A stretch of DNA of 64,000 nucleotides from Occallatibacter riparius (lineage in GTDB: Bacteria > Acidobacteriota > Terriglobia > Terriglobales > Acidobacteriaceae), in assembly GCF_025264625.1 (NCBI RefSeq), contig NZ_CP093313.1:6448001-6512000 (forward strand), given 5' to 3'. A program made the translations under genes and the position numbers. Shown in pieces: positions 1-64,000 of the stretch. The notes beneath the pieces were generated by a model. It was not told the origin of the DNA and did not search any database. It saw only the letters and a list, made by a program, of their open reading frames with translations. How positions within the stretch are numbered: the first letter of the stretch is position 1; each line of letters begins with the position of its first letter.

Positions 1-75
1 GGCCTCCTGCGATCGCGCACAGTATATTCCGATCCAGCCCAAAGGTGAGCGGAAAGCGCCAGACTTAGCGGAACG

Positions 76-107
76 CAAAGAGCCCCGGCCAAAGCCGGGG
101 CTCTTTG
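76..107. terminator. Strong hairpin terminator
   Basis: A perfect 14-bp inverted repeat (arms 76-89 and 94-107, loop CAAA) with A-rich and T-rich outer ends (CAAAGAG / CTCTTTG). It lies just downstream of the minus-strand GvpL/F-like gene and could terminate transcription from either side. Confidence 0.85.
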
Positions 108-140
108 TGCAGCCGTTTCGGAAGCCGCTTTCGAGCTTGC

Positions 141-956
141 CTATGCCATCGCCACGTGCGCGGTCGCTTCGGGAACCCGTACCACCGGTCCCGCCGGACC
201 AGCCGCCACCGGAGCCGTCGGCGTAGCCGTCGTCCCCCGCGTCAGCCGATGCACAAAGTGATAGGGCGGCCAGGGGCCTGAGAGCTGCATCTGGCAGTCC
301 CTCAGCGTAGCGCTGGTTGAGTGAAACTTGTTCTGGTACTTCTCCACGCACTTCCGATCGATCAGGTGCGCAATATCCAGAACCATCTTCCCGCTCTCCG
401 TGAGCCGGCAGCTCACTTCCTCGTCCAGCGGATTGAAAAGCCGGTGCATCTGGAAGCTCACCGCCCGTGCCCGGGTCTGGCGCTCCCGCTGCCGCACCGC
501 GTTTTCGCGCAGGTTCGAAAGATATTCACGACCCACGCCCTCGGCCGGTCCGTGATGGCTGAGTTCCTTCGTGCAGCAATCCTCCACGAAGATCTTCAGG
601 TGCATCTCCGTCTTCCCACGCAGCTTTTCAATATTCCCCATGAACTGCCGCTGGTTTGACCGGATCGACTTGCGGAGCGATTCGTCGTCGTTAAATACCG
701 TCCCAAACCGGAACGGCAATACCGTGGAGTGCTGAAAGCAGTCCGCGATCACACGGGCGTGATCGATTCCCGCCTTCTGGTTCAGATTTTCTGCTGGATT
801 ATGTTCACTGACGATAACGGCTAGGTCACTGGCGGGATACAGGAAAACCTGGTTTCCGCTTACGCCAAGGACGTTCTCTAACGGGACTGGTTTGCGATGA
901 CGGGCCAACTCTGGAAATGCTTGCTTCTCACCAATGCAGTAGGCATACCATGCCAT
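141..956 (-). CDS. GvpL/GvpF-family protein (stand-alone)
   Basis: A 272-aa protein of the gas-vesicle GvpL/GvpF family. It opens with MAWYAYCI, has the VLPFRFGT motif near residues 79-86 and the family hallmark GPWPPYHFV near 227-235, followed by an Ala/Pro/Val-rich tail. In gas-vesicle clusters GvpF/L proteins are accessory or shell-associated. No GvpA, GvpN, GvpK or other gas-vesicle gene is visible here, so a gas-vesicle role cannot be assumed. The frame is open up to position 1028, but the ATG at 956 has AGGGAG about 10 nt upstream and begins at the conserved N-terminus, so it is preferred. Family assignment is confident; function is unknown. Confidence 0.82.
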   Translation of the reverse strand: MAWYAYCIGEKQAFPELARHRKPVPLENVLGVSGNQVFLYPASDLAVIVSEHNPAENLNQKAGIDHARVIADCFQHSTVLPFRFGTVFNDDESLRKSIRSNQRQFMGNIEKLRGKTEMHLKIFVEDCCTKELSHHGPAEGVGREYLSNLRENAVRQRERQTRARAVSFQMHRLFNPLDEEVSCRLTESGKMVLDIAHLIDRKCVEKYQNKFHSTSATLRDCQMQLSGPWPPYHFVHRLTRGTTATPTAPVAAGPAGPVVRVPEATAHVAMA

Positions 957-1307
957 GTTGGAACACTCCCTGCAACGCCGGTAAGCGTTGCCCTGTGCGA
1001 AACGTGGAATCCCCGGGAAAAACTGCATGCGGCGTACAGCCGGGTTTTTTGTTTGCTTACACCCGGTCGAACTGTACCGAATACTAGGCTCACGAAAACA
1101 CGATTGGCAAGCACGGCCATCACACGTGTTAAGAAAAGGTAGCTTACTTAGGTAAATTGGCGTTCATCTCGTCACAATCAGATTCAACGACAACAAAATT
1201 TCCGCCCCGCATTCCGCACCGCCTTCGGTGCACTCTGATCCGCGGAACCGCGGGTGGGCCTCCCCCGAACCCCTGGATCGCCCCCGCTTCGCCCCTGTCC
1301 GTCTATC

Positions 1308-1422
1308 CCCCTCGTCCCCTCTCTCCCTCATGTCCCCCGTGTCCCACGGTCCCTCGTGTCCTCCCTGTCCCTCCTGTCCCCCCGTGTCCCTATTCCCTAT
1401 TCCCTAACCCCTGTCTTCGTAT
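1308..1422. repeat. Degenerate 7-bp pyrimidine repeat tract
   Basis: Almost pure pyrimidine on the plus strand, made of short units such as TGTCCCC, TGTCCCT, CCCTATT and CCCTAAC repeating at about 7 bp. It fills most of the gap before the S1/P1 nuclease gene, ending about 10 bp from its ATG. Similar tracts occur at 7558, 9105, 15077 and 45931-46100. The rest of the gap (957-1307) shows nothing else I recognise. Confidence 0.7.
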
Positions 1423-1431
1423 ACTTTCCTC

Positions 1432-2346
1432 ATGGCGACCCTCTCCCGCTCAGTCTCTGCTGCCCTCGCCGGACTCCTCCTTCTCAGCTCTGTTCCTGCC
1501 GCCCACGCCTGGGGCAATGAAGGTCACCGCCTGATCAATCGTCTCGCCGCCGGCGCCCTGCCGGCTGACACCCCCGCCTTCCTCCGCTCCCCCGCCGCCA
1601 TCCAGCAAATCGAATACCTCGGCCCCGAGCCCGACCGCTGGCGTTCCCCCTCCGAGCCTGAGCTGCTTTCCGCCCAGGCCCCCGAGCACTTCATCGACCT
1701 CGAACCCGCCGACGCCCTGGGTACCCCCCTCCCCCACAAGCGCTTCGATTTCATGCAGAAGGCCTACGCCGCCGGCCAGCGTCCCGACCGCATCGGCCTC
1801 CAGCCCTGGGAAGCCACCGAGATCTGGGAGCGCCTCAAAGCCGCCCTCCGCGAGTACCGCCAGCTCTCCGCTGCACACCAGGACACCCACGACGTCGAGC
1901 AGGCCGCCATCTTCTACGCCGGCTGGCTAGGCCACTACGTCGGCGACGCCTCCCAGCCCCTCCACACCACCGACAAATACAACGGCTGGGTCGGGCCCAA
2001 CCCCAACAACTACACCACTGAGCACAAGATCCACTGGCAATTCGAAGGCATCTTCGTCGCCGCCAATCTCAAAGCCCTAGACGCCCAGCCCAAAATGACG
2101 CCCGTCCACGCCATGGACGGCGACATGTTCGACAGCTATATGGCCTACCTCCGCCACACCGCCACCTATGTTGAGAAGGTCTACCAGCTCGAGAAAGTCG
2201 GCGGATTCACCGGCGCAGGCACCCCCGAGTCGCGCGACTTCACCTCTGAGCGCCTCGCTGCCGGAGCCAGCATGCTCCGCGACATGATCTACACCGCCTG
2301 GCTCGACAGCGGAAAGCCGGTTCCGCAGCCGAGCTACTCGAACTGA
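1432..2346 (+). CDS. S1/P1-type zinc nuclease, secreted
   Basis: A 304-aa protein of the S1/P1 nuclease / zinc-dependent phospholipase C superfamily. Residues 1-26 form a signal peptide (Leu-rich core, cleavage after AHA). Cleavage would expose Trp27 as the new N-terminus. In S1/P1 enzymes the first Trp is itself a zinc ligand, so the predicted cut is functionally meaningful. WGNEGH (27-32) and GHYVGDASQPLH (167-178), with its H-x3-D-x5-H pattern, are the metal-binding signatures, and a further EHKIHW lies near 197-202. It probably degrades single-stranded nucleic acid or 3'-nucleotides outside the cytoplasm. That would fit the nucleoside-salvage genes further on, although it is not in an operon with them. 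Confidence 0.88.
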   Translation: MATLSRSVSAALAGLLLLSSVPAAHAWGNEGHRLINRLAAGALPADTPAFLRSPAAIQQIEYLGPEPDRWRSPSEPELLSAQAPEHFIDLEPADALGTPLPHKRFDFMQKAYAAGQRPDRIGLQPWEATEIWERLKAALREYRQLSAAHQDTHDVEQAAIFYAGWLGHYVGDASQPLHTTDKYNGWVGPNPNNYTTEHKIHWQFEGIFVAANLKALDAQPKMTPVHAMDGDMFDSYMAYLRHTATYVEKVYQLEKVGGFTGAGTPESRDFTSERLAAGASMLRDMIYTAWLDSGKPVPQPSYSN

Positions 2347-2387
2347 AGGTGTATGCGGTTTGGAAAGCCCGTGTCCTCCGGCCCGGC

Positions 2388-5258
2388 CTATGGGGCCGCA
2401 ACAGTGAAGGTGGATGTGCTGAGCGTCCGTGAAAGACCCAGTGAGTCATAGCCTACGGCGGCGACGGTATGTGTCCCCACGGACAGGCCCGACGCGGAAT
2501 AGGTAAGCGACCAGCCGGAGTTTCTATACGCGGGGTTGTTGTAAGCTGTGGCTACATCGGGCCGATACAGGTTCAGCGTGGCATTGCCCACATCGTTGCC
2601 GTCAATCAGGATTTGCACCCTGCTCACCGGCGCTCCATCCTGCGGGTCCACCGCCCAGCCACCGACAAACACGTTATCTGCCTGGGCTATGGTCGTAGAG
2701 TGTGTCCGCGCATCCACGGCCATGCTTATCGCTCCCCACGGCGGGCCAACGCTCGTAGTAGCCACGGTGAAGGTGGCTGTGTTGAACACCCGTGAAAGGC
2801 CTAGTGAGTCGTAACCCACAGCCTCAACCCTATGTATTCCCAGCGGCAACCCCGATGCCGGATAGGTCAAGGACCAGCCGGAGTTTCTATACGCGGCGTT
2901 GTTGTAGGCTGTGGCCACATCGGGCCGATACAGGTTCAGCGTGGCATTCCCCACATCATTGCCGTCGATCAGGATTTGCACCCTGCTCACCGGCGCGCCA
3001 TCCTGTGGATCTACTGCCCAGCCACCGACAAACACGTTATCTGCCTGAGCTATGGTCGTAGAATGTGTCCGCGCATCCATGGCCACGCTTATCGCTCCCC
3101 ACGGCGGGCCCACGCTCGTGGTGTCTACCATAAAACTGACTACCGAGAGCCTTTTGGAGAAGCTCAGCGTGTCATAAGCCACTGCCTGGACGGTATGTGT
3201 CCCCTTTGACAATCCTGACGCGGGATAGGTGAACGTCCAGCCGGAATTCAGATGCGCAGGATTGTTGTGGGCGGCAGCTACATCGGGCCGGGGCTGACCC
3301 AATGTGGCATTGCCTACGTCCATTCCGTCGATCAGGATTTGCACCCTGCCCACCGGAGTGCAATTCTGTGGATCTACTGCCCAGCCACCGACAAACACGT
3401 TATCTGCTTGGGCTATGGTCGTAGAGTGTGTCCGCGGATCCATGGCCACGCTTATCGCTCCCCACGGTTGCGAAACCGCGTTGCCGGAACTGCTGCGTGC
3501 GTGCACAGCATCTCCCGCATAGACGGCCTCGACCTGATGGCCAGCCGGGATAGAGACGCCGCTTATGCTGGCCGTCGTCGTGATCTTGTATGTCATCCAG
3601 CGCAGGCCGTCGGGAGCGGGGCGCTTGATCAGCAGATCCGGGAGGCCATCCCCGTTGAAGTCCGCCGCTATGGGCCCTAGCAAGGTTCCTTCACTTCCTG
3701 CAGGCCCTAGCAAGGTTTCCAGATATTTGGATTGGGCGCCGAAGGTACCGTCGCCGTTGCCCATTAGCACGATCGTGTCCGAGTGGAGGGACAAGGACGG
3801 GAAGTTGTTCATCGCGATGTCCGGAATGCCATCCCCGTTGAAGTCCCCCACCTCAAGGAGACCGGTGTCGCCCAAACCGTCGTCGCCGCTGACCGGATAG
3901 GCAACTTCCGCGTTAAAGGTGCCGTCGCCCCTGCCGATAAGGACGCTCACCACCGCGTTTGTGACGCCCGCCTGCGGGGAGTCGTCAGGAACCACAATGT
4001 CCAGAATGCCGTCCCCGTTGAGGTCCGCAAGGGCCGGTTCTCCAACGTGTCTGGCTCTGCCGGGAAAGTACTCGACCGGTGCGCTGAAGGTACCGTCGCC
4101 CTTTCCAATCAACACTTTCAAGTTACCGCTAAACTGACTGCCGGCAAAAACAAGATCCGGAAAGCCATCGTTGTTGAGGTCTCCGACCGCTATGAAATAG
4201 GGCGAGTTGATCCCCTCGTCCCCGAAATTGGTGACGACCGCCGGCTTGAATGTGCCGTCTCCTTTGCCTGGAAGCACGCCAAGTTTCAACTCACCGCTTT
4301 CCGCAAAAAGCCCAGCGATATCGGGGATGCCGTCATGGTCGAAGTCTCCTACCGCTCCGGCTATCGGATATGCAACCTCCGGCTTGAAAGTGCCATCGCC
4401 CTTCCCCAGGAGCACGCTGCTGAGACCACTCCCGACCGCGAGATCCAGAATGCCATCGCCGTTGAAATCCGCTGACCATGCATCACCGGGCCAAAGTTCC
4501 ACATCATAGGATGTCCCCGCCTTGAATGTGCCGTCTGCCTTCCCTAGGAACACGCCGATATAGCTATAGTTCGAGCTGGGGATAGCCCAATCCAGTATGC
4601 CGTCTCCGTTGAAGTCTCCCACCGCGCCGTGTCCGGGGCCGGGTGGCCAGGTAAAGCCAAATGGCGCAGAGAAGATCATATCCCCCGTCCCCGCCCCCAG
4701 AGACGCTCTCCCAAGAACCCCATTGGCGTTCGCCGTATCCACGAAGCACACCGTTCCGGTTGGCCCGGACCCGCTCCCCCCCGTAACGCTGGCGCTAAAC
4801 GTATAGTTCCCCACAGCTCCGCTCTGCGTAATCGTGGTCGAGGTTGCGCCGTGCCAAACCGTCAGGCTCGATGCTGGGGATGCGCTCGGCAAATACGTCC
4901 GCGTCCCCGCAAACAGTGCTCTGATGCTGTCTGTCCCAAGGCGAGGCCTCAACCTCAGCACTGCCGTGCCGGCTGATGTGAGCTGGGCCGAACCCAGAAG
5001 GTGAATGTCCGTACAGTGCGGAGCCTCGGCATCGCAGAAGTTAACCAGGCCTGGCGTCACCCGTGTCGAACCCGACTCTACCGTCGCGGTCAGGGTTACA
5101 ACCGTTCCGACCGGGACGGATGTAACTTCGGCTCCGCCCGCCGTCACCTGAAGGTCTACAGTGGTTCCAGCGGCCTGCGCGCCAGCCCAGTGAGCGCAAT
5201 ACAGCGAAAGCAAAACGCCAGACAATCCCGAGAGCAGCCGGCCCGTCGTTCTGTGCAT
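2388..5258 (-). CDS. FG-GAP/VCBS-repeat secreted protein with Ig-like domain
   Basis: A 956-aa surface or secreted protein. The signal peptide ends near AHWAGAQA, an N-terminal Ig-like domain follows, then seven FG-GAP/VCBS motifs of the DFNGDGIPD type (for example DFNGDGILD, DLNNDGFPD, DFNGDGLPD), which are calcium-binding beta-propeller signatures. The last ~360 residues are three near-identical 121-residue modules (WGAISVAMDARTHST...). The frame is open to 5381, but the ATG at 5258 has GGGGAGG six bases upstream and starts the signal peptide. Cysteines are few. FG-GAP proteins usually act in adhesion or extracellular binding; the ligand cannot be read from sequence. Confidence 0.85.
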   Translation of the reverse strand: MHRTTGRLLSGLSGVLLSLYCAHWAGAQAAGTTVDLQVTAGGAEVTSVPVGTVVTLTATVESGSTRVTPGLVNFCDAEAPHCTDIHLLGSAQLTSAGTAVLRLRPRLGTDSIRALFAGTRTYLPSASPASSLTVWHGATSTTITQSGAVGNYTFSASVTGGSGSGPTGTVCFVDTANANGVLGRASLGAGTGDMIFSAPFGFTWPPGPGHGAVGDFNGDGILDWAIPSSNYSYIGVFLGKADGTFKAGTSYDVELWPGDAWSADFNGDGILDLAVGSGLSSVLLGKGDGTFKPEVAYPIAGAVGDFDHDGIPDIAGLFAESGELKLGVLPGKGDGTFKPAVVTNFGDEGINSPYFIAVGDLNNDGFPDLVFAGSQFSGNLKVLIGKGDGTFSAPVEYFPGRARHVGEPALADLNGDGILDIVVPDDSPQAGVTNAVVSVLIGRGDGTFNAEVAYPVSGDDGLGDTGLLEVGDFNGDGIPDIAMNNFPSLSLHSDTIVLMGNGDGTFGAQSKYLETLLGPAGSEGTLLGPIAADFNGDGLPDLLIKRPAPDGLRWMTYKITTTASISGVSIPAGHQVEAVYAGDAVHARSSSGNAVSQPWGAISVAMDPRTHSTTIAQADNVFVGGWAVDPQNCTPVGRVQILIDGMDVGNATLGQPRPDVAAAHNNPAHLNSGWTFTYPASGLSKGTHTVQAVAYDTLSFSKRLSVVSFMVDTTSVGPPWGAISVAMDARTHSTTIAQADNVFVGGWAVDPQDGAPVSRVQILIDGNDVGNATLNLYRPDVATAYNNAAYRNSGWSLTYPASGLPLGIHRVEAVGYDSLGLSRVFNTATFTVATTSVGPPWGAISMAVDARTHSTTIAQADNVFVGGWAVDPQDGAPVSRVQILIDGNDVGNATLNLYRPDVATAYNNPAYRNSGWSLTYSASGLSVGTHTVAAVGYDSLGLSRTLSTSTFTVAAP
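2391..3472 (-). repeat. Three tandem 363-bp coding repeats
   Basis: The 3' part of the FG-GAP gene consists of three copies of a 363-bp unit. The marker TGTGTCCGCG recurs at 2701, 3064 and 3427, spacing exactly 363 bp (121 codons). Large blocks are identical between copies, which points to recent duplication or ongoing homogenisation. Confidence 0.88.
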
Positions 5259-5487
5259 GAGAAGCCTCCCCTTCGGGGCCGATTCTGCGCCCATTCTGCC
5301 GGGCAGAATGTGATCACCGATACATTGCTCGGGAGCGCTGGCGAGGCAAAACCCGCAGGCAGAAGGAACCTGCCGTGGCATCTAATCTGTTCGAGTGTCG
5401 GCTTGAAGATTGCTTCGCAGTCACATTCCACTGGCGATGAAAACTCGAGAGCGCACCAAGCTCGTCCCCCCACCCAACTACTGATCC

Positions 5488-5600
5488 GCCGTCATCCTGA
5501 GGAGCCGCACGACGAAGAACCCGCATTTTTTTCGTCTTGCTGCAGCACGAACACGGGTGCCCCATGTTTTCGCTTTTGGAGACGTGGAAAGCAACGAACC
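5488..5600 (+). repeat. Dispersed intergenic repeat, copy A
   Basis: Lies between two minus-strand genes. It has a segment with GTCATCCTGAGGAGC and then GCAGCACGAA...GGGTGCCCCATGTTTTCGC...GAGACGTGG. The second part is found, on the opposite strand and diverged, at 59817-59920 and 61890-61998. No open frame is convincing in the 5259-5707 gap, so I read it as a decayed non-coding repeat. Confidence 0.55.
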
Positions 5601-5707
5601 TGCTCTCGAGTGCACTCACGCACCATGGCCGACCGCAGTTGCTTTCGCGTTACTTTCAGGCTAGGTGGTAATCCGCCCGCAGTCAGGTTCATGATGGCCG
5701 AGGTGGA

Positions 5708-6184
5708 CTAACGCGGCTCATGGGGAATGGGGCAGATTGCCTGCGTGCCGGGGTCCGTCTGACCGCCCACTGGAGCAAAGCGACCGTCTGGTTCGCGCAC
5801 GAGAAACATCAGGTAGGAGCTGCGGTTCGACACCTCAGACGGATCGAATCTGACGAGCGACGGTCCGTTCATCCTTGGTGTGTCGTCTGTTTCTCGGTAG
5901 TGGCGAAGTGTGAATCGTTCGGTCGCTGGATTCCCTTTGAGGACAGCAGAAACGGCGAATACAGTGTCTACCCCAATGACCTCGACTTTGCTTCGCCTTC
6001 CCTCTGAGTCCTGCCGAGCGATGCCGGGCAGAACCGATCTCTCTTTTGTGTCCTCTGTTTTGGTGACCGGGTTGGCAATTACCACGAGGTCGGATTTGGC
6101 CAACATCTCTCGATAGCTGAGAATGGAGACAAGCCTCGCTTGTGCTGGCTCAGGCATCACGCACATCAGAGATTGTCGCCGCAC
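5708..6184 (-). CDS. Hypothetical protein, possibly with a damaged N-terminus
   Basis: About 158 aa. The body reads like a real protein: SYREMLAKSDLVVIANP, VSAVLKGNP, YLMFLVREPDGRFAPVGGQTDP. I do not recognise a named family. The N-terminus is odd: the only in-frame starts are a GTG at 6184 or internal ATGs, giving MRRQSLMCVMPEPAQA, which looks like a poor signal peptide ending AQA. A frame next to it starts MAKSLTFLSGAAT with a better hydrophobic profile and stops at once, which suggests a frameshift inside a former signal peptide. Base composition is less GC-rich than the neighbours. It lies head-to-head with leader cassette A. Confidence 0.55.
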   Translation of the reverse strand: MRRQSLMCVMPEPAQARLVSILSYREMLAKSDLVVIANPVTKTEDTKERSVLPGIARQDSEGRRSKVEVIGVDTVFAVSAVLKGNPATERFTLRHYRETDDTPRMNGPSLVRFDPSEVSNRSSYLMFLVREPDGRFAPVGGQTDPGTQAICPIPHEPR

Positions 6185-6322
6185 CAGATAGGAATGTGAG
6201 GCTCTTCGCCATACGTGTCCAGCTGGTATTCACGACGTGCATTTTAGACGGGTTCTGGGCCATGGTCGCCACATGCCGGAAGTTGGCATGACCACTTGCA
6301 TCCAGCCAACCCTCTGAAATCC

Positions 6323-6511
6323 TGTCAAGCCCCTCACCTGTGGAAAAAAGACCTAACCAGCTCATTCCAATCACCACAAAATGTGGAAAAATAATTGCGA
6401 ATTACGAATCAAATCTGCCATACTTGATATAGAGAAGAAAAACGAATGCCCGCCGGCCAACGGTGGGCATTTTCTTTTGCTCGCAATCCTGCTCTCTAAA
6501 GGGAGTTCTCC
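6323..6511 (+). promoter_or_regulatory. Leader cassette, copy A (twin TTTTCCACA boxes, hairpin, RBS)
   Basis: This 189-bp block aligns along its whole length with 57722-57533 (minus strand). Shared landmarks in order are TGTCAAGCCCC; a first TGTGGAAAA at 6339-6347; CCTAACC; a second TGTGGAAAA at 6382-6390 inside CAAAATGTGGAAAA; TAATTGC; an A/T-rich promoter-like stretch; a hairpin with GGGCATTTTCTTTTGC; and a purine-rich RBS (AAAGGGAG) before ATG 6512. The box-to-box distance is 43 bp in both copies. TTTTCCACA fits the DnaA-box consensus TTWTNCACA, but an unrelated regulator could bind it. Confidence 0.75.
6445..6478 (+). terminator. Attenuator-like hairpin in leader A
   Basis: An 11-bp stem AATGCCCGCCG / CGGTGGGCATT (one G-T wobble), loop GCCAA, followed by TTCTTTT. 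It lies 34 nt upstream of the ATG of the small ORF and inside the presumed transcript, so it looks like an intrinsic terminator within a 5' leader. Confidence 0.65.
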
Positions 6512-6643
6512 ATGCACCTAGCCGACGAAATCACCGCCCCCCACACCCCGGAGCTGCGACCCACGCGCCAACTCGACAAAAGACGGACCTACGCACACAC
6601 CAGCGAGCGCCGCAAATTACGGCTACTCGATGGGAGTAACTAA
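6512..6643 (+). CDS. Small basic protein (43 aa) behind leader A
   Basis: The ATG has AAAGGGAG six bases upstream, and the leader continues into it in the same way as in the second cassette. The product begins MHLADEIT, is rich in Arg/Lys/His and ends LLDGSN. The only similarity I see to the other cassette protein is the DEIT at residues 5-8, which could be chance or a conserved start region after which this gene has decayed. No domain is recognisable and no signal peptide or membrane segment is present. It may be a functional small protein or a remnant. Confidence 0.5.
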   Translation: MHLADEITAPHTPELRPTRQLDKRRTYAHTSERRKLRLLDGSN

Positions 6644-6921
6644 CCTGCTACTGTGTTTACTAGAAAATTAGCTACCCCTCCCCCTGTTTTTACTTCTCCA
6701 TTTATTCGCCAAAAATTGGGTCAAACCCTAGACTCTATTTCAGATACGTGACTACAAAATCCCATAGGTCAAGAACAAGTCGTCGTAACAACTAAATCTA
6801 TATTGTATTTATCAGTAAACATCCCAAAAGTCCGGCTCGATGTCGGGCTTCCGCAGACACACCTGTCGTAGCCACCAGCCAGAATTCGCACTCGAACTGA
6901 CACGTGCAGCCCGCGTATTTT
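6644..6921. other. AT-rich intergenic stretch without a gene
   Basis: After the small ORF, roughly 6650-6830 is clearly more AT-rich than the surroundings (for example TCTATATTGTATTTATC). No ORF, inverted terminal repeat or RNA gene could be supported. It may be the 3' flank of the leader-A locus or a mobile-element scar. Confidence 0.5.
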
Positions 6922-7425
6922 CTAGGAAAGTAATCCTCGCGCCTTAGCTTCCGCAACCGCCGGAACCCGCCTTAGCACCTGCGTCAGCGTCAGGGTCAGC
7001 AGCCCCACCACCGGGATCGCCAGCAGCAGCCACGCCAGCAGCGCCTGCCCCGCCATCACACCCAGTTGCGCAGCCACACTGCTTGAAGCATGCATCAATT
7101 GCATCGGAGACTGCGCCAGCGCCGAGAAATCAAGCGCAGCATGCGTCGCCGGCGCCAGTTTCCCGCCCAGCCGCGCGAACGGAACAATCAGCGCCAACTG
7201 GAACGGCATCGCCGCATAGTTGGCCGCCTGAATCGCCGGCAGATTGAGCCGGAACACGACCGCCAGTACCACGCAGAGCCCCGTCGGCACTCCCACCAGC
7301 GGAATGCACCCCAGCACAAACCCGAGAGCGAGCGTCAGCGCCAGCCGCTGGGGCGAGATGCCCTCCAGCAGCCACGCCGCCGCCCTCTTCTTCATGCTTT
7401 CGAAGGTGTATGCCGTGGGCTTCAT
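6922..7425 (-). CDS. DUF2062 membrane protein
   Basis: A 167-aa protein that matches DUF2062 in layout: a short N-terminal segment, then GISPQRLALTLALGFVLGCIP, a first hairpin of membrane helices (residues ~25-60), a second membrane pair near 65-85, and a long C-terminal membrane segment (~120-150). RLNLPAIQAANY is the family's conserved loop. The function of DUF2062 proteins is not established. AAAGGTAG precedes the ATG. It is transcribed in the same direction as the upstream punA-udk pair but separated from it by about 130 bp. Confidence 0.78.
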   Translation of the reverse strand: MKPTAYTFESMKKRAAAWLLEGISPQRLALTLALGFVLGCIPLVGVPTGLCVVLAVVFRLNLPAIQAANYAAMPFQLALIVPFARLGGKLAPATHAALDFSALAQSPMQLMHASSSVAAQLGVMAGQALLAWLLLAIPVVGLLTLTLTQVLRRVPAVAEAKARGLLS

Positions 7426-7557
7426 GTCTATCTACCTTTACGCATATAGATGCTCAGTGGATTCAACACCGCGTGAAACTTTTAAGTTGCGTACCAACTT
7501 GAACAGCACCGTAGTAATGTGGCGCGCGAACGCAATCCGTGACACCAACGAGCGGTC

Positions 7558-7600
7558 CTATGTCCTCTGTCCCTTTGTCCCTGCCTGTTCCCTGCCTTTC
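7558..7600. repeat. 7-bp repeat tract overlapping the udk 3' end
   Basis: TGTCCTC, TGTCCCT, TTGTCCC, TGCCTGT, TCCCTGC follow each other at 7-bp spacing. The minus-strand reading of this tract encodes the last dozen residues and the TAG stop of the uridine kinase gene. Confidence 0.65.
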
Positions 7601-8187
7601 AACTGTTCCACCACCATCTCCACCTTCCAATCCAGTTCGAGCGTACCGTCGATGACCAGATCGGCATTGGCACTCGAAGGTGTCACCCACTCCATAGCCG
7701 AAGGCCGCACCGTCGTCTCGTACTGCTCCCGCACCGACTCCGGCGTGCGCCCGCGATCCGTCACATCTCGCTTCAGACGCCGCTCGTAGCACAGCCCGTC
7801 CGGCGCATCGACGTACACCCGCAGGTTGTAAATCGGCAAAAGCTCCGCGTAGCACAACGCAAAGATGCCCTCGACGATGACGAACGGGGCAGGCTCCACC
7901 GTCTCGGTTCTCCCATGTACTCGCGTGTGCGTAGCGAAGTCGTAGAGCGGCCGCTCAATGGCCTCCCCGCGCGCCAGCGCCGCCACGTGCTCCGCCAGCA
8001 GCGAGCTCTCAATCGTCGCCGGATCGTCGAAGTTGATCCGCACGCGCTCCGCCGGATCGAGGTGCGACAAATCGCGATAGTAGTTGTCGAGCGGGAAATG
8101 AATGCCCCCGAGAACGCGAGCCAATTCCTCCGCAAGCGTAGTCTTGCCCGATCCCGAACACCCCGCCACCGCGATGACGACGCTCAC
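7558..8187 (-). CDS. udk: Uridine kinase
   Basis: A 209-aa P-loop kinase of the uridine kinase/phosphoribulokinase family, which phosphorylates uridine and cytidine to UMP and CMP. The Walker A motif GCSGSGKT is at residues 9-16. FPLDNYYRDL with the catalytic Asp follows near 31-40, then NFDDPATIE and VIVEGIFAL. The ATG overlaps the stop of the purine nucleoside phosphorylase gene by 4 bp (ATGA), so the two are translationally coupled in a salvage operon. The extreme C-terminus (GREQAGTKGQRT) is encoded by a 7-bp repeat tract and is probably not part of the fold. Confidence 0.9.
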   Translation of the reverse strand: MSVVIAVAGCSGSGKTTLAEELARVLGGIHFPLDNYYRDLSHLDPAERVRINFDDPATIESSLLAEHVAALARGEAIERPLYDFATHTRVHGRTETVEPAPFVIVEGIFALCYAELLPIYNLRVYVDAPDGLCYERRLKRDVTDRGRTPESVREQYETTVRPSAMEWVTPSSANADLVIDGTLELDWKVEMVVEQLKGREQAGTKGQRT

Positions 8188-9044
8188 TCCGCCACCCGCT
8201 CCGCAATGCGCGGCGTCAGCCTCTCCAGCAACCGCGCCAACCGCTGCTCCACCTTGCGCCCCGCCTCGAACACTTCATCGTGACTCAACTGCGTCGCCCC
8301 CAGACCCGCGGCCAGGTTCGTCACGCACGAAATGCCCAGGACCTCAATCCCCATATGCCGGGCCACAATCGTCTCCGGCACCGTCGACATCCCCACCAGC
8401 GTCGCCCCCAGCGTCCGGAAAGCTCTGATCTCCGCCGGCGTCTCAAAACTCGGCCCCGGTGTCGCCAGATACACGCCCTCCGCCATCGCGAATCCCTCTT
8501 CGGCGGCCGCCTGTTTCGCCAGTCCGCGCAGCTCATTCGAGTAGGCCTCAGTCATATCGAAGAACCGCAGCCCCGCCGCAGGAATACACGCAAACCGTGG
8601 CTCATTCGGACCCGTCAGCGGATTCCAACCCATGAAGTTGATGTGATCGCTCAGCGCGACCAGCTGCCCGATCTCCAACCCCTCGGCGATCCCGCCTGCT
8701 GCGTTCGTCAGCACCACCGCGCGAATCCCGAGCGCACCCAGCACGCGCATCGGAAATGTGACCTCGGCAGGCGTATAGCCCTCGTAATAATGCACGCGGC
8801 CCTGCATGACAACAACGGGCACGCCCCCCAGTTCGCCCGCCACCAGCCGCCCCGAATGCCCTACCACCGTTGACTGCGGAAAGTTAGGAATCTCCCCATA
8901 CGGCACCACCACCGCATCGCGCACAGCCTCTGCCGCCGCCCCCAATCCCGATCCCAGAACGATGCCAACACGCGGCTTCAGCCCATTCAGCCGCGCACGC
9001 ACAAACGCCGCCGCCTCACCCACCCGATCAAAATAAGAGCTCAT
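8184..9044 (-). CDS. punA: Purine-nucleoside phosphorylase
   Basis: A 286-aa trimeric-type purine nucleoside phosphorylase, which splits (deoxy)inosine and guanosine with phosphate to base and ribose-1-phosphate. Family marks are IVLGSGLG near 28-35, the GHSG phosphate loop, RVHYYEGY, VVLTNAAGG, and VGMSTVPETIVARHMG with the substrate-binding Glu region. The frame is open to 9137, but MSSYFDRVGEAAAFV from the ATG at 9044 is the natural family start; its ribosome-binding site is weak. It is the first gene of a two-gene operon with udk. Confidence 0.92.
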   Translation of the reverse strand: MSSYFDRVGEAAAFVRARLNGLKPRVGIVLGSGLGAAAEAVRDAVVVPYGEIPNFPQSTVVGHSGRLVAGELGGVPVVVMQGRVHYYEGYTPAEVTFPMRVLGALGIRAVVLTNAAGGIAEGLEIGQLVALSDHINFMGWNPLTGPNEPRFACIPAAGLRFFDMTEAYSNELRGLAKQAAAEEGFAMAEGVYLATPGPSFETPAEIRAFRTLGATLVGMSTVPETIVARHMGIEVLGISCVTNLAAGLGATQLSHDEVFEAGRKVEQRLARLLERLTPRIAERVAE

Positions 9045-9082
9045 TGCAACTAGCTTAACGAAACCCGAGCCCAGCAACACAA

Positions 9083-9104
9083 AGGCCGCCGGAACCGGCG
9101 GCCT
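9083..9104 (-). terminator. Hairpin terminator after the transglycosylase-like gene
   Basis: AGGCCGCCGG and CCGGCGGCCT form a perfect 10-bp inverted repeat separated by two bases. On the minus strand it is followed by TTTGTGTT. It sits between the upstream minus-strand gene and punA. Confidence 0.7.
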
Positions 9105-9146
9105 CACTGGGAACTGTGAACTACGAACTACTGACAACTCTCTCGG
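9105..9146. repeat. 7-bp repeat tract (GGGAACT type)
   Basis: GGGAACT, GTGAACT, ACGAACT, ACTGACA, ACTCTCG succeed each other with a 7-bp period. The tract runs from the hairpin to the stop codon of the minus-strand gene that ends at 9147. Confidence 0.62.
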
Positions 9147-10163
9147 CTACTCCTCGCCTCCCTGCGAACTCACCGGCTTCGTCATCTCCGCCTCTCGAAC
9201 TCCCTTATCCACCGCTCTCTTCCGCGGCGCCGTCTTCGCGCCGCACGCCATCGGCACGTTCGCCATCTGCTTCGCGAACACCTTGTAGCTCACGGTGCCC
9301 GGCCGCAGCGTACCCCAGTAGCTCTTCCTCGTCACCAGCGGGCGATTCAGATCGACAAGCTGGTTCTTCATGATCCGGATACCGCACGACAGGTTCCGCT
9401 CCGGCTCCAGAATCGTCTTCCCCGGATCGCCTGCTCGAAGCCCCTTGTCGTTGTCCCAGTCAAAGTCGCACCCGTAGCGCTGGTTGTCTTCGTAGGTCAA
9501 CTGCAACAGCCCCTGCTGCCGCACTGTCCGCTTGCTCACCGGGTCGCGAACCGCCACCGTTGGATCGAGGTGCTTGACGTCCGCCGTGGGCCGCAGCCCA
9601 GCTTCCGCCCCCGCCAGCGCTTGGAACAGGTACGCCCAGAACGCGCGCTTATCCGGCTGGCTCAGCTCGCCAAAACGCGGGCAGAACGGGTGCACCGCCT
9701 TCGCCATCCCCGGCGTCATGAGCTCAGCAGGCAGGTTCTCCTCAATGAACACGTCCCACTGCGGATCCCACGTGTGCTCGCTGCCCAGCTCCACCCTCTT
9801 CACGGCAATCGGCGTGGGCGGCGCGGGCTTGATCTCTTCCGGAGGCACTGGCCCGGGCGGTACCGGAACCGCCGGATGCGTCACGGCAATCGCCTGCCCT
9901 TGGGCGCCCGGTAGCGAGACCGGCTGCCCCGCGGCCTGCGCCTGCTGGGTCTCCGCCGCTTCCTGTTGAATCACCTGCTTCACCGCCTCAGCCGGCTGCG
10001 CGAGCTGCTGCGTCGGCGCAAGCTGCTGGGGCGCGGCGGGCACTTGCTGGCTCGTCTGCGGGACCGGTTGAGGGCTCTGTTTTTCCGAACTCGACTGGCC
10101 CATTGCCGACGCCGCCGCCAACGCCAAAATCATCGAAACAACGCTGGGGAATCGTCTACACAC
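9147..10163 (-). CDS. Secreted lytic-transglycosylase/lysozyme-like protein
   Basis: About 338 aa. From the GTG at 10163 it begins MCRRFPSVV followed by a hydrophobic run ending SAMG, a good signal peptide. The open frame reaches 10256 and an ATG lies at 10133, so the start is uncertain. A Gln/Pro/Ala-rich linker covers ~20-110. The C-terminal ~190 residues resemble a lysozyme-like fold: AYLFQALAGAEAGLRP, with a Glu in the place of the SLT catalytic Glu, then RQQGLLQLTYEDNQRYGC, which parallels the GLMQ region, and LSCGIRIMKNQL. Murein cleavage is inferred and not certain. Confidence 0.65.
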   Translation of the reverse strand: MCRRFPSVVSMILALAAASAMGQSSSEKQSPQPVPQTSQQVPAAPQQLAPTQQLAQPAEAVKQVIQQEAAETQQAQAAGQPVSLPGAQGQAIAVTHPAVPVPPGPVPPEEIKPAPPTPIAVKRVELGSEHTWDPQWDVFIEENLPAELMTPGMAKAVHPFCPRFGELSQPDKRAFWAYLFQALAGAEAGLRPTADVKHLDPTVAVRDPVSKRTVRQQGLLQLTYEDNQRYGCDFDWDNDKGLRAGDPGKTILEPERNLSCGIRIMKNQLVDLNRPLVTRKSYWGTLRPGTVSYKVFAKQMANVPMACGAKTAPRKRAVDKGVREAEMTKPVSSQGGEE

Positions 10164-10314
10164 AGACAGATACGATGCGACCCAATTCCAAACCAGTTGC
10201 GTCCGGTGAAGGTTTTGGAGCCATTTCGAAGCTGCGCTCATTGAAAAATAAGCCACTTAGGCAAATCGATGAGAGGATTAAGCTAGGGCCTTGCGCCTTA
10301 GGAGATCGCCCGGA

Positions 10315-10605
10315 ATGAAGCAGTTTGTCGCCGTCATCTTCGGCCTGGGATTGCTCTGCAATGCCCTGCTCTTCGTGCCTCAGGTCATCGCTGTCTGGCG
10401 CAAGAAGAGCGACGAAGGCATCTCGCTCATCACCTTTGGCGGCTTCAGCGTGCTCCAGGCCATCGGCATCGTCCACGGCGTCTACCAGCGCGACCTCTCC
10501 CTGATCCTCGGCATGGCCGCCAGCCTCCTGAGTTGCGGAACCGTAACCCTGCTGACGGTCTTCTACCGCACCCGCCGCATCCGCTCCGCTCGATACAACA
10601 GCTAA
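10315..10605 (+). CDS. SemiSWEET-like PQ-loop membrane protein
   Basis: A 96-aa, three-helix protein with a PQ-loop: LLFVPQVIAVWRKKSDEGIS. One triple-helix bundle of this kind is the size of bacterial SemiSWEETs, which work as dimers in sugar movement. The substrate is not predictable. The ATG at 10315 follows AGGAG by 10 nt; the upstream in-frame codon at 10291 has no such site. It is convergent with the AsmA-like gene, six bases apart. Confidence 0.72.
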   Translation: MKQFVAVIFGLGLLCNALLFVPQVIAVWRKKSDEGISLITFGGFSVLQAIGIVHGVYQRDLSLILGMAASLLSCGTVTLLTVFYRTRRIRSARYNS

Positions 10606-10611
10606 CCCGGC

Positions 10612-12228
10612 CTACTTCGAGTGCATGAGGTTCTCAGTCACCTTGTAGTTTCCCGGTGTTCCCGTCACCGCAATCGGGATCACCGCCCCCGCCTGCTTCT
10701 TCCGGAAGAACGGCGCCAGCGGCTTCAGCAGAATCGACTTCCACCCCGTCGCGTCCTTCGCGATATCCGCCTTCGTCGCCACTGTGCCCGTAAGGCGCAC
10801 CGCGCTGGTATGCAGGTTGAACGTCCCGTCCAGCCGCGCCTGCGCGCCTGGCACCTCAAAAGTCAGCCCGTGGGTCGTCACCACCGCGTCCCGGATAGTA
10901 GCCGGCCCGCGCACCGACGAGATCGCGTCGGCTATCGGCGTCGTCTTATCCTTGTCAGGATCGGGAGCTTTCCCACCCCGCGCCCGCTGGCTGAACGCCG
11001 AGAGATTGCGCTCCGTCGCGCCGTCCGTCACCTTCTCTCGTGGCACGTCGAACCCGCCATTCACGCGCAGCCGATGAAAGAAGTCTCCCTCCTTCGACGG
11101 CGCAAGGGACGCGTGCGCATGCAGATCGACCAGCCCAACTATCGGAGGCGCCTTGTGTAGAAACGGCCGCAGAAGATCCTGCGCACGCCCCCCGGTCACC
11201 GCCAACTCCAGCTCTGTCGTCTTACCGCCCACACCTTGTGTGCTGCCCGTTGCCATCACCGCCGTATCGCCCGTGCGCGCCTCCATACGGTGATACACCA
11301 CGTCGCCATTAAGCCCGTTCACAGTGCAGTCGATCCGCCCGGTCACTGACGAAGGAGTTCCGTCGTCCACGGCAAAATCGGGCGTATCGGTGTCGGCCGC
11401 CGCCCGAATCGCATCCAATCGCCCGCTGAAGCTGCCCGATCCGCTCAGCGTTCCGCGAATCTTGCCCACATCTTGCAGCCTGAATCGCTCTACCTCAAAC
11501 TTGCCTGAAACCAGCGTCTCACCGGGACTTCCCGCGCTGAGCGGGCCAAAGTATCCCGACGCCCTGATCTGCCCATGCGGAATGGCATTGTCCATGTCCA
11601 CCGCGTACTTCATGGCTCGCCCCTTCTGCATGTTCTCGATATGCAACTGCCGGATCGGGAAGCTGAACCGTGCCCCGTTCTCACGCAACACATCCAGCAA
11701 CGAAGCATGGATCTCCATCCGCTCTATGGGAGTGTCAGGACCGGTAAAGTCTGCCGTGCTCCCGGCGGGAAAATCTTCCTGCGCTGCCTTGCTTCCCGGC
11801 GGCGGCAGAACCAAATGGAAACCGGTTATATCAACCAGCTCGACGCGCCGGCGCAGCATCAGTAGATCGATCCAGCGGCCCTGCACGACGAACGTCTGCA
11901 CCGTCCCAATTGGCGGCTGATGCGGAGCCGACTTGCGCTTCAGCGTGAGCCCGGTGGCAATGAACCCTGGATTGGGAAAATAGGTCCGATGGTAGCGCGT
12001 GATTGTGATCTGGCAACCCAGAACGTCCTCGAGCAGCGGCTTCATCTTCCGATACCGGTACGGCCAGTTCTGCCCGACGAACCAAATGCCGACCATCACG
12101 CACGCCAGCGCCACCCAGCCCGCGATCAGCAGCCACCGCGGCCGGCGTCGAGCGGGAATTGGCTTTTGCGGCGACTCGGGATCAGGTGGAGTATCTTCCG
12201 ACCATCGTGCCAATGCCGCCCGAGCCAT
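10612..12228 (-). CDS. AsmA-like membrane-anchored protein
   Basis: A 538-aa protein with a cytoplasmic N-terminus rich in Pro/Arg, one membrane helix (~33-53, WLLIAGWVALACVMVGIWFVG) and a long beta-rich periplasmic part. The closing repeats (ARLDGTFNLHTSAVRLTGTVATKADI, IPIAVTGTPGNYKV) match the C-terminal region of AsmA/YhdP-like proteins, which form long beta bridges between membranes and affect lipid traffic. Catalytic residues are neither seen nor expected. The gene stands alone on the minus strand. Confidence 0.72.
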   Translation of the reverse strand: MARAALARWSEDTPPDPESPQKPIPARRRPRWLLIAGWVALACVMVGIWFVGQNWPYRYRKMKPLLEDVLGCQITITRYHRTYFPNPGFIATGLTLKRKSAPHQPPIGTVQTFVVQGRWIDLLMLRRRVELVDITGFHLVLPPPGSKAAQEDFPAGSTADFTGPDTPIERMEIHASLLDVLRENGARFSFPIRQLHIENMQKGRAMKYAVDMDNAIPHGQIRASGYFGPLSAGSPGETLVSGKFEVERFRLQDVGKIRGTLSGSGSFSGRLDAIRAAADTDTPDFAVDDGTPSSVTGRIDCTVNGLNGDVVYHRMEARTGDTAVMATGSTQGVGGKTTELELAVTGGRAQDLLRPFLHKAPPIVGLVDLHAHASLAPSKEGDFFHRLRVNGGFDVPREKVTDGATERNLSAFSQRARGGKAPDPDKDKTTPIADAISSVRGPATIRDAVVTTHGLTFEVPGAQARLDGTFNLHTSAVRLTGTVATKADIAKDATGWKSILLKPLAPFFRKKQAGAVIPIAVTGTPGNYKVTENLMHSK

Positions 12229-12392
12229 TCAGATCCCTTTCCGCTGCCGCAAAGCAGCTGCGCCGCCTCTTTTAGGACGACTGACTGCGGAGATGATGTT
12301 GCCTGACACTCCCTTGGCGAGAGTGACAAGTTTTGCAGCACAGCCCGTTCCGACTCACCCGGATCGCGCTATCATTTCGCCGGAGTTTATAT

Positions 12393-12557
12393 ATGTCCAA
12401 CTACCTCTTCTTCTGTCTGGACTGCCAGGAAGAATTCGCCCAGCACATGAACATGTCGGAGTACGAGAAGGGCGGCCTGACCTGTCCCAAGTGCGGCGGC
12501 AAACGGGTGACGCAGCACGTCGAAGCATTCTCCGCCGTCACCTCCCGCAAAAGCTGA
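12393..12557 (+). CDS. FmdB-like zinc-ribbon protein
   Basis: A 54-aa protein with two CxxC pairs (Cys8/Cys11 and Cys31/Cys34) forming a predicted zinc ribbon, as in FmdB-type small regulators. GGAG lies seven bases upstream of the ATG at 12393; the longer in-frame start at 12333 lacks a site. Role unknown. Confidence 0.75.
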   Translation: MSNYLFFCLDCQEEFAQHMNMSEYEKGGLTCPKCGGKRVTQHVEAFSAVTSRKS

Positions 12558-12679
12558 GCACCTGCGGCGGCCACTGTCGCGCCCTCCTGCAGTGCTGCAA
12601 TCGGGGACGTGGGTACACTGCTGGTGTGGGGTGCGGATGTGTCTTGCAAGCAAGATCCCGCACCGAGGGAGGTCTCCGT

Positions 12680-12949
12680 ATGTGCCGCAATATCAAGATC
12701 CTGTTTCACTTCGATCCGCCGGTCACCGATGAGGAAGTCCGCGCGGCTTCGCTGCAATTCGTCCGCAAGATCAGCGGTTTTAATAAACCCTCAAAGGCCA
12801 ATGAAGCGGCATTCGCGGCCGCGGTGGAAGAGATCGCTGCGGCATCCTCACGGCTGCTGACCACGCTCGAAAGCAGCGGCCCCCTTCGCAATCGCGAAGA
12901 AGAAGCCGCCAAGGCGAAGGCCCGCAGCGCGGAGCGGTTTGCGCGATAA
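12680..12949 (+). CDS. DUF2277 family protein
   Basis: An 89-aa protein starting MCRNIKILFHFDPPVTDEEV, the signature opening of DUF2277. It has a conserved FVRKISGFNKPSKANE segment and an Ala/Glu/Arg-rich helical tail. The ATG follows GAGGGAGG by seven bases, a strong site. The frame is open far upstream (to 11999), but that part is antisense to the AsmA-like gene and not coding. The function of the family is unknown. Confidence 0.88.
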   Translation: MCRNIKILFHFDPPVTDEEVRAASLQFVRKISGFNKPSKANEAAFAAAVEEIAAASSRLLTTLESSGPLRNREEEAAKAKARSAERFAR

Positions 12950-12972
12950 GCAGCCGACAACAGATCACCTGA

Positions 12973-13716
12973 TCACCCGTTCTGGTACCAGTCCTCGGGC
13001 GACACCGTCACCGTCGCGCAGCCCATCGTGTAGTTGAACCAGCTGTGCTCGGTTGTGGGCGCGGCAAAGAAGCCCTCCAGCTTGCGAGCGCCGGCGAAGT
13101 TCTGGATCAAGGCGCGCGGCCCGTAGAAGAGCGTGAAGAAGCTGTCCCAGTCCACAGTGAAGAGAAAAGACGCATCGGGCGCGACCAGACTTCCGCACCC
13201 CGGGAATGGAACGGATCGGGCTCGAAGATCGTCAATTCGCAACCGCTCGACAGGATCAGCCCGCGGAAACTCAGGCACGAAGATCAGCTCCTCATAGACG
13301 AGGTCCTCGAATGCCGCGAGAAAATCTGACTGGAGCAGCGGCTCGAAGGCGCCCTGCCCGGGCATCCAGATCGGCTCGGCTTGCAGAAACCGTTGCAACG
13401 CATCGCGCGCTGGAAAGTCACACAAATAGTCAACCAGCGATCCAGTTGCGGTGAGCAACGCCTGGTTCAGTCTGGCGCAATTGGAGACGCCAAGTTTTGC
13501 GGCGACATGCGACCAGTTGCATTTCGCCCCTGCCGACAGGATCTGATCTTCGGTTGGGTATTGCCGGGTGACCTTCCAGGCCATCTCGTCGGGAACGCAG
13601 ACAAACGGATGCAGCAGCACGTAGACCGCTTCAAAGTGCCGGTCATAGGCATCCAGAAGCGGAAGTTCCTGGTTCGGATAGACAAACTGTTCAAATTGCA
13701 CGCGACAGAATAGCAA
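12973..13716 (-). CDS. Conserved hypothetical protein (247 aa)
   Basis: A soluble protein rich in Phe, Leu and acidic residues, with no signal peptide. Visible features include PNQELPLLDAYDRHFEAVYVL, a CNWSHVAAKLGVSNCARLNQALL segment that could be a small helical domain, and VDWDSFFTLFYGP near the C-terminus. I do not recognise the family. The first start is TTG at 13716; a GTG at 13701 (MQFEQFVYPN) is an alternative. It ends 23 bp from the convergent DUF2277 gene. Confidence 0.65.
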   Translation of the reverse strand: MLFCRVQFEQFVYPNQELPLLDAYDRHFEAVYVLLHPFVCVPDEMAWKVTRQYPTEDQILSAGAKCNWSHVAAKLGVSNCARLNQALLTATGSLVDYLCDFPARDALQRFLQAEPIWMPGQGAFEPLLQSDFLAAFEDLVYEELIFVPEFPRADPVERLRIDDLRARSVPFPGCGSLVAPDASFLFTVDWDSFFTLFYGPRALIQNFAGARKLEGFFAAPTTEHSWFNYTMGCATVTVSPEDWYQNG

Positions 13717-13769
13717 CCGCGCCGATACCTGCTCTGTGACGGCGATCCTATTTCATCGCGCGAATTCGT

Positions 13770-15023
13770 CTAGCCCAGGAACATCCCCGCGATCGAAGCG
13801 CTGATCAGATTCGCCATGGTCCCAGCCAGCATGGCGCGCACGCCAAGTTTCGCTAAGTCGTTGCGCCGCTCCGGTACCAGCGCTCCGATGCCGCCGATCT
13901 GCATGCCGATAGACCCCAGGTTGGCGAATCCGCACAGCGCGAAAGTCGCGATGGTGAACGAGCGCGGGCTGATCATGGCCTTCTGTGCCCCCAACGCGAT
14001 ATAGGCTATGACTTCATTCAGAGCCATGCGCGTACCGAGCAGGTTCCCGATCAGGCCGCAGTCGTGCGCGGGCACCCCAATGAGCCATGCCACGGGCCAG
14101 AAGATGTAGCCGAGAATCTGGCCGAGGCTGGGCGGAATCCACGGCAGGCCTCCGTGCACCCACGCTAGCAGCATATCGAGCAGCGCAACCAGGGCGAGAA
14201 AGCTGATGAGCATGATCGCCACGTTCATCGCCAGCTTGCCGCCGTCGATGGTCCCGCGCGCAATCGCTCCAATCAAGTTCTCGTCCTTGTGCTGCTCGTC
14301 TTTGGGGATGATGACCTTGCCTTCCGTGTCGGGAATTTCAGTCTCCGGCACGAGCATCTTCGCCACGAGAATGGTCCCGGGCGACGTCATGATCACGGCA
14401 GCGAGCAGATGTTTGGCCTCGATTCCCTGCGAGATATACATCGCCATGATGCCGCCGGAAACATGTGCCATGCCGCTCGTCATGATCGTCATCAGCTCGC
14501 TGCGAGTAGCGCGTGACAGGAACGGCCGGATGGTCAGCGGCGCCTCGGTCTGGCCCATGAAAATCGACGCGGCAACATTCATGCTTTCAGCGCCGGAGAT
14601 ACGCATAGTTTTCAGCATGATCCAGGCGAAGGCGCGAATGATCTGCTGCATCACACCGATGTGATACATGACCGCGAAAAAAGCCGATATGAAGATGATG
14701 GTCGGCAGCACCTGAAACGCAAAGATCGCCCCGGAGTTGGGCGCGATCAGCTTACCGAACGCACCGGAGTTCGGCAGGCCGAGTTCGCCGAAGAGCACAC
14801 GCGTGCCTGCGGTGGTGGCAGACAGCATCTTGTTCACCACGTCGCCGGCCCAGGCCATCGCCTGCTGTCCGAATGTAAACCGCAGCACGAAAAATGCGAA
14901 AATGACCTGCAGGCTCAATCCCCACGCCACCGTGCGCCAGCGGATGCGGCTGCGATTGGTAGAAAACAACCATGCTGCGGCCAGCACCGCAAGAATGCCC
15001 AGTATCCCGGTGAATCGATCCAC
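13770..15023 (-). CDS. nupC: Concentrative nucleoside transporter (NupC/CNT)
   Basis: A 417-aa transporter of the CNT family, which imports nucleosides with H+ or Na+. It has about 8-10 membrane segments and the family motifs GAESMNVAASIFMGQTEAP, HVSGGIMAMYI, MALNEVIAYI and CGFANLGSIGMQIGG. The GTG start at 15023 has AGGAG five bases upstream. It is the last gene of the cdd-deoA-nupC cluster, which couples uptake of pyrimidine nucleosides to their breakdown. An 81-bp gap containing a 7-bp repeat tract separates it from deoA. Confidence 0.92.
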   Translation of the reverse strand: MDRFTGILGILAVLAAAWLFSTNRSRIRWRTVAWGLSLQVIFAFFVLRFTFGQQAMAWAGDVVNKMLSATTAGTRVLFGELGLPNSGAFGKLIAPNSGAIFAFQVLPTIIFISAFFAVMYHIGVMQQIIRAFAWIMLKTMRISGAESMNVAASIFMGQTEAPLTIRPFLSRATRSELMTIMTSGMAHVSGGIMAMYISQGIEAKHLLAAVIMTSPGTILVAKMLVPETEIPDTEGKVIIPKDEQHKDENLIGAIARGTIDGGKLAMNVAIMLISFLALVALLDMLLAWVHGGLPWIPPSLGQILGYIFWPVAWLIGVPAHDCGLIGNLLGTRMALNEVIAYIALGAQKAMISPRSFTIATFALCGFANLGSIGMQIGGIGALVPERRNDLAKLGVRAMLAGTMANLISASIAGMFLG

Positions 15024-15076
15024 GATGCTCCTAAAGCTGGCATTGGAATCAGGTATGAGTATAGAAATCCTCTCGC

Positions 15077-15112
15077 GAATGCCTGATGCCTCTTGCCCTG
15101 ATGCCTAGTCTC
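15077..15112. repeat. 7-bp repeat tract (TGATGCCT type)
   Basis: ATGCCTG, ATGCCTC, TTGCCCTG, ATGCCTA succeed each other, and the last unit contains the TAG stop codon of deoA. It is short but of the same kind as the other tracts. Confidence 0.5.
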
Positions 15113-16493
15113 TACTTCCTTTTTTACCAGCATCCGCGAGGTAGGCCTCTGCGGATTGGCGATCAAACACCCAGCCGACCAGCGCCCGCTCCACCCGCAG
15201 CGGCTCTGCGGAGATGCTGATTGCTCCTTTCAGACGGCGAACGGGCTCTTCAATGTGCGCCTCGTCGGTCGCGTAGATCGTCGCGATGGGCTGCCCATGC
15301 TCCACGCGTGCGCCGCGACGGGCGTGGAACTCAAAGCCCGCATGCGGATCGACGGGCGCGCCTGCCTTGGCTCGGCCAGCGCCGGTTCGCTGCACGGCCC
15401 AGCCGATCTCGGTGGTATCCATCTCGGTGATGACGCCGGCAGCCCAGGCCTCCAGAACACGGGTCGCGCCGGGCTTGTGCGTCGCAAGCGGGTCATCGAA
15501 GACCGAGAGATCGCCACCCTGCGCCTCGATCATCTTGAGGAAGGCAGACAGCGCTGATCCGTCACGCAGCGTGGCCTCTGCCATCACTCGGCCTTCTTCG
15601 GGCTCGAATGCTTTTCCGCCCAGGTGGATCATCCATCCTGCGAGTTCAAGCGACAGCTCGCGAAGGTCTTCGCTGGCGTCTGGACGCTGCCCGCGCAGCA
15701 ACTCGAGACACTCGGCGATCTCAATCCAGTTGCCGGCAGTGCTGCCTAGCGGCTGGTCCATGTCCGTCAAAAGCGCCACGGTCCGCGTCCCTGCAGCTTC
15801 TGCAATAGCCACCATCATTGCGGCCAGGTAGGCGCTCTTTTCGCGGTCGCGCAGAGATGAGCCGGAGCCCGTCTTCACGTCGAGCACGAGACCGGCGAGT
15901 CCCTCGGCGAGTTTCTTACTTACGATCGAAGAACAGAGCAGGCCTGTGTTCTCCACTGTTCCGGTGCGGTCGCGGAGCGAGTAGAGGACGCGGTCGGCAG
16001 GAACCAGCGTCGGCGTCTGACCGACGATCGCGCACCCGCAGCGCGCAACCACAGACTCAAATTCAGCAAGAGAGAGATCGGTCCGATAGCCGGGTATAGA
16101 TTCGAGTTTGTCCAGCGTCCCGCCGGTATGGCCTAGCGCACGGCCGCTAATCATGGGCACGGCCAGGCCGCAGGCCGCGGCCATGGGAGCGACCAGGAAG
16201 CTGGTCTTGTCGCCCACTCCGCCGCTGGAGTGCTTGTCCACCGCTGGCTTTCCCAGTCGCGAGGCATCGAACTTCTCACCGGAGTCGCGCATCGCCAGCG
16301 TCAACGCGCGCGTTTCCTCGAGGCTGAGCCCATGAATGAAGGACGCCATGAGCCACACGGATAGCTGTTCCGGCGTAACAGCGCCGGACACCGCGCCCGC
16401 GACGAGGTGCTCGATCTCGTAAGCGCTTAGCGCATAGCCATCTCGCTTTTTGCGAAGCAAATCAACCGTGTGCAGGCGGGCCATTCCGTTCAC
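15105..16493 (-). CDS. deoA: Thymidine / pyrimidine-nucleoside phosphorylase
   Basis: A 462-aa protein of the thymidine/pyrimidine-nucleoside phosphorylase family, which cleaves (deoxy)uridine or thymidine to base and (deoxy)ribose-1-phosphate. The signature KHSSGGVGDKTS lies near 87-98, followed by MISGRALGHTGGTLDKLESIPG. The C-terminal domain (HARRGARVEHGQPIATIYA) is the family's lipoyl-like barrel. The start overlaps the cdd stop (ATGA); an ATG four codons in is possible. Whether it is strictly thymidine-specific or a broader Pdp-type enzyme cannot be decided here. Confidence 0.92.
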   Translation of the reverse strand: MNGMARLHTVDLLRKKRDGYALSAYEIEHLVAGAVSGAVTPEQLSVWLMASFIHGLSLEETRALTLAMRDSGEKFDASRLGKPAVDKHSSGGVGDKTSFLVAPMAAACGLAVPMISGRALGHTGGTLDKLESIPGYRTDLSLAEFESVVARCGCAIVGQTPTLVPADRVLYSLRDRTGTVENTGLLCSSIVSKKLAEGLAGLVLDVKTGSGSSLRDREKSAYLAAMMVAIAEAAGTRTVALLTDMDQPLGSTAGNWIEIAECLELLRGQRPDASEDLRELSLELAGWMIHLGGKAFEPEEGRVMAEATLRDGSALSAFLKMIEAQGGDLSVFDDPLATHKPGATRVLEAWAAGVITEMDTTEIGWAVQRTGAGRAKAGAPVDPHAGFEFHARRGARVEHGQPIATIYATDEAHIEEPVRRLKGAISISAEPLRVERALVGWVFDRQSAEAYLADAGKKGSRD

Positions 16494-16909
16494 GCCTTCA
16501 TGTTGGTATTGAATGCGAGAGGCAGCAGCTCCGCGAATCGCATGGAGCGCACTTGATCATCCGCAAAGAAGACGATTTCAGCGTCAGGCTCAGCGAATTC
16601 GGCTAGCATCTGTCGGCATGCTCCGCACGGAGGGCTGGCAGCGTTGTTCAGATTGGCAACGGCCACCGCGCGAATGCGAAGACCGGGCCCACATTCTGCG
16701 ACGGCGCGCACTAACGCCGCACGCTCTGCGCAGATAGTTAGCCCGTAGCTCACGTTCTCGACATTTGTCCCGGTGACAATGGCGCCGCTCGACAACAGCA
16801 ATGCGGCACCGACCTTGAAACCGGAGTACGGAGCATACGAGTTCTGCGCGATCGCGAGCGAAGCGTCGAGTAGCGAGCTCAGTTCCAGACTCAAAGCGCC
16901 GTGAGGCAT
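16490..16909 (-). CDS. cdd: Cytidine deaminase
   Basis: A 139-aa homotetrameric-type cytidine deaminase, which converts (deoxy)cytidine to (deoxy)uridine. The zinc site is TICAERAAL (Cys ligand with catalytic Glu) plus PCGACRQ (two Cys ligands); SYAPYSGFKVGAAL is the conserved N-terminal substrate loop. It is the first gene of the operon, with a 4-bp overlap into deoA, so deaminated nucleosides pass directly to phosphorolysis. The promoter should lie in the 225-bp divergent gap shared with cheA. Confidence 0.94.
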   Translation of the reverse strand: MPHGALSLELSSLLDASLAIAQNSYAPYSGFKVGAALLLSSGAIVTGTNVENVSYGLTICAERAALVRAVAECGPGLRIRAVAVANLNNAASPPCGACRQMLAEFAEPDAEIVFFADDQVRSMRFAELLPLAFNTNMKA

Positions 16910-17134
16910 TGGAAAGCAACTCTCTTAAGAAGTATGAATCTTGAGGCTACCGCACGCGGCTGGTTCGCGACCAGCACAGCCACTCATTAGCTTCTTCTCA
17001 TGCAGCCATCCGTTACATCGATCACATGACACCTGCCTCTCAAGTCCCGGCCGCGTTCTCCGATAAAGCTGGGGAGCGCCGATTCGCTCAGCCAGTGGTG
17101 GCGCTCGCGACTAGCGGCAAGTGGAAGAGTGAGC

Positions 17135-19408
17135 ATGGACGAACTGACCAGGGAGTTTCTCATCGAAAGCCAGGAAGGCCTGGACCGTATGGAGCATTGC
17201 CTCACTGACCTGGAGTCAAGACCGGACGACCTTGAGTTCCTGGCCGAGATCTTTCGCGCCGTGCACACCATCAAAGGCACCACGGGTTTTCTCGGATTCA
17301 AGCGCCTGGAGAAACTGGCGCACGCGGGCGAAAACCTGCTCGGCCTGCTGCGCGACGGCAAATTGGCGGCGACCCAGGATGTGATCACTGCCCTTCTGGA
17401 ACTGCTCGACAGCCTGCGCTCCATTCTCAAGATCATCGAAGAGCGCGGCGAGGAAGGAGAACACGAGAACACGGTCAGTGACGCGGAACTGATCGCGCGG
17501 CTCGATGACTTGCAGATTGCCGCCGGAAGCAGTGTGCCAAAACAGGTCCCCGTGGCCGCACCACTGCGCGGGAGTCAGCCAAGCCTCGCTGCGACCAACG
17601 CGGAGCATTCCCCAACCACCCTAGATCCCGAGGTCGAGCATGGCCAGGCCGACAGCCTCGTAACTCCTGAACCACTTTCTGTCGTCAAAACGGACATCGA
17701 AAAATCCATCCCTGCCGCTACGGAGACTAGCAAAGCCACGGGCGCACCATCGGCGGCAGAGAGCACACTGCGCGTCGACGTGATGCTGCTCAATCGGATG
17801 ATGAATCTTGTGGGCGAGTTGGTCCTCACGCGCAACCAGGTGCTGCAAGCCACCGCGGCCGATCCGCGCATGACAATGCTGTCGCGCCGCCTCGACATGG
17901 TGACAGCCGACCTGCGCGAAAGCGTGATGAAGGCCCGCATGCAGCCGGTGTCTAACATCTTCTCGAAGATGCCGCGCATAGTGCGCGATCTCTCGCAGAC
18001 CCTGGGCCGTAAGGTGCGCCTGGAAATGGACGGCCAGGAGACGGAACTCGACAAGAGCCTCCTTGAAGCCATCAAGGACCCGCTGACGCATGCGGTGCGC
18101 AACGCGCTCGATCATGGCATCGAAGCACCGGCCGTGCGACAGGCCTCGGGCAAACCAGCAGAAGGTGTTCTCAGGCTCCGCGCGATGCAGGAAGGCAGCC
18201 ACGTCATAGTCGAGGTTGCCGATGACGGCGCGGGGATTGATGTGGAGCGCGTGCGGGAGAAAGGTATCGAGCGAGGCTTGGTCTCGCGTGAACGTGCCGC
18301 GCAGATGTCAGAGCGCGAAATTCTGCAGATGATCTTCCTGCCCGGCTTTTCGACAGCAAAGCAGATTACGAACGTGAGCGGCCGCGGGGTCGGCATGGAT
18401 GTGGTGCGAACGAACGTGGAGCGCATCGGCGGCACGGTTGAGATCGACTCACGCCCCGTCAAGGGAACGACCTTGCGCCTGCGCATTCCGCTCACCCTTG
18501 CCATCATTCCCGCGTTGATCGTCCGCACGCTCGGGCAGAGTTTCGCAGTCCCGCAGGGGGCGCTCTCTGAGCTCGTGCATGTCCCTGCGACGCAGGCGGC
18601 GAGCGCAATCGAATGGATTGAAGACGCGCCGCTCTATCGCCTTCGCGGGCAGCTTCTGCCGCTGGTGTTTCTCGATCGCCTGCTTGGGGCGTCCAGACGT
18701 GCTGTGGATGAAATGGACAACTTCATCGCCGTGCTCGATGCCGATGGCCGCAGGTTCGGCCTCGTTGTCGACGGACTCGCCGATCCGGAAGAGATCGTGG
18801 TGAAGCCGCTCAGCCCGGTGCTGAAGAAAATCGGCCTTTACTCCGGCGCGACCGTTCTCGGAAACGCCGAACTTGCGCTCATTCTCGATCCCGGCGCCAT
18901 CGCCGGCATGGCAGGCGTCACCATGTCCCAGGAAGTTGCAGCCTCGGCTGCCGAAGCTGAAGCCGATGTTGCCGATGCGAGCCGCCTCGAATACCTGGTT
19001 GTGCAGGTGGGGAACCGGCAGGCGGCCGTAGCTCTCGAAAATGTGTTGCGCATCGAACAGGTTCCTATCGCGCGGATCGAGTACATCGGCCACCGCCCTG
19101 TGCTGAATTTCAGCGGCCAGTTACTGCCCGTGGAAGACGCCGCCGGACTCATCAACGCAGCCCAGGACACGCCCGAAGCGACCATCATTGTGGTGGTCTG
19201 CCGCGAGGGCAATCGCCAGATGGGCATCGCTGTCGATTCCGTGCTCGACGTCGCGCGCGGCGGCGACTTGTTCGAGGCGGGGAACCGCCAGCCCGCTTCG
19301 GGGCTGACGTTGTTGCGCGACAAGGTCACGAGGGTGGTGGATCTTGAAACCGTGCCCGCGTTGCCGAACACGGCGGCACAAGGATCGCCTTTCATGTCGA
19401 GCTATTGA
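17135..19408 (+). CDS. cheA: Chemotaxis histidine kinase CheA with two CheW-like domains
   Basis: A 757-aa CheA. Order: HPt domain (phospho-His44 in AVHTIKG), a Pro/Ala/Glu-rich linker (~110-205) with no obvious P2 domain, dimerisation helices (~215-270), HATPase (~275-460; HAVRNALDHGIE, DDGAGID, SGRGVGMD), then two consecutive CheW-like regulatory domains (~465-610 and ~625-755). A single P5 is usual. The ATG at 17135 has GGAAG seven bases upstream; the in-frame GTG at 17129 would sit on top of that site. It is the first gene of an operon ending with cheR. Confidence 0.93.
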   Translation: MDELTREFLIESQEGLDRMEHCLTDLESRPDDLEFLAEIFRAVHTIKGTTGFLGFKRLEKLAHAGENLLGLLRDGKLAATQDVITALLELLDSLRSILKIIEERGEEGEHENTVSDAELIARLDDLQIAAGSSVPKQVPVAAPLRGSQPSLAATNAEHSPTTLDPEVEHGQADSLVTPEPLSVVKTDIEKSIPAATETSKATGAPSAAESTLRVDVMLLNRMMNLVGELVLTRNQVLQATAADPRMTMLSRRLDMVTADLRESVMKARMQPVSNIFSKMPRIVRDLSQTLGRKVRLEMDGQETELDKSLLEAIKDPLTHAVRNALDHGIEAPAVRQASGKPAEGVLRLRAMQEGSHVIVEVADDGAGIDVERVREKGIERGLVSRERAAQMSEREILQMIFLPGFSTAKQITNVSGRGVGMDVVRTNVERIGGTVEIDSRPVKGTTLRLRIPLTLAIIPALIVRTLGQSFAVPQGALSELVHVPATQAASAIEWIEDAPLYRLRGQLLPLVFLDRLLGASRRAVDEMDNFIAVLDADGRRFGLVVDGLADPEEIVVKPLSPVLKKIGLYSGATVLGNAELALILDPGAIAGMAGVTMSQEVAASAAEAEADVADASRLEYLVVQVGNRQAAVALENVLRIEQVPIARIEYIGHRPVLNFSGQLLPVEDAAGLINAAQDTPEATIIVVVCREGNRQMGIAVDSVLDVARGGDLFEAGNRQPASGLTLLRDKVTRVVDLETVPALPNTAAQGSPFMSSY

Positions 19409-19435
19409 GTTTGCGCGATGAACGAGGAGATTGCA

Positions 19436-19912
19436 ATGGCCCAGCAACACGCGTCGAAGAAGAAGACCGCAGCAGAGGAGCTCACCCAGGTCTGTTCAGT
19501 GCGATTGGGCGACACACTCTATGGCATTCCCATTCGCCACATCCTGGAGATCGTGGGCGGTGCGCGCACACAACAGGTTCCGCTGGCGCCTGAATTCGTC
19601 GGCGGTCTCCTGCATTATCGCGGTGACGTTCTCACAACGGTGAGCCTGCGCCGTGTGCTCGACATGCCTCTGAATCTGGCGACGCAGGACCTGCTGGTAA
19701 TCGAGCATCCCGCGGGGTGTTTCGGACTGCTCGTCGACCGCGTCATGGAGGTGCGTACGGTCTCGTCGGCCGACTTCGAACCGAATCCTTCCACAGTAAG
19801 CAAGCAGCGCAACGGCCTCTTCGCGGGCGCATACAAACTTGATGGCGGCCTTATGGTGATGTTGAACCCGGGTTGCCTGGAACCCATGCGCCAGGCGATG
19901 GCTTGCGAATAA
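19436..19912 (+). CDS. cheW: CheW coupling protein
   Basis: A 158-aa single-domain CheW-like protein (QVCSVRLGDTLYGIPIRHILEIV, HYRGDVLTTVSLRRVL, FGLLVDRVMEV) that links receptors to CheA. The ATG at 19436 has GAGGAG six bases upstream; an in-frame ATG at 19418 has none. It lies 27 bp after cheA and 12 bp before cheY. Confidence 0.9.
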   Translation: MAQQHASKKKTAAEELTQVCSVRLGDTLYGIPIRHILEIVGGARTQQVPLAPEFVGGLLHYRGDVLTTVSLRRVLDMPLNLATQDLLVIEHPAGCFGLLVDRVMEVRTVSSADFEPNPSTVSKQRNGLFAGAYKLDGGLMVMLNPGCLEPMRQAMACE

Positions 19913-19924
19913 CGGGGGGATGCC

Positions 19925-20293
19925 ATGCGAGCCCTGATCGTCGACGATTCCCGATTTACCCGAAGAGTGGTGCGCGGCCTGCTCGAACAGGCGGGATTCG
20001 AGTGCAAGGAAGCCAATGATGCGGCTGCGGGACTGGCTCTTCTACTCGGCGAACCGGACTTCGACGTGGCTCTGATCGACTGGAATATGCCGGGGATGAA
20101 CGGGCTTGATATGGTCAAGAACATTCGCGCGCAGAACTTCGACGACGTGAAGGTCATGATGGTGACCAGCCAGTGCGACAGCAATGCCATTGTGCAGGCG
20201 CTGGAGGCTGGCGCAGACGAGTACCTGATGAAGCCGTTCGACGCAGAATCGCTGCGCGAAAAACTCGCGCTCCTGGGTTTGAACGCCGCATGA
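19925..20293 (+). CDS. cheY: CheY-like response regulator
   Basis: A 122-aa stand-alone receiver. Acidic pair Asp7/Asp8, phospho-acceptor Asp52 in ALIDWNMPGMNG, the switch Thr in MMVTSQ, and the Lys of EYLMKPF are all present, so it should be phosphorylatable by CheA. A G-run (GGGGGG) precedes the ATG. The output target is unknown because no flagellar or pilus gene is in the window. The stop overlaps the cheB start (ATGA). Confidence 0.9.
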   Translation: MRALIVDDSRFTRRVVRGLLEQAGFECKEANDAAAGLALLLGEPDFDVALIDWNMPGMNGLDMVKNIRAQNFDDVKVMMVTSQCDSNAIVQALEAGADEYLMKPFDAESLREKLALLGLNAA

Positions 20294-21396
20294 CCATCTG
20301 GACCCGCCGCACCAAAGTTCTGATCGTCGACGACTCCGCCGTCATGCGCAGCTTGCTTCGGTCAGTGCTGGCAACCGACGCGCAGCTTGAGGTTGCGGGA
20401 ACGGCAGTCGATGGCGTTGCCGCCCTGCAATCCGTTGCGACTCTGGCACCCGACTTGATGCTCCTGGACGTGGACATGCCTGTGATGGACGGCCTCACCA
20501 CATTGAAGCGACTGCGTGCCGCAGGCCACCGGCTGCCTGTGATCATGTGCAGCGGGCTCACTCAGCGCGGCGCGCGAGTTACCATCGAAGCTCTGGCAAA
20601 CGGAGCCGCCGACTATGTAGCCAAACCCACGGCACAGCAAGATCGAGACGCAGCGACCCGTACGTTGGCCGCGCAACTCCTCCCCAAAATCCACGCTCTG
20701 GCAAGCATAACCCTACCGCAACGCCGGCCGGCACCGTCCGCGCGTCCCGCCGCTACGCAATCGGCTGCCACCAGCGCGCCGGCAGTGCTCGCTATCGGAG
20801 TGTCCACGGGCGGTCCCGACGCACTCGAAAAGCTGTTGCCCGCTCTGCCGAGCCGGTTTCCATTACCTGTTGTCGTCGTGCAACACATGCCCGCGCTGTT
20901 CACGGGCATGCTGGCCGAACACTTGGACAAATCTTGCCGTCTCCGTGTACGAGAAGCGGCCGAAGGGTTGGCCGTTGTTCCTGGAAACATCTTTATTGCG
21001 AGGGGCGACAGCCACCTCGAAGTGATCAAGACGCCCCCGGCCGGGCACAATTCCACACTCCACCTTACCAACGCACCGCCCGAAAATCACTGCAGGCCCT
21101 CCGTCGATGTCCTCTTCCGTTCACTCGCGGAGGCGTATGGCGGAAGTGTGCTGGCAGTCGTGCTCACCGGCATGGGCTATGACGGATTGGCAGGTTGCCG
21201 CGTTCTTCGCAACAAGGGCGCTACCGTGCTTGCGCAGGACGAGGCCAGCAGCACCGTTTGGGGCATGCCCGGGGCAGTCGCAACAGCAGGCCTCGCCCAT
21301 CGGGTTCTCTCTCTGGGCGAGATGGCCCCCGAAATTATGCGTCTCACGGTCGCGAGCTCCAACGAAGCTCTCTCGCTTCGAGAAGCGGCGGTTTAG
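20290..21396 (+). CDS. cheB: Chemotaxis methylesterase CheB
   Basis: A 368-aa protein-glutamate methylesterase/deamidase. The receiver domain (1-~120) has acidic residues at VDD and phospho-Asp60 (LLDVDMPVMDG). After an Ala/Pro-rich linker the esterase domain carries the triad Ser172 (GVSTGGP), His199 (QHMP) and Asp298 (GMGYDG). The ATG at 20290 overlaps the cheY stop. The longer open frame from 20173 is antiparallel noise within cheY. It demethylates chemoreceptors encoded elsewhere. Confidence 0.93.
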   Translation: MTIWTRRTKVLIVDDSAVMRSLLRSVLATDAQLEVAGTAVDGVAALQSVATLAPDLMLLDVDMPVMDGLTTLKRLRAAGHRLPVIMCSGLTQRGARVTIEALANGAADYVAKPTAQQDRDAATRTLAAQLLPKIHALASITLPQRRPAPSARPAATQSAATSAPAVLAIGVSTGGPDALEKLLPALPSRFPLPVVVVQHMPALFTGMLAEHLDKSCRLRVREAAEGLAVVPGNIFIARGDSHLEVIKTPPAGHNSTLHLTNAPPENHCRPSVDVLFRSLAEAYGGSVLAVVLTGMGYDGLAGCRVLRNKGATVLAQDEASSTVWGMPGAVATAGLAHRVLSLGEMAPEIMRLTVASSNEALSLREAAV

Positions 21397-21398
21397 CC

Positions 21399-22232
21399 GT
21401 GCCGGCCACCCAGGTTGTAACTGATTTCGCATTTCTGCGCAAGCTCGTTCAGACTCACTCGCAGAATGTCCTGGATCCGTCGCGCGACTACGTCTTTCAG
21501 GCGAGATTGTCGCGCATTCTTCGCAGCCGTGGCATGGGCAGTCTTGCGGAACTCGTGGAGTATCTTCGCTCCAAATCTGATGTTGCGCTCGAATTGGCTG
21601 TGGCCGATGCCATGACCATCAATGAAACCAGCTTCTTTCGTGATGGCCGCCCATTCGAACTCCTTCGTCTCGTTCTACTACCCAAACTAATCGACGCACG
21701 CCGCACGACGCGCGCTTTGCGCATTTGGAGCGCCGCCTGTTCCACCGGACAGGAAGCCTACAGCCTCGCAATCTTGATTAGAGAACACTTTCCCACGCTG
21801 GTGAATTGGAACATCAGAGTGGAAGGCACCGACATCTGCGAAGACGTTGTCAATCGTGCGCGTAGTGGCCGATATCAACGAATAGAGGTCAATCGCGGTC
21901 TTCCCGCCCGCTTCCTGGTGCGCTATTTTGAGCAGGACGGCGATGAATGGGTGTTAAAACCCCAGGTTCGGTCTCTCTGCAATTTCCAGAAAGTGAACCT
22001 CTGTAAATACCCGTTGCCCTTTCGTGCTAAGTTCGACGTGATCTTCCTGCGCAACGTGATGCTCTACTTTGCTCCTGAAACACGCCTCGCCTTGCTGTCG
22101 GAGGTGCATCGACTACTCGCGCCAGACGGTGTGCTGTTTCTGGGTTCAACCGAGCAGCCCGTCGACCCATCGTTATGGACCGCGACTCTCAGCGGCGGAA
22201 CTTGTCATTTCCGCCCGCGTACACCGTCCTAG
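21399..22232 (+). CDS. cheR: Chemotaxis methyltransferase CheR
   Basis: A 277-aa CheR that methylates receptor glutamates using S-adenosylmethionine. The N-terminal helical domain is followed by NETSFFRDGRPFELL, IWSAACSTGQEAYSLAI (SAM-binding motif I), VEGTDICEDVV and DVIFLRNVMLYF. The GTG at 21399, two bases after the cheB stop, is the first start that makes sense; the frame upstream is a shadow of cheB. The last gene of the operon, it overlaps the convergent acyl-ligase gene by 4 bp. Confidence 0.92.
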   Translation: MPATQVVTDFAFLRKLVQTHSQNVLDPSRDYVFQARLSRILRSRGMGSLAELVEYLRSKSDVALELAVADAMTINETSFFRDGRPFELLRLVLLPKLIDARRTTRALRIWSAACSTGQEAYSLAILIREHFPTLVNWNIRVEGTDICEDVVNRARSGRYQRIEVNRGLPARFLVRYFEQDGDEWVLKPQVRSLCNFQKVNLCKYPLPFRAKFDVIFLRNVMLYFAPETRLALLSEVHRLLAPDGVLFLGSTEQPVDPSLWTATLSGGTCHFRPRTPS

Positions 22233-24928
22233 CTGGGACGCGGAGTCATGCGATCGTCAAGAAGCGCTGCAACTTCTGCGTGCAACCTTTCAGTGATCTC
22301 CGCCTCCGTCGTCTCCGGTGCAAAACGGAGCGGTCCGCCTACTCGAATCTCAAGCTTTCCCGACCGGAACCAGCCGCTGCCCCGCTCCTTCAACTCTCCC
22401 AGCCCCCGCAGTGCAACGGGCAACACCGCAGTACCGGATTGCTTGACCAGCAGCCCGATGCCCGGCCGGAAGCGCGCTAGTTGCCCCCCCGCGGACCGGG
22501 TGCCTTCCGGAAAGACGAGCACATGATATCCGCGATCGAGCGACTCGCCGGCGTGCGCGAAGCTGCGCTGGAAGTCGCGCGAGCGCGGCAGCGGAAACAC
22601 GTTAAACAACGCGGTGAGCGCGAACCATGCGAGCGGCCCGAGCGGATAGAAGCCACGCTTGGTTGGCGGCCACTCAGGGTTGCGGAAATGACGGAAGTCT
22701 TCGAGCATCTCACCCGACATGGCCGCTGCGACCCGTCTCCGAATTGCGCTGGGAAGCGCATACTGCACCAGCGGTCCGTCGTATGCCGTGATGTGATTGG
22801 CGACAATCAGCACGGGCTCGTTGATCTTAGTGCGCAGATCTGGTGGAACAACCACGCGTGGCTTGGCGAGGAACCGCACCAGCGGACGCATGATGGCTTC
22901 AATGAAAAAGGCCCTTACCCAATGCACTGGTCGCCACCACGGCCAATGCGGATACACGTATGCGGAACGCGGAGCCTCAATGTGCGAGACATCGGTCTCG
23001 AGTGATGCGGATGGGTACTGTGCGGGCGGCGCCGCGACGGCGGCTTCCTCCCGTGCGGTTGGAAGACTCTCCACCGCCTCGGCAATCGGCACGTGTTGCA
23101 GCGGCGCCGCCGACGCATGTCCTGATACAAGTGCGCGGACCTCGCCAAGCGTCTGCACCTGCTCGAGCAGACCGCTCTCAGGCGGCATGCCAAGCTTCTG
23201 CTCGATTGCCGCCGCCAACTGCACGCGCCCAAGGCTGTCGAGGTGCAGATCCTCGCTCAGGCGCAAGTCGTCGCCACTTTCGTGCGGCGTCTCGCCGGTG
23301 ATCTGCACAATAAGCGCGAGCAACCAGTCATGCGTAGAAGTAACATGTTCAGCGACGGATCGCGTTGCTGTGGCCACCGCTTGTATCTCTTCGAGCCAGA
23401 CAGCCACAGCCTTGCGGCGCACCTTGCCCGTAGAAGTGCGCGGCAGGTCCGGTTCCGGATACAACCTCCAGCGACGCACGCGCTGGAACTCAGGCAGTTG
23501 AGCGTTGGCAGACTCAATCGCCTTCGGCGCGAGTTCATCGCCCCCGCGCATCGCCAGCACCGCACAAGGCTCGGACCCTGCGGGAGTCTGCATCGCAACC
23601 ACGGCACAAGCGGCGACCCCGGGCTGCTGCTCGATAACCGCCTCAAGGTCCTCCGGATGAATATTCACGCCGGCGGCAGTGACGATCACCTCGCTCTTGC
23701 GCCCCAGAAATTTCAGCTCCCCGGTCGACTGCGCTTCGGCAATGTCGCCGGTAGCGAGCCACTCGTCCTCGCGCTGGCGCAACTCGCCACCCGACCATGT
23801 GGCCGTCGAAATCATCGGACCCCGCACCAGCACTTCGCCATCGGGTCCGATCTTCACCTCGCGCCCCGGGAGCGGCTTGCCAATGGTGCCGCGCGCAACA
23901 TGAAACGGGTGATTCAGCGTGATCAACGCGGTGGTCTCGGTCATGCCGTAGCCCTGCACAAGCACAAATCCAAGCGCGTTCCAGAATTGCTCAACCGCGG
24001 GAGCCAACGCTCCGCCGCCGGAAATTAACGCCCAGAATTTTAATCCAAAAGCGCGATGCACATCGCGGAAGATCCACCACTTCTTCCACGCGCGCAGACT
24101 GTGCGATGCGGCAACGCGGTCGGCGAGGCCGGGTTGCGTCGATTCGAGATAGGTCTTGAGCAGCGCAAAAACCCGTGGCACGGCGGCGAGCACCGATATG
24201 CGTTCCCGGCGAATGATCTCAATGAGCCGGGGCGCAACCAGGCGGCTTTCGAAGTGCACCTGGGCGCGAAAAATTGGCGGAATCCACAAGCCCATGGTCT
24301 GGCCGAAGACGTGACTCAGCGGCAGCGTGTGCAAAAAGCGCAGGGGGTGCACGTACTTCTCGTAACGAAGATACTTTTGCGCTGCCTGTTCGATCGGCCC
24401 TACACTGGCGAGCACATTGCCATGCGTATGCACAATGCCCTTCGGATCGCCGGTCGTTCCGGAAGTGAACAGAATCTGAAGCGGCGTATCGCGGTTCAAT
24501 CCAGAGACCGGACCGGCCTCGTCCTGCGGCAGCAGCGACTCCCAGCTTTCGAACTCAATGCGGTGATAGGTCGCGGGCAGTTGCCTGACTAGAAGCGCGT
24601 CGCCAACAGCAAGTTTCGGCTGCACATCCGCTGCGACGCGCGCAGCAAAGTCAGCGCTGCCGTAAGCGTCGAGCGGAACCGCGATAACCCCGCGCAGAAT
24701 GCATCCATGATAGGCAGCGATCCACTCCGCGCTGTTCTCGCCCCAGAGCACGATGCGATCGCCGGCCACTATGTTCTGCGCGGCTAGATACGCAGCGAAG
24801 CGACCCGCCATTTTCGCGATGCCTACGTAAGTTGAAACCCGGCGGCGATTGCCCTGGTAGCGCACCACGGCAATCTCGCCACCATAACCCCGAAAATCCT
24901 GAACCAGCGTTCCTAAGTGCTCACGCAT
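22229..24928 (-). CDS. Acyl-AMP ligase / ACP / acyltransferase fusion
   Basis: An 899-aa three-part enzyme. Residues ~1-520 are an AMP-binding acyl-activating domain (TSGTTGDPKG at 155-164, QGYGMTETTA, and TSTGKVRR for the catalytic Lys loop). An acyl-carrier domain follows, with the phosphopantetheine Ser565 in DLHLDSLGR. After a disordered linker comes a PlsC-type acyltransferase with H-x4-D at His712-Asp717 (NHITAYD) and FPEGTR at 806-811. The natural reading is that a fatty acid is activated, loaded on the built-in carrier and transferred to a glycerol-phosphate or lysophospholipid-type acceptor. The aminoacyl or acyl substrate is unknown. Confidence 0.85.
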   Translation of the reverse strand: MREHLGTLVQDFRGYGGEIAVVRYQGNRRRVSTYVGIAKMAGRFAAYLAAQNIVAGDRIVLWGENSAEWIAAYHGCILRGVIAVPLDAYGSADFAARVAADVQPKLAVGDALLVRQLPATYHRIEFESWESLLPQDEAGPVSGLNRDTPLQILFTSGTTGDPKGIVHTHGNVLASVGPIEQAAQKYLRYEKYVHPLRFLHTLPLSHVFGQTMGLWIPPIFRAQVHFESRLVAPRLIEIIRRERISVLAAVPRVFALLKTYLESTQPGLADRVAASHSLRAWKKWWIFRDVHRAFGLKFWALISGGGALAPAVEQFWNALGFVLVQGYGMTETTALITLNHPFHVARGTIGKPLPGREVKIGPDGEVLVRGPMISTATWSGGELRQREDEWLATGDIAEAQSTGELKFLGRKSEVIVTAAGVNIHPEDLEAVIEQQPGVAACAVVAMQTPAGSEPCAVLAMRGGDELAPKAIESANAQLPEFQRVRRWRLYPEPDLPRTSTGKVRRKAVAVWLEEIQAVATATRSVAEHVTSTHDWLLALIVQITGETPHESGDDLRLSEDLHLDSLGRVQLAAAIEQKLGMPPESGLLEQVQTLGEVRALVSGHASAAPLQHVPIAEAVESLPTAREEAAVAAPPAQYPSASLETDVSHIEAPRSAYVYPHWPWWRPVHWVRAFFIEAIMRPLVRFLAKPRVVVPPDLRTKINEPVLIVANHITAYDGPLVQYALPSAIRRRVAAAMSGEMLEDFRHFRNPEWPPTKRGFYPLGPLAWFALTALFNVFPLPRSRDFQRSFAHAGESLDRGYHVLVFPEGTRSAGGQLARFRPGIGLLVKQSGTAVLPVALRGLGELKERGSGWFRSGKLEIRVGGPLRFAPETTEAEITERLHAEVAALLDDRMTPRPS

Positions 24929-24994
24929 GTTTGCAGGTTCATGCTAACAGTGCGGGGCATGCAGGTCCGACCCACTGTGACACTTCGCAAAGCG

Positions 24995-25783
24995 CTACTG
25001 CAAACGGCCTTCGCTCGCCCCTTGCTCCTCAACCTCTGCGCCCAAGAACGGATTGTCACCTCCAGCCGGAATCTCTTCGAGCATCTGCGCATCGGCAAAT
25101 CGATATCCGACATAAATATCGGTAAGCAGATAGCGTGGACGCGCTGGATCATCCTCGATCTTTTTGCGAAGCTGACGGACAAAGGTACGCAAATATTCCA
25201 CTTCCTCGCGACAGTCAGCTCCCCACACCGCTGTCAGCAGCCGCGCGTACGTAATCACGCGGCCGGCGCGGCTCATCAGGCAATGCAGGATGTCGAATTC
25301 CTTGCGCGTAAGGTGGATCGGCTGGCCGCGCCTGGTCACGCTGCGGCGCGATGGCATCAGCTTGATCTCACCGATTTCGATGGGCGCGTCTTCCGGCGCC
25401 GCCGGCGCCTGCACGCGGCGCACTGCTGCACGAATGCGCGCCACAAGCTCGCGTACCCCAAAAGGCTTCGTCACGTAATCGTCCGCGCCAAGTTCCAGCG
25501 CATTTACCTTTTCTTCTTCGCGATCCCGAACCGTCAGCATCAGGATGGGCAGTCGCGGAGCGAGCGTGCGCATGCGCCGCAGCGTCTCAATGCCTCCGAT
25601 ACCCGGCATGTTCACATCCAGAAGCACTGCATCGAACGGCTCCGTACGCAGAAGTTCAAGCGCCATTTCGCCACGTGAAGCTTCGATCATCTCGAAGCCC
25701 AGTTCCGTGAGCGGTGGGCGCAGCGCGCGGCGAATTGCAGGTTCGTCGTCAACAACAAGGACGCGAATCGCAGAGGTGGTCAT
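24995..25783 (-). CDS. OmpR/KdpE-type response regulator
   Basis: A 262-aa regulator. The receiver domain has Asp12/Asp13, phospho-Asp56 (LLDVNMPG), the Thr of MLTVRD and Lys of YVTKPFG. The winged-helix DNA-binding domain covers ~135-230 (LTRKEFDILHCLM, VEYLRTFVRQLRKKIEDDP, GYRF), closest in style to KdpE. The tail after GYRF is about 30 residues longer than usual. The ATG at 25783 overlaps the kinase stop (TGATG) and has AGGAAG upstream; a GTG one codon earlier is possible. No kdpABC genes are in the window. Confidence 0.88.
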   Translation of the reverse strand: MTTSAIRVLVVDDEPAIRRALRPPLTELGFEMIEASRGEMALELLRTEPFDAVLLDVNMPGIGGIETLRRMRTLAPRLPILMLTVRDREEEKVNALELGADDYVTKPFGVRELVARIRAAVRRVQAPAAPEDAPIEIGEIKLMPSRRSVTRRGQPIHLTRKEFDILHCLMSRAGRVITYARLLTAVWGADCREEVEYLRTFVRQLRKKIEDDPARPRYLLTDIYVGYRFADAQMLEEIPAGGDNPFLGAEVEEQGASEGRLQ

Positions 25784-27039
25784 CACTTCTTCCTTTCAGG
25801 ATCCGGTGTAATGGAGGAACCGCCCGGCTGTCCCAGCGTGGCGGGTATTGCCGCAAAAAAAGTTGTGCCTTCCGACTCGTCGCTCGCCACCCACACCGAT
25901 CCACCGTGGGCGAGAGCTGCGCGCTTCGCAATCGAAAGTCCAATGCCCGTGCCGGCCGCACGCGTTGCCGACGCCGTCGAGCGATAGTAACGATCAAAGA
26001 TGCGCTCGCGATCGGCCGGAGGAATCACCGCGCCGAAGCTGTGCACTGACAGCAGGGTCTCTGTCTCCGAACGAAAGGCACGCACTGTGATAGGCGATCC
26101 CGCGTCAGAGTACTTGCACGCGTTGTCGAGATACTGCGTCAACAGCATCGAAATGAGCCTGCGGTCCCCTGCAAAAAAGTGGCCCCTCGGCTCAACCTCC
26201 GTGCGGATTGTGGCGCCGGCGGATCTCTCGCCCAGCCCTGCAATCACTTCGTCGATGAGCGCCTCAGGTTCAACCGGCTCGACCTGAACAGCCAGCGAGG
26301 ACCCGTCCCCTTCACCCGAGCCGAGCCGAGCTGTGGTAAGCAGGCGCGTGGTGAGTTCGTTCAGCAGATTCGCCTGCTCATCGATCAGCGCAACCAATTC
26401 CGCCTGTCCGGGCGAAAGCTTTCCCATCTCTGCAAGTCCACTGGAGGCAGCCCTGATTGCTGTCAGCGGCGTTTTGTACGCGTGCGCCAGGCTATCAAGA
26501 ACTGTGGATCGCATCCGCTCCGCCTCGCGTTCCGCTTCAATCCGGCTCTCGTTCGCGGTTGCCCGATACCGGTCGAACGTAATGGCGATGATCGCCGCAA
26601 TGGCGCTGTTCGTCAGGGGATCCATGTTCCCGCGGACCACCAGACTGCCGATAGGAACCGCTCCCAGGCGCACTACCCGGCGGCTGACTCCAGTGTGCGG
26701 ATCGTCGTCGGAACTCTCGAAGTGATAGACGTTTTGAGCCAGTTCGCTGGGATCGACGGTCCACTTCCCTGCCCGGTAGACCTCCTGCAGATCAGCGTCG
26801 AAGATCGCCACCCCTTCCGGAGAAAACAGCTTGTGGAGATTCTCGGCGAGCTGCGGCCCGGGTTTGCTGCTCAAATTCATCTGCAGCGTAGAGCGCGTGA
26901 ATTCATAAAGATTGCGCATTTCGGCCGCGGAGGAACTAGCACGGCGTGCGGCCCGCAATGCGCGGCGCAGCACAGGCGTAATGCGGCGCTGGCGCAACGC
27001 GCCCAACAAGCCCTGTGGCGGAATGTGATTCTCCGACAA
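25783..27039 (-). CDS. Cytosolic KdpD-like sensor histidine kinase
   Basis: A 418-aa kinase with no membrane segment and no signal peptide. An N-terminal GAF-like domain covers ~40-160. The HisKA helix pair contains phospho-His186 (DSLAHAYKTPLTAIRA), and the HATPase domain has NACKYS (N box), FDRYYRS, and GTGIGLSIAKR. The phosphorylation region resembles the KdpD class, but the large KdpD sensor and membrane domains are missing. The input should be a cytoplasmic ligand or partner. It is translationally coupled to the regulator. The start (TTG 27039) is uncertain. Confidence 0.85.
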   Translation of the reverse strand: MSENHIPPQGLLGALRQRRITPVLRRALRAARRASSSAAEMRNLYEFTRSTLQMNLSSKPGPQLAENLHKLFSPEGVAIFDADLQEVYRAGKWTVDPSELAQNVYHFESSDDDPHTGVSRRVVRLGAVPIGSLVVRGNMDPLTNSAIAAIIAITFDRYRATANESRIEAEREAERMRSTVLDSLAHAYKTPLTAIRAASSGLAEMGKLSPGQAELVALIDEQANLLNELTTRLLTTARLGSGEGDGSSLAVQVEPVEPEALIDEVIAGLGERSAGATIRTEVEPRGHFFAGDRRLISMLLTQYLDNACKYSDAGSPITVRAFRSETETLLSVHSFGAVIPPADRERIFDRYYRSTASATRAAGTGIGLSIAKRAALAHGGSVWVASDESEGTTFFAAIPATLGQPGGSSITPDPERKK

Positions 27040-27571
27040 ACCTGCACCAGCCTGTATTTTCAGTAGTTACGAGAGCCGCGCCCTTTCAGCTAAAGAGCTC
27101 TGCCGGAACGTGAATTGCGGATCGCGCGGATGAGGATTTCTCTGTTGCTATAACCGGGGTCTACGCTGGAGCCGCGCAAAGAAATTGATGTCGCGATTTT
27201 AACAGATTCTTTATTGCGTCCTTAGAGCAGGGTCCGGTTTCGTGCGCGTTTCTCATTGCATCCTTACGGGCGCCTTGGTCAACTTGCAACTAATCGCAGC
27301 CAACTCAGAAAGCGCTCCGCTGCGGGTGGACCCTTCAGCCGTAATCGCACGCACCAATCAACGAAGACCACGAACCAATGTGGCGTCGAGTGAAGTGAGC
27401 ACTGGCAAACCGAAAAGGAGTTCGCTCGCGGTCTGCCGTTTCCGCAATAACTGATTCCCAAGCTCGATTCAAATGCTCCCGCAAGCCATCCTCGCCGGAG
27501 CGACGGGGAATCTTTGTCGAAAAAACAATCGAGAGCCACCGGATTTCACGGTGGAGAAAGCGAATACCTTT
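27040..27571. other. 532-bp divergent intergenic region
   Basis: Separates the sensor kinase (-) from the porin gene (+) and must carry both promoters. It is more AT-rich around 27185-27225 (for example TTTTAACAGATTCTTTATTG). Short open frames exist on both strands but have no family features. No riboswitch or repeat is evident. Confidence 0.5.
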
Positions 27572-28747
27572 ATGGATTTGAGGTCAGGCCTTCGCACATT
27601 CACCGCATGTCTCGCCATGGCTGCAGGAATCACCGCCGCGGCACAGACAGATTCTGCCACTCCCCAGGCCCCTGCTCCCGCGACGCCCGCAGCTGAACCT
27701 GCTGCTCCGGCTCCAACACCATGGAAAATCGGCCCCATGGAAGTAAGTGGATTCCTGGATGGCTACTACTCCTATAACCACAACAACCCTACAGAAGCAG
27801 ACAACGGCAAGTCGAACGACTACTATAACTTCAACACGGACGCGAACCAGCCCGGCTTCAGCGCGGCCAAGCTCACTCTGAACCATGATCCTGCGCCTAT
27901 TGGTGCGCACATCGACGCCGTCTACGGCCGCACCAATCGCCTGATCAATACCTCGGGTCAGCTTGAGTATATTGAGCAGGCTTTCCTGAGCGTGAAGCCC
28001 GCCAAGTGGAAGGGCCTGGAAATCGATGGCGGCAAGTTCGTCACCTACGCCGGCGCTGAAGTGATTGAAGCCAAGGACAACTGGGCCTATTCGCGCGGAC
28101 TGCTTTTCGCCTGGGCGATTCCCTACTGGCACTTCGGCGGACGCGCCACCATGCCTGTCAGCAAGGTGGACACCATCGGCGCCCAGGTTGTGAATGGCTG
28201 GAACAACATCACCCATCATGTGGGTGGTCCAACCATTGGCTTCAACAATACGCTCACCGAAACCAAATACACCTGGAGTTCGGATATCTATACCGGCAAG
28301 GCGGATGCTCCCTCGGGACAGAATGGTTATCGCAACCTGTTCGACACCACGCTGCTGCTGACGCCCACCAGCAAGCTCAGCGGATACATTAATTTTGATT
28401 TCGCCCAGCAGAAGCAGTCGAAGACCTCGCAGGGCGAGGGCGTAAACGAACGTGACAACCTGTACGGCATCGCATTCGCCGCGCACGACCAGTTCTTGCC
28501 CGCCCACGCCGCCACAGTCCGCTACGAAACCCTGAACGACGCCGGAGGATTTTCAACCGGCACCCCACAGATTCTGCAGGAGTTCACCGGCACCTATGAA
28601 TACAAGTGGAAGTACGGTTTCCTGGGTCGCATGGAGTACCGCCACGACTGGTCGAACATGGCCACCTTCCACAAAGAAAACGGCATGACGGATTCGCAGA
28701 CCACCTTCAGCACCGGCATCATCCTCGTCATCGCCCCCAAGCGCTAA
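27572..28747 (+). CDS. Outer-membrane beta-barrel porin (BBP2/OmpL-like)
   Basis: A 391-aa porin. From the ATG at 27572 it has a signal peptide (TACLAMAAGITAAAQ), a Pro/Ala-rich segment to ~55, then a barrel starting with MEVSGFLDGYYSYNHN. The body alternates polar and hydrophobic residues with many Tyr/Trp/Asn, and QPGFSAAKLTLNHDP is typical of the BBP2 family. It ends with a short hydrophobic strand before APKR. The open frame before 27572 lacks features and is not used. A permease follows 125 bp downstream, so the pair may move the same solute across both membranes. Confidence 0.82.
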   Translation: MDLRSGLRTFTACLAMAAGITAAAQTDSATPQAPAPATPAAEPAAPAPTPWKIGPMEVSGFLDGYYSYNHNNPTEADNGKSNDYYNFNTDANQPGFSAAKLTLNHDPAPIGAHIDAVYGRTNRLINTSGQLEYIEQAFLSVKPAKWKGLEIDGGKFVTYAGAEVIEAKDNWAYSRGLLFAWAIPYWHFGGRATMPVSKVDTIGAQVVNGWNNITHHVGGPTIGFNNTLTETKYTWSSDIYTGKADAPSGQNGYRNLFDTTLLLTPTSKLSGYINFDFAQQKQSKTSQGEGVNERDNLYGIAFAAHDQFLPAHAATVRYETLNDAGGFSTGTPQILQEFTGTYEYKWKYGFLGRMEYRHDWSNMATFHKENGMTDSQTTFSTGIILVIAPKR

Positions 28748-28779
28748 CTCAAACGCAACCTCGACACCCGAAGTGCAGC

Positions 28780-28811
28780 AGGGCCTGTTCTATGCAGACC
28801 GAACAGGCCCT
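28780..28811 (+). terminator. Hairpin between porin and permease
   Basis: AGGGCCTGTTC / GAACAGGCCCT is a perfect 11-bp inverted repeat with a 10-base loop. No T-run follows, so it may be a partial terminator or an RNA-stability element that reduces readthrough into the permease gene. Confidence 0.55.
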
Positions 28812-28872
28812 CACCACCACTGATCCGGACAAAAGTTCCGGAATTTGAACACTACTCGAGGAGATTCTCCAA

Positions 28873-30672
28873 ATGGCAGAAACAAAAGCACCGCAAATGC
28901 AGGCCACACTGGGCTTGACCGGGTTGACCAGCAACGCGATGGCTCTGATCGCTCCCGGCGCATTCCTTTGGCTGACGTTCTTCATCCAGGCCACCGCCGG
29001 CGTGGCCGGCCAGCCTTCGACAGCTCCCGCAATGTGGATGGGCATCTTCGCAGCCCTTCTGCTGTGCCTCGCCACAGCCGTCGCGTATGCCGAGATCTCC
29101 AAGCTCTATCCCGGCACCGGTTCCAGCTACTATTACGCCGAGCAGGCCATGCTCTCCAAGGACAAAGCGTTCAAGTACGCGCGTCTTGCCAAGTTCATCG
29201 TGGGCTGGGGCTCACACCTGTACTATTGGGTTTACCCCGGAGTAATGGTGGCTACCACCGGCATCTTCGTCGGCTATGTGGTTGGCTTCCTCTTCCCCAC
29301 CTTCCTCAGCGGATCCAACCCCGGACCGCTATTCATGGCTCTGGTCGCGATCGTCTTCTCGTTCTTCGTCGCATGGATCGCGCAGAAGGGCGCAGGGGCC
29401 TCAACCGCCGTCAACCTCGCCATCAACGTCGTACAGATCTCCGCACTCGTGGTGTTCAGCGTCCTGGCGCTCGGTTATCGCACCAGCCATCCCACGGGAA
29501 CGCCGGCTCTGCTGTACGACTCGCAGACCCTGTCCACTTACAACTACCAGTTCGCTACTGCCAAGGACGGCTCCGTAATGCGTGACGCGAGCGGCACGCC
29601 GCTCCCGCTGCTCGACAGCGCCGGCAAGCAGGTCCCGTTCACCGCCGACTATCCCGCCACCGACTCGAACGGCAACATGCTGACACACACCAAGGCTTCG
29701 TCTGTCGTTGGAATCCACAAGGTCAGCTGGGTCTTCATCCAGGCGACAGTCGCCATTCTCATCCTGGTCGGATTTGAATCCGTCACAGCCATGGGTGGCG
29801 AAGCCAAGAATCCAACAAAACACATCCCCATCGCGGTTATCGCATCGCTGCTGATTCAGGGGCTGTTCTGCTACCTCTTCGAATACTTCGCAGCAAACTA
29901 CTTCTTAAACTCCGGCTACACCATGCAAAGCGCCGCCGGGTCAGCGGCGCCCATCGGCGACATGATGATCATCGTGGGCGACAACCTCCTCGGCCGCGGG
30001 CACGGCAAGTACTTCATGCTGGCTGAGGCGTTCACTGTGTTTCTCGCGCTCATCGGCACCACGCTGAGCTGTATGAACACGGGCGCGCGCGTCACCTATG
30101 CTATGGGCAAAGACGATGAGGCTCCCGAGCACTTCGGCATGCTGCACGCCAAGTCGCTCACGCCGCGGCGCGCCATCTGGACGCTGGCTTGCATCTCCGC
30201 CGTCATCGGCTGCGTCGCCGTTTCGTTCGTCTTCGCAGATGCATCGGCTCCCACGGACGCGACAATCGCCGCCCTGCCCCACAACATCTTCTCCAGCTTC
30301 GGCTACCCGTCCCACGACACGCTCGTAAAGGTGCCGAACTCCCTGCTGTCCATCACCCTCACCTCCAACTTCGGCACCTTCATCCTCTACGGATTGAGCT
30401 GCTTCCTCTGCATGGTGGCGTATAGCAAGCGTCCCGATCACAACTTCCTGCTGCACACGCTGATTCCCGGCTTCGGCCTCGTGGCAAACCTGGCCTGCAT
30501 GGCGGTGTACGTAGTCGGTCCCTTCTTCAGCCTCGGCACCAAAATGGAACCGCTCTGCGCACTGGGCATCTCAGCCGTGTGGGGCGCCTACGGCGCCTTC
30601 TACTTCCTCAAGTCGTCGAAGAAGAAGGGCAAGGCAATCCTGCTCGAGACCAAGCAGGCTGTCAGCCAGTAG
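28873..30672 (+). CDS. APC-superfamily amino-acid permease
   Basis: A 599-aa inner-membrane transporter with about 12 membrane helices. TSNAMALIAPGAFLWLTFF is the first helix and VAYAEISKLYPGTGSSYYYAEQA the second-third region with the conserved Gly motif; TLSCMNTGARVTYAMGKDDEAPEHFG matches APC helix 8 and its loop. A soluble loop of about 90 residues (~205-295) between helices is larger than usual. The substrate cannot be named; an amino acid or amine is likely. GAGGAG lies upstream of the ATG. Confidence 0.85.
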   Translation: MAETKAPQMQATLGLTGLTSNAMALIAPGAFLWLTFFIQATAGVAGQPSTAPAMWMGIFAALLLCLATAVAYAEISKLYPGTGSSYYYAEQAMLSKDKAFKYARLAKFIVGWGSHLYYWVYPGVMVATTGIFVGYVVGFLFPTFLSGSNPGPLFMALVAIVFSFFVAWIAQKGAGASTAVNLAINVVQISALVVFSVLALGYRTSHPTGTPALLYDSQTLSTYNYQFATAKDGSVMRDASGTPLPLLDSAGKQVPFTADYPATDSNGNMLTHTKASSVVGIHKVSWVFIQATVAILILVGFESVTAMGGEAKNPTKHIPIAVIASLLIQGLFCYLFEYFAANYFLNSGYTMQSAAGSAAPIGDMMIIVGDNLLGRGHGKYFMLAEAFTVFLALIGTTLSCMNTGARVTYAMGKDDEAPEHFGMLHAKSLTPRRAIWTLACISAVIGCVAVSFVFADASAPTDATIAALPHNIFSSFGYPSHDTLVKVPNSLLSITLTSNFGTFILYGLSCFLCMVAYSKRPDHNFLLHTLIPGFGLVANLACMAVYVVGPFFSLGTKMEPLCALGISAVWGAYGAFYFLKSSKKKGKAILLETKQAVSQ

Positions 30673-30681
30673 TCCTGATGT

Positions 30682-30728
30682 GCCACTTCCCGGGTGACTT
30701 GTGATGAGCAAGTCACCCGTGGCATTTT
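30682..30728 (+). terminator. Intrinsic terminator after the permease
   Basis: GCCAC...CGGGTGACTTG pairs with CAAGTCACCCG...TGGC around loop TGATGAG, followed by ATTTTCG. A stem this long directly after a stop codon is a typical terminator. Confidence 0.75.
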
Positions 30729-30771
30729 CGAAATAGACCGACTTTGATCGAACGCAATCATTGGGCTGCTC

Positions 30772-31578
30772 ATGTTAGATGTTCAGTTTGGCCAGGCAAG
30801 CGATCCCGGCAAAGTTCGCACCAATAATGAAGACAGCATGGGCTCCTTTGTTCCGAAATCGCGGCACGAGGCGCGCTCCCTGGGATATCTCTTCGCCGTA
30901 GCCGACGGCGTAGGCGGCATGGATCTCGGAGAGGTCGCCTCCGCCACCGCCATTCAGGTCGTCACGAAGGAATTCGCGCAGGCGCAGGCCGGCAGCATGC
31001 TCCCCGGCCTCTTGCCTCGGCTGGTGCAGCACGCCAACGCCGCGGTGCACGACCGCCGCATGGAGCGCGAGTACCGCGGCAAGCAGATGGCCACCACGCT
31101 GGTTACCTGCGCCCTTCGCTACGATCAGGCCGTCATCTCCCACGTGGGCGACTCGCGCTGTTATCTGGTCCGCGGCGGCAAAGCCCGCCAGGTCACTGAC
31201 GACCACACCCTGGTAAACCAGCAGCGCAAGCTCGGACTTATTTCCGCAGAAGACATCGCCGAATCGCAATCGCGCCACGTGCTGATCAAAAGCCTCGGCC
31301 CTGAGATGTTTGTCGCCCCCGACACGAACTTGATCACGGTGCAGCCCGGTGATGTGGTCGTGCTCTGCACCGATGGGCTGCACGATGAACTGCCCGAGGA
31401 GGAACTTGCCAGAATCGTCTCGCAGCCGCGCAAGGACATAGCGGAAATCGCAGAAGATCTGGTCGCGCGCGCCGTAGAAGTGGATGGAAACGATAACACC
31501 ACCGCGCAGGTAATTCGCGTGCGCTCAGTCGAACAGGTCGGCATGTACCGCGGGCGTCCTTACCGCCTGCCGGCCTGA
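30772..31578 (+). CDS. PP2C-family Ser/Thr protein phosphatase
   Basis: A 268-aa bacterial PP2C (PppA/Stp type), metal dependent. Motifs in order: VRTNNED, FAVADGVGG, ATTLVTCAL, SHVGDSRCYLVR, LCTDGLHDE and GNDNTTAQV, containing the metal-binding aspartates. It is cytosolic, without a membrane segment. A Ser/Thr kinase gene follows 95 bp downstream on the same strand, so the two probably form a reversible phosphorylation pair. The start is ATG 30772; its ribosome-binding site is weak. Confidence 0.92.
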   Translation: MLDVQFGQASDPGKVRTNNEDSMGSFVPKSRHEARSLGYLFAVADGVGGMDLGEVASATAIQVVTKEFAQAQAGSMLPGLLPRLVQHANAAVHDRRMEREYRGKQMATTLVTCALRYDQAVISHVGDSRCYLVRGGKARQVTDDHTLVNQQRKLGLISAEDIAESQSRHVLIKSLGPEMFVAPDTNLITVQPGDVVVLCTDGLHDELPEEELARIVSQPRKDIAEIAEDLVARAVEVDGNDNTTAQVIRVRSVEQVGMYRGRPYRLPA

Positions 31579-31673
31579 TTGAAGCCAATTATGTGCCGTT
31601 TATCCGCGATTTATGCGGTTCTCCCTTCGGGCCCTTAGAGTTGAACTAAAGCCCACCGTCAGGAGCGCAGCAG

Positions 31674-32645
31674 ATGGGATTTTACGACAGCCTCGAGCCG
31701 GGCCAGCAGATCGATTCGTATCGCATCGAATCCCTGGTTGCGCGCAGCGGCATGGCCACCATCTACCGCGCGGTAGACACGCGCGACGGCAAGGTAGTCG
31801 CTCTCAAGATTCCCCACCCCGGCATGGAAGCCGATCCCGTGCTGTACGATCGCTTCCAGCGGGAAGCCAGCATCGGCGAAAAGCTCAACCACCCCGGGGT
31901 CATGCGCGTCTTCGGCGATGAAAAGCGTTCGCGCGTCTACATGGTCATGGAGTGGTGCGAGGGGCGCCTGCTTCGCAGCATCCTCGACCAGGGCCGCATC
32001 TCGCAGGAGCATGCGCTTCACATCGCAGTGAGAGTCCTTGAAGCCCTCGACTACATTCACGCCAACGGCGTCGTTCACCGCGACCTGAAGCCGGAAAACA
32101 TCATGGTCGACGCCAATGACGACATCAAGCTGATCGACTTCGGCATTGCGGGCGACGCCGCCGCGCGCCGCCTCACGTACGCAAAAATCACCACCGCGCT
32201 TGGCAGTCCCAACTACATCTCGCCCGAGCAGGTGAAAGGCAAGCGTGGCGATAGCCGCACCGATATTTACGCCGTGGGCATCATCCTTTACGAGATGCTC
32301 ACCGGTAAAGTACCGTTCACGGGCTCCAATCCCATGCAGGTCATCAACGACCGACTCCTCAATTACCCGACGCCGCCCAGCGTCCTTGAGCCCTCCATCA
32401 GCCCCCAGCTTCAGGAAGCCATCTACCGCGCCATCGAGCGCGAACCGGCCAACCGATACCGTCGCGCGAGCGAATTTGCACACGACCTGCAGCATCTCGA
32501 TCAAGTGGGTGTGGAAAACCGGCCCGAATTGAACGAGTGGAAAAAGCGCAGGTCCTATTTGCCTCGAAAGATCGCATATTACGCCGCATTGGCGCTGATT
32601 CCGGTTGCTATCCTTCTATGCATGGTTCTGCTTTCGCGACACTGA
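31674..32645 (+). CDS. Membrane-anchored Ser/Thr protein kinase
   Basis: A 323-aa Hanks-type kinase. The kinase domain (~14-285) has ALKIPHP (catalytic Lys), HRDLKPENIMVD (catalytic loop), LIDFGIAGD (DFG) and SPNYISPEQV (APE equivalent). The glycine loop is degenerate (VARSGMAT). One C-terminal membrane helix (~300-319, YYAALALIPVAILLCMVLL) ends the protein with only a few residues outside and no sensor domain, unlike PASTA kinases. AGGAG lies eight bases before the ATG. It is paired with the PP2C gene upstream. Confidence 0.92.
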   Translation: MGFYDSLEPGQQIDSYRIESLVARSGMATIYRAVDTRDGKVVALKIPHPGMEADPVLYDRFQREASIGEKLNHPGVMRVFGDEKRSRVYMVMEWCEGRLLRSILDQGRISQEHALHIAVRVLEALDYIHANGVVHRDLKPENIMVDANDDIKLIDFGIAGDAAARRLTYAKITTALGSPNYISPEQVKGKRGDSRTDIYAVGIILYEMLTGKVPFTGSNPMQVINDRLLNYPTPPSVLEPSISPQLQEAIYRAIEREPANRYRRASEFAHDLQHLDQVGVENRPELNEWKKRRSYLPRKIAYYAALALIPVAILLCMVLLSRH

Positions 32646-32734
32646 GGCGGTCCCGCCACGCGGGAATCCTCACGTGATCTTTATGGGCCGCCCCGTACAC
32701 TTTCAGTAAACCGCTTTTCGACAAAAGGAGATCC

Positions 32735-34165
32735 ATGTCGACCGAATTCAGGAATTTTCTGGCCCTGTCATACGAGGAGCTGGAAGAGCTCAATCTGCAA
32801 GCTAAAGCTGACCGCGCCAACCGCGTGTCCATCGACGAGATTCGCGAAAAGCGGCTGAAGTATTTGTCCGACGAGAAGCGGATCAAGGCCGTCACGGTTC
32901 TGTTTTCGGACCTCGAAGGCCGCCTGCACCTTCTCGATTACGACAAGAAGTTCCTTCTCGGCTCTTACGAGAACCTGACCTTTGACGGCTCGTCCATCCG
33001 CGGCTTCACCGCTCAGAAAGAGAGCGACCTTCGCCTCGGCATCGACTGGAGCGCGTTCTACTGGGTGCCCGCCGACATCTTCGGCAACGGCAAGGTCCTC
33101 GTTTTCGGAAGCGTCATCGACAAGGACGGCACCCCCTACTCCGGCGATCTGCGCGGAGTCTTGAAGAAGTACTCCGACACTCTCTACGCCGAGAAGGGCC
33201 TCACTCTCAACGCCGCCAACGAAATCGAAGGCTTCCTGTTCGCCGGCCGCGATGCCGAGCGCAAGTTCCACGAGACCGGCAAGTTCGAGTTCATCAACAC
33301 CGGCGGCTACTACCACGTGCTGCCTCTCGATCCGCTCCGCCAGTTCATCGACACCTCGGCTGAAGTGCAGCGCTCCATGGGCTTCCAGAACGAAAAGGAC
33401 CACCCGGAAGTCGCGCCGAGCCAGTTCGAAATTAACTACAGCTACGGCGAGGTCGTTGCTGCCGCCGACCAGATCCAGCTCTACAAGCTGCTCACCCGCC
33501 AGATCGCCAACAACATGGGCTACACTGCGTCGTTCCTGCCCAAGCCTGTTGTCGGCGTCAACGGAAGCGGCATGCACACCAACGTCTCCATCTCCAAGGG
33601 CAAGACCAACCTGTTCTGGGATGAAAAGGGACAGGAGCAGCTCTCTGGATATGGATGGGAGTTCATCGATCGCATCCTGACGCACGCGCTCGACATCTGC
33701 CTCGTCCTCAATCCGAGCGTGAACTCCTACCGCCGTCTCGATCCGCACTTCGAAGCCCCAAATCAGATCAAGGCTTCAGCTACGGACCGCGGATCCATGG
33801 TGCGCGTTCCAATCGGCAACTCTCGCTCCATGCGCGTGGAAGTACGCTCTGTGGCTCCGGACGCGAATCCGTACCTCGCGCTCTACTCCATTTTCAAGAC
33901 CGGCATCGACGGCACGACCTCGAAGATCGAAAACCTGCGCCAGGCCGAGCGCTACCTGCCTGACAACATCTACTCCGCCATTGAGGACTTCAAGGCTTCC
34001 AAGTGGATCGGCCAGATCCTCGGCGCCGATGTTCAGGGCCGCTACACCGATCTGAAGCAGGCTTCGGCCGACCGCTGCCCGCGCGCGCTGGGCACGTTCG
34101 TCAAGGCTCCGGAGGTGCAGTACCACCACGAGGTCTACAACCAGTCGCTGTGGAACCTGTTCTAA
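32735..34165 (+). CDS. glnA: Glutamine synthetase type I
   Basis: A 476-aa glutamine synthetase, which makes glutamine from glutamate, ammonia and ATP. Signatures: FDGSSIRGF, NEIEGFLF (metal-binding E-x-E), HPEVAPSQFEINY, NGSGMHTNVS (catalytic His), NPSVNSYRRL and VEVRSVAPDANPYLALYS. The first ~45 residues are a charged extension before the usual N-terminus. The Tyr motif used for adenylylation in enterobacteria (NLYDLP) is not recognisable, so control is probably of another type. AAAGGAG precedes the ATG. The kinase/phosphatase pair upstream is only 90 bp away. Confidence 0.95.
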   Translation: MSTEFRNFLALSYEELEELNLQAKADRANRVSIDEIREKRLKYLSDEKRIKAVTVLFSDLEGRLHLLDYDKKFLLGSYENLTFDGSSIRGFTAQKESDLRLGIDWSAFYWVPADIFGNGKVLVFGSVIDKDGTPYSGDLRGVLKKYSDTLYAEKGLTLNAANEIEGFLFAGRDAERKFHETGKFEFINTGGYYHVLPLDPLRQFIDTSAEVQRSMGFQNEKDHPEVAPSQFEINYSYGEVVAAADQIQLYKLLTRQIANNMGYTASFLPKPVVGVNGSGMHTNVSISKGKTNLFWDEKGQEQLSGYGWEFIDRILTHALDICLVLNPSVNSYRRLDPHFEAPNQIKASATDRGSMVRVPIGNSRSMRVEVRSVAPDANPYLALYSIFKTGIDGTTSKIENLRQAERYLPDNIYSAIEDFKASKWIGQILGADVQGRYTDLKQASADRCPRALGTFVKAPEVQYHHEVYNQSLWNLF

Positions 34166-34190
34166 AGCGCAGTGCAACTTCGCGTTACTC

Positions 34191-34223
34191 AAAGCGGCGC
34201 GCCCATCGGGTGCGCCGCTTTTG
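34191..34223 (+). terminator. Intrinsic terminator after glnA
   Basis: AAAGCGGCGC / GCGCCGCTTT is a 10-bp stem with an 11-base loop, ending in TTTTGC. It starts 25 bp after the glnA stop. Confidence 0.8.
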
Positions 34224-34335
34224 CATGTCTGCCTTTGGCCATGCGGGTTAGAATGGACCGCGTTTGCATCCAGTTCCCCCAAAAGATTTGCGCGCGGTTC
34301 GTCTCGCTTCGTGCCGCAACGATAAAGGAAAAAGA

Positions 34336-36759
34336 ATGTTCAGCAATATGGGTCTGAGATTTGCAGGAGCCCTTGCGGCTCTCCCCCTCCTCCTCTGCGC
34401 TGCCGCCCCCGCACAGCATGCCCGCCAGTACACCAATCAGGACTACGCGAATGCCGAGAAGTTCATGCCATATAACGTGAACCCACTGGCATTCAAAGGC
34501 CAGGTCAAAGCGCAGATCCTCGATGACACGCGCTTCTGGTACAAGGACGTGGATGAGAGCGGTATCACCTACACGATCATCGATCCAGGCAGGGGCACGC
34601 ATAAACCTGCCTTCGATCACGAAAAGCTCGCCGCCGCCCTGAACGCGATCCCGCAGAGCCACATTCAGGCAGACGCGAGGCATCTTTACCTTTCGGACCT
34701 GTCCTTCTCTGACAACGGTCGCGTGCTGAACTTCTCTGGCTACGGCAACACCTACCGTTGCGACCTAGGTGCGGCGCCCGCCGCCTGCAATCTCATTTCC
34801 TCAGAGGAGCACAGCCAGCCCGGCGCTGGACACGCCGAAGCCCATCCGCCGCTCACTCTCTCGCCTGACAAGAAGCTCGGCGCCTTCATCCGCGACTGGA
34901 ATCTTTGGGTGCGCAACCTGGCCACAGGCGAAGACACGCAGCTCACCACTGACGGCCAGGAGAACTACGGCTACGCCACCGACAACGCCGGCTGGAAATC
35001 GTCGGACTCAGCCATCCTCCTCTGGTCCCCCGACTCCACAAAGATCGCCACCTTCCAGCAGGACCAGCGCAACACCGGCATGATGTATCTGGTCCCCGTC
35101 ACCAACTCGCATCCCGAGCTGAAGGCCTGGAAGTATCCCCTAGTCGGCGATAAGGACGTGACCATGATCGAGCGCGTCATCATCGATGTGAACGCGCGCA
35201 AGGTCATCCGGCTCAAGATGCCGCCCGATCAGCACCGCTCCACGCTCTGCGACGATGTGGCCTGCGACGGTAACACGTGGTCTGACGTTGAGTGGAGTCC
35301 GGACGGATCGCGCCTCGCTTTCGTCTCCACCTCGCGCGATCACAAGCAGGAGTGGCTGCGCGAAGCCGACGCCGCAACCGGTGATGTGCGCGAAGTCATG
35401 TCAGAGACCGCGCCCAAGTTCTACGAGAGCGGCAACGGCAAGATCAACTGGCACTATCTGCCCAAGTCGAACGAGATCCTCTGGTTCAGCGAGCGCGACG
35501 ACTGGGGCAATCTTTACCTCTACGACCTGAAGACAGGCCAGTTGAAGAACCAGATCACCCGCGGCCCCGGTAACGTCACGCAGGTGCTCCACATCGACGA
35601 GGCGAAGCGCGTTATCTACTTCATCGGCGTTGGCAAGGAGAAGGATCGCGATCCCTACTACCAGCACTTCTATCGCGTGAACTTCGACGGTTCCGGCGTG
35701 CGCCTGCTTACGTCTGAGAACGCGGATCATGAGATCAAGATGGCTTTCGGCGGTCAATACTTCGTCGACGCGTACTCCACGCCCACTGAACCGCAGATCA
35801 CCGTTGTGCGCGACACCGAAGGCAAGACAGTGATGGAAGTAGCGCGCCAGGACATCTCGAAGCTCAAAGCCGCCGGATGGCCGCCGCCCACACCCGTCAA
35901 GGTGAAGGGCAGAGACGGCAAAACCGACCTCTACGGCTTCATGTTCAAGCCCATGCACTTCGATGCTTCGAAGAAGTATCCCATCATCAACTACGTCTAT
36001 CCTGGTCCACAGACGGGCTCGTGCGGCAACCGGCAGTTCCGCGCCTCCCACGGCGACAACCAGGCACTCGCCGAGCTTGGCTTCATCGTTGTCTGCATCG
36101 ACGGCATGGGCACGCCATGGCGCTCAAAGAGCTTCCACGAGGCGTACTACGGCAACCTCGGCGACAACACCATCCCCGATCAACTCGCCGGCATGAAGGA
36201 TCTCGCCCGCCAGTATCCCTTCATCGACCTGGATCGCGTCGGCATCTACGGCCATTCCGGCGGAGGTAATGCGACCGCCGCTGCCATGCTGCACTATCCC
36301 GACTTCTTCAAGGTGGGCATCGCCGAGAGCGGCAACCACGATCAGCGCGACTACGAAGACGACTGGGCCGAAAAGTGGTCGGGCCTCGAAGTGAAGAACG
36401 CCGATGGCACCAGCAACTATGACTCGCAGGCCAACCAGAATTTCGCCAAAAATCTCAAGGGCCATCTGCTGCTGGCGCACGGCACTATGGACAACAATGT
36501 GCCACCCAACAACACGCTTGTCCTCGTCGACGCGCTCATCAAGGCGAACAAGGACTTTGACCTGCTCATGATTCCCAACGTGCCACACAGCTACGGCCCA
36601 GCCTCGAACTACATGGCCCGCCGCCGTTGGGATTACTTCGTGCGCTATCTCGCAGGCGACATTCCGCCCGTCGAGTACAAGATGAGGCCATACTCCGCAA
36701 TGCAGGCCGTCATGCGCGGCGGCCCCGCCACTGGCGACGACAGCGACTCTCAGCCGTAG
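34336..36759 (+). CDS. Secreted S9-family dipeptidyl-peptidase
   Basis: An 807-aa prolyl oligopeptidase/DPP-IV-type serine peptidase. The signal peptide is ~1-26. The N-terminal beta-propeller has repeats such as VEWSPDGSRLAFVST and ILLWSPDSTKIATF. In the C-terminal alpha/beta-hydrolase domain the triad is Ser641 (GHSGGG), Asp719 (GTMDNNV) and His751 (VPHSYG). DPP-IV enzymes usually read GWSYGG at the nucleophile, so the elbow is a variant. AAAGGA lies before the ATG at 34336; an in-frame upstream start at 34264 gives no signal peptide. It probably trims peptides outside the cytoplasm. Confidence 0.9.
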   Translation: MFSNMGLRFAGALAALPLLLCAAAPAQHARQYTNQDYANAEKFMPYNVNPLAFKGQVKAQILDDTRFWYKDVDESGITYTIIDPGRGTHKPAFDHEKLAAALNAIPQSHIQADARHLYLSDLSFSDNGRVLNFSGYGNTYRCDLGAAPAACNLISSEEHSQPGAGHAEAHPPLTLSPDKKLGAFIRDWNLWVRNLATGEDTQLTTDGQENYGYATDNAGWKSSDSAILLWSPDSTKIATFQQDQRNTGMMYLVPVTNSHPELKAWKYPLVGDKDVTMIERVIIDVNARKVIRLKMPPDQHRSTLCDDVACDGNTWSDVEWSPDGSRLAFVSTSRDHKQEWLREADAATGDVREVMSETAPKFYESGNGKINWHYLPKSNEILWFSERDDWGNLYLYDLKTGQLKNQITRGPGNVTQVLHIDEAKRVIYFIGVGKEKDRDPYYQHFYRVNFDGSGVRLLTSENADHEIKMAFGGQYFVDAYSTPTEPQITVVRDTEGKTVMEVARQDISKLKAAGWPPPTPVKVKGRDGKTDLYGFMFKPMHFDASKKYPIINYVYPGPQTGSCGNRQFRASHGDNQALAELGFIVVCIDGMGTPWRSKSFHEAYYGNLGDNTIPDQLAGMKDLARQYPFIDLDRVGIYGHSGGGNATAAAMLHYPDFFKVGIAESGNHDQRDYEDDWAEKWSGLEVKNADGTSNYDSQANQNFAKNLKGHLLLAHGTMDNNVPPNNTLVLVDALIKANKDFDLLMIPNVPHSYGPASNYMARRRWDYFVRYLAGDIPPVEYKMRPYSAMQAVMRGGPATGDDSDSQP

Positions 36760-36780
36760 CTTGACGTCATTCAAAACGAA

Positions 36781-36806
36781 GCGGCGCAGCCAACTCGCTG
36801 CGCCGC
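36781..36806. terminator. Hairpin between convergent genes
   Basis: GCGGCGCAGC / GCTGCGCCGC, perfect 10-bp stem, loop CAACTC. It lies between the ends of the S9 peptidase (+) and the PQQ enzyme (-). The T-run is weak (TCCGTTTCC). Confidence 0.6.
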
Positions 36807-36869
36807 TCCGTTTCCGTCACATAATTCCTCCGGAGCCTAACTCCGCTCCGCCACAAACCCATCGCCGCT

Positions 36870-39155
36870 TCACTTCTTGCTTGTGCTGCCCGACCGCGGA
36901 AATGCCTGCGCGAGATAAGTCCGGATCATCTCCAGTTCGGCGGGCGTCGCTAAAACGCCCTTCCCGGACATTGTTTGCACAACGTTGGTCCATTCCTGCG
37001 GACTCAGCCGCTCATTCGCCACGACGTCAAGACCGTGGCACGTCGAGCAGGCCCGAATCGTGACATCCCGGCCCGGCCCTGGAGGGAACAAGGCAGCTTG
37101 GCGAACAAGCTTGGCGTTCTTCTGCGGATCCGCGTTTTGCGCCATTTGGTCGTGCGTTGGCGAGGCCAATGATTGCTGAGACCCGGCAGGATTCGGACTC
37201 GCCTGAACGACATTGGGCCCTTGATTTCTGCCGTCATCGAGCTTGAATACGATCAGTTCATCGCTGAGCAGTGGCGCGCCTATCAGGCCTCCTCCCGTCG
37301 CTACAATCGCCACGTATTGCTTTCCGTCCTGGCCCAGATAAGTGATCGGAATGGACTCGCCTGATGCAGGTAGATGGTAATTCCACACTTCACGGCCAGT
37401 CTTCGACTCGAAGGCTCGGAAGCGGGCGTCGTCAGTCGCCGCGATGAATGTCAACCCACCGGCCGTCGTAATCGGACCGCCAAGTCCGGGCCGGCCTGTG
37501 TGCTGCCTCCCTCCGGGGAACTTGTCAGTCACTCCCAGCACAGATCGCCAGGCGATCTCGCCGCTGTTAACATTCACCGCGATAAGTTCTCCCCAGGGAG
37601 GTTGAGTGCATGGCAGGTGGTTCTCCGGATCCCAGAAACGTCTCGTACCAGCAAACTCACCTGAATTGGTGAAACCGCCGGCCAGGTCGGGGACGATGCG
37701 CATCGGCTGGCCGAGATTGTTCACGTTCACAATGAACAGGCCCAGCGTCGGATCGAAGGTGCCTCCGGCGTAATTCACTCCACCATGCGTTCCGGGCAGG
37801 TTGACGGAGTATCGATTGAATGCGGGTGGCGTGTAGGGCTGTTGCGCCAGCAACATGTGGTTGTCCTCCACATAGGACTTGCACCACGCGGCATGATCGG
37901 GCAGGTCGTCGTATAGCTGCACCTTCATGGGCGCCAGCGGAGCGGGCCTCGTGGGAAACGGCTGCGTGGGAGAAGCATGCTCGCCGGGAACGTCACTCGG
38001 AGGCACTGGCCTTTCAACCACGGGAAAGAGCGGCTTTCCAGTTACGCGATTGAGCACGAACATGAGGCCGGTCTTGTTCACGATAACCACGGCGGGAATG
38101 ATCTTGCCATCGCGATGAACGTCAACCAGCGTCGGTGGGGCCTCTGTGTCGTAATCCCAGATGTCGTGATGGACCGTCTGAAAATACCAGAGCAGCTTTC
38201 CGGTGGCTGCATCCGCAGCCACCAACGACGATCCGAAGAGATTGTTCCCTGGCCGATCGGTCCCGACCCGATCGTAATTGGGAGCTCCAAACGGCATGTA
38301 GAGAATGCCCCGCTCCCGATCCACCGTCATGTAGCCCCAGACGTTCACCCCGGAGCGTTGCTGCCAGCTATCGCCTCCCCACGTCTCGTGGCCTGTTTCT
38401 CCGGGGCGCGGCACCGAGTGGAACGTCCAGACAAGCTTTCCTGTGTGAATGTCCCATGCCCGCGTATCGCCCGCGGGGCCAAGGCCGCCGTCCTTGCCTC
38501 CGGAGCCTTCGCCAGGCCCTGAACCGGTGATGATCAGGTCTTTGTAGATCACTGGCGGAGACGGCAGTATGTAAGGCCTGCCTGCGTCTGCGCCTATCAC
38601 CTCGGGCGTACGCAGATTGACAGCACCATCCTTTCCGAACCGCATGTTTGGCTTGCCAGTCGCCGCACTAATCGAATAAAGCAAGCCGCCGTTCGTTCCG
38701 AAAAAGAGAGAGGGGCCGGTGATCGCGTCGCCGGGCCAATACTCGGCGCCGCGCAGCGAGGCATGGTCCGATCCGGGAATCATGAAAACCCATTTTTCGT
38801 TCCCCGTACCCGCGTCTAACGCGACCACCCGGCTGTATGGGGTCACAACGAACATGGTGTTCCCCACCACCAGCGGCTGGTCTTCCGATAGTCGCCATGC
38901 AGCGTCGGGTTTACTTCCAGCCGCCGGCGCGGGCTTCATGTGATAAATCCACGCCACCTTCAGGCGGCTCACGTTCTTTGTATTGATCTGTGCCAGCGGA
39001 GAGTAGCGCATGGCCCCGGAATCGAGATTGACCATGGGCCATGAGCCCGACGCATTCTCGAAAGCCACAGAAGAAGAGCCGAGGAAGACGAAGAGCGCAA
39101 CCGGCAATAGAGCGTATCTGAGAACCCAATGGATGCTGACGGAATCTCGCTTCAT
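36870..39155 (-). CDS. PQQ-type quinoprotein with C-terminal cytochrome c
   Basis: A 761-aa exported protein. The signal peptide is ~1-31. An eight-bladed PQQ-binding propeller (ALDAGTGNEKWVF, DAATGKLLWYFQTVHHDIWDYD, VNSGEIAWRSVLG) resembles glucose/alcohol quinoprotein dehydrogenases, and WDYDTEAPPTL is typical. After a Pro/Ser linker a C-terminal heme c domain has CSTCH at 703-707, so electrons can leave by cytochrome. GAGGAGGAT just before the ATG is a strong site. The adjacent-Cys pair of methanol dehydrogenases is not seen. The substrate (sugar or alcohol) is unknown. Confidence 0.86.
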   Translation of the reverse strand: MKRDSVSIHWVLRYALLPVALFVFLGSSSVAFENASGSWPMVNLDSGAMRYSPLAQINTKNVSRLKVAWIYHMKPAPAAGSKPDAAWRLSEDQPLVVGNTMFVVTPYSRVVALDAGTGNEKWVFMIPGSDHASLRGAEYWPGDAITGPSLFFGTNGGLLYSISAATGKPNMRFGKDGAVNLRTPEVIGADAGRPYILPSPPVIYKDLIITGSGPGEGSGGKDGGLGPAGDTRAWDIHTGKLVWTFHSVPRPGETGHETWGGDSWQQRSGVNVWGYMTVDRERGILYMPFGAPNYDRVGTDRPGNNLFGSSLVAADAATGKLLWYFQTVHHDIWDYDTEAPPTLVDVHRDGKIIPAVVIVNKTGLMFVLNRVTGKPLFPVVERPVPPSDVPGEHASPTQPFPTRPAPLAPMKVQLYDDLPDHAAWCKSYVEDNHMLLAQQPYTPPAFNRYSVNLPGTHGGVNYAGGTFDPTLGLFIVNVNNLGQPMRIVPDLAGGFTNSGEFAGTRRFWDPENHLPCTQPPWGELIAVNVNSGEIAWRSVLGVTDKFPGGRQHTGRPGLGGPITTAGGLTFIAATDDARFRAFESKTGREVWNYHLPASGESIPITYLGQDGKQYVAIVATGGGLIGAPLLSDELIVFKLDDGRNQGPNVVQASPNPAGSQQSLASPTHDQMAQNADPQKNAKLVRQAALFPPGPGRDVTIRACSTCHGLDVVANERLSPQEWTNVVQTMSGKGVLATPAELEMIRTYLAQAFPRSGSTSKK

Positions 39156-39332
39156 ATCCTCCTCAAAGCCGACGGGAAGCCGCAGAACAAGGTGGATCGA
39201 TTCTAGCGAACGAGTCGAACCGAATGGTCAGCACAACTTCGACTCGGAATCTGAGCCACAACGGCGATCAAGCGGGCGCGGCTCACATCTCAGCGAAACG
39301 TGAGCTAGCAGCAAGCCAAGCTGTCGATTGAT

Positions 39333-39408
39333 TGGTGGACGCGGAAGGAATCGAACCTTCAACCTGTCGGTTAAGAGCCGAATGCTCTGCCAGTTGAGCT
39401 ACGCGTCC
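39333..39408 (-). tRNA. tRNA-Lys (CTT)
   Basis: A 76-nt cloverleaf on the minus strand: acceptor GGACGCG/CGCGTCC, D-stem GCTC/GAGC, anticodon loop CTCTTAA giving anticodon CTT (reads AAG), T-arm GAAGG-TTCGATT-CCTTC, discriminator A and encoded CCA. The top pair of the anticodon stem is mismatched (T-C). Confidence 0.93.
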
Positions 39409-39595
39409 ACTGAGTGGATCGCCATGCAGGCGGGGACTGCTGGCACCGCGAGCGCGCGAAAAATCTACCGCGCGTACTTGATGAATATAACACAATCCGC
39501 GCCGCGATTCCAAAGCGGCGCACATGCCCGGTTTGACTCCTGTGCGCACGCACAACGACGATCTCACAGCTTGAATGGATGACTGAAGAGAAGGA

Positions 39596-41275
39596 TTAGA
39601 AGGTGAACGCGAGTCCCGCGGTTACGCCGCGCTGATCCTGTGCGAACACCAGCAGCGAGCCATCGGTGAGCACAAACGGATGCTGGCCTTGCGCCAGCAA
39701 ATTGCGAATATCGATCATCGCGTCGAGGCTGCGCGCGCTGTCGTGGCCTGCGTACACCGGCTGCCGCAGATGGATGTTCAGATATGGCTGCTCGGCCTCC
39801 AGCGCATAGGGAGCAATGCGCGTGACCGTGTCTTCCGGCTGCCATCGATAGCTCGCACGCCACCGCGTGCCCGTTCCGTCGAGCGTGCCCGAAAGCGAGA
39901 GCGAGTACATCTGGGCCCGCCGCGGGTGCGCCGACGAAATCAGTTGGCTCAGAGGCGTCGCATGCTGCTGAGCCTGCATTACCAGCGCATCTCCGTTCGC
40001 ATAGCTCACGCGGACATGGTTGCCACGCGGCAGGCGGCGCTCTACCGTCGCCACCACGCCAGTGCTGGAGTAACCACTCGTCGCAGTGCGGACCAGGCCG
40101 CTCGAGCCGTCATACAGGACGTTCGGCCCCGCCGGCGCTACACCGTGAGCCATGCCCTCAACCACTGGATTGCTCAAAGTGTCCGAGTAGAAGAAGACCG
40201 CGAAGCCCGAGTCATCCGTTCTGCGCTCCCAGCCAATCTCCTGGTGGATGCCATGCTCCAGGGTCAGGCGCCCATCGCGCATCGCCACCGCGGGCATCCA
40301 GGCTCCTGCCTGCGTTTCAGCCAGCCCGCGCGTATCCGGAACAGCCGTGGCAAAGCGATAGCTCACCATGCCGTCGCCCTTGCGCCAGCCCACCGATACA
40401 AACGGCAGCGCCGCAGTCACCGTATTCGGCGAATCCTGCGCGAACCGCGCCATCACCTGCTGGCCACCGGCCTGCACTTGGAATTCATCACCCATGTTGA
40501 TGTCTTCCCAAGTTCGCAGGGTGGCCTCATTCAGCCCGCCTGCACCGACACCTTCTACCTCAGGGTGGATCGTCACCGCAGCCACCGACTGCACCGCACC
40601 CGCGAAACCCAGATCCTGCCGGAAGCCCAGCATCGACTCCATGCTGCCATCCGTGCCCGGCGCAAAGTCCACCCGGGCCAGAAGCTCGCGACTGTCAGAC
40701 GGCGTGTCTTCCACTTCCATCGCGATCCGCTGCCCATCCTCGCTGAAGGTCCCGGCGCCGCCCGTTGCAAGCAGGCGTGCCTTCAGCTTCGGCTTCGAGC
40801 GTCCGTCCGACACCACAACCAGCGGCCCGTCCTCAAGCCACCGCAACAGCGGACGATTCGCAGCCGAGCGCAGCGTCCATTTCCAGTCGTCTCGACTTGC
40901 ATCCGCCGAGCGCGGCTGGGCCGGCAGCCACTGCATCACCTCATATAAGGTGTTCAGCGTCATGTTGACGACGATGCTGGTCTGCACTCGCACATTTTCG
41001 CGCAGCGAAGGAAGGAACGACGTGCCCATCGCCTTGACCGCATAGCGGCCGGGTACAACTGTCGCGAAGGAATAGCGTCCTTTGGAATTGGTGTAAACGC
41101 TGGCAACGACGGAAAGATCAGGGCGCAGCAGCTGGACCACCGCGCCGATTTGCGGCACACCGGCGGTATTCCGCACCACGCCTGTGACTGAGGACGGTCC
41201 AGACGCAAGCGCTGGAACTGTACCCAAGCCGGCCAGTGTGAACAACAACGCGAGATGGAGCCTGCGCAATATCAC
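39596..41275 (-). CDS. Outer-membrane protein with carboxypeptidase-regulatory-like domain
   Basis: A 559-aa exported protein. The signal peptide ends near ALASG. A carboxypeptidase-regulatory-like domain covers ~27-110 (VTGVVRNTAGVPQIGAVVQL, GRYSFATVVPGRYAVKA). After this come many beta-strands and a final Phe (GLAFTF), the usual ending of outer-membrane barrels. It resembles the N-terminal plug arrangement of the TonB-dependent-like proteins common in Acidobacteria, but is much shorter and without an obvious plug. The start is GTG 41275. Confidence 0.75.
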   Translation of the reverse strand: MILRRLHLALLFTLAGLGTVPALASGPSSVTGVVRNTAGVPQIGAVVQLLRPDLSVVASVYTNSKGRYSFATVVPGRYAVKAMGTSFLPSLRENVRVQTSIVVNMTLNTLYEVMQWLPAQPRSADASRDDWKWTLRSAANRPLLRWLEDGPLVVVSDGRSKPKLKARLLATGGAGTFSEDGQRIAMEVEDTPSDSRELLARVDFAPGTDGSMESMLGFRQDLGFAGAVQSVAAVTIHPEVEGVGAGGLNEATLRTWEDINMGDEFQVQAGGQQVMARFAQDSPNTVTAALPFVSVGWRKGDGMVSYRFATAVPDTRGLAETQAGAWMPAVAMRDGRLTLEHGIHQEIGWERRTDDSGFAVFFYSDTLSNPVVEGMAHGVAPAGPNVLYDGSSGLVRTATSGYSSTGVVATVERRLPRGNHVRVSYANGDALVMQAQQHATPLSQLISSAHPRRAQMYSLSLSGTLDGTGTRWRASYRWQPEDTVTRIAPYALEAEQPYLNIHLRQPVYAGHDSARSLDAMIDIRNLLAQGQHPFVLTDGSLLVFAQDQRGVTAGLAFTF

Positions 41276-41380
41276 GTATTCTGTGTGACCCGGCGGCGTC
41301 CCTGGTGGAATACTCCAGCAAATCCTCCCGCGCGGGTTCCTGCTCTACGGCTCGGTAACCGTCCTTGCGCGGGATGCCTA

Positions 41381-43105
41381 CTATTCCACGACAAAAGGTG
41401 CCGACTTTGCAATCTCTTGTTTTGAGATTTCGTCGTTCACCTTGATCGTCACCTGGTATTTGCCCGGCTGGAGGCCTGCAATCGGCAGCGATTTCTCAAC
41501 CGTGAGCTGATCGCTGTGTTCTCCCAAGTCCTTTGAATCCAGCTGTTTCTCGAAAATCACGTTGTTCGTAGCAGTATCGACAATCTGGTAGGTCACCTTC
41601 GCGTTATTACTTTTGGTCGCGTCGTTGATCTGCAGATTGTAGACCTGCATCCAGAAGTTAAGTTGCTGATTCCGTGTAAAGCTCACCGGGGTGGTCGGCG
41701 TCTGGCCAACGCGGGGGCAGATCTTGGTATTGCCGATCACGCAGTTCCCGGTGCCGCCAATGGAGTGTGAATCTACGACCGCCATCTGGTCGGCGAGAAT
41801 CAGCGACGACGTCGCCAGCTTCTCGTCGTAGAACTTGGGTACTTCCAGGCTGCGGCCAAAAACACCTACATGATCCGGGTTGTGCACGTCCTTGATGGCG
41901 ATATCCAGACGATAGGAACCCGGCAGCAGCGGCAGCGCCTTCCAGTAGATCGACTTGCGGTCGAGGCTCTTCTCCAGCAGCTCGGCCGGCTGTTCCACTT
42001 CCACCGTGTCCTCGAACGTCTGCACCACGCGGTGCGTAATCGTGGTGACCTTGCCCAGGATATTCACCACGCCGCGCGAAACCCCGTTCTTGGTTTCGAA
42101 CGTGATGTCACGGTTGCGGAGCTGCAAGGTGATCGGCACCAGAACCATGCTGTCCGTCACCTTCACGAAGTCCGTGCGCACATCGAACGGGAACGGCGGT
42201 CCGTTCAGGATCGAGTGGCTGGTCATCGCCGACTCAAGATCCTTGAACTTCACCGGCGGCGGTGCAAACAGCTTGGCGGCCAGCTCCAGGCGGTCAAATT
42301 CTTTCGACTGCTGGCTCGACGCCAGCGGTCCGGTGCCCAGTGTTTCCGGGCCGCCGTGGAAGCGGTCGGCCTTCTTGGCCATGCCCATCGACTCCCACTG
42401 CGTCAGACCCATGCCCGGCACGCGCAGCAGAGCATCCTTCTCGCCGCGGTCGATGGTGAAGTGATAGTCGCCGCACTGACAGGTGTCCACAAATTCAATA
42501 TCGATGTTGTCGCCGATACCCTCGAGATACCGGTAGTGCCAAACCTCGAACGGGAACGTGGACGTTGAGCCGCCGCCTTCATCAATCGGACGCTGATACG
42601 CGCCGCCCGAAGGGTGCGAGTCGATCGAATCCGGCTTGCCGAAAGCAATATAGATGTGTCCGCGGTCCGTCTTCCATCCAGGCTTCCCGGCGGCAAAGTG
42701 CTCATTCGCGTAGGCGATGCGGCGGTAGTGCTCCTCGCGGAACTCGTTCTCCGGCGAATCCGGATTGGGATTGCGGCGCAGCCAGAACGTCTCGATGAAC
42801 GCGTCGCGCTCCTCGTCGTTGCTGAGGTTCTTGAACGCCTTCCGCTCTTCGTCGCTGATGATGTAGGCCACATCCTGATCAAGCCACGTCTTGTAGGCGC
42901 CCTTTAACTCCTGACGTCTCAACCTATCCGCCGCGAATTTCTCCTTGTCGGAGCGTTCACGCTTCAGGGGATCCGGTTCGTCTTGCGCCGTCGAAGGCTG
43001 CGCTTGCGCGTTGCTGCTTGCGGACTGGGCGTGGAGCCTGTGCGAGGAAATCGAAATCAGGCCGCAAACCATTGCGACGGCTAAAAAGGAACGGCGGTTG
43101 GACAT
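41381..43105 (-). CDS. GWxTD-domain secreted protein
   Basis: A 574-aa protein with a signal peptide (~1-27, HAQS) and the GWxTD domain at ~70-200: YIISDEERKAF, DAFIETFWLRRNPNP, EEHYRRIAYANEHF, GWKTDRGHIYIAFGKPD (GWKTDRG at 143-149). The C-terminal half is beta-rich, probably an Ig-like domain (LQPGKYQVTIKVND). GWxTD proteins are abundant in Acidobacteria and their role is unknown. The ATG at 43105 has AGGAG upstream (13 nt); the open frame continues to 43426 but shows no features. Confidence 0.85.
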   Translation of the reverse strand: MSNRRSFLAVAMVCGLISISSHRLHAQSASSNAQAQPSTAQDEPDPLKRERSDKEKFAADRLRRQELKGAYKTWLDQDVAYIISDEERKAFKNLSNDEERDAFIETFWLRRNPNPDSPENEFREEHYRRIAYANEHFAAGKPGWKTDRGHIYIAFGKPDSIDSHPSGGAYQRPIDEGGGSTSTFPFEVWHYRYLEGIGDNIDIEFVDTCQCGDYHFTIDRGEKDALLRVPGMGLTQWESMGMAKKADRFHGGPETLGTGPLASSQQSKEFDRLELAAKLFAPPPVKFKDLESAMTSHSILNGPPFPFDVRTDFVKVTDSMVLVPITLQLRNRDITFETKNGVSRGVVNILGKVTTITHRVVQTFEDTVEVEQPAELLEKSLDRKSIYWKALPLLPGSYRLDIAIKDVHNPDHVGVFGRSLEVPKFYDEKLATSSLILADQMAVVDSHSIGGTGNCVIGNTKICPRVGQTPTTPVSFTRNQQLNFWMQVYNLQINDATKSNNAKVTYQIVDTATNNVIFEKQLDSKDLGEHSDQLTVEKSLPIAGLQPGKYQVTIKVNDEISKQEIAKSAPFVVE

Positions 43106-43538
43106 AATCGGGTTGGAACTCCTGGATTGCCCTATTCTACGGGTACTCCGAACGCCCGGCAAGACTCCGCCTGGAGTTGACTGCCTGTTGGACGCAACCG
43201 GCAGCGCAGATGTAATCGCGTAAAAATCACGAAAATTCCTTGAGCGCACGCAAATTTCTGAGACTACTGAATCCGCTTCCCCGTCAATTAGGCAGGCGTT
43301 CCTCTTATCTACTTCGGTTCCCTTGGGATTTATAGGGTTCCGGCTGTTTTCATGGTTGCGGCGAGGGAGCGCTGAAGCATCGAGCAGGTTGCCCCTTTGC
43401 CGGTACAATTTGGGGCAGATTTCCACTCATTCTGCATAAGATAAGGCGCGAGTCGGGCAAACTCGCAATGAACACGGAACTTGAAGGCTGTCACCTGCGT
43501 AAACTGGTACGAAGCATCCCTGGGAGCAATCACCGAAC
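43106..43538. other. 433-bp divergent intergenic region
   Basis: Lies between the GWxTD gene (-) and the MacA-like gene (+) and should hold both promoters. No conserved ORF, repeat or RNA structure was recognised; short open frames on the minus strand have no family features. Confidence 0.5.
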
Positions 43539-44918
43539 ATGAAGAAGATTCTTCTCATTGTTTTCGCCATTCTTGTCGCCGCTGGACTCGTGACCTTCAT
43601 GGTGGTCAGGCAGCAGTCTGGCTACACAAAGGTTCTTACCGCCAAGATCGTTAAGCAGGACCTGTCCACCGTGATCAGCGGCACCGGACAGATCAAGCCC
43701 AAGACCTTTGCCGTCATCGGCTCCACCGCCCAGGGTCGCATCACCCACCTTTACGCAAAGGAAGGCGACCACGTTAAGAAAGGGCAAGTCCTCGCAGTAG
43801 TTGAGAACGTGGGGCAGGAAGCCCAGGTGGCGGGGCAGAAAGCAGCCATTTCGGCGGCTCAAACCGACATCTCGTCCTACGTTGCGGCGGAAAAGACCGC
43901 CCAGGCCAATGTCGAGCACGCCCAGGCCGATCTCCAGCAAAAGAAGCTGGACTATGACCGCGCCCAGGGTCTCTACAAGGCCGGCATCATGGCCAAGCAG
44001 GACTACGACGCCAAGAAGGCCGCCTACGACCTCGACGTCGCGACTCTGGCCCAGGCCGAGGCCGGCCTCAACCAGGCCAAGGCAAACACAGCGTCAGCGC
44101 GAGGCCATCTCGGCACCCAGGAAGCCACGTTGCGCTCCTACCAGAACGCGCTCAGCTTGACCCAGGCCACTGCTCCGTTCGATGGCGTGGTGACGGATGA
44201 GCCCGTACGCGAAGGCGAAACCGTGGTGCCCGGCATCCAAAACTCCAACGGCTCAACCTTCATGACCGTTGCCGATATGAGCGTCGTTACCGCCGAAGTG
44301 AAGGTGGACGAGACCGACATCGTCAACGTCAAAGTTGGCCAGCCCGCCGACGTCACCGTTGACGCGATTCCGAACAGAATCTTCAAGGGCCATGTGACCC
44401 TGGTCGGCGATCAGGCCCTGCTCCGCTCCACCGGTGTGGCCACCTCACAGTCCACCACCGGCACTGAAGAAGCCAAGGACTTCAAGGTCGTTGTCACGCT
44501 GGACCAGCCTGACAACTCGCTGCGTCCGGGCCTGTCGACCACCGCCAGGATCACGACGGCCCACAAAGCCGGCGTGCTTTCGCTGCCCATCCAGGCACTT
44601 ACCATCAAGCCCCCGGATAAGCCGGCGGCCAACGGCAATGTTCAGGCCGCTTCAAGCAGCTCCAGTTCCTCGACGGGTCAACCCGATCAGCAGGGCGTGT
44701 ATGTTCTCAGCAAGGACGCGCACGGCAAGCTGCGCGCGCACTTTGTGCCTGTGACCACCGGCATCACCGGCGCCACCGACATTGAAGTGCTCACCGGTCT
44801 GAAAGAGGGCGACGAGATCGTCACCGGTCCCTACAAGACCCTGCGCGGCTTGAAAGAGAACGCGCTCATCAAACGCGACACGGCGAAGCCGCTCACTACG
44901 ACGCCTAACAACTCGTAA
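43539..44918 (+). CDS. MacA/HlyD-like periplasmic adaptor
   Basis: A 459-aa membrane-fusion protein. One N-terminal membrane anchor (~4-24); a barrel-sandwich half GRITHLYAKEGDHVKKGQVL; a long coiled-coil hairpin (~85-205, Ala/Gln/Lys-rich); the second lipoyl half ATAPFDGVVTDEPVREGETV; then beta-barrel and membrane-proximal domains. A Ser-rich insert (~370-380) is unusual. It bridges an inner-membrane exporter to an outer-membrane channel. An ABC ATPase gene follows 259 bp downstream, so a MacAB- or ABC-type exporter is likely, but no permease gene is present. GGGAG precedes the ATG. Confidence 0.85.
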   Translation: MKKILLIVFAILVAAGLVTFMVVRQQSGYTKVLTAKIVKQDLSTVISGTGQIKPKTFAVIGSTAQGRITHLYAKEGDHVKKGQVLAVVENVGQEAQVAGQKAAISAAQTDISSYVAAEKTAQANVEHAQADLQQKKLDYDRAQGLYKAGIMAKQDYDAKKAAYDLDVATLAQAEAGLNQAKANTASARGHLGTQEATLRSYQNALSLTQATAPFDGVVTDEPVREGETVVPGIQNSNGSTFMTVADMSVVTAEVKVDETDIVNVKVGQPADVTVDAIPNRIFKGHVTLVGDQALLRSTGVATSQSTTGTEEAKDFKVVVTLDQPDNSLRPGLSTTARITTAHKAGVLSLPIQALTIKPPDKPAANGNVQAASSSSSSSTGQPDQQGVYVLSKDAHGKLRAHFVPVTTGITGATDIEVLTGLKEGDEIVTGPYKTLRGLKENALIKRDTAKPLTTTPNNS

Positions 44919-44960
44919 GCATCTAAACGGATCGAATCTGCTTTGAAACGGTACGACTGG

Positions 44961-45028
44961 GTAGGTCCGGGCTTTAGCCCGGACTGCCGACAAGACCGAG
45001 CAGGATGTTTGGGCGTTAGCCCCTGAGG
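44961..45028. repeat. Paired palindromic repeat, copy 1
   Basis: Two palindromes: GTAGGTCCGGGCTTTAGCCC followed by GGACT (44961-44985), and GGGCGTTAGCCCCTGAGG (45011-45028). The same two-part layout recurs at 47125-47192. The first forms a CCGGGC/GCCCGG-type hairpin. It lies between the adaptor and the ABC ATPase gene. Confidence 0.68.
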
Positions 45029-45177
45029 AATTTTCCTTTTGAAGTCTTCCATTCACCACAGACGGCTCAGGGAACCATAGGCTCAAAATTGCGTATCTCG
45101 TGATACGCGCGCAAGGCGAATCCGCTTGTCCGCGCCGGAAATTTCCGGATCGCAGCAAGGCAGAGGAAGATATGGGG

Positions 45178-45930
<753 letters not shown>

Positions 45931-46100
45931 AACGGGCATTAGAGTTTAGGCATTGGGCATCAAATAAGTGGGGAGCAGCCTTCGGGCGCGCTCCCCACTC
46001 TGCTTTCGGTAACCGTGAGCCCTAATCCCCACTGCCCGGTCTCACCAACTCCCCTACTTCCTACTCCCTGTCCCTGTTCCCTGTTCCCTGTATTCAAGTT
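45931..46100. repeat. 7-bp repeat tracts flanking a terminator hairpin
   Basis: From the ABC ATPase stop: GCATTAG, AGTTTAG, GCATTGG, GCATCAA at about 7-bp spacing (45937-45965), then the terminator, then near 46055-46095 TACTCCC, TGTCCCTG, TTCCCTG, TTCCCTG, TATTCAAG. Frames through this region are not coding. Confidence 0.6.
45967..45999 (+). terminator. Terminator after the ABC ATPase
   Basis: AGTGGGGAGC / GCTCCCCACT, 10-bp stem with a 13-base loop, followed by CTGCTTT. Confidence 0.75.
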
Positions 46101-46116
46101 TCCCTCCTGCCCGCCG

Positions 46117-47124
46117 ATGAAACACCTGTTGGCGAGATTGCACGAATTTGAGCCACGGAGGCGAGGCACGTTGAAACCTATGCAGAACGCCGCGCAGTTT
46201 CCACCCATGCTTCCCTCCGCTTATCCGGTTCCGGGCCCTGCCTTGGTCGAAACGGAACCGGATCCCGAGGTCTCAGTGGCAGGTGTGAGCGCTCCCTGGC
46301 GCAAGCTGCTGCTGCAGGCCGAAATGGCCGCCCCGCACGTTCAGGTGGCCGCAATCGAGGGCGAGAACGGCGTGGGGAAACAGACCCTGGCTCGTTATCT
46401 CCTGAGCCGCTCGCCCCTCGCCGGCTCATCCTTCCAGCGCCGCGATGCGCGCGAATGGCTCCTGCGCGACGCTGACCCCTCCGCCCTTGGCGGATTCACT
46501 TACCTCGACCGAGTCGATCTGCTCGCGCCTCCGGGCCAGGGACTTCTTCTCAGCGTCCTCAAAGCTCTCCAGGACCGTCCGCACAGCCGCGCCATGATCG
46601 TTGCTTCGTCGCAGATATCCCTACGCCAGATGGCCGGGCAGGGCCTGCTCATGCCTGACCTGGCCTTCCGTCTCACCGCGGTCCGTTTCGCCATTCCGCC
46701 GCTGCGCACGCGCAAGGAGGACATCCCACCCATCGCGCAGGAGTTGCTCGACCGCATCTGCTCGCGTTATCAGCATCGTCCCGTCGAGTTAGGCCCCGGC
46801 GCTTTGGCCCGCCTGCTCCAGCACGCGTGGCCCGGCAATGTGCGCGAGCTCGCCAGCGTGCTTGAGTCCGCACTCCTCGAAGCCATCAACAACGTCATCC
46901 GCCCCGGCGACCTGGCCATCCCCACCGATGACGAATTCAGCCATGACTTACAGCCCAACCTGCCTGCCGCTGGAAGCCTGGGCCTCGATGACGTGATTCA
47001 CCATCATGTGCAATACGTGCTTGATCTGAACCGCGGCAACAAGCTTCGCGCCGCCCGCCAGCTCGGCATCAGCCGCTCCACCCTCTACCGCATCCTCGGC
47101 AACGAAACCATCCTCGCGCATTAG
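46117..47124 (+). CDS. Degenerate sigma-54-type AAA+ regulator
   Basis: About 335 aa. There is no receiver or GAF domain. The AAA+ core is shortened: Walker A GENGVGKQ is kept, the GAFTGA loop for contacting sigma-54 is absent, and Walker B is changed to GGFTYLDRVD, with Arg in place of the usual catalytic Glu. The R-finger/sensor region LAFRLTAVRFAIPPLRTRKEDIP and WPGNVREL are kept. A Fis-type HTH ends it (KLRAARQLGISRSTLYRIL). It probably cannot remodel sigma-54 holoenzyme and may act as a DNA-binding regulator. Start uncertain: ATG 46117, TTG 46171 or ATG 46180. Confidence 0.78.
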   Translation: MKHLLARLHEFEPRRRGTLKPMQNAAQFPPMLPSAYPVPGPALVETEPDPEVSVAGVSAPWRKLLLQAEMAAPHVQVAAIEGENGVGKQTLARYLLSRSPLAGSSFQRRDAREWLLRDADPSALGGFTYLDRVDLLAPPGQGLLLSVLKALQDRPHSRAMIVASSQISLRQMAGQGLLMPDLAFRLTAVRFAIPPLRTRKEDIPPIAQELLDRICSRYQHRPVELGPGALARLLQHAWPGNVRELASVLESALLEAINNVIRPGDLAIPTDDEFSHDLQPNLPAAGSLGLDDVIHHHVQYVLDLNRGNKLRAARQLGISRSTLYRILGNETILAH

Positions 47125-47192
47125 GTAGGTCAGGGCTTCAGCCCTGACATCTCAATCACATTCAAGTACGCGCGGGCTTCAGCCCCTGATGC
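47125..47192. repeat. Paired palindromic repeat, copy 2
   Basis: GTAGGTCAGGGCTTCAGCCC followed by TGACAT (47125-47150), and GCGGGCTTCAGCCCCTGATG (47172-47191). It has the same order and similar spacing as 44961-45028 and sits between two convergent genes, where it can act as a bidirectional terminator; its last bases touch the stop of the FkbM gene. Confidence 0.68.
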
Positions 47193-48014
47193 TCACCTTC
47201 CCCGCAGCTTCGTCCCGACCCATCCCCGCAGATGCCGCATCTTCTGCCGCCGCTTCTCCACCTGCGACCCGGGATCGAGCTGAACACGGTTCGTAGCGTG
47301 GATATCCTTCCACCCCAGCCCCTCCTTCGCCAGCACATGAAACAGATCGTCGGCATTCATCCACTCGCCCGCAATGTCCTCGCCGAACGGTCCCGCCGAG
47401 TGCGCCGGAAACGAATACGGCTCCACCCCACCGCCCACGCGAATCGCATGGCTCCTGTACTTCTTCGCCACCGTCTCGCCATCCACCAGTTTGAACGCCG
47501 AGTACTCGCCCATCCCCGCCATCAGCGCGAACACCTGGATACTGTGTGCCTCCGCCGAAATAAAGGCCGGCTTCACGGCGTTGCGAAACAGCTCCTTCAG
47601 GATCACTTCCTCGTAGTGCTCGATATCGATCTTGATGTAGTACGGCGCGCCGTGCTCCCCAACGATCTGCATCACCGATTTGGCGGGCAGCAGCACCTTC
47701 TCGAAATCCCCAATCACCGTCGCATCCGGCTCTGGAAATTGCCCCAGGACATGGTGCCGCTTGTGCAGATAGAAGTAGACCTCGGGACTGCTGCCCTCGG
47801 CGGCTACCACGCAGTTCTCCACTTGCAGGCGCCCGTCGCGAATCTCTTCCGAAAATCGCGTCTCGATCTCGCGGCACAGCGACGGGTTCGCCTCTACCGC
47901 GACCACCACATCCGCCTTCTTCAGGTAATAGGGAATGTCATCGCCGTTGTTCGCGCCGAAGTCATAGATGATCTTTCTCTGCAACGACTCTGCGGTTTGG
48001 TCAGGGCTGCCCAA
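47193..48014 (-). CDS. FkbM-family methyltransferase
   Basis: A 273-aa SAM-dependent methyltransferase of the FkbM type. IIYDFGANNGDDIPYYL and VVVAVEANPS form the SAM-binding Rossmann start; YYIKIDIEHYEEVIL is the conserved acidic motif (FkbM proteins show DIEG or similar). An Arg/Lys-rich C-terminus follows. The target is often a glycan or small-molecule hydroxyl; none is suggested here, as no glycosyltransferase is nearby. The start is a TTG (48014) with a weak site. It is divergent from the DUF885 gene. Confidence 0.8.
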   Translation of the reverse strand: MGSPDQTAESLQRKIIYDFGANNGDDIPYYLKKADVVVAVEANPSLCREIETRFSEEIRDGRLQVENCVVAAEGSSPEVYFYLHKRHHVLGQFPEPDATVIGDFEKVLLPAKSVMQIVGEHGAPYYIKIDIEHYEEVILKELFRNAVKPAFISAEAHSIQVFALMAGMGEYSAFKLVDGETVAKKYRSHAIRVGGGVEPYSFPAHSAGPFGEDIAGEWMNADDLFHVLAKEGLGWKDIHATNRVQLDPGSQVEKRRQKMRHLRGWVGTKLRGR

Positions 48015-48113
48015 GGCGATCTATAGAAGTGAATCTCCGTTCGATTGTACTTCGCCCCTCGCCCGCTGCTCTACACTCGACGAGTAAGCCATCTTCACCC
48101 GAGGACTGTCCCG

Positions 48114-49910
48114 TTGCGCCTGATCCACCTCTCTTCTGCCGCTGCCGTCGCCGCCCTGCTGCTCTCCTCTTTTGCCGCCGCGCAGAAGCTCACTCCCGCC
48201 GCGCCCAACGACAATGCCTCGGTTGCCGACCGCCGCGCCGCGATGAACGCCCTTTTCCAGCAGTACTGGACCGCCAACCTGGAGCGCAGCCCCGAATTCG
48301 CCTCCGCCCTCGGCGACAAGCGCTGGAACGACAAGATCTCCGACTATTCCGTGACTGCGATTAACGCTTGGCTTGAGCAGGAGCAGAACTTCCTCACCAA
48401 GCTCGGCGCCATCGACGACGCCGGCTTCACCGACGCCGAGAAGACCAGCCGCGAGCTTCTCCTGCGCGATTTTGCGGACGACATTGAAGCCGCCGACTTC
48501 AAAGAGTGGGAGATGCCCGTCGACCAGATGCACGGCATCTACGAGACCTACCCAGGCCTCGCCAATCACCTCAGCTTCAACGAGGTGAAGGACTACGACG
48601 ACTGGATCGCCCGCCTGAACGCGATTCCCACCGCCTTCGCGCAGGTCACCGAGAACATGTCCATCGGCATCGAAGACCACCGCGTGCCGCCGAAGTATCT
48701 GCTCAAGCAGACGCTGGACCAAGTGAAGGAGCTTGCCAATCAGAAGCCTGAAGACTCGCCGCTCGCCTCACCGCTGAAGAAATTCCCCGCCTCCATTGCC
48801 GCCAAGGAACAGCAGCGCATCCGCACTGAGACTCTGAACGCAATCTCCAAGCGCGTCCTGCCCGCCTATCAGCGATTCGCACGCTTCCTCGAAGTCAGCT
48901 ACATTCCCGCCGGCCGCGACGAGCCCGGCATCTCGTCCATACCCGATGGCGCAAAGTACTACCAGTTCCTCATCCACCGCGAGACTACGCTGAACCTCAC
49001 CGCCAATCAGATCCACCAAATCGGTCTCAACGAAGTGAAGCGTGACGAAACCGAGATGCTGGCGATAGCGCAGAAGCTCGGCTTTAAAGATCTCGCCTCA
49101 TTCCGCGCCAGCCTCAAAGACAATCCCAAGCTCAAGCCCGCCTCGCCGCAGGCTCTCCTCGATACCTATCAGGGCCACGTCAACGACATGCAGGCCAAGC
49201 TTCCCGAGCTCTTCGGCCGCCTGCCCAAGAACAAGCTTGAAGTCGTGCGCATGCCTGAGTACCTGGAGAAGACCGCGCCACCCGCTTACTACGATCCCGG
49301 CTCGCCCACAGCAAACCGCCCCGGCCATCTCTGGGTGAACTTCTATAACGTGCCGAGCCGTAGCCTTCTGAATGTGGAAGCAATCTCTTATCACGAAGGC
49401 CTGCCCGGCCATCATCTCCAGTTCGCCATTGCACAGGAGCAGGAGGGCGTGCCCGAATTCCGCAAGCACGACGAGTACACCGCCTTCGTCGAAGGCTGGG
49501 CCCTCTACTCCGAACGAGTCGGTAAAGACATTGGGTTCTACCAGGATCCTTACTCCGACTTCGGCCGCCTCGATGCCGACATGTGGCGTGCCATCCGTCT
49601 CGTGGTCGACACCGGCGTGCATTCGCAACACTGGACGCGCCAGGAGATGGTCGACTACTTCCACGCGCATTCCTCGCTCGACGAGCCCACAGTGCAGTCC
49701 GAGGTCGATCGCTACATCGCATGGCCCGGTCAGGCGCTGGCCTACAAAATCGGCCAGATGACCATCCTCGAGTTGCGCGACAAGGCGAAGGCCGAGCTCG
49801 GCAGCAAGTTCGATATCCGCGCCTTCCACGATCAGGTTGTCGATTCAGGCGCCATGCCCATGGACATGCTCGTCACTAAAATTGAAGCCTGGATCGCCAC
49901 GCAGAAATAG
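48114..49910 (+). CDS. DUF885 family secreted metallopeptidase-like protein
   Basis: A 598-aa DUF885 protein. From TTG 48114 the product opens with a Leu/Ala-rich signal peptide ending AAAQ; GAGGA lies nine bases upstream, while the ATG at 48045 has no site and would lie far outside. The zinc-type motif YHEGLPGHHLQ (HExxH-like H-E-G-x2-G-H) and EGWALYSE near residues 420-465 are the family signature. DUF885 proteins resemble M32-type carboxypeptidases, but the activity is unproved. The closing region is helical. Confidence 0.85.
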   Translation: MRLIHLSSAAAVAALLLSSFAAAQKLTPAAPNDNASVADRRAAMNALFQQYWTANLERSPEFASALGDKRWNDKISDYSVTAINAWLEQEQNFLTKLGAIDDAGFTDAEKTSRELLLRDFADDIEAADFKEWEMPVDQMHGIYETYPGLANHLSFNEVKDYDDWIARLNAIPTAFAQVTENMSIGIEDHRVPPKYLLKQTLDQVKELANQKPEDSPLASPLKKFPASIAAKEQQRIRTETLNAISKRVLPAYQRFARFLEVSYIPAGRDEPGISSIPDGAKYYQFLIHRETTLNLTANQIHQIGLNEVKRDETEMLAIAQKLGFKDLASFRASLKDNPKLKPASPQALLDTYQGHVNDMQAKLPELFGRLPKNKLEVVRMPEYLEKTAPPAYYDPGSPTANRPGHLWVNFYNVPSRSLLNVEAISYHEGLPGHHLQFAIAQEQEGVPEFRKHDEYTAFVEGWALYSERVGKDIGFYQDPYSDFGRLDADMWRAIRLVVDTGVHSQHWTRQEMVDYFHAHSSLDEPTVQSEVDRYIAWPGQALAYKIGQMTILELRDKAKAELGSKFDIRAFHDQVVDSGAMPMDMLVTKIEAWIATQK

Positions 49911-50007
49911 ACCCGCCGACGCGTTCGAGAAACCCGCTGGTGGCCGTTGGCTGCGTCCAGCGCGTATCCTGTTTTCAGCACCATCATCAAGCGAGACAAG
50001 GAAACAA

Positions 50008-50862
50008 ATGGCTGACATCGCCGTTGAGGCCGCTCAAGTCCCCGCGCAAATCCCCAACGTAACCGTCGCCGTGCTCGGCGCCGGAAAGATGGGCGGAATC
50101 CTTCTGCAGGCGTTCCTGAAGCAGAACCTCTTTGCGCCCGAGCAGATCTTCGCCACCGTCGGCCACGCCGAGCGCGCACTCGCGCTCAGCACCCAGTGGG
50201 GCGTCGACGTGAGCACCGACAACGTCGAAGCCGTGCGCAAAGCCGACCTGATCCTGCTCGGCGTCAAGCCCTTCCAGGTGCCCGATCTGATCGAGCAGAT
50301 CAAGCCCGCGCTCACGCCCGCCAAGACGCTCGTCTCCTTCGCCGCCAGCGTGAAAACGCGCGCCATTGAAGACGCCGCGGGCATGGAGATCGCCGTAATC
50401 CGCGCCATGCCCAATACGCCGTCCGCCCTGGGAGCAGGCGCAGCAGGCCTGTGCCGCGGCCGCTTCGTCAAGCCTGAGCAGATGGAGCTCGCGCAGCGCA
50501 TCTTCGAAACCGTCGGCCGCACCGTCGTCGTCGACGAGAAGCACATGGATGCGGTCACCGGCCTCTCCGCCTCTGGCCCCGCATACATCTACATCATCAT
50601 CGAGGCGTTGGCCGAAGCCGGCGTAAAGGTCGGCCTGCCCCGCGACACCGCCACGCAACTCGCCGCGCAAACCGTCTTCGGCGCGGGCAAAATGGTGCTC
50701 GAAACCGGCTATCATCCTGCCCTGCTCAAAGACGCCGTCACCACGCCTGCCGGCTGTACCATCGATGGCATCCTCGAACTCGAAGAAGGCGGCCTCCGCG
50801 TCACGCTGATCAAAGCTGTGATGCGCGCCACGGAACGCGCCAAGCAGCTGGCAGCAGGGTGA
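50008..50862 (+). CDS. proC: Pyrroline-5-carboxylate reductase
   Basis: A 284-aa ProC, the last step of proline synthesis: pyrroline-5-carboxylate plus NAD(P)H to proline. A Rossmann motif VAVLGAGKMGGILLQAF near 20-36 and VIRAMPNTP are followed by the C-terminal dimer domain with SGPAYIYIIIEALAEAGVKVGL and DAVTTPAGCTIDGI. About 16 N-terminal residues precede the family start. The ATG at 50008 follows AAGGAAA. The stop overlaps the next start (GTGA), so the acyltransferase gene is coupled to it. Confidence 0.95.
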   Translation: MADIAVEAAQVPAQIPNVTVAVLGAGKMGGILLQAFLKQNLFAPEQIFATVGHAERALALSTQWGVDVSTDNVEAVRKADLILLGVKPFQVPDLIEQIKPALTPAKTLVSFAASVKTRAIEDAAGMEIAVIRAMPNTPSALGAGAAGLCRGRFVKPEQMELAQRIFETVGRTVVVDEKHMDAVTGLSASGPAYIYIIIEALAEAGVKVGLPRDTATQLAAQTVFGAGKMVLETGYHPALLKDAVTTPAGCTIDGILELEEGGLRVTLIKAVMRATERAKQLAAG

Positions 50863-52001
50863 CAACGGGCGAACAGCGTGAGGGCCTGGACCGTGAGCCC
50901 GCGCCCTCATTACACGACGATCTAGTAGGAACACCTACGCCCAGCAGACCTGCGCGTCCCACCTGGCTCCCCTCTTACATCCCTGAACTCCAGGGACTGC
51001 GCGGCATTGCCGTGCTCCTCGTCGTCCTCTACCATTCGCATCCGCGCTTTCAGCGCACGCCGTTTTATTCGGCCTCGCTCTGGGGCTGGACGGGCGTCAA
51101 CCTCTTTTTCGTCCTCTCCGGATTCCTGATCACTTCAATCCTGCTTGAATCACGCGAGAAGCCGCACTACTTCCGCAATTTTTATGCCCGCCGCGCCCTG
51201 CGCATCTGGCCCGTGTATCTGCTCGCCCTCGCCGTCTGCTATCTCAAAGCCGACTGGTTCGTGGGCATGCCGGTTGCGCAGGCCATCCGCACCGCACCGT
51301 GGTGGGCTTACCTGCTCTTCATTCAGAACCTGTTTCATCTCGATCTGCCCGCCGGACTCGGCCCCACCTGGTCACTCGCGATCGAAGAGCAGTACTACCT
51401 GCTCTGGGCGCCGCTTGTTCGCGTCCTGCGCAAGCCGTGGATGCTCGCCGGCGCGTTGGCCACCGCGCTCATCGCGTCGCCGCTCTTCCGCACAACCCAC
51501 TTCGTGTGGATCACCAAGACCCACACCCTCACGCATCTCGACGGCATCGCCATGGGCAGCCTGCTCGCGCTCGGCCTCTACACAGTTGCGTGGGGCCGCC
51601 GTACCTGGCTCATCCTCGGGCTCTGCGCAATCGTCATCGGCTTCACGCTCGCCGGAACCGTCGCCGGCGGAACCGCTTTCCTCGACTCTGCTCTCACCTG
51701 CGGATTCGGCGGCGCAGTTCTCTCGTCCATTGCGGCTACGGGCTTTCGCAACCCGGTCAATGCCCTTCTGAGGCGAGGACCACTTCCCTTCTACGGCCGT
51801 ATCAGCTACGGCATGTACATGACGCACATCATGGTCTTCATCTACTACGGCTGGTTCGATGCGCGCATGGACGCCTATGGCACCCTCGGCGACCTCGCGG
51901 TTGTCGCGTTCCGCCTCGCGGTATGCACCGCCGTAGCCACAATCCTCTGGTACGGCTTCGAGTCCCGTATCCTCAAGCTGAAGCGCTACTTCGAGCGCTG
52001 A
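50859..52001 (+). CDS. Acyltransferase 3 (OafA/YrhL-like)
   Basis: A 380-aa integral-membrane O-acyltransferase with about 10 helices. The family marks are ELQGLRGIAVLLVVLYHS with the catalytic His, NLFFVLSGFLITSILL, RRALRIWPVYLL and GPTWSLAIEEQYYLLWAPL. It transfers acetyl or similar groups to sugars or lipids outside the cytoplasm; the target is unknown. GTG start 50859, overlapping the proC stop. Confidence 0.88.
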   Translation: MTTGEQREGLDREPAPSLHDDLVGTPTPSRPARPTWLPSYIPELQGLRGIAVLLVVLYHSHPRFQRTPFYSASLWGWTGVNLFFVLSGFLITSILLESREKPHYFRNFYARRALRIWPVYLLALAVCYLKADWFVGMPVAQAIRTAPWWAYLLFIQNLFHLDLPAGLGPTWSLAIEEQYYLLWAPLVRVLRKPWMLAGALATALIASPLFRTTHFVWITKTHTLTHLDGIAMGSLLALGLYTVAWGRRTWLILGLCAIVIGFTLAGTVAGGTAFLDSALTCGFGGAVLSSIAATGFRNPVNALLRRGPLPFYGRISYGMYMTHIMVFIYYGWFDARMDAYGTLGDLAVVAFRLAVCTAVATILWYGFESRILKLKRYFER

Positions 52002-52139
52002 CGGGCTCGAAGAACCCGATCGCCCAGCTTCAACCTCCCGTGACCACAGTCACTCGCGTTTGACTCACCCGCTGTTAGCCTGAACAGTGGTCAAGCCCTG
52101 ACGGCCCAATCCATCCTTTGAAGCGCGAGGCATTTATCC

Positions 52140-53372
52140 ATGGCGTCTTTTCCCGTTCTCGTCCTGAACAGCGGCTCATCCTCCATCAAGTTCTGCATCT
52201 ACGACGCAGGCGACGGTCAGCGCGACAAGCTCTTCGAGGGCGCAGTCGATGGCATCGGCACCGACCTCGGCAAGTTCTGGATGAAAGACCGCGACGGCAA
52301 AAAGATCGTCGACGAAACGCCCTCGCTGCCCAATCGCGCCGTTGCATTCTCGCTCGTCTCTGACGCGCTTCACTCCGGCAAGTTCCCTGCCCCCGCAGCC
52401 ATCGGCCACCGCACCGTCTGCGGCGGCCCCGGCATCAGTGAGAACCAGATCATCACTCCCGAACTCGTCGACGAGATCGAGAGCTACGCCGCACTCGCGC
52501 CTCTGCACACGCCGATCGCCGTCTACATCATGCGGCAGGCGCTCAAGCTCTTCCCCGGCGTGCCCAACTTCGCCGTGCTCGACACCTACTTTCACCGCAC
52601 TATGTCCGAGCTCGTGAAAGCCATGCCCATCCCCGCCGAGTTCGTCGCGATGGGCGTGCGCCGCTACGGCTATCACGGCATCTCCTACGAATCGATCATC
52701 CATCAGCTCCAGCCCGACGTGCCTCAGAAGCTCATCGTCGCCCACCTCGGCAACGGCGCATCCATCACCGCCATCCGCGACGGAAAATGCGTCGATACAT
52801 CGATGGGCCTCACCCCCACAGGCGGCATCATCAGCGGCACGCGCACGGGCGACATCGATCCCGGCGTGGTTCTCTTCATGCTCAACAAGATTGCTGAAAC
52901 CGGCGTGAGCGCCAAGCAAGCCGCCGACAAGCTCGAGACGCTGGTCAGCAAGAAGTCCGGCCTGCTCGGCGTGAGCGAACTCTCCAACGACATGCGCGAC
53001 CTGCGTGACGCCATCAAAGACGGCAACGCCAAGGCGCGCCTCGCTGTCGACAAGTTCGTGTGGACGCTGCAGAAATGGATCGGCGGCTTCGTCGCTGAAC
53101 TCGGCGGCCTCGACATGCTCGTTTTCACCGGAGGCATTGGTGAGAACGACATCGCCTCCCGCGCCGAGATCTGCACCGGCCTCGAAGCGCTCGGCATCAA
53201 GCTCGATGCAGCACACAACAACGTCCGCGGCGAAGCTACCATCTCCGCGGAAGACTCGCTCGTGACCGTGCGAGTGATCCCGCCGGCTGAAGACCTGATG
53301 ATTGTGAATCACGTCATGCGCCTGCTTACCGAGCAGCCCGCACCTGCAAAGCTAGAGGCGCAGATCGCGTAG
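52140..53372 (+). CDS. ackA: Acetate kinase
   Basis: A 410-aa acetate/propionate kinase. LVLNSGSSSIKFCIYD, HLGNGASITAI, DTSMGLTP, SGTRTGDIDP and FTGGIGENDIA are intact. Two signatures differ from the common form: GHRTVCGGPG where HRVVHGG is usual, with Cys for the second His, and YGYHGISYES where FHGTSH is usual; the catalytic YGxHG His is kept. No pta gene is adjacent. It interconverts acetyl phosphate and acetate with ATP. It overlaps the convergent oxidoreductase gene by 21 bp. Confidence 0.9.
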   Translation: MASFPVLVLNSGSSSIKFCIYDAGDGQRDKLFEGAVDGIGTDLGKFWMKDRDGKKIVDETPSLPNRAVAFSLVSDALHSGKFPAPAAIGHRTVCGGPGISENQIITPELVDEIESYAALAPLHTPIAVYIMRQALKLFPGVPNFAVLDTYFHRTMSELVKAMPIPAEFVAMGVRRYGYHGISYESIIHQLQPDVPQKLIVAHLGNGASITAIRDGKCVDTSMGLTPTGGIISGTRTGDIDPGVVLFMLNKIAETGVSAKQAADKLETLVSKKSGLLGVSELSNDMRDLRDAIKDGNAKARLAVDKFVWTLQKWIGGFVAELGGLDMLVFTGGIGENDIASRAEICTGLEALGIKLDAAHNNVRGEATISAEDSLVTVRVIPPAEDLMIVNHVMRLLTEQPAPAKLEAQIA

Positions 53373-54764
53373 CGCTGCCTGCGCGGCGTTATACCCGCAC
53401 ATGCCGTGGACTCCGCCGCCCGGCGGAGTCGACGCGGAACACAGATACAATCCCTTCGTTCCCGTGCGATACATGCGAATCCCCGGCCGGAACAGCACCT
53501 GCTTCATGTGGAACGCCCCCGCATTAATGTCGCCGCCGCTCAGGTTCGCGTCCATGCTCTCGAGTTCCGCAGGCCCTGACACCCGCCGCGCCAGCACGCA
53601 ATCGCGGAACCCCGGTGCAAACCGCTCAATCTGATCTTCCATTGCCTGGGTGCGATCGACCTTCGACCCATTCGGCACGTGGCAATACGCCCACGCGGTG
53701 TGCTTGCCGGCAGGCGCGCGCGTCTCGTCGTACAGCGAGGGCTGGGTCAGCAGCACATAGGGCCGCTCCGCAATCCGTCCCTTCCACACTTCGTACTCGG
53801 AATGCGCAATCTCCGCATACGTGCCTCCCAGGTGCACCGTCATCGCTCGCCGGCAATCAGCGGCCTTCCACGGAATCGGCTCTGACAGCGCATAGTCAAT
53901 CTTGAACGCCCCCGGCCCGTACTCAAATCGCTCCAGCGTGCGCCGATAAATTGGACTCAGCCGCGGCCCTGCGATCTTCAGCAACTGATGCGCCGTCACA
54001 TCGCACATCGTCACCGCATCCCGCGTATCAATCTCGTCAAGCGAATCAATGCGTCTGCCGGTATGCACCACTCCGCCCAGTTGCTCCAGCCTCCGGATCA
54101 ATGCATTCGGAATCGCCTGCGCTCCGCCCTTCGCCACCGGCCACCCAACCGCCGGCGCGCTCGCTCCAAACATCATCCCTACTGCGGCGCTCATCAACTG
54201 ATCGAACGACAGCAGCGAGTGCCCTACTATTCCGCCCAGCAGCGCCTTCGCGCGATCCGTCTTGAATCGCCCTGCCAGCGCATCCGCTGACTGCACCGCA
54301 TGCAATCCAAACCGCGCCATCAAAAACGGGTGCTTCGGCACATGCAGCGGCGGCCGCAACACGTCTTCTGCGAAATCCCACCACCGCTCCGCCGCGGGCC
54401 GCATCAGATCAACCCATGCCTTCCCATCGGCGCCCAGCTCCCACTCCTGCGCCTCGAGCGTGTCCTCAAGAAACACCGCGGAGCCATCATCCAGCGGATG
54501 CGCGACGCAAGCCTCGCCATGCACCCATTCGAGCCCCAGTTCTGCCGCCGGCAAGGTATTGAAAAAAGGCGAGCCCACGCCCAGCGGATACACCGCCGAA
54601 CCAAAGTCATTCCTGAAGCCCGGCAGCGTCAGCTCCATGGTGCGCGCCGCGCCGCCCGGCTGCTGCTCCGCCTCGAACACCTCCACCTGCAGCCCCGCTG
54701 CGGCGAGCACCACCGCTGCCGACAACCCGTTCGGTCCCGCACCAATCACATTGGCTCGCATCAT
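53352..54764 (-). CDS. Phytoene-dehydrogenase-like FAD oxidoreductase
   Basis: A 470-aa flavoprotein of the phytoene desaturase/NAD(P)-binding family. The N-terminal dinucleotide fold MMRANVIGAGPNGLSAAVVLAAAGLQVEVFEAEQQPGG holds the Rossmann GxGxxG and the acidic adenosine residue. VGWPVAKGGAQAIPNALI and the C-terminal GVHGMCGYNAAQAAL (FAD contact) are as in COG1233 members. Its substrate is not known; carotenoid genes are absent. It is one gene upstream of the lipase-maturation-like gene's 3' end, and the two are nearly contiguous (15 bp). Confidence 0.84.
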   Translation of the reverse strand: MMRANVIGAGPNGLSAAVVLAAAGLQVEVFEAEQQPGGAARTMELTLPGFRNDFGSAVYPLGVGSPFFNTLPAAELGLEWVHGEACVAHPLDDGSAVFLEDTLEAQEWELGADGKAWVDLMRPAAERWWDFAEDVLRPPLHVPKHPFLMARFGLHAVQSADALAGRFKTDRAKALLGGIVGHSLLSFDQLMSAAVGMMFGASAPAVGWPVAKGGAQAIPNALIRRLEQLGGVVHTGRRIDSLDEIDTRDAVTMCDVTAHQLLKIAGPRLSPIYRRTLERFEYGPGAFKIDYALSEPIPWKAADCRRAMTVHLGGTYAEIAHSEYEVWKGRIAERPYVLLTQPSLYDETRAPAGKHTAWAYCHVPNGSKVDRTQAMEDQIERFAPGFRDCVLARRVSGPAELESMDANLSGGDINAGAFHMKQVLFRPGIRMYRTGTKGLYLCSASTPPGGGVHGMCGYNAAQAALRDLRL

Positions 54765-54779
54765 CTCTCCCAGGCGGGT

Positions 54780-56375
54780 CTAGTCGTGCCGCGGCAACGC
54801 ATCCGGAGGCGCCGAAATCTCGAACTGCCCATCCGGCGTGCGCTCGATAGCCGGAGCATACAGCCCCAGCATCGTGCGCCGCCACCAGTTGCCCGTCTTT
54901 CGCTTCTCTTCGATGCTCGTAAACCAGTACTGCCACAGCACCGCACGCACAAATCGCGGAGCCTTGCCATTAAACGGATCGCTGCGAAACAGCCCCACCA
55001 CGTCGCGATCGTTCATTAAAAGCTTCTCTTCGGTGGAGGGCACGAACTCGTTCTGCTGCCAGTTGCCGAGCGATGCGAACCACAAATTCCAGTCGAACCG
55101 CGGCTGATAGGGCGCATAAATCCGCGGAGCCTCATTCAAGAGCTGCGGTTTGTGCGTAAACAGATACGGCTGCCAGTTCTCACCATCCTCCGACCCCTGA
55201 AACTCAATCTCGTACCGGCCGCGCGTCATCACCGCAAACAGCCCATATTGATTCGCGATGCGGAATGGCTCGAGCAGCGTAACCGGCTTCATCGGCAACA
55301 CGCTCACGCCGATCATGCCCAGCATCTCCGCCGTCGTAGCATATCCAATCCACAGCAGGACGACCCCCGATAGCACCACTCCCGCCGCATGCAATCCCTG
55401 CCGAACGCGTGTGCCCCGTCTAAGGTCTGCTTGGGCGGGAGAACTCTCTCTCCACCACAAATCCCTGAAGCGAACCGGCAAAACTCGTCTCAGGTAAACG
55501 TCATCCAGCAGCAGAAACCCAAGCGCCAGCACGATGTAATTCAGGAACGCATAATTCCCCGTGAGAATCACTCCGATCTCCCACGGCGTCACAATCAAAA
55601 AGCAGATCAACCGCACCCGCCGCGGAAAGAACAGCATCCACACCAGCACAAACTCCAGCAACAGAGTGCCCACCACGCTTGCCGCATGAAACCAGTGCGG
55701 CAAGTGCTGCACATACCAACCGATCCATGTGGGCAGCGGGCTGTTCTGGTAGTACTCATCCATCGCGGTGAAGTTGCGCCACTGCGGATCGCCGCTCAGC
55801 TCCTTCACAATCCCCGACTCGAAATAGATCCGGAACCACTCCCAGCGCAGCAGCCACAAGCTGATCTGCGACGACGGCCGCTCCGCCGCGAGCCCCGGCC
55901 ACAACCCCGGCGGCGCAAAAAACAGCGAGATGAATCCCGCCTCCAGCAGCATGCCGTCCGACTGATAACTCGAGAAATCCCCGGCCGAAGTCACAAAGGA
56001 CAGAAAGCAGATCCAGCACACGAAGAGATTCGCGCGCGGCCACACGTTGCAGAACGCCAGCAACGACGCGGCAATCCCGAGCCACGTCACCGTCATCACG
56101 GCCGCCGAGCTCGACGAGAACCAGAACAGCGTCGGCGCATGCCACCACGCCGTGCGCCCGTAGTACTGCGCAATCGCGCGCAGATACACGCCCGCCGGCT
56201 CAATCCCCTCCGGCCCGATCAATCCTTTGATTTGGAACAGCAGCGAGAAGAATGCGGAGAAGTAAATCAGCGCCAGCGCCCGCACCCAGATCCAGCGCGC
56301 CGCAAAGCCATTGCGCGCGCCCATCTGAGGATCGAACCACCGCCGCAGGGTGGAGATCGCTTTCTCCATGGTCAT
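54780..56375 (-). CDS. Lipase-maturation-factor-like membrane protein
   Basis: A 531-aa protein of the LMF1/DUF1222 family. It has about 8-9 membrane helices in the first 320 residues (for example WVRALALIYFSAFFSLLFQI, LFVCWICFLSFVTSAGDF), then a C-terminal soluble domain (YEIEFQGSEDGENWQPYLF, VRAVLWQYWFTS). In animals LMF1 helps fold lipases in the ER; in bacteria the role is not established. The ATG at 56375 is chosen; the frame is open to 56426. It is adjacent to the FAD oxidoreductase gene downstream and likely co-transcribed with it. Confidence 0.83.
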   Translation of the reverse strand: MTMEKAISTLRRWFDPQMGARNGFAARWIWVRALALIYFSAFFSLLFQIKGLIGPEGIEPAGVYLRAIAQYYGRTAWWHAPTLFWFSSSSAAVMTVTWLGIAASLLAFCNVWPRANLFVCWICFLSFVTSAGDFSSYQSDGMLLEAGFISLFFAPPGLWPGLAAERPSSQISLWLLRWEWFRIYFESGIVKELSGDPQWRNFTAMDEYYQNSPLPTWIGWYVQHLPHWFHAASVVGTLLLEFVLVWMLFFPRRVRLICFLIVTPWEIGVILTGNYAFLNYIVLALGFLLLDDVYLRRVLPVRFRDLWWRESSPAQADLRRGTRVRQGLHAAGVVLSGVVLLWIGYATTAEMLGMIGVSVLPMKPVTLLEPFRIANQYGLFAVMTRGRYEIEFQGSEDGENWQPYLFTHKPQLLNEAPRIYAPYQPRFDWNLWFASLGNWQQNEFVPSTEEKLLMNDRDVVGLFRSDPFNGKAPRFVRAVLWQYWFTSIEEKRKTGNWWRRTMLGLYAPAIERTPDGQFEISAPPDALPRHD

Positions 56376-56899
56376 TGGAGGCCCGCCACAAATGCCCGGT
56401 TGCACTTCCCGGCGCGGGCTACCCACTCTGCCTCGTGCGCACAGATCGCGTCGGCTGCGCGTTGAATCGATCGCTGCTTGAAGAGGAAGTGGGTATACGA
56501 GGAGGGTGGGGGGGGTCAGGTGTGGCTATGGAGTACTTGACGAGGAGGATGCCGCTGAGCAGGGGGGTGATCGGGAGGGCGGTGCGAGGGTGTGAATGGG
56601 GCCGGTGGTCAGGTGATCAGGTGGTCCGGCTCGTCTTTGGGCAGGCACCTGCGGCGCCATTCTTGCATGGGAGGGGAATGGGGATTTGGGCAGGGATTTC
56701 CTGTCGTGCGTTTGGGCGTGGGGTGAAGCGGCGATTCATGGGCTGGGTGATGGTCCTCTTTTCGCGAGCTGGCGGCACCGGCGGCGCGGCCAAACTGCGC
56801 CTGCGGCGCGGTTCTTGCCTCACCGGGGGGTGGGGGGTACGTCTCTTTCTTCTTACAAGTGCAGCAAGTCAGCGCGCTGCGCGCGAGCGAGCCAGCGAG
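56376..56899. other. 524-bp G-rich intergenic region
   Basis: Very G-rich on the plus strand (for example GGGTGGGGGGGGTC near 56501-56520). It contains a short 7-bp-periodic stretch GTGGTCAGGTGATCAGGTGG (56605-56624) and two fragments resembling the dispersed GCACCTGCGG element (56645-56655, 56780-56815). No gene is supported. It may be decayed repeat material. Confidence 0.45.
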
Positions 56900-57532
56900 T
56901 CAGCGGGTGTGTGCCTGGGGGGGAAGGGGTGTCTTCTTCCAGGGAGTGAGGGGCACCTGATCGATTGGTTTGCCCGCGAGGATCCGCTCGAGCATGACTT
57001 GGACGTGGCTGGTCAAGTCATCCTTTGAGGAGGGCGCCTTCGGTGCTGGTTTGGGCTTTTGCGGTTGTAAGTTGTTGATTGCGCTAGAGGGCGCCGGCAC
57101 CTGCGGTGCGGCCACTGCGGCTTCGCCGACCTTCCTGCCCGGGATGCCATTGGTACTCAGCGGGGAGGGGGTGGGGGTACTCGCCACCTTCTTCGCGTGT
57201 TCGGCCTTTTGGGCGCGGGCTTCTTTGTCGGCTTGGAGGCGGGCGCGGCGGGAGGTGATGGCGACCTGGGCGGCATAGAGCAATTTGGTAGCGTGAGAGG
57301 GGTCGATGGCGCCGATGGCGAGTCCCTGGGCGACGCAGGCTATGAAGGCGTCGACGTTGTCAGGGGTGGAGAGCCACGGGAGGGCCTTGCGGTAGGCTTT
57401 GCCGGCGTAGTCGCGCTCCCAGACACCGGGGTCGATAGGGTCCTTGCAGTTTTTGCGAGTGAGGGCTTCGCGCCAGGCGTTGACGCAGCGCTGGACGGCG
57501 GAGTTGACGGTGATCTCGTCGGGTGAAGACAT
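56900..57532 (-). CDS. Unknown protein with leader cassette B (DEIT/RCVNAWREAL family)
   Basis: A 210-aa cytosolic protein, no signal or membrane segment. The N-terminal ~115 residues look folded and helical (NSAVQRCVNAWREALTRK, YRKALPWLSTPDNVDAFIACVAQGLAIGAID, KLLYAAQVAITSRRARLQ). The rest is a low-complexity Pro/Ala/Ser/Lys linker, ending with a short helix-like segment DDLTSHVQVMLERILAGKPIDQVPLTPWKK. No family or function recognised. The ATG at 57532 follows AAGGAAAT and the leader cassette. Part of the linker (VGEAAVAAPQVPA) is encoded by a dispersed repeat sequence. Confidence 0.7.
   Translation of the reverse strand: MSSPDEITVNSAVQRCVNAWREALTRKNCKDPIDPGVWERDYAGKAYRKALPWLSTPDNVDAFIACVAQGLAIGAIDPSHATKLLYAAQVAITSRRARLQADKEARAQKAEHAKKVASTPTPSPLSTNGIPGRKVGEAAVAAPQVPAPSSAINNLQPQKPKPAPKAPSSKDDLTSHVQVMLERILAGKPIDQVPLTPWKKTPLPPQAHTR
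57096..57128. repeat. Dispersed GGCACCTGCGG element inside a coding sequence
   Basis: A 33-bp stretch starting GGCACCTGCGGTGCGGCC is almost identical to 61852-61885 (one inserted base). Here it encodes part of the linker of the protein behind leader B. A shorter match follows the zinc-ribbon gene at 12558-12576. Confidence 0.62.
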
Positions 57533-57722
57533 AGGAATTTCCTTTGAAAGCGGATTTTTGGGCAAAAGAAAATGCCCGCCGGATTGGTGTCCGGCGGGCA
57601 CTGTTTTTGCTCCTATTAATAGGCTAGCAAATTGGAACAGTAATCGGCAATTAGTTTTCCACATTTTGGAGTGAGTAGATTCATCGGGTTAGGCCTGTTT
57701 TCCACAGGAAGGGGGCTTGACA
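57533..57722 (-). promoter_or_regulatory. Leader cassette, copy B (twin TTTTCCACA boxes, hairpin, RBS)
   Basis: 190 bp on the minus strand homologous to 6323-6511. In transcript direction: TGTCAAGCCCC; first TGTGGAAAA (57706-57698), within CCTGTGGAAAACAGG, which is nearly palindromic; CCTAACC; second TGTGGAAAA (57663-57655); TAATTGC; A/T-rich stretch; hairpin; TTTTCTTTTGC; AAGGAAAT; ATG 57532. Box spacing is again 43 bp, and the first box lies 173-174 bp before the ATG in both copies. Confidence 0.75.
57564..57600 (-). terminator. Attenuator-like hairpin in leader B
   Basis: TGCCCGCCGG / CCGGCGGGCA, perfect 10-bp stem, 8-base loop. On the minus strand it is followed by TTTTCTTTT and, 31 nt later, the ATG. 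Same position and trailing sequence as the hairpin at 6445. Confidence 0.7.
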
Positions 57723-57880
57723 ACGATTTGGCACGGGCACGTTCGGCGGGATGAGATGCCTAACTTCCGAATGGGCGACAATAGGCCCAGAATTCAAGTT
57801 TGGCTAATTTCGAGCCGATCAGAATTCAGAAACCGACTTCGCTGGAACACTTTATCGGCGTTCAGTGTCTATAGGTTTAC

Positions 57881-58423
57881 ATGCGATGTCTAGTCAAGAA
57901 GTCTTCGGTGCTTGTTGTTGTAATGCTATGTGCGAGTGCGTGCATTCTTGCTCAGAAAAGGGACAAGGGATCGCCAGGATCGCCATGGTTCTCCCTGAGA
58001 ATCTCCGATTATCGACATGATTGGCGTGGCCCTGGTATGTACAGGATAGAAATCGGCCTGACAAACATATCGAAGGAACCACGTCACTCCGACGGGTGCG
58101 CTGTGCTCCGGGGTCTGTACACAGCCAAGGTTGTATACAACGGTGTCCCGATCGAGGAACGCAACGGGGCAGACCGGCGTCAGCGTGAAGCCGAGATGAG
58201 GCGTGCATATTGCAAGCTCGACCTTCCTGGCAAAATCCCGCCGGGCTACACATCGTATGACTATCTTTTGGTCGGCGGACGTTACGACATGTCTAAACCT
58301 GGCAAATACGAAATCACGATTGCGCGGGAAACTGACCCCGACCACCCTGGTCAAAGCGTAACCGTCACGTCGAACACGCTCGCCATTCTGGTTCCAGATC
58401 CGACAGCAACAACTCCAAATTAG
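57881..58423 (+). CDS. Hypothetical secreted protein (180 aa)
   Basis: Begins MRCLVKKSSVLVVVMLCASACILAQ, a signal peptide with two Cys; cleavage after LAQ is plausible, and a lipoprotein site is not clearly formed. The mature part is beta-rich (WFSLRISDYRHDW, YRIEIGLTNISKEPR, GKYEITIARETDPD), suggesting a small beta-sandwich. No family recognised. The coding sequence is less GC-rich than its neighbours. It lies head-to-head with leader cassette B. Confidence 0.7.
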   Translation: MRCLVKKSSVLVVVMLCASACILAQKRDKGSPGSPWFSLRISDYRHDWRGPGMYRIEIGLTNISKEPRHSDGCAVLRGLYTAKVVYNGVPIEERNGADRRQREAEMRRAYCKLDLPGKIPPGYTSYDYLLVGGRYDMSKPGKYEITIARETDPDHPGQSVTVTSNTLAILVPDPTATTPN

Positions 58424-58621
58424 TTCCGAACGATGCTGTTCGCGAGTCACCGCCAAACTGAAGTAACGCGAAGAGCAACTGCGGATCCCTCAGCCCGCTG
58501 AGAAGACGCGCGACCTTTCGGGATGACACTTCTGTAAGGGAACGAGCTTGTTTGCAGGGCTCAGGACCGGGCTGGCATTCCACCCGGACTCCCAAATGCG
58601 AGAGACCGGGGGAACTCAGCG

Positions 58622-59644
58622 TTAGAGTTTGTCGGCGTCGATGACTGCCTGGGCGAAGGCCTGCGGGGCTTCCTGGGGAAGGTTGTGTCCGATGCCGCCG
58701 GTGATGTTGCGGTGTTCGTACTTGCCCGAGAACCGTTTTGCGTAGGAAGCAGGAGCGGGATGGGGAGCACCGTTGGCATCGCCTTCGATGGTGATGGTCG
58801 GCACGGTGATCTGCGGGGCTTGCGCCAGCTGCTTCTCGTAGGCGTCGTACTTCGGCTCCCCTTCCGCGAGGCCTAGCCGCCAGCGGTAATTGTGGACGAC
58901 GATGGCAACGTGATCGGGATTGTCGAAGGCGGCTGCGCTTCGCGCGAAGGTTGCGTCATCGAAGTTCCATTTCGGCGAGGCGAGCTGCCAGATGAGCCTG
59001 GCGAAATCGCGGCGATATTTGTCGTATCCGGCACGGCCGCGATCTGTGGCGAAGTAGAACTGATACCACCATTGCAGCTCGGCGCTGGGAGGCAGAGGGG
59101 CCTTGCCGGCTTCCTGGCTGCCAATGAGGTAGCCGCTCACGGAGACCAGGGCTTTGGTTCTCTGAGGCCAGAGAGCGGCAACGATGTCGGCGGTGCGGGC
59201 GCCCCAATCGAAGCCCGCGAGGATGGCTTTGTCCAGCTTGAGAGCGTCCATGAAGGCGACGGTGTCGAGAGCAAGAGCCGACGGCTGGCCGTTGCGCATT
59301 GTCTGGTCCGAGAGGAAACGCGTGCTGCCGTATCCGCGCAGGAAGGGGACAAAGACGCGGTATCCACGGGATGCCAGAATCGGTGCGACATCGACGAAGC
59401 TGTAGATGTCATAGGGCCAGCCGTGCAACAGGATCACTGGGACTCCGTCGCTCGGGCCCTGTTCCGCGTAGCCGATGCTGAGCAAGCCCGCGTCGATCTG
59501 CTTGATGGGGCCGAAGGATGCAACAGACGCAGTGGAATTGGCGTTTGCGGTGTGAGGCAGCGCGTGGCCCAGGAGGGTGGCTCCAGCAGAGAACCCTGCG
59601 AGTTCGAGAAGTTGGCGGCGCGAGAACATGTTATTGGAATCCAA
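58622..59644 (-). CDS. Tat-exported alpha/beta hydrolase (epoxide-hydrolase type)
   Basis: A 340-aa hydrolase. From TTG 59644 (GGAGA about 5-6 nt upstream) it begins MDSNNMFSRRQLLELAGFSAG, a Tat-type twin-arginine signal; an ATG at 59629 is an alternative but sits 20 nt from the site. The fold has LLHGWPYD (oxyanion loop), the Asp nucleophile in GFDWGA and the His in GGIGHNLPQ, the pattern of epoxide hydrolases and haloalkane dehalogenases rather than esterases. Lid residues are Trp/Tyr-rich. Substrate unknown. Confidence 0.84.
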   Translation of the reverse strand: MDSNNMFSRRQLLELAGFSAGATLLGHALPHTANANSTASVASFGPIKQIDAGLLSIGYAEQGPSDGVPVILLHGWPYDIYSFVDVAPILASRGYRVFVPFLRGYGSTRFLSDQTMRNGQPSALALDTVAFMDALKLDKAILAGFDWGARTADIVAALWPQRTKALVSVSGYLIGSQEAGKAPLPPSAELQWWYQFYFATDRGRAGYDKYRRDFARLIWQLASPKWNFDDATFARSAAAFDNPDHVAIVVHNYRWRLGLAEGEPKYDAYEKQLAQAPQITVPTITIEGDANGAPHPAPASYAKRFSGKYEHRNITGGIGHNLPQEAPQAFAQAVIDADKL

Positions 59645-59816
59645 AGGTGTCTCCTTGCGTGTGGGGGAAAGGATCGTTTCGCAAACGCACGTTGCGATGT
59701 GCGGCCTCAATTAGCCGCTCCGAGTCATTACTTCTACTGGAATAGGAGATGCGTGGGCTGCGCGCGAGGCGCGTCATTTTCCGAATAGAACCCGCGTGCG
59801 GCCAAGCGCGGCTTCG

Positions 59817-59920
59817 CGCCGAGGCTGGGTTGGGGTTCGCAGTTTCCCAGGTCTCGAAAGGCGAAGACATGGGGCACTCTTTTTCGTGCTGGAACGATCA
59901 GGCGGCTGGGTTGCTCGAAG
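59817..59920. repeat. Dispersed intergenic repeat, copy B
   Basis: Contains GCGCCGAGGCTGGGTTGGGG, TTCGCAGTTTCCCAGGTC, GAAGACATGGGGCAC and TTTTTCGTGCTGGAACG, matching 61890-61998 closely and 5540-5600 on the other strand. It fills the gap right up to the stop of the arylsulfotransferase-like gene. Confidence 0.62.
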
Positions 59921-61813
59921 TCACCACTGGACGCCGGGATAGAGGCTGGCCCAGCGATTGACGTGGTACTGCGATGCGCCGGGGGTTGCGGCCTGCCAGA
60001 TTACATTGAGCGAGTTGGGATCGAGCTCCTGCACGATGCCGCCGTTGTGGGTGGAGGCGAAGGCGGCTTCGAAGTCGCCGTTGGCAAGGAGCTCGGCGTT
60101 GCCTCCGAAGTAGCTGAAGTCGGCAGGACCGGGCTGATAGTGATGGACGAGGGTTGCGGTCATGGCGCGCTCGTCGACATCGATCACTGGAATGGTGGAA
60201 TAGCAGGTGGGGGGCGGGGTTCCGGCAAGGGGATTACAGAGGACCTGTCCGGAGGGATAGAAGCGGTCGTTGCCGTTGTCCATGAGGACGAGTCGGAAGA
60301 CGCCGGTGGTGTTGGAGCTGGCGTAGTTCATGCCGTGCTGGGCGTAGAACCAGTCAGTGGGATCAGTGCCGTTGATGAGCTTGAAGTCGCCGTCTTTGCC
60401 GAGATGCCAGAGGACTTTTCCGGAGCCGAGGCCGTCGAGGAATTCGATTTTGATGATCCAGTTCTGGTGGCGCATGGAGAGCAGCAGGTTATGGTCGTCG
60501 GCCGAGTAGAGCATGTTGTTGGAATGCGTCCAGTCGGGGAAGTTCATGGGGTGGCGATTGATGTCGAGGTGATCGAAGGAGCTCCAGACCCAGTCAGGGT
60601 TGCCGTCGGGGTCGACGTCGACGATGGCGTCGCCTAGAACCGCGGTGGGACCGGAAGCGCCGGGGAGATTGCTGAAGACTTTTGCGTAATCGGCGAGGAT
60701 GACCAGGTGACCGTTGGGAAGCGGAACCACGTCATGATGGAAGCCTCTGAAGTTGTAGGGCGCGCCGCCGGCGTCGTGAAGGGATGTGGACGCGGCGAGT
60801 TTGGTGTTGAGGTCTGCCACTTTGACGGAACGGATGGTGTTGCCGGCGAGGTCGACCTCGCGGACCTCGTTAATGAGGCTGCTCTCGTTGTGGGGATTGG
60901 TGGACGAGAGGAATGAGATGAGCATGAGCAGGTTGCCGTTGGGCAACAGCTGGACGCCCTGGAGGATGTCGCTGGGGCTGTGCTTGTAGGCGTAGGTCCA
61001 GATGACATTGCCGCTGAGATCGGTGGCGAAGGCCTGGGAGTCGGTCATCGGCAAGACCGTGTTCCAGAGCTCGATGCCCGGCTGGGGAGTGCCGGAAGCG
61101 GTGACCTGGACGGGAGAGGTGGGCGGCGGAGTGCCGGTGGTGCAGGTCTGGTCGGCATCCGTGAATACGGCTCCGTTGCTGAGGAAGGCGGTGCCGCGTA
61201 TGTGATAGCGGGTGTTGCCGAGCATGCCGGCCACCCAGAGCTGGACCTGTCCACCATTGGCGGAGGGGGTGGGACGCCGCCAGGTGTTGCGGCCATAGCC
61301 CGAGGTGGGGCCGAAATCAACCTGAACATTGCCGGGAGCGGGCAGGTAGACCGTGTACTGGGCGACCTGGGGATTGCCAGTGGTGTCAGGGCAGGCGATG
61401 GTGCCGGGCTGGATGACGGACACCACGGCGGTGGCGTAGTCCTGGGCGGGATTGGAACTGAGGGCGGCGGTGACGGTGACGTTTTCGCTCTGGACGATGG
61501 AGGGGGGTGCGGTGTAGTTGCCGGACTGGTCGATTGCGCCGCCGCCGGAGACGGACCACTGGATGGCTCCGCCGTTGGTGGCGCTGGCGGAGAAGCGGAC
61601 GGTCTGACCGGGAGCGATGGCAGCAACCTGCGGCGTGATGGTGACAGTTCCGTTGCCTCCGGGATTAGGTGGTGGGCCTGAAGGAGGCTGAGGGCCGGAT
61701 CCGGGGGCGGCAAGCTGGAGGTTGCTGCAGCCAGCGAGGAGCGCGGAGAAGGCGAGGGGCAGGAGAAGACGCAGGAAGACGCTGGATCGATCAAGTGCGG
61801 GGGAAGAGACCAT
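59921..61813 (-). CDS. Arylsulfotransferase-like lipoprotein
   Basis: A 630-aa exported protein. A lipobox LAGC places Cys29 as the lipidated residue. Residues ~55-135 form an Ig-like domain (VTITPQVAAIAPGQTVRFSA), the next ~110 a second beta domain, and from ~240 a propeller of the ASST (arylsulfotransferase) type: NVIWTYAYKHSPSDILQGVQLLPNG, FRGFHHDVVPLPNGHLVILA, PDWVWSSFDHLD, and GSGKVLWHLGKDGDF. The conserved His residues of ASST are present in these motifs. Sulfate-group transfer is inferred from the family only. Confidence 0.8.
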   Translation of the reverse strand: MVSSPALDRSSVFLRLLLPLAFSALLAGCSNLQLAAPGSGPQPPSGPPPNPGGNGTVTITPQVAAIAPGQTVRFSASATNGGAIQWSVSGGGAIDQSGNYTAPPSIVQSENVTVTAALSSNPAQDYATAVVSVIQPGTIACPDTTGNPQVAQYTVYLPAPGNVQVDFGPTSGYGRNTWRRPTPSANGGQVQLWVAGMLGNTRYHIRGTAFLSNGAVFTDADQTCTTGTPPPTSPVQVTASGTPQPGIELWNTVLPMTDSQAFATDLSGNVIWTYAYKHSPSDILQGVQLLPNGNLLMLISFLSSTNPHNESSLINEVREVDLAGNTIRSVKVADLNTKLAASTSLHDAGGAPYNFRGFHHDVVPLPNGHLVILADYAKVFSNLPGASGPTAVLGDAIVDVDPDGNPDWVWSSFDHLDINRHPMNFPDWTHSNNMLYSADDHNLLLSMRHQNWIIKIEFLDGLGSGKVLWHLGKDGDFKLINGTDPTDWFYAQHGMNYASSNTTGVFRLVLMDNGNDRFYPSGQVLCNPLAGTPPPTCYSTIPVIDVDERAMTATLVHHYQPGPADFSYFGGNAELLANGDFEAAFASTHNGGIVQELDPNSLNVIWQAATPGASQYHVNRWASLYPGVQW

Positions 61814-61851
61814 CGATACCCTTGACGGAATTCAAGCAACAAGGTTACGCG

Positions 61852-61998
61852 GGCACCTGCGGTGCGGCCAACTGCGGCTTCGCCGCCGAGGCTGGGCGGG
61901 GTTCGTAGTCTCCCACCTTTTTCGCGCAGGAACGCTCTGGCGGCTGGGTTGGGTTCGTGGTTTCCCAAGTCCCAAAACCGGGGACCTGGGGCACCCAT
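61852..61998. repeat. Dispersed repeats, copy C, between lipoprotein and acs
   Basis: Starts with GGCACCTGCGGTGCGGCC (61852 onward, also at 57096), then GCTGGGCGGGGTTCGTAG, CACCTTTTTCGCGCAGGAAC, GGCGGCTGGGTTGGGTTCG and CCTGGGGCACCCATC, which parallels copy B. No coding frame. Confidence 0.62.
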
Positions 61999-62034
61999 CT
62001 CCGTGGTGGAACTAGCGGTCGAAAAGGAAAGCTC

Positions 62035-64000
62035 TCAGCCTTCTTCGGCTTCGCGGAGTTTGGCGATTACGGTGAAGTCTTCGAGGGTGGTGGTGTCGCC
62101 TTTGATTTCGCCGTGGGTGGCCAGCTCGCGGAGGAGGCGGCGCATGATCTTGCCGCTGCGGGTTTTGGGTAAGGCTTCCGTAAAGCGAATGTCGTCTGGG
62201 CGGGCGAGGGCGCCGATTTCTTTGGCGACCCACTTTTTCAGCTCGTCCTTGAGGGCGTCCGACGGCGGGTTGCCGCTTTCGAGAGTGACGAAGGCGGCGA
62301 TGGCCTGGCCCTTGAGGTCGTCGGGGCGGCCGACGACGGCGGCTTCGGCGACCTTGGGATGGGCGACGAGGGCGGACTCGACTTCCATAGTGCCGAGACG
62401 GTGGCCGGAGACGTTGATGACGTCGTCGACGCGGCCCATGAGCCAGAAGCAGCCGTCGGCGTCCTGGCGCGCGCCGTCGCCGGTGAAGTAGCAGCCGGGG
62501 ACATCGGACCAGTAGGTCTTCTTGTAGCGCTCGGGGTCGCCGTAGATGGTACGGGCCATGGAGGGCCAGGGCTTGCGGATGACGAGCAGGCCACCGGAGC
62601 CCTTGGGAACCTCATGGAAGTTGCCGTCTGCGTCGGGCCGGGTGACGACTTCCGCCTGGATTCCGAAGAAGGGGCGGGTGGCCGAGCCCGGCTTGGTGGG
62701 GATGGCGCCGGGGATGGGCGTGATCATCATGGCGCCGGTTTCGGTCTGCCACCAGGTGTCGACGATGGGGCAGCGGTTGTGGCCGATCTTCTCGCGGTAC
62801 CACATCCAGGCTTCAGGGTTGATGGGCTCGCCGACGGTGCCGAGGAGGCGAAGGGAGTCGAGCTTGTAGTTGTCGATGAACTGGTGGCCCCACTTGATGA
62901 AGGCGCGGATGGCGGTGGGGGCGGTGTAGAAGATGGTGACCTTGTGGTCGTCGATGATTTTCCAGAAGCGCGAGAAGTCAGGGAAGTTGGGCGCGCCCTC
63001 GTACATGAGGACGGTTGCGCCGTTCTGGAGGGGGCCGTAGACGACGTAGGAATGGCCGGTGACCCAGCCGATATCGGCGGTGCACCAGTAGACGTCATTT
63101 TCCTGGAGATCGAAGACGTACTTGGAGGTGAGGTAGGTCTGGACCGCGTAGCCGCCGGTGGTGTGGAGGAGGCCTTTGGGCTTGCCGGTGGAGCCGGAGG
63201 TGTAGAGGACGTAGAGGGGATGCTCGGAGTCGAGGGGCTCGGCGGGGCACTCAGTGGGGGCATTGGCGACGAGATCGTGCCACCACCAGTCGCGACCGGT
63301 GACCATATGGACGGGCGAGCCGGTGCGCTTGTAGACGATGACGTTTTTGACGGTGGGGCAGGCGGGCATGGCTTCGTCGACGGTGCGCTTGAGCTGAATC
63401 TCGGTGCCGCGGCGGTAGCTGGTGTCCTGGGTGATGATGGCGACGCAGGAGCAGTCGTTGACGCGATCGGCGATGGCGTTGGCGGCGAATCCCCCGAAGA
63501 TGACGGAGTGCACGGCGCCGATGCGGGCGCAGGCGAGCAGCGCGATGGCGAGCTCTGGGGTCATGCCCATGTAAACGGCGACGCGATCGCCCTTGTGGAT
63601 CCCCATGACCTTGAGGGCGTTGGCGAAGCGCTGGACCTCGGTGTGGAGTTCAGCGTAGGTGAGGCGGCGGACTTCGCCGGGCTCTCCTTCCCAGAGGATG
63701 GCGGTCTTGTTGGCGCGGGCGCCGAGAGCGTGGCGGTCGACGCAGTTGTAGGAGATGTTGAACTGGCCTCCGACGAACCACTTGGCCCAGGGCAGATCCC
63801 ACTCGAGGACTTTGTCCCACTGCTTGAACCAGTGGAGTTCTTTGGCGGCGCCGGCCCAGAAGGTTTCAGGATCTTCGATGGATTGCTTGTAGAGGGTTTC
63901 GTACTCTTCGATGGACTTGATGTGGGCGTGGGCGCTGAACTCGGCGGGAGGAGGAAAGATGCGGTCTTCGCGAAGCGTGGAATCAAGATTCTGCAGGCCA
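62035..64000 (-). CDS. acs: Acetyl-CoA synthetase (5' end cut by window)
   Basis: About 654 residues visible, open to the window edge with no start inside; the first residues ([18 protein letters not shown]) suggest only a few are missing. It makes acetyl-CoA from acetate, ATP and CoA. ANL-family motifs: [50 protein letters not shown] and [14 protein letters not shown], whose Lys is the site usually acetylated to control the enzyme. Together with ackA it gives two routes between acetate and activated acetyl groups. Confidence 0.95.

Follow-up and report, generated by a model that had tools for sequence, protein, structure and literature searches.

A dispersed promoter- and terminator-like cassette upstream of non-homologous small genes in the Acidobacteriaceae

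The window analysed here, a 64,000-nucleotide stretch of the 6.79-Mb single-contig genome of Occallatibacter riparius (G000), carries two copies of a cassette that is dispersed over the chromosome and through the family Acidobacteriaceae. The repeat is real, not a product of chance, and more general than a sequence-only reading of the window had supposed. One and the same module, consisting of an upstream element, a promoter-like core and a terminator-like hairpin, precedes gene families without common ancestry, and many copies have no recognised gene behind them at all. The reading favoured here, with somewhat more confidence than doubt, is that of a dispersed promoter-attenuator unit with exchangeable cargo, which has the cassette as its 5′ half.

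The two copies lie where the earlier reading had placed them. They start with a TGTCAAG box at 6323 on the plus strand and 57722 on the minus strand and lead to ATG codons at 6512 and 57532, and the order that had been described (boxes, hairpin, GGGCATTTTCTTTTGC, ribosome-binding site (RBS), ATG) was confirmed in both. The duplication is genuine: a BLAST search of the own genome with copy 1 recovers copy 2 at 74% identity over query positions 1–186 (E = 2.0e-24). The similarity had been said to end exactly at the start codon and at the ends of the two segments, but a pairwise alignment of the copies, with 72% over 298 nt, begins about 70 nt before TGTCAAG and continues 25 nt past the start of the coding sequence. 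The same DNA search yields 21 matches at E ≤ 10, and chance is excluded because 15 places, copy 1 included, match at E ≤ 6.7e-13. The features of copy 1 are as follows:

6323–6329, plus strand: TGTCAAG box near the left edge of the module; each column is identical in 56–60 of 60 matches (59 loci) from other genera
6339–6347, plus strand: TGTGGAAAA box 1, invariant in 14 of 14 aligned own-genome copies
6382–6390, plus strand: TGTGGAAAA box 2, likewise invariant in 14 of 14; absent from the other aligned subfamilies
6395–6400, plus strand: −35-like hexamer TTGCGA, its TTGC invariant in 14 of 14 copies
6416–6424, plus strand: extended −10-like site TGCCATACT, 18 bp past the −35-like hexamer
6444–6480, plus strand: intrinsic-terminator-like hairpin with T-rich tail (leader fold z −3.39)
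6498–6505, plus strand: Shine-Dalgarno-like sequence AAAGGGAG
6512–6643, plus strand: 43-aa open reading frame (ORF), its first codons like those of the paralogues
6654–6821, plus strand: 3′ block with inverted TGTTTACT.../...AGTAAACA arms at its bounds, common to five other own-genome copies

Copy 2 is laid out in the same way on the opposite strand:

57716–57722, minus strand: TGTCAAG box
57698–57706, minus strand: TGTGGAAAA box 1
57655–57663, minus strand: TGTGGAAAA box 2
57645–57650, minus strand: −35-like TTGCCG
57621–57629, minus strand: extended −10-like site TGCTAGCCT
57563–57600, minus strand: terminator-like hairpin with T tract
56900–57532, minus strand: 210-aa cargo gene; residues ~1–110 belong to the LLYAAQ-domain family and the remainder looks low-complexity
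56685–56733, minus strand: short conserved stretch past the cargo gene, aligned in seven own-genome copies (L008–L014)

Read from left to right, the left part of the cassette has a short A-rich segment ahead of TGTCAAG and, behind this box, C-rich sequence, TGTGGAAAA (in some subfamilies), a CTAAC-like motif and further A-rich sequence. The right part comprises TTGC or TTGGC, a spacer, TGYYANNCT, an ATATAG-like sequence, the hairpin, the T tract and the RBS. The spacer between the −35-like and −10-like sites, 18 bp in copy 1, measures 17–19 bp elsewhere by eye, and TGTCAAG precedes the extended −10-like site by 93 bp in copy 1 (~90 in general). In other genera, the −35-like site is TTGGC-like and less conserved (T 49/59, G 54/59, C 45/59) and the extended −10-like site reads TGctAtaCT (A 55/55, T 54/54), all counted on copies picked by a model that contains these columns. 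A plain sigma-70 promoter scan of copy 1 returned no promoter. The CCTAAC and CTTG strings may resemble those of integron attC sites or IS91-type ends.

Two models were used to follow the cassette beyond the window. R1, a covariance model of 14 copies, was run over 59 genomes of the genus and at E ≤ 0.1 gave 28 matches in the own genome (some of them the hairpin read backwards), 35 in G157, 21 in G154, four in G169 and one each in G162, G193 and G203. R2, which models sequence alone and covers the upstream and promoter region, was made from 52 copies found in three of the genus's genomes, and at E ≤ 1e-4 it finds 24 copies in G000, 42 in G157, 23 in G154, 12 in G158, 21 in G213 and 21 in G162. 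The pair that had been taken for two copies is two of 24 in its chromosome, and the prospect that no further copies would turn up anywhere is contradicted by this profile-model search, both in the own genome and across the family. At E ≤ 0.01, R2 matches 37 of 80 genomes of the genus. At E ≤ 1e-4, it matches 95 of 300 genomes of the family in 35 of 79 genera; the training copies behind this family-wide set come from three genomes of a single genus, themselves among the 95, and the set's copy numbers are at least those found among the best 12 candidates per genome. In a sample of the phylum, which doubles as a negative control of R2, 13 of 199 genomes match (own included), and all of them belong to the same family. 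In the genomes searched, the cassette is limited to the Acidobacteriaceae.

Simpler searches reached less far. A plain DNA search of 150 family genomes (best five candidates per other genome) gave matches in the own genome alone and missed divergent copies that were later caught by the models, and a related-locus pattern search over named genomes, from which the own genome was possibly excluded, gave 59 pattern matches of which none was confirmed. With window positions 5650–7450 as the query, 45 of the 59 genomes of the genus match at E ≤ 1e-8, own included. Among the best five candidates per genome, the matches listed outside the own genome fall on the DUF2062 gene (6922–7425; PF09835) and not on the element, the part of the query covering the element matching own-genome places only. 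The synteny comparison yielded no base-level empty site because the species are too diverged.

The counts of hairpins, cargo genes and 3′ blocks given below refer to 129 copies, one of which (L231) has less than 1.1 kb of downstream sequence. Left out were 12 partial R2 matches, namely seven of 81 rows (L122, L128, L137, L152, L156, L157 and L158) and five of 60 rows (L248, L250, L262, L270 and a second match in L257), as well as three of 84 loci that had no match (L135, L139 and L159) and the partial 24th own copy (572380–572479). By eye, the left-out L122, L248, L250 and L270 have a hairpin with a T tract.

A strict rule that demands a perfect stem and at least five T in nine positions recognises the hairpin and its T tract in 83 of the 129 copies and in none of 129 controls, which are the 85-nt stretches just upstream of the same copies; for the hairpin alone, the strict rule gives 97 copies against 32 controls. 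The 46 copies that fail the strict terminator test include all five counted from G226 and all five from G292, and the two partial, uncounted G226 copies (L248 and L250) show the hairpin by eye. A looser rule finds it in 28 of 34 copies in G157, 14 of 16 in G154, 23 of 23 in the own genome (L015 doubtful), seven of 11 in G119 and 28 of 45 others. The letters of the stem vary and the pairing is retained in these 28 G157 and 14 G154 copies, with 16 and 13 different stems, respectively, numbers that are upper bounds, as some represent one stem cut at different lengths. A change of stem with the pairing kept is the trace that selection for the hairpin, not for its letters, would leave.

The same hairpin could mean that the conserved product is a short RNA running from promoter to terminator, the genes being passengers or absent. 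Gene-less copies do retain the promoter-like core and the hairpin, and the leader of copy 1 folds better than all 200 of its shuffled versions. However, no Rfam family exceeds the cut-off at the cassette, with gathering or relaxed thresholds (the only Rfam match in the window is a tRNA at 39336–39408), only ~20 variable nucleotides separate the −10 site from the hairpin, and two-sided pair changes among 14 own copies are found at two of 24 pairs, both within the hairpin. We hold this alternative to be distinctly unlikely.

A second word, TGTGGAA, keeps mostly to one side of TGTCAAG. In 72 copies from G000, G154 and G157, it lies at most 16 nt before TGTCAAG only (20 copies) or at most 22 nt after it only (35 copies), with one copy having it on both sides and 16 on neither; the Fisher value of p = 7e-7 overstates independence since the copies are related. 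Outside the genus's three main genomes, 46 of 52 copies have TGTGGAA on neither side. The one-sided placement may provide a lead.

Such boxes bear on two further explanations. The cassette might be the promoter of a regulon and not mobile, with a regulator binding TGTCAAG (with TGTGGAA), genes duplicated in the ordinary way together with their upstream region, and gene-less copies that have decayed. The near-invariance of TGTCAAG and the single copy out of 72 with TGTGGAA on both sides agree with this, although the Fisher value is inflated as noted; the cargo, discussed below, weighs on both sides, and we give this reading a rather low probability. Alternatively, the cassette might be a DNA site in which clustered DnaA-like boxes (TTTTCCACA) bind or titrate DnaA or organise the chromosome. 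The TGTGGAAAA box presumably resembles a DnaA box on the opposite strand, and two such boxes are present in all 14 aligned own copies. However, the scarcity of TGTGGAA outside the three main genomes speaks against such a site, which also leaves the hairpin and the extended −10 site unexplained, and it appears highly improbable.

Cargo genes were sought with HMMs on the same strand up to 1.1 kb downstream of the 129 copies, the HMMs having been built partly from loci that were later counted. In the own genome, a gene of the LLYAAQ-domain family stands behind 18 of 23 copies. The 16 copies in G154 are followed by five LLYAAQ genes and four genes for ribbon-helix-helix (RHH)-like proteins, one of 34 copies in G157 has recognised cargo and the single copy in G169 has none, and the 55 copies in other genera have seven Zn-finger/LLYAAQ and seven PD-(D/E)XK genes. 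None of the four families is recognised behind 87 of the 129 copies. On the opposite strand, the cargo HMMs gave no match at any of the 129.

The association was also examined from the side of the genes. The LLYAAQ family is present in 37 of 59 genomes of the genus, own included, and 18 of the 19 members in the own genome carry the cassette. The PDDEXK_5 cargo is a Pfam family (PF11645): the gene in L233 scores 71.7 bits against a cut-off of 26.1, and 50 of 51 matches in the PF11645 search exceed the cut-off. At 30 loci fetched out of these 51 matches, the cassette was found upstream on the same strand in 22 (17 at E < 1e-6) and was missing from eight; for Zn-finger/LLYAAQ genes, it was found in 20 of 30 loci, two loci being one split gene, and was missing from 10. 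Both tests used genomes chosen because cassettes had been found there, and some loci are identical to earlier ones.

The one own LLYAAQ gene without the cassette, L040, is immediately preceded by a phage-integrase-family gene (PF00589, E 9.9e-11). This arrangement, an integrase-family gene preceding an LLYAAQ gene, is seen in L040 (473–600; PF00589) and in L057, L058 and L062. In all four loci read, the reading frame of the integrase gene changes to −1 past KELAHPK, close to a conserved CCCAAAA, possibly a programmed frameshift.

The LLYAAQ domain is predicted to form four helices (mean pLDDT 86). A Foldseek search of the predicted domain against the PDB gave 133 matches at E ≤ 10 and none at 0.001, and four LLYAAQ proteins had only weak or sub-cut-off matches in Pfam, NCBIfam and PHROGs, the best being to Rv2743c/PspM, below cut-off; the 210-aa protein itself has no match in Pfam or NCBIfam. 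The C-terminal half of the LLYAAQ family matches the helical region of Zn-finger proteins from other genera (hhalign probability 89%, E 2.5e-6, 57 columns), and the two kinds of cargo are probably kin on account of this match. PDDEXK_5 and RHH-like proteins look unrelated to these classes. The label “RHH-like” is taken from sequence; in a Pfam scan of three such proteins from G154, the best match was DUF6364 at 23.9 bits (E 5.9e-5), against a cut-off of 27.3. RHH-like genes stand behind the cassette in L120, L123, L129 and L130 (G154), and in L135, where there is only a weak R1 match. By eye, no partner toxin was noticed beside the RHH-like genes of G154.

For the regulon promoter, these results cut both ways: the cassette accompanies 18 of 19 own LLYAAQ genes, but from genus to genus this one module stands before gene families that share no ancestor, and 33 of 34 G157 copies lack recognised cargo, yet 28 retain the hairpin. 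The proposal of a regulatory module in front of genes without common ancestry is supported for the LLYAAQ-domain, PD-(D/E)XK and RHH-like families, with none of these at the 87 copies mentioned.

The cassette of the window had also been described as driving two unrelated short proteins, a description that is not supported. The 210-aa product is one of the 19 LLYAAQ paralogues. Between copy 2 and L002, L003 and L014, the upstream DNA is 76–87% identical and the protein 26–36%, which places the stronger conservation in the upstream module and not in the coding sequence. A dispersed repeat, GCCGCACCGCAGGTGCC, occurs at 57096–57112 and 61852–61868 (minus strand, exact) and at 56774–56790 (minus strand, two mismatches), three matches in the window against 0.06 expected, and it is also found, noncoding, in L006. 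The first of these lies in the coding second half of the 210-aa gene, where it is read in AAVAAPQVP, and similar peptides recur in paralogues.

As for the 43-aa ORF, a tblastn search at E ≤ 0.1 of 346 fetched loci found no relative besides itself, and its only Pfam match is below cut-off (bZIP_Maf, E 0.0076). Copy 1 consists of the cassette, ~170 nt with the ORF, and the 3′ block; the own copies L004, L005, L007 and L015 likewise have no LLYAAQ gene. The ORF is probably spurious or the remnant of a lost cargo gene, and copy 1 resembles a copy whose gene has been lost, gene loss being the simplest reading of its state.

Many copies are followed by a second conserved segment. The 3′ block of the own genome, ~170 bp, is found in L001, L002, L004, L005, L006 and L007, after the cargo or soon after the cassette; in copy 1, its arms are 15 nt long and 80% matched. 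With a 3′ model for each genome, a block was detected behind the cassette, in the same orientation, in 30 of 34 G157 copies (eight of the 30 being seeds of the model), eight of 16 in G154 (four seeds), seven of 11 in G119 (five seeds) and six of 23 in the own genome (three seeds). G119 had two weak extra matches on the other strand (L269 and L236), which are expected because of palindromes. The 3′ blocks of different genomes are unlike in sequence, and their position suggests that they are one thing. In G119 and G088 (L236, L237, L244 and L265–L270), the blocks contain a CCCCCGCTAAGT.ATTGAAAACA-like word, which occurs twice, 72 nt apart, in L237 and L244, and also a GGGGATGATCCCC-like palindrome and a G-rich tract.

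Five loci of g34, from five genomes with one match each, adjoin an aconitase gene (PF00330). This is in keeping with a regulon promoter, but the other genomes of g34 have no match or several. In four aligned species, the upstream flank is unalignable, the first 140 bp of the element have 64–88% identical columns and most of the 3′ part has 44–76%; the right edge is not sharp and extends into the aconitase gene. In the copies beside the aconitase gene (L225–L229), a GC-rich stem without a T tract was seen past the −10 site. The alignment and the 3′ blocks favour a two-ended unit over a lone promoter.

The earlier suggestion that the module is mobile is plausible only, there being no transposase noticed in the unit on reading the ORF lists and no target-site duplication. 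In 20 units, the words shared between the two ends, of which the right ones are approximate, were no longer than those of shuffled pairs (563 of 1000 as large). No consistent terminal inverted repeat was found across four units examined: there was none at the ends of copy 2 and L102, and weak 17-nt, 76% inverted pairs in copy 1 (6313–6329/6728–6744) and L121 (312–328/621–637) are mutually unlike. Within the reach of sequence evidence, the reading as a dispersed regulatory module stands.

Under the favoured promoter-attenuator reading, the unit would begin with the upstream TGTCAAG element, followed by a housekeeping-type promoter with a TTG-like −35 and an extended −10 (TGYYANNCT). TGTCAAG is likely the binding site of an activator or of a factor that keeps or moves the element. 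Transcription would start near 6431 in copy 1, and from ~13 nt past the start most copies would present an intrinsic terminator, then the RBS and start codon, and then an exchangeable small cargo gene or nothing recognisable. The unit would often close with a 3′ block made of inverted arms, iteron-like repeats or a T- or G-rich tract. RNA polymerase would meet the hairpin and often stop, so that many transcripts would be ~50-nt RNAs and the cargo would be made by read-through, which would make the cassette a built-in attenuator. The unit would be copied as a whole and the cargo later lost or changed, copy 2 having kept its LLYAAQ-domain gene and copy 1 being without one.

Several known systems share features with this cassette. 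Putative mobile promoters, reportedly described by van Passel, Nijveen and Wahl in 2014, are similar promoter regions before genes without homology. G154, where the cassette appears before both LLYAAQ and RHH-like genes, would resemble them; unlike them, the cassette is family-wide, with strongly diverged copies, constant boxes, a hairpin conserved in its pairing and many gene-less copies. The 2014 work is cited in PMC4261585. Mobile attenuators (PMC2965389) are related terminators before unrelated genes; they fall into clusters confined to a narrow range of taxa and are interpreted as fragments of insertion sequences. The cassette likewise has similar terminators, here predicted ones, upstream of non-homologous genes, but no insertion sequence was recognised in the ORF lists read, the unit includes a promoter-like core and an upstream element, and a 3′ block is frequent. 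Like the RAYT-associated REPINs (PMC8049555), it is a non-autonomous sequence population kept in bacterial lineages; unlike them, it measures ~300 bp or more and has a promoter-like core and cargo instead of a pair of REP hairpins. MITEs are similarly short, dispersed, intergenic (for the cassette, in the copies read) and without their own transposase, but for the cassette no consistent terminal inverted repeat was seen in the four units examined and no target duplication in 20. PDDEXK_5 endonucleases (PF11645) are one cargo family, in seven of 129 counted copies, most of which have other or no recognised cargo. No published report of the cassette was found in the open-licence literature.

More tentatively, and with doubt outweighing confidence, these observations may describe a novel class of small genetic element, in which a promoter-attenuator chassis is paired with a 3′ block and takes exchangeable cargo (nuclease, Zn-finger/LLYAAQ or RHH-like) or none. 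Such a unit would lack a transposase of its own and would have persisted and been amplified anew, independently, in many of the family's genera, its spread perhaps depending on the PD-(D/E)XK nuclease among its cargo or on a recombinase located elsewhere. If this holds, the family would be reusing a single dispersed expression chassis, present in some genomes in dozens of copies, in front of small genes that are not homologous. The common upstream region of groups of small proteins that belong to no known family would then be explained, and one RNA-seq run could test the predictions. The Acidobacteriaceae would thereby offer a natural experiment on the spread, decay and upkeep of promoters and terminators.
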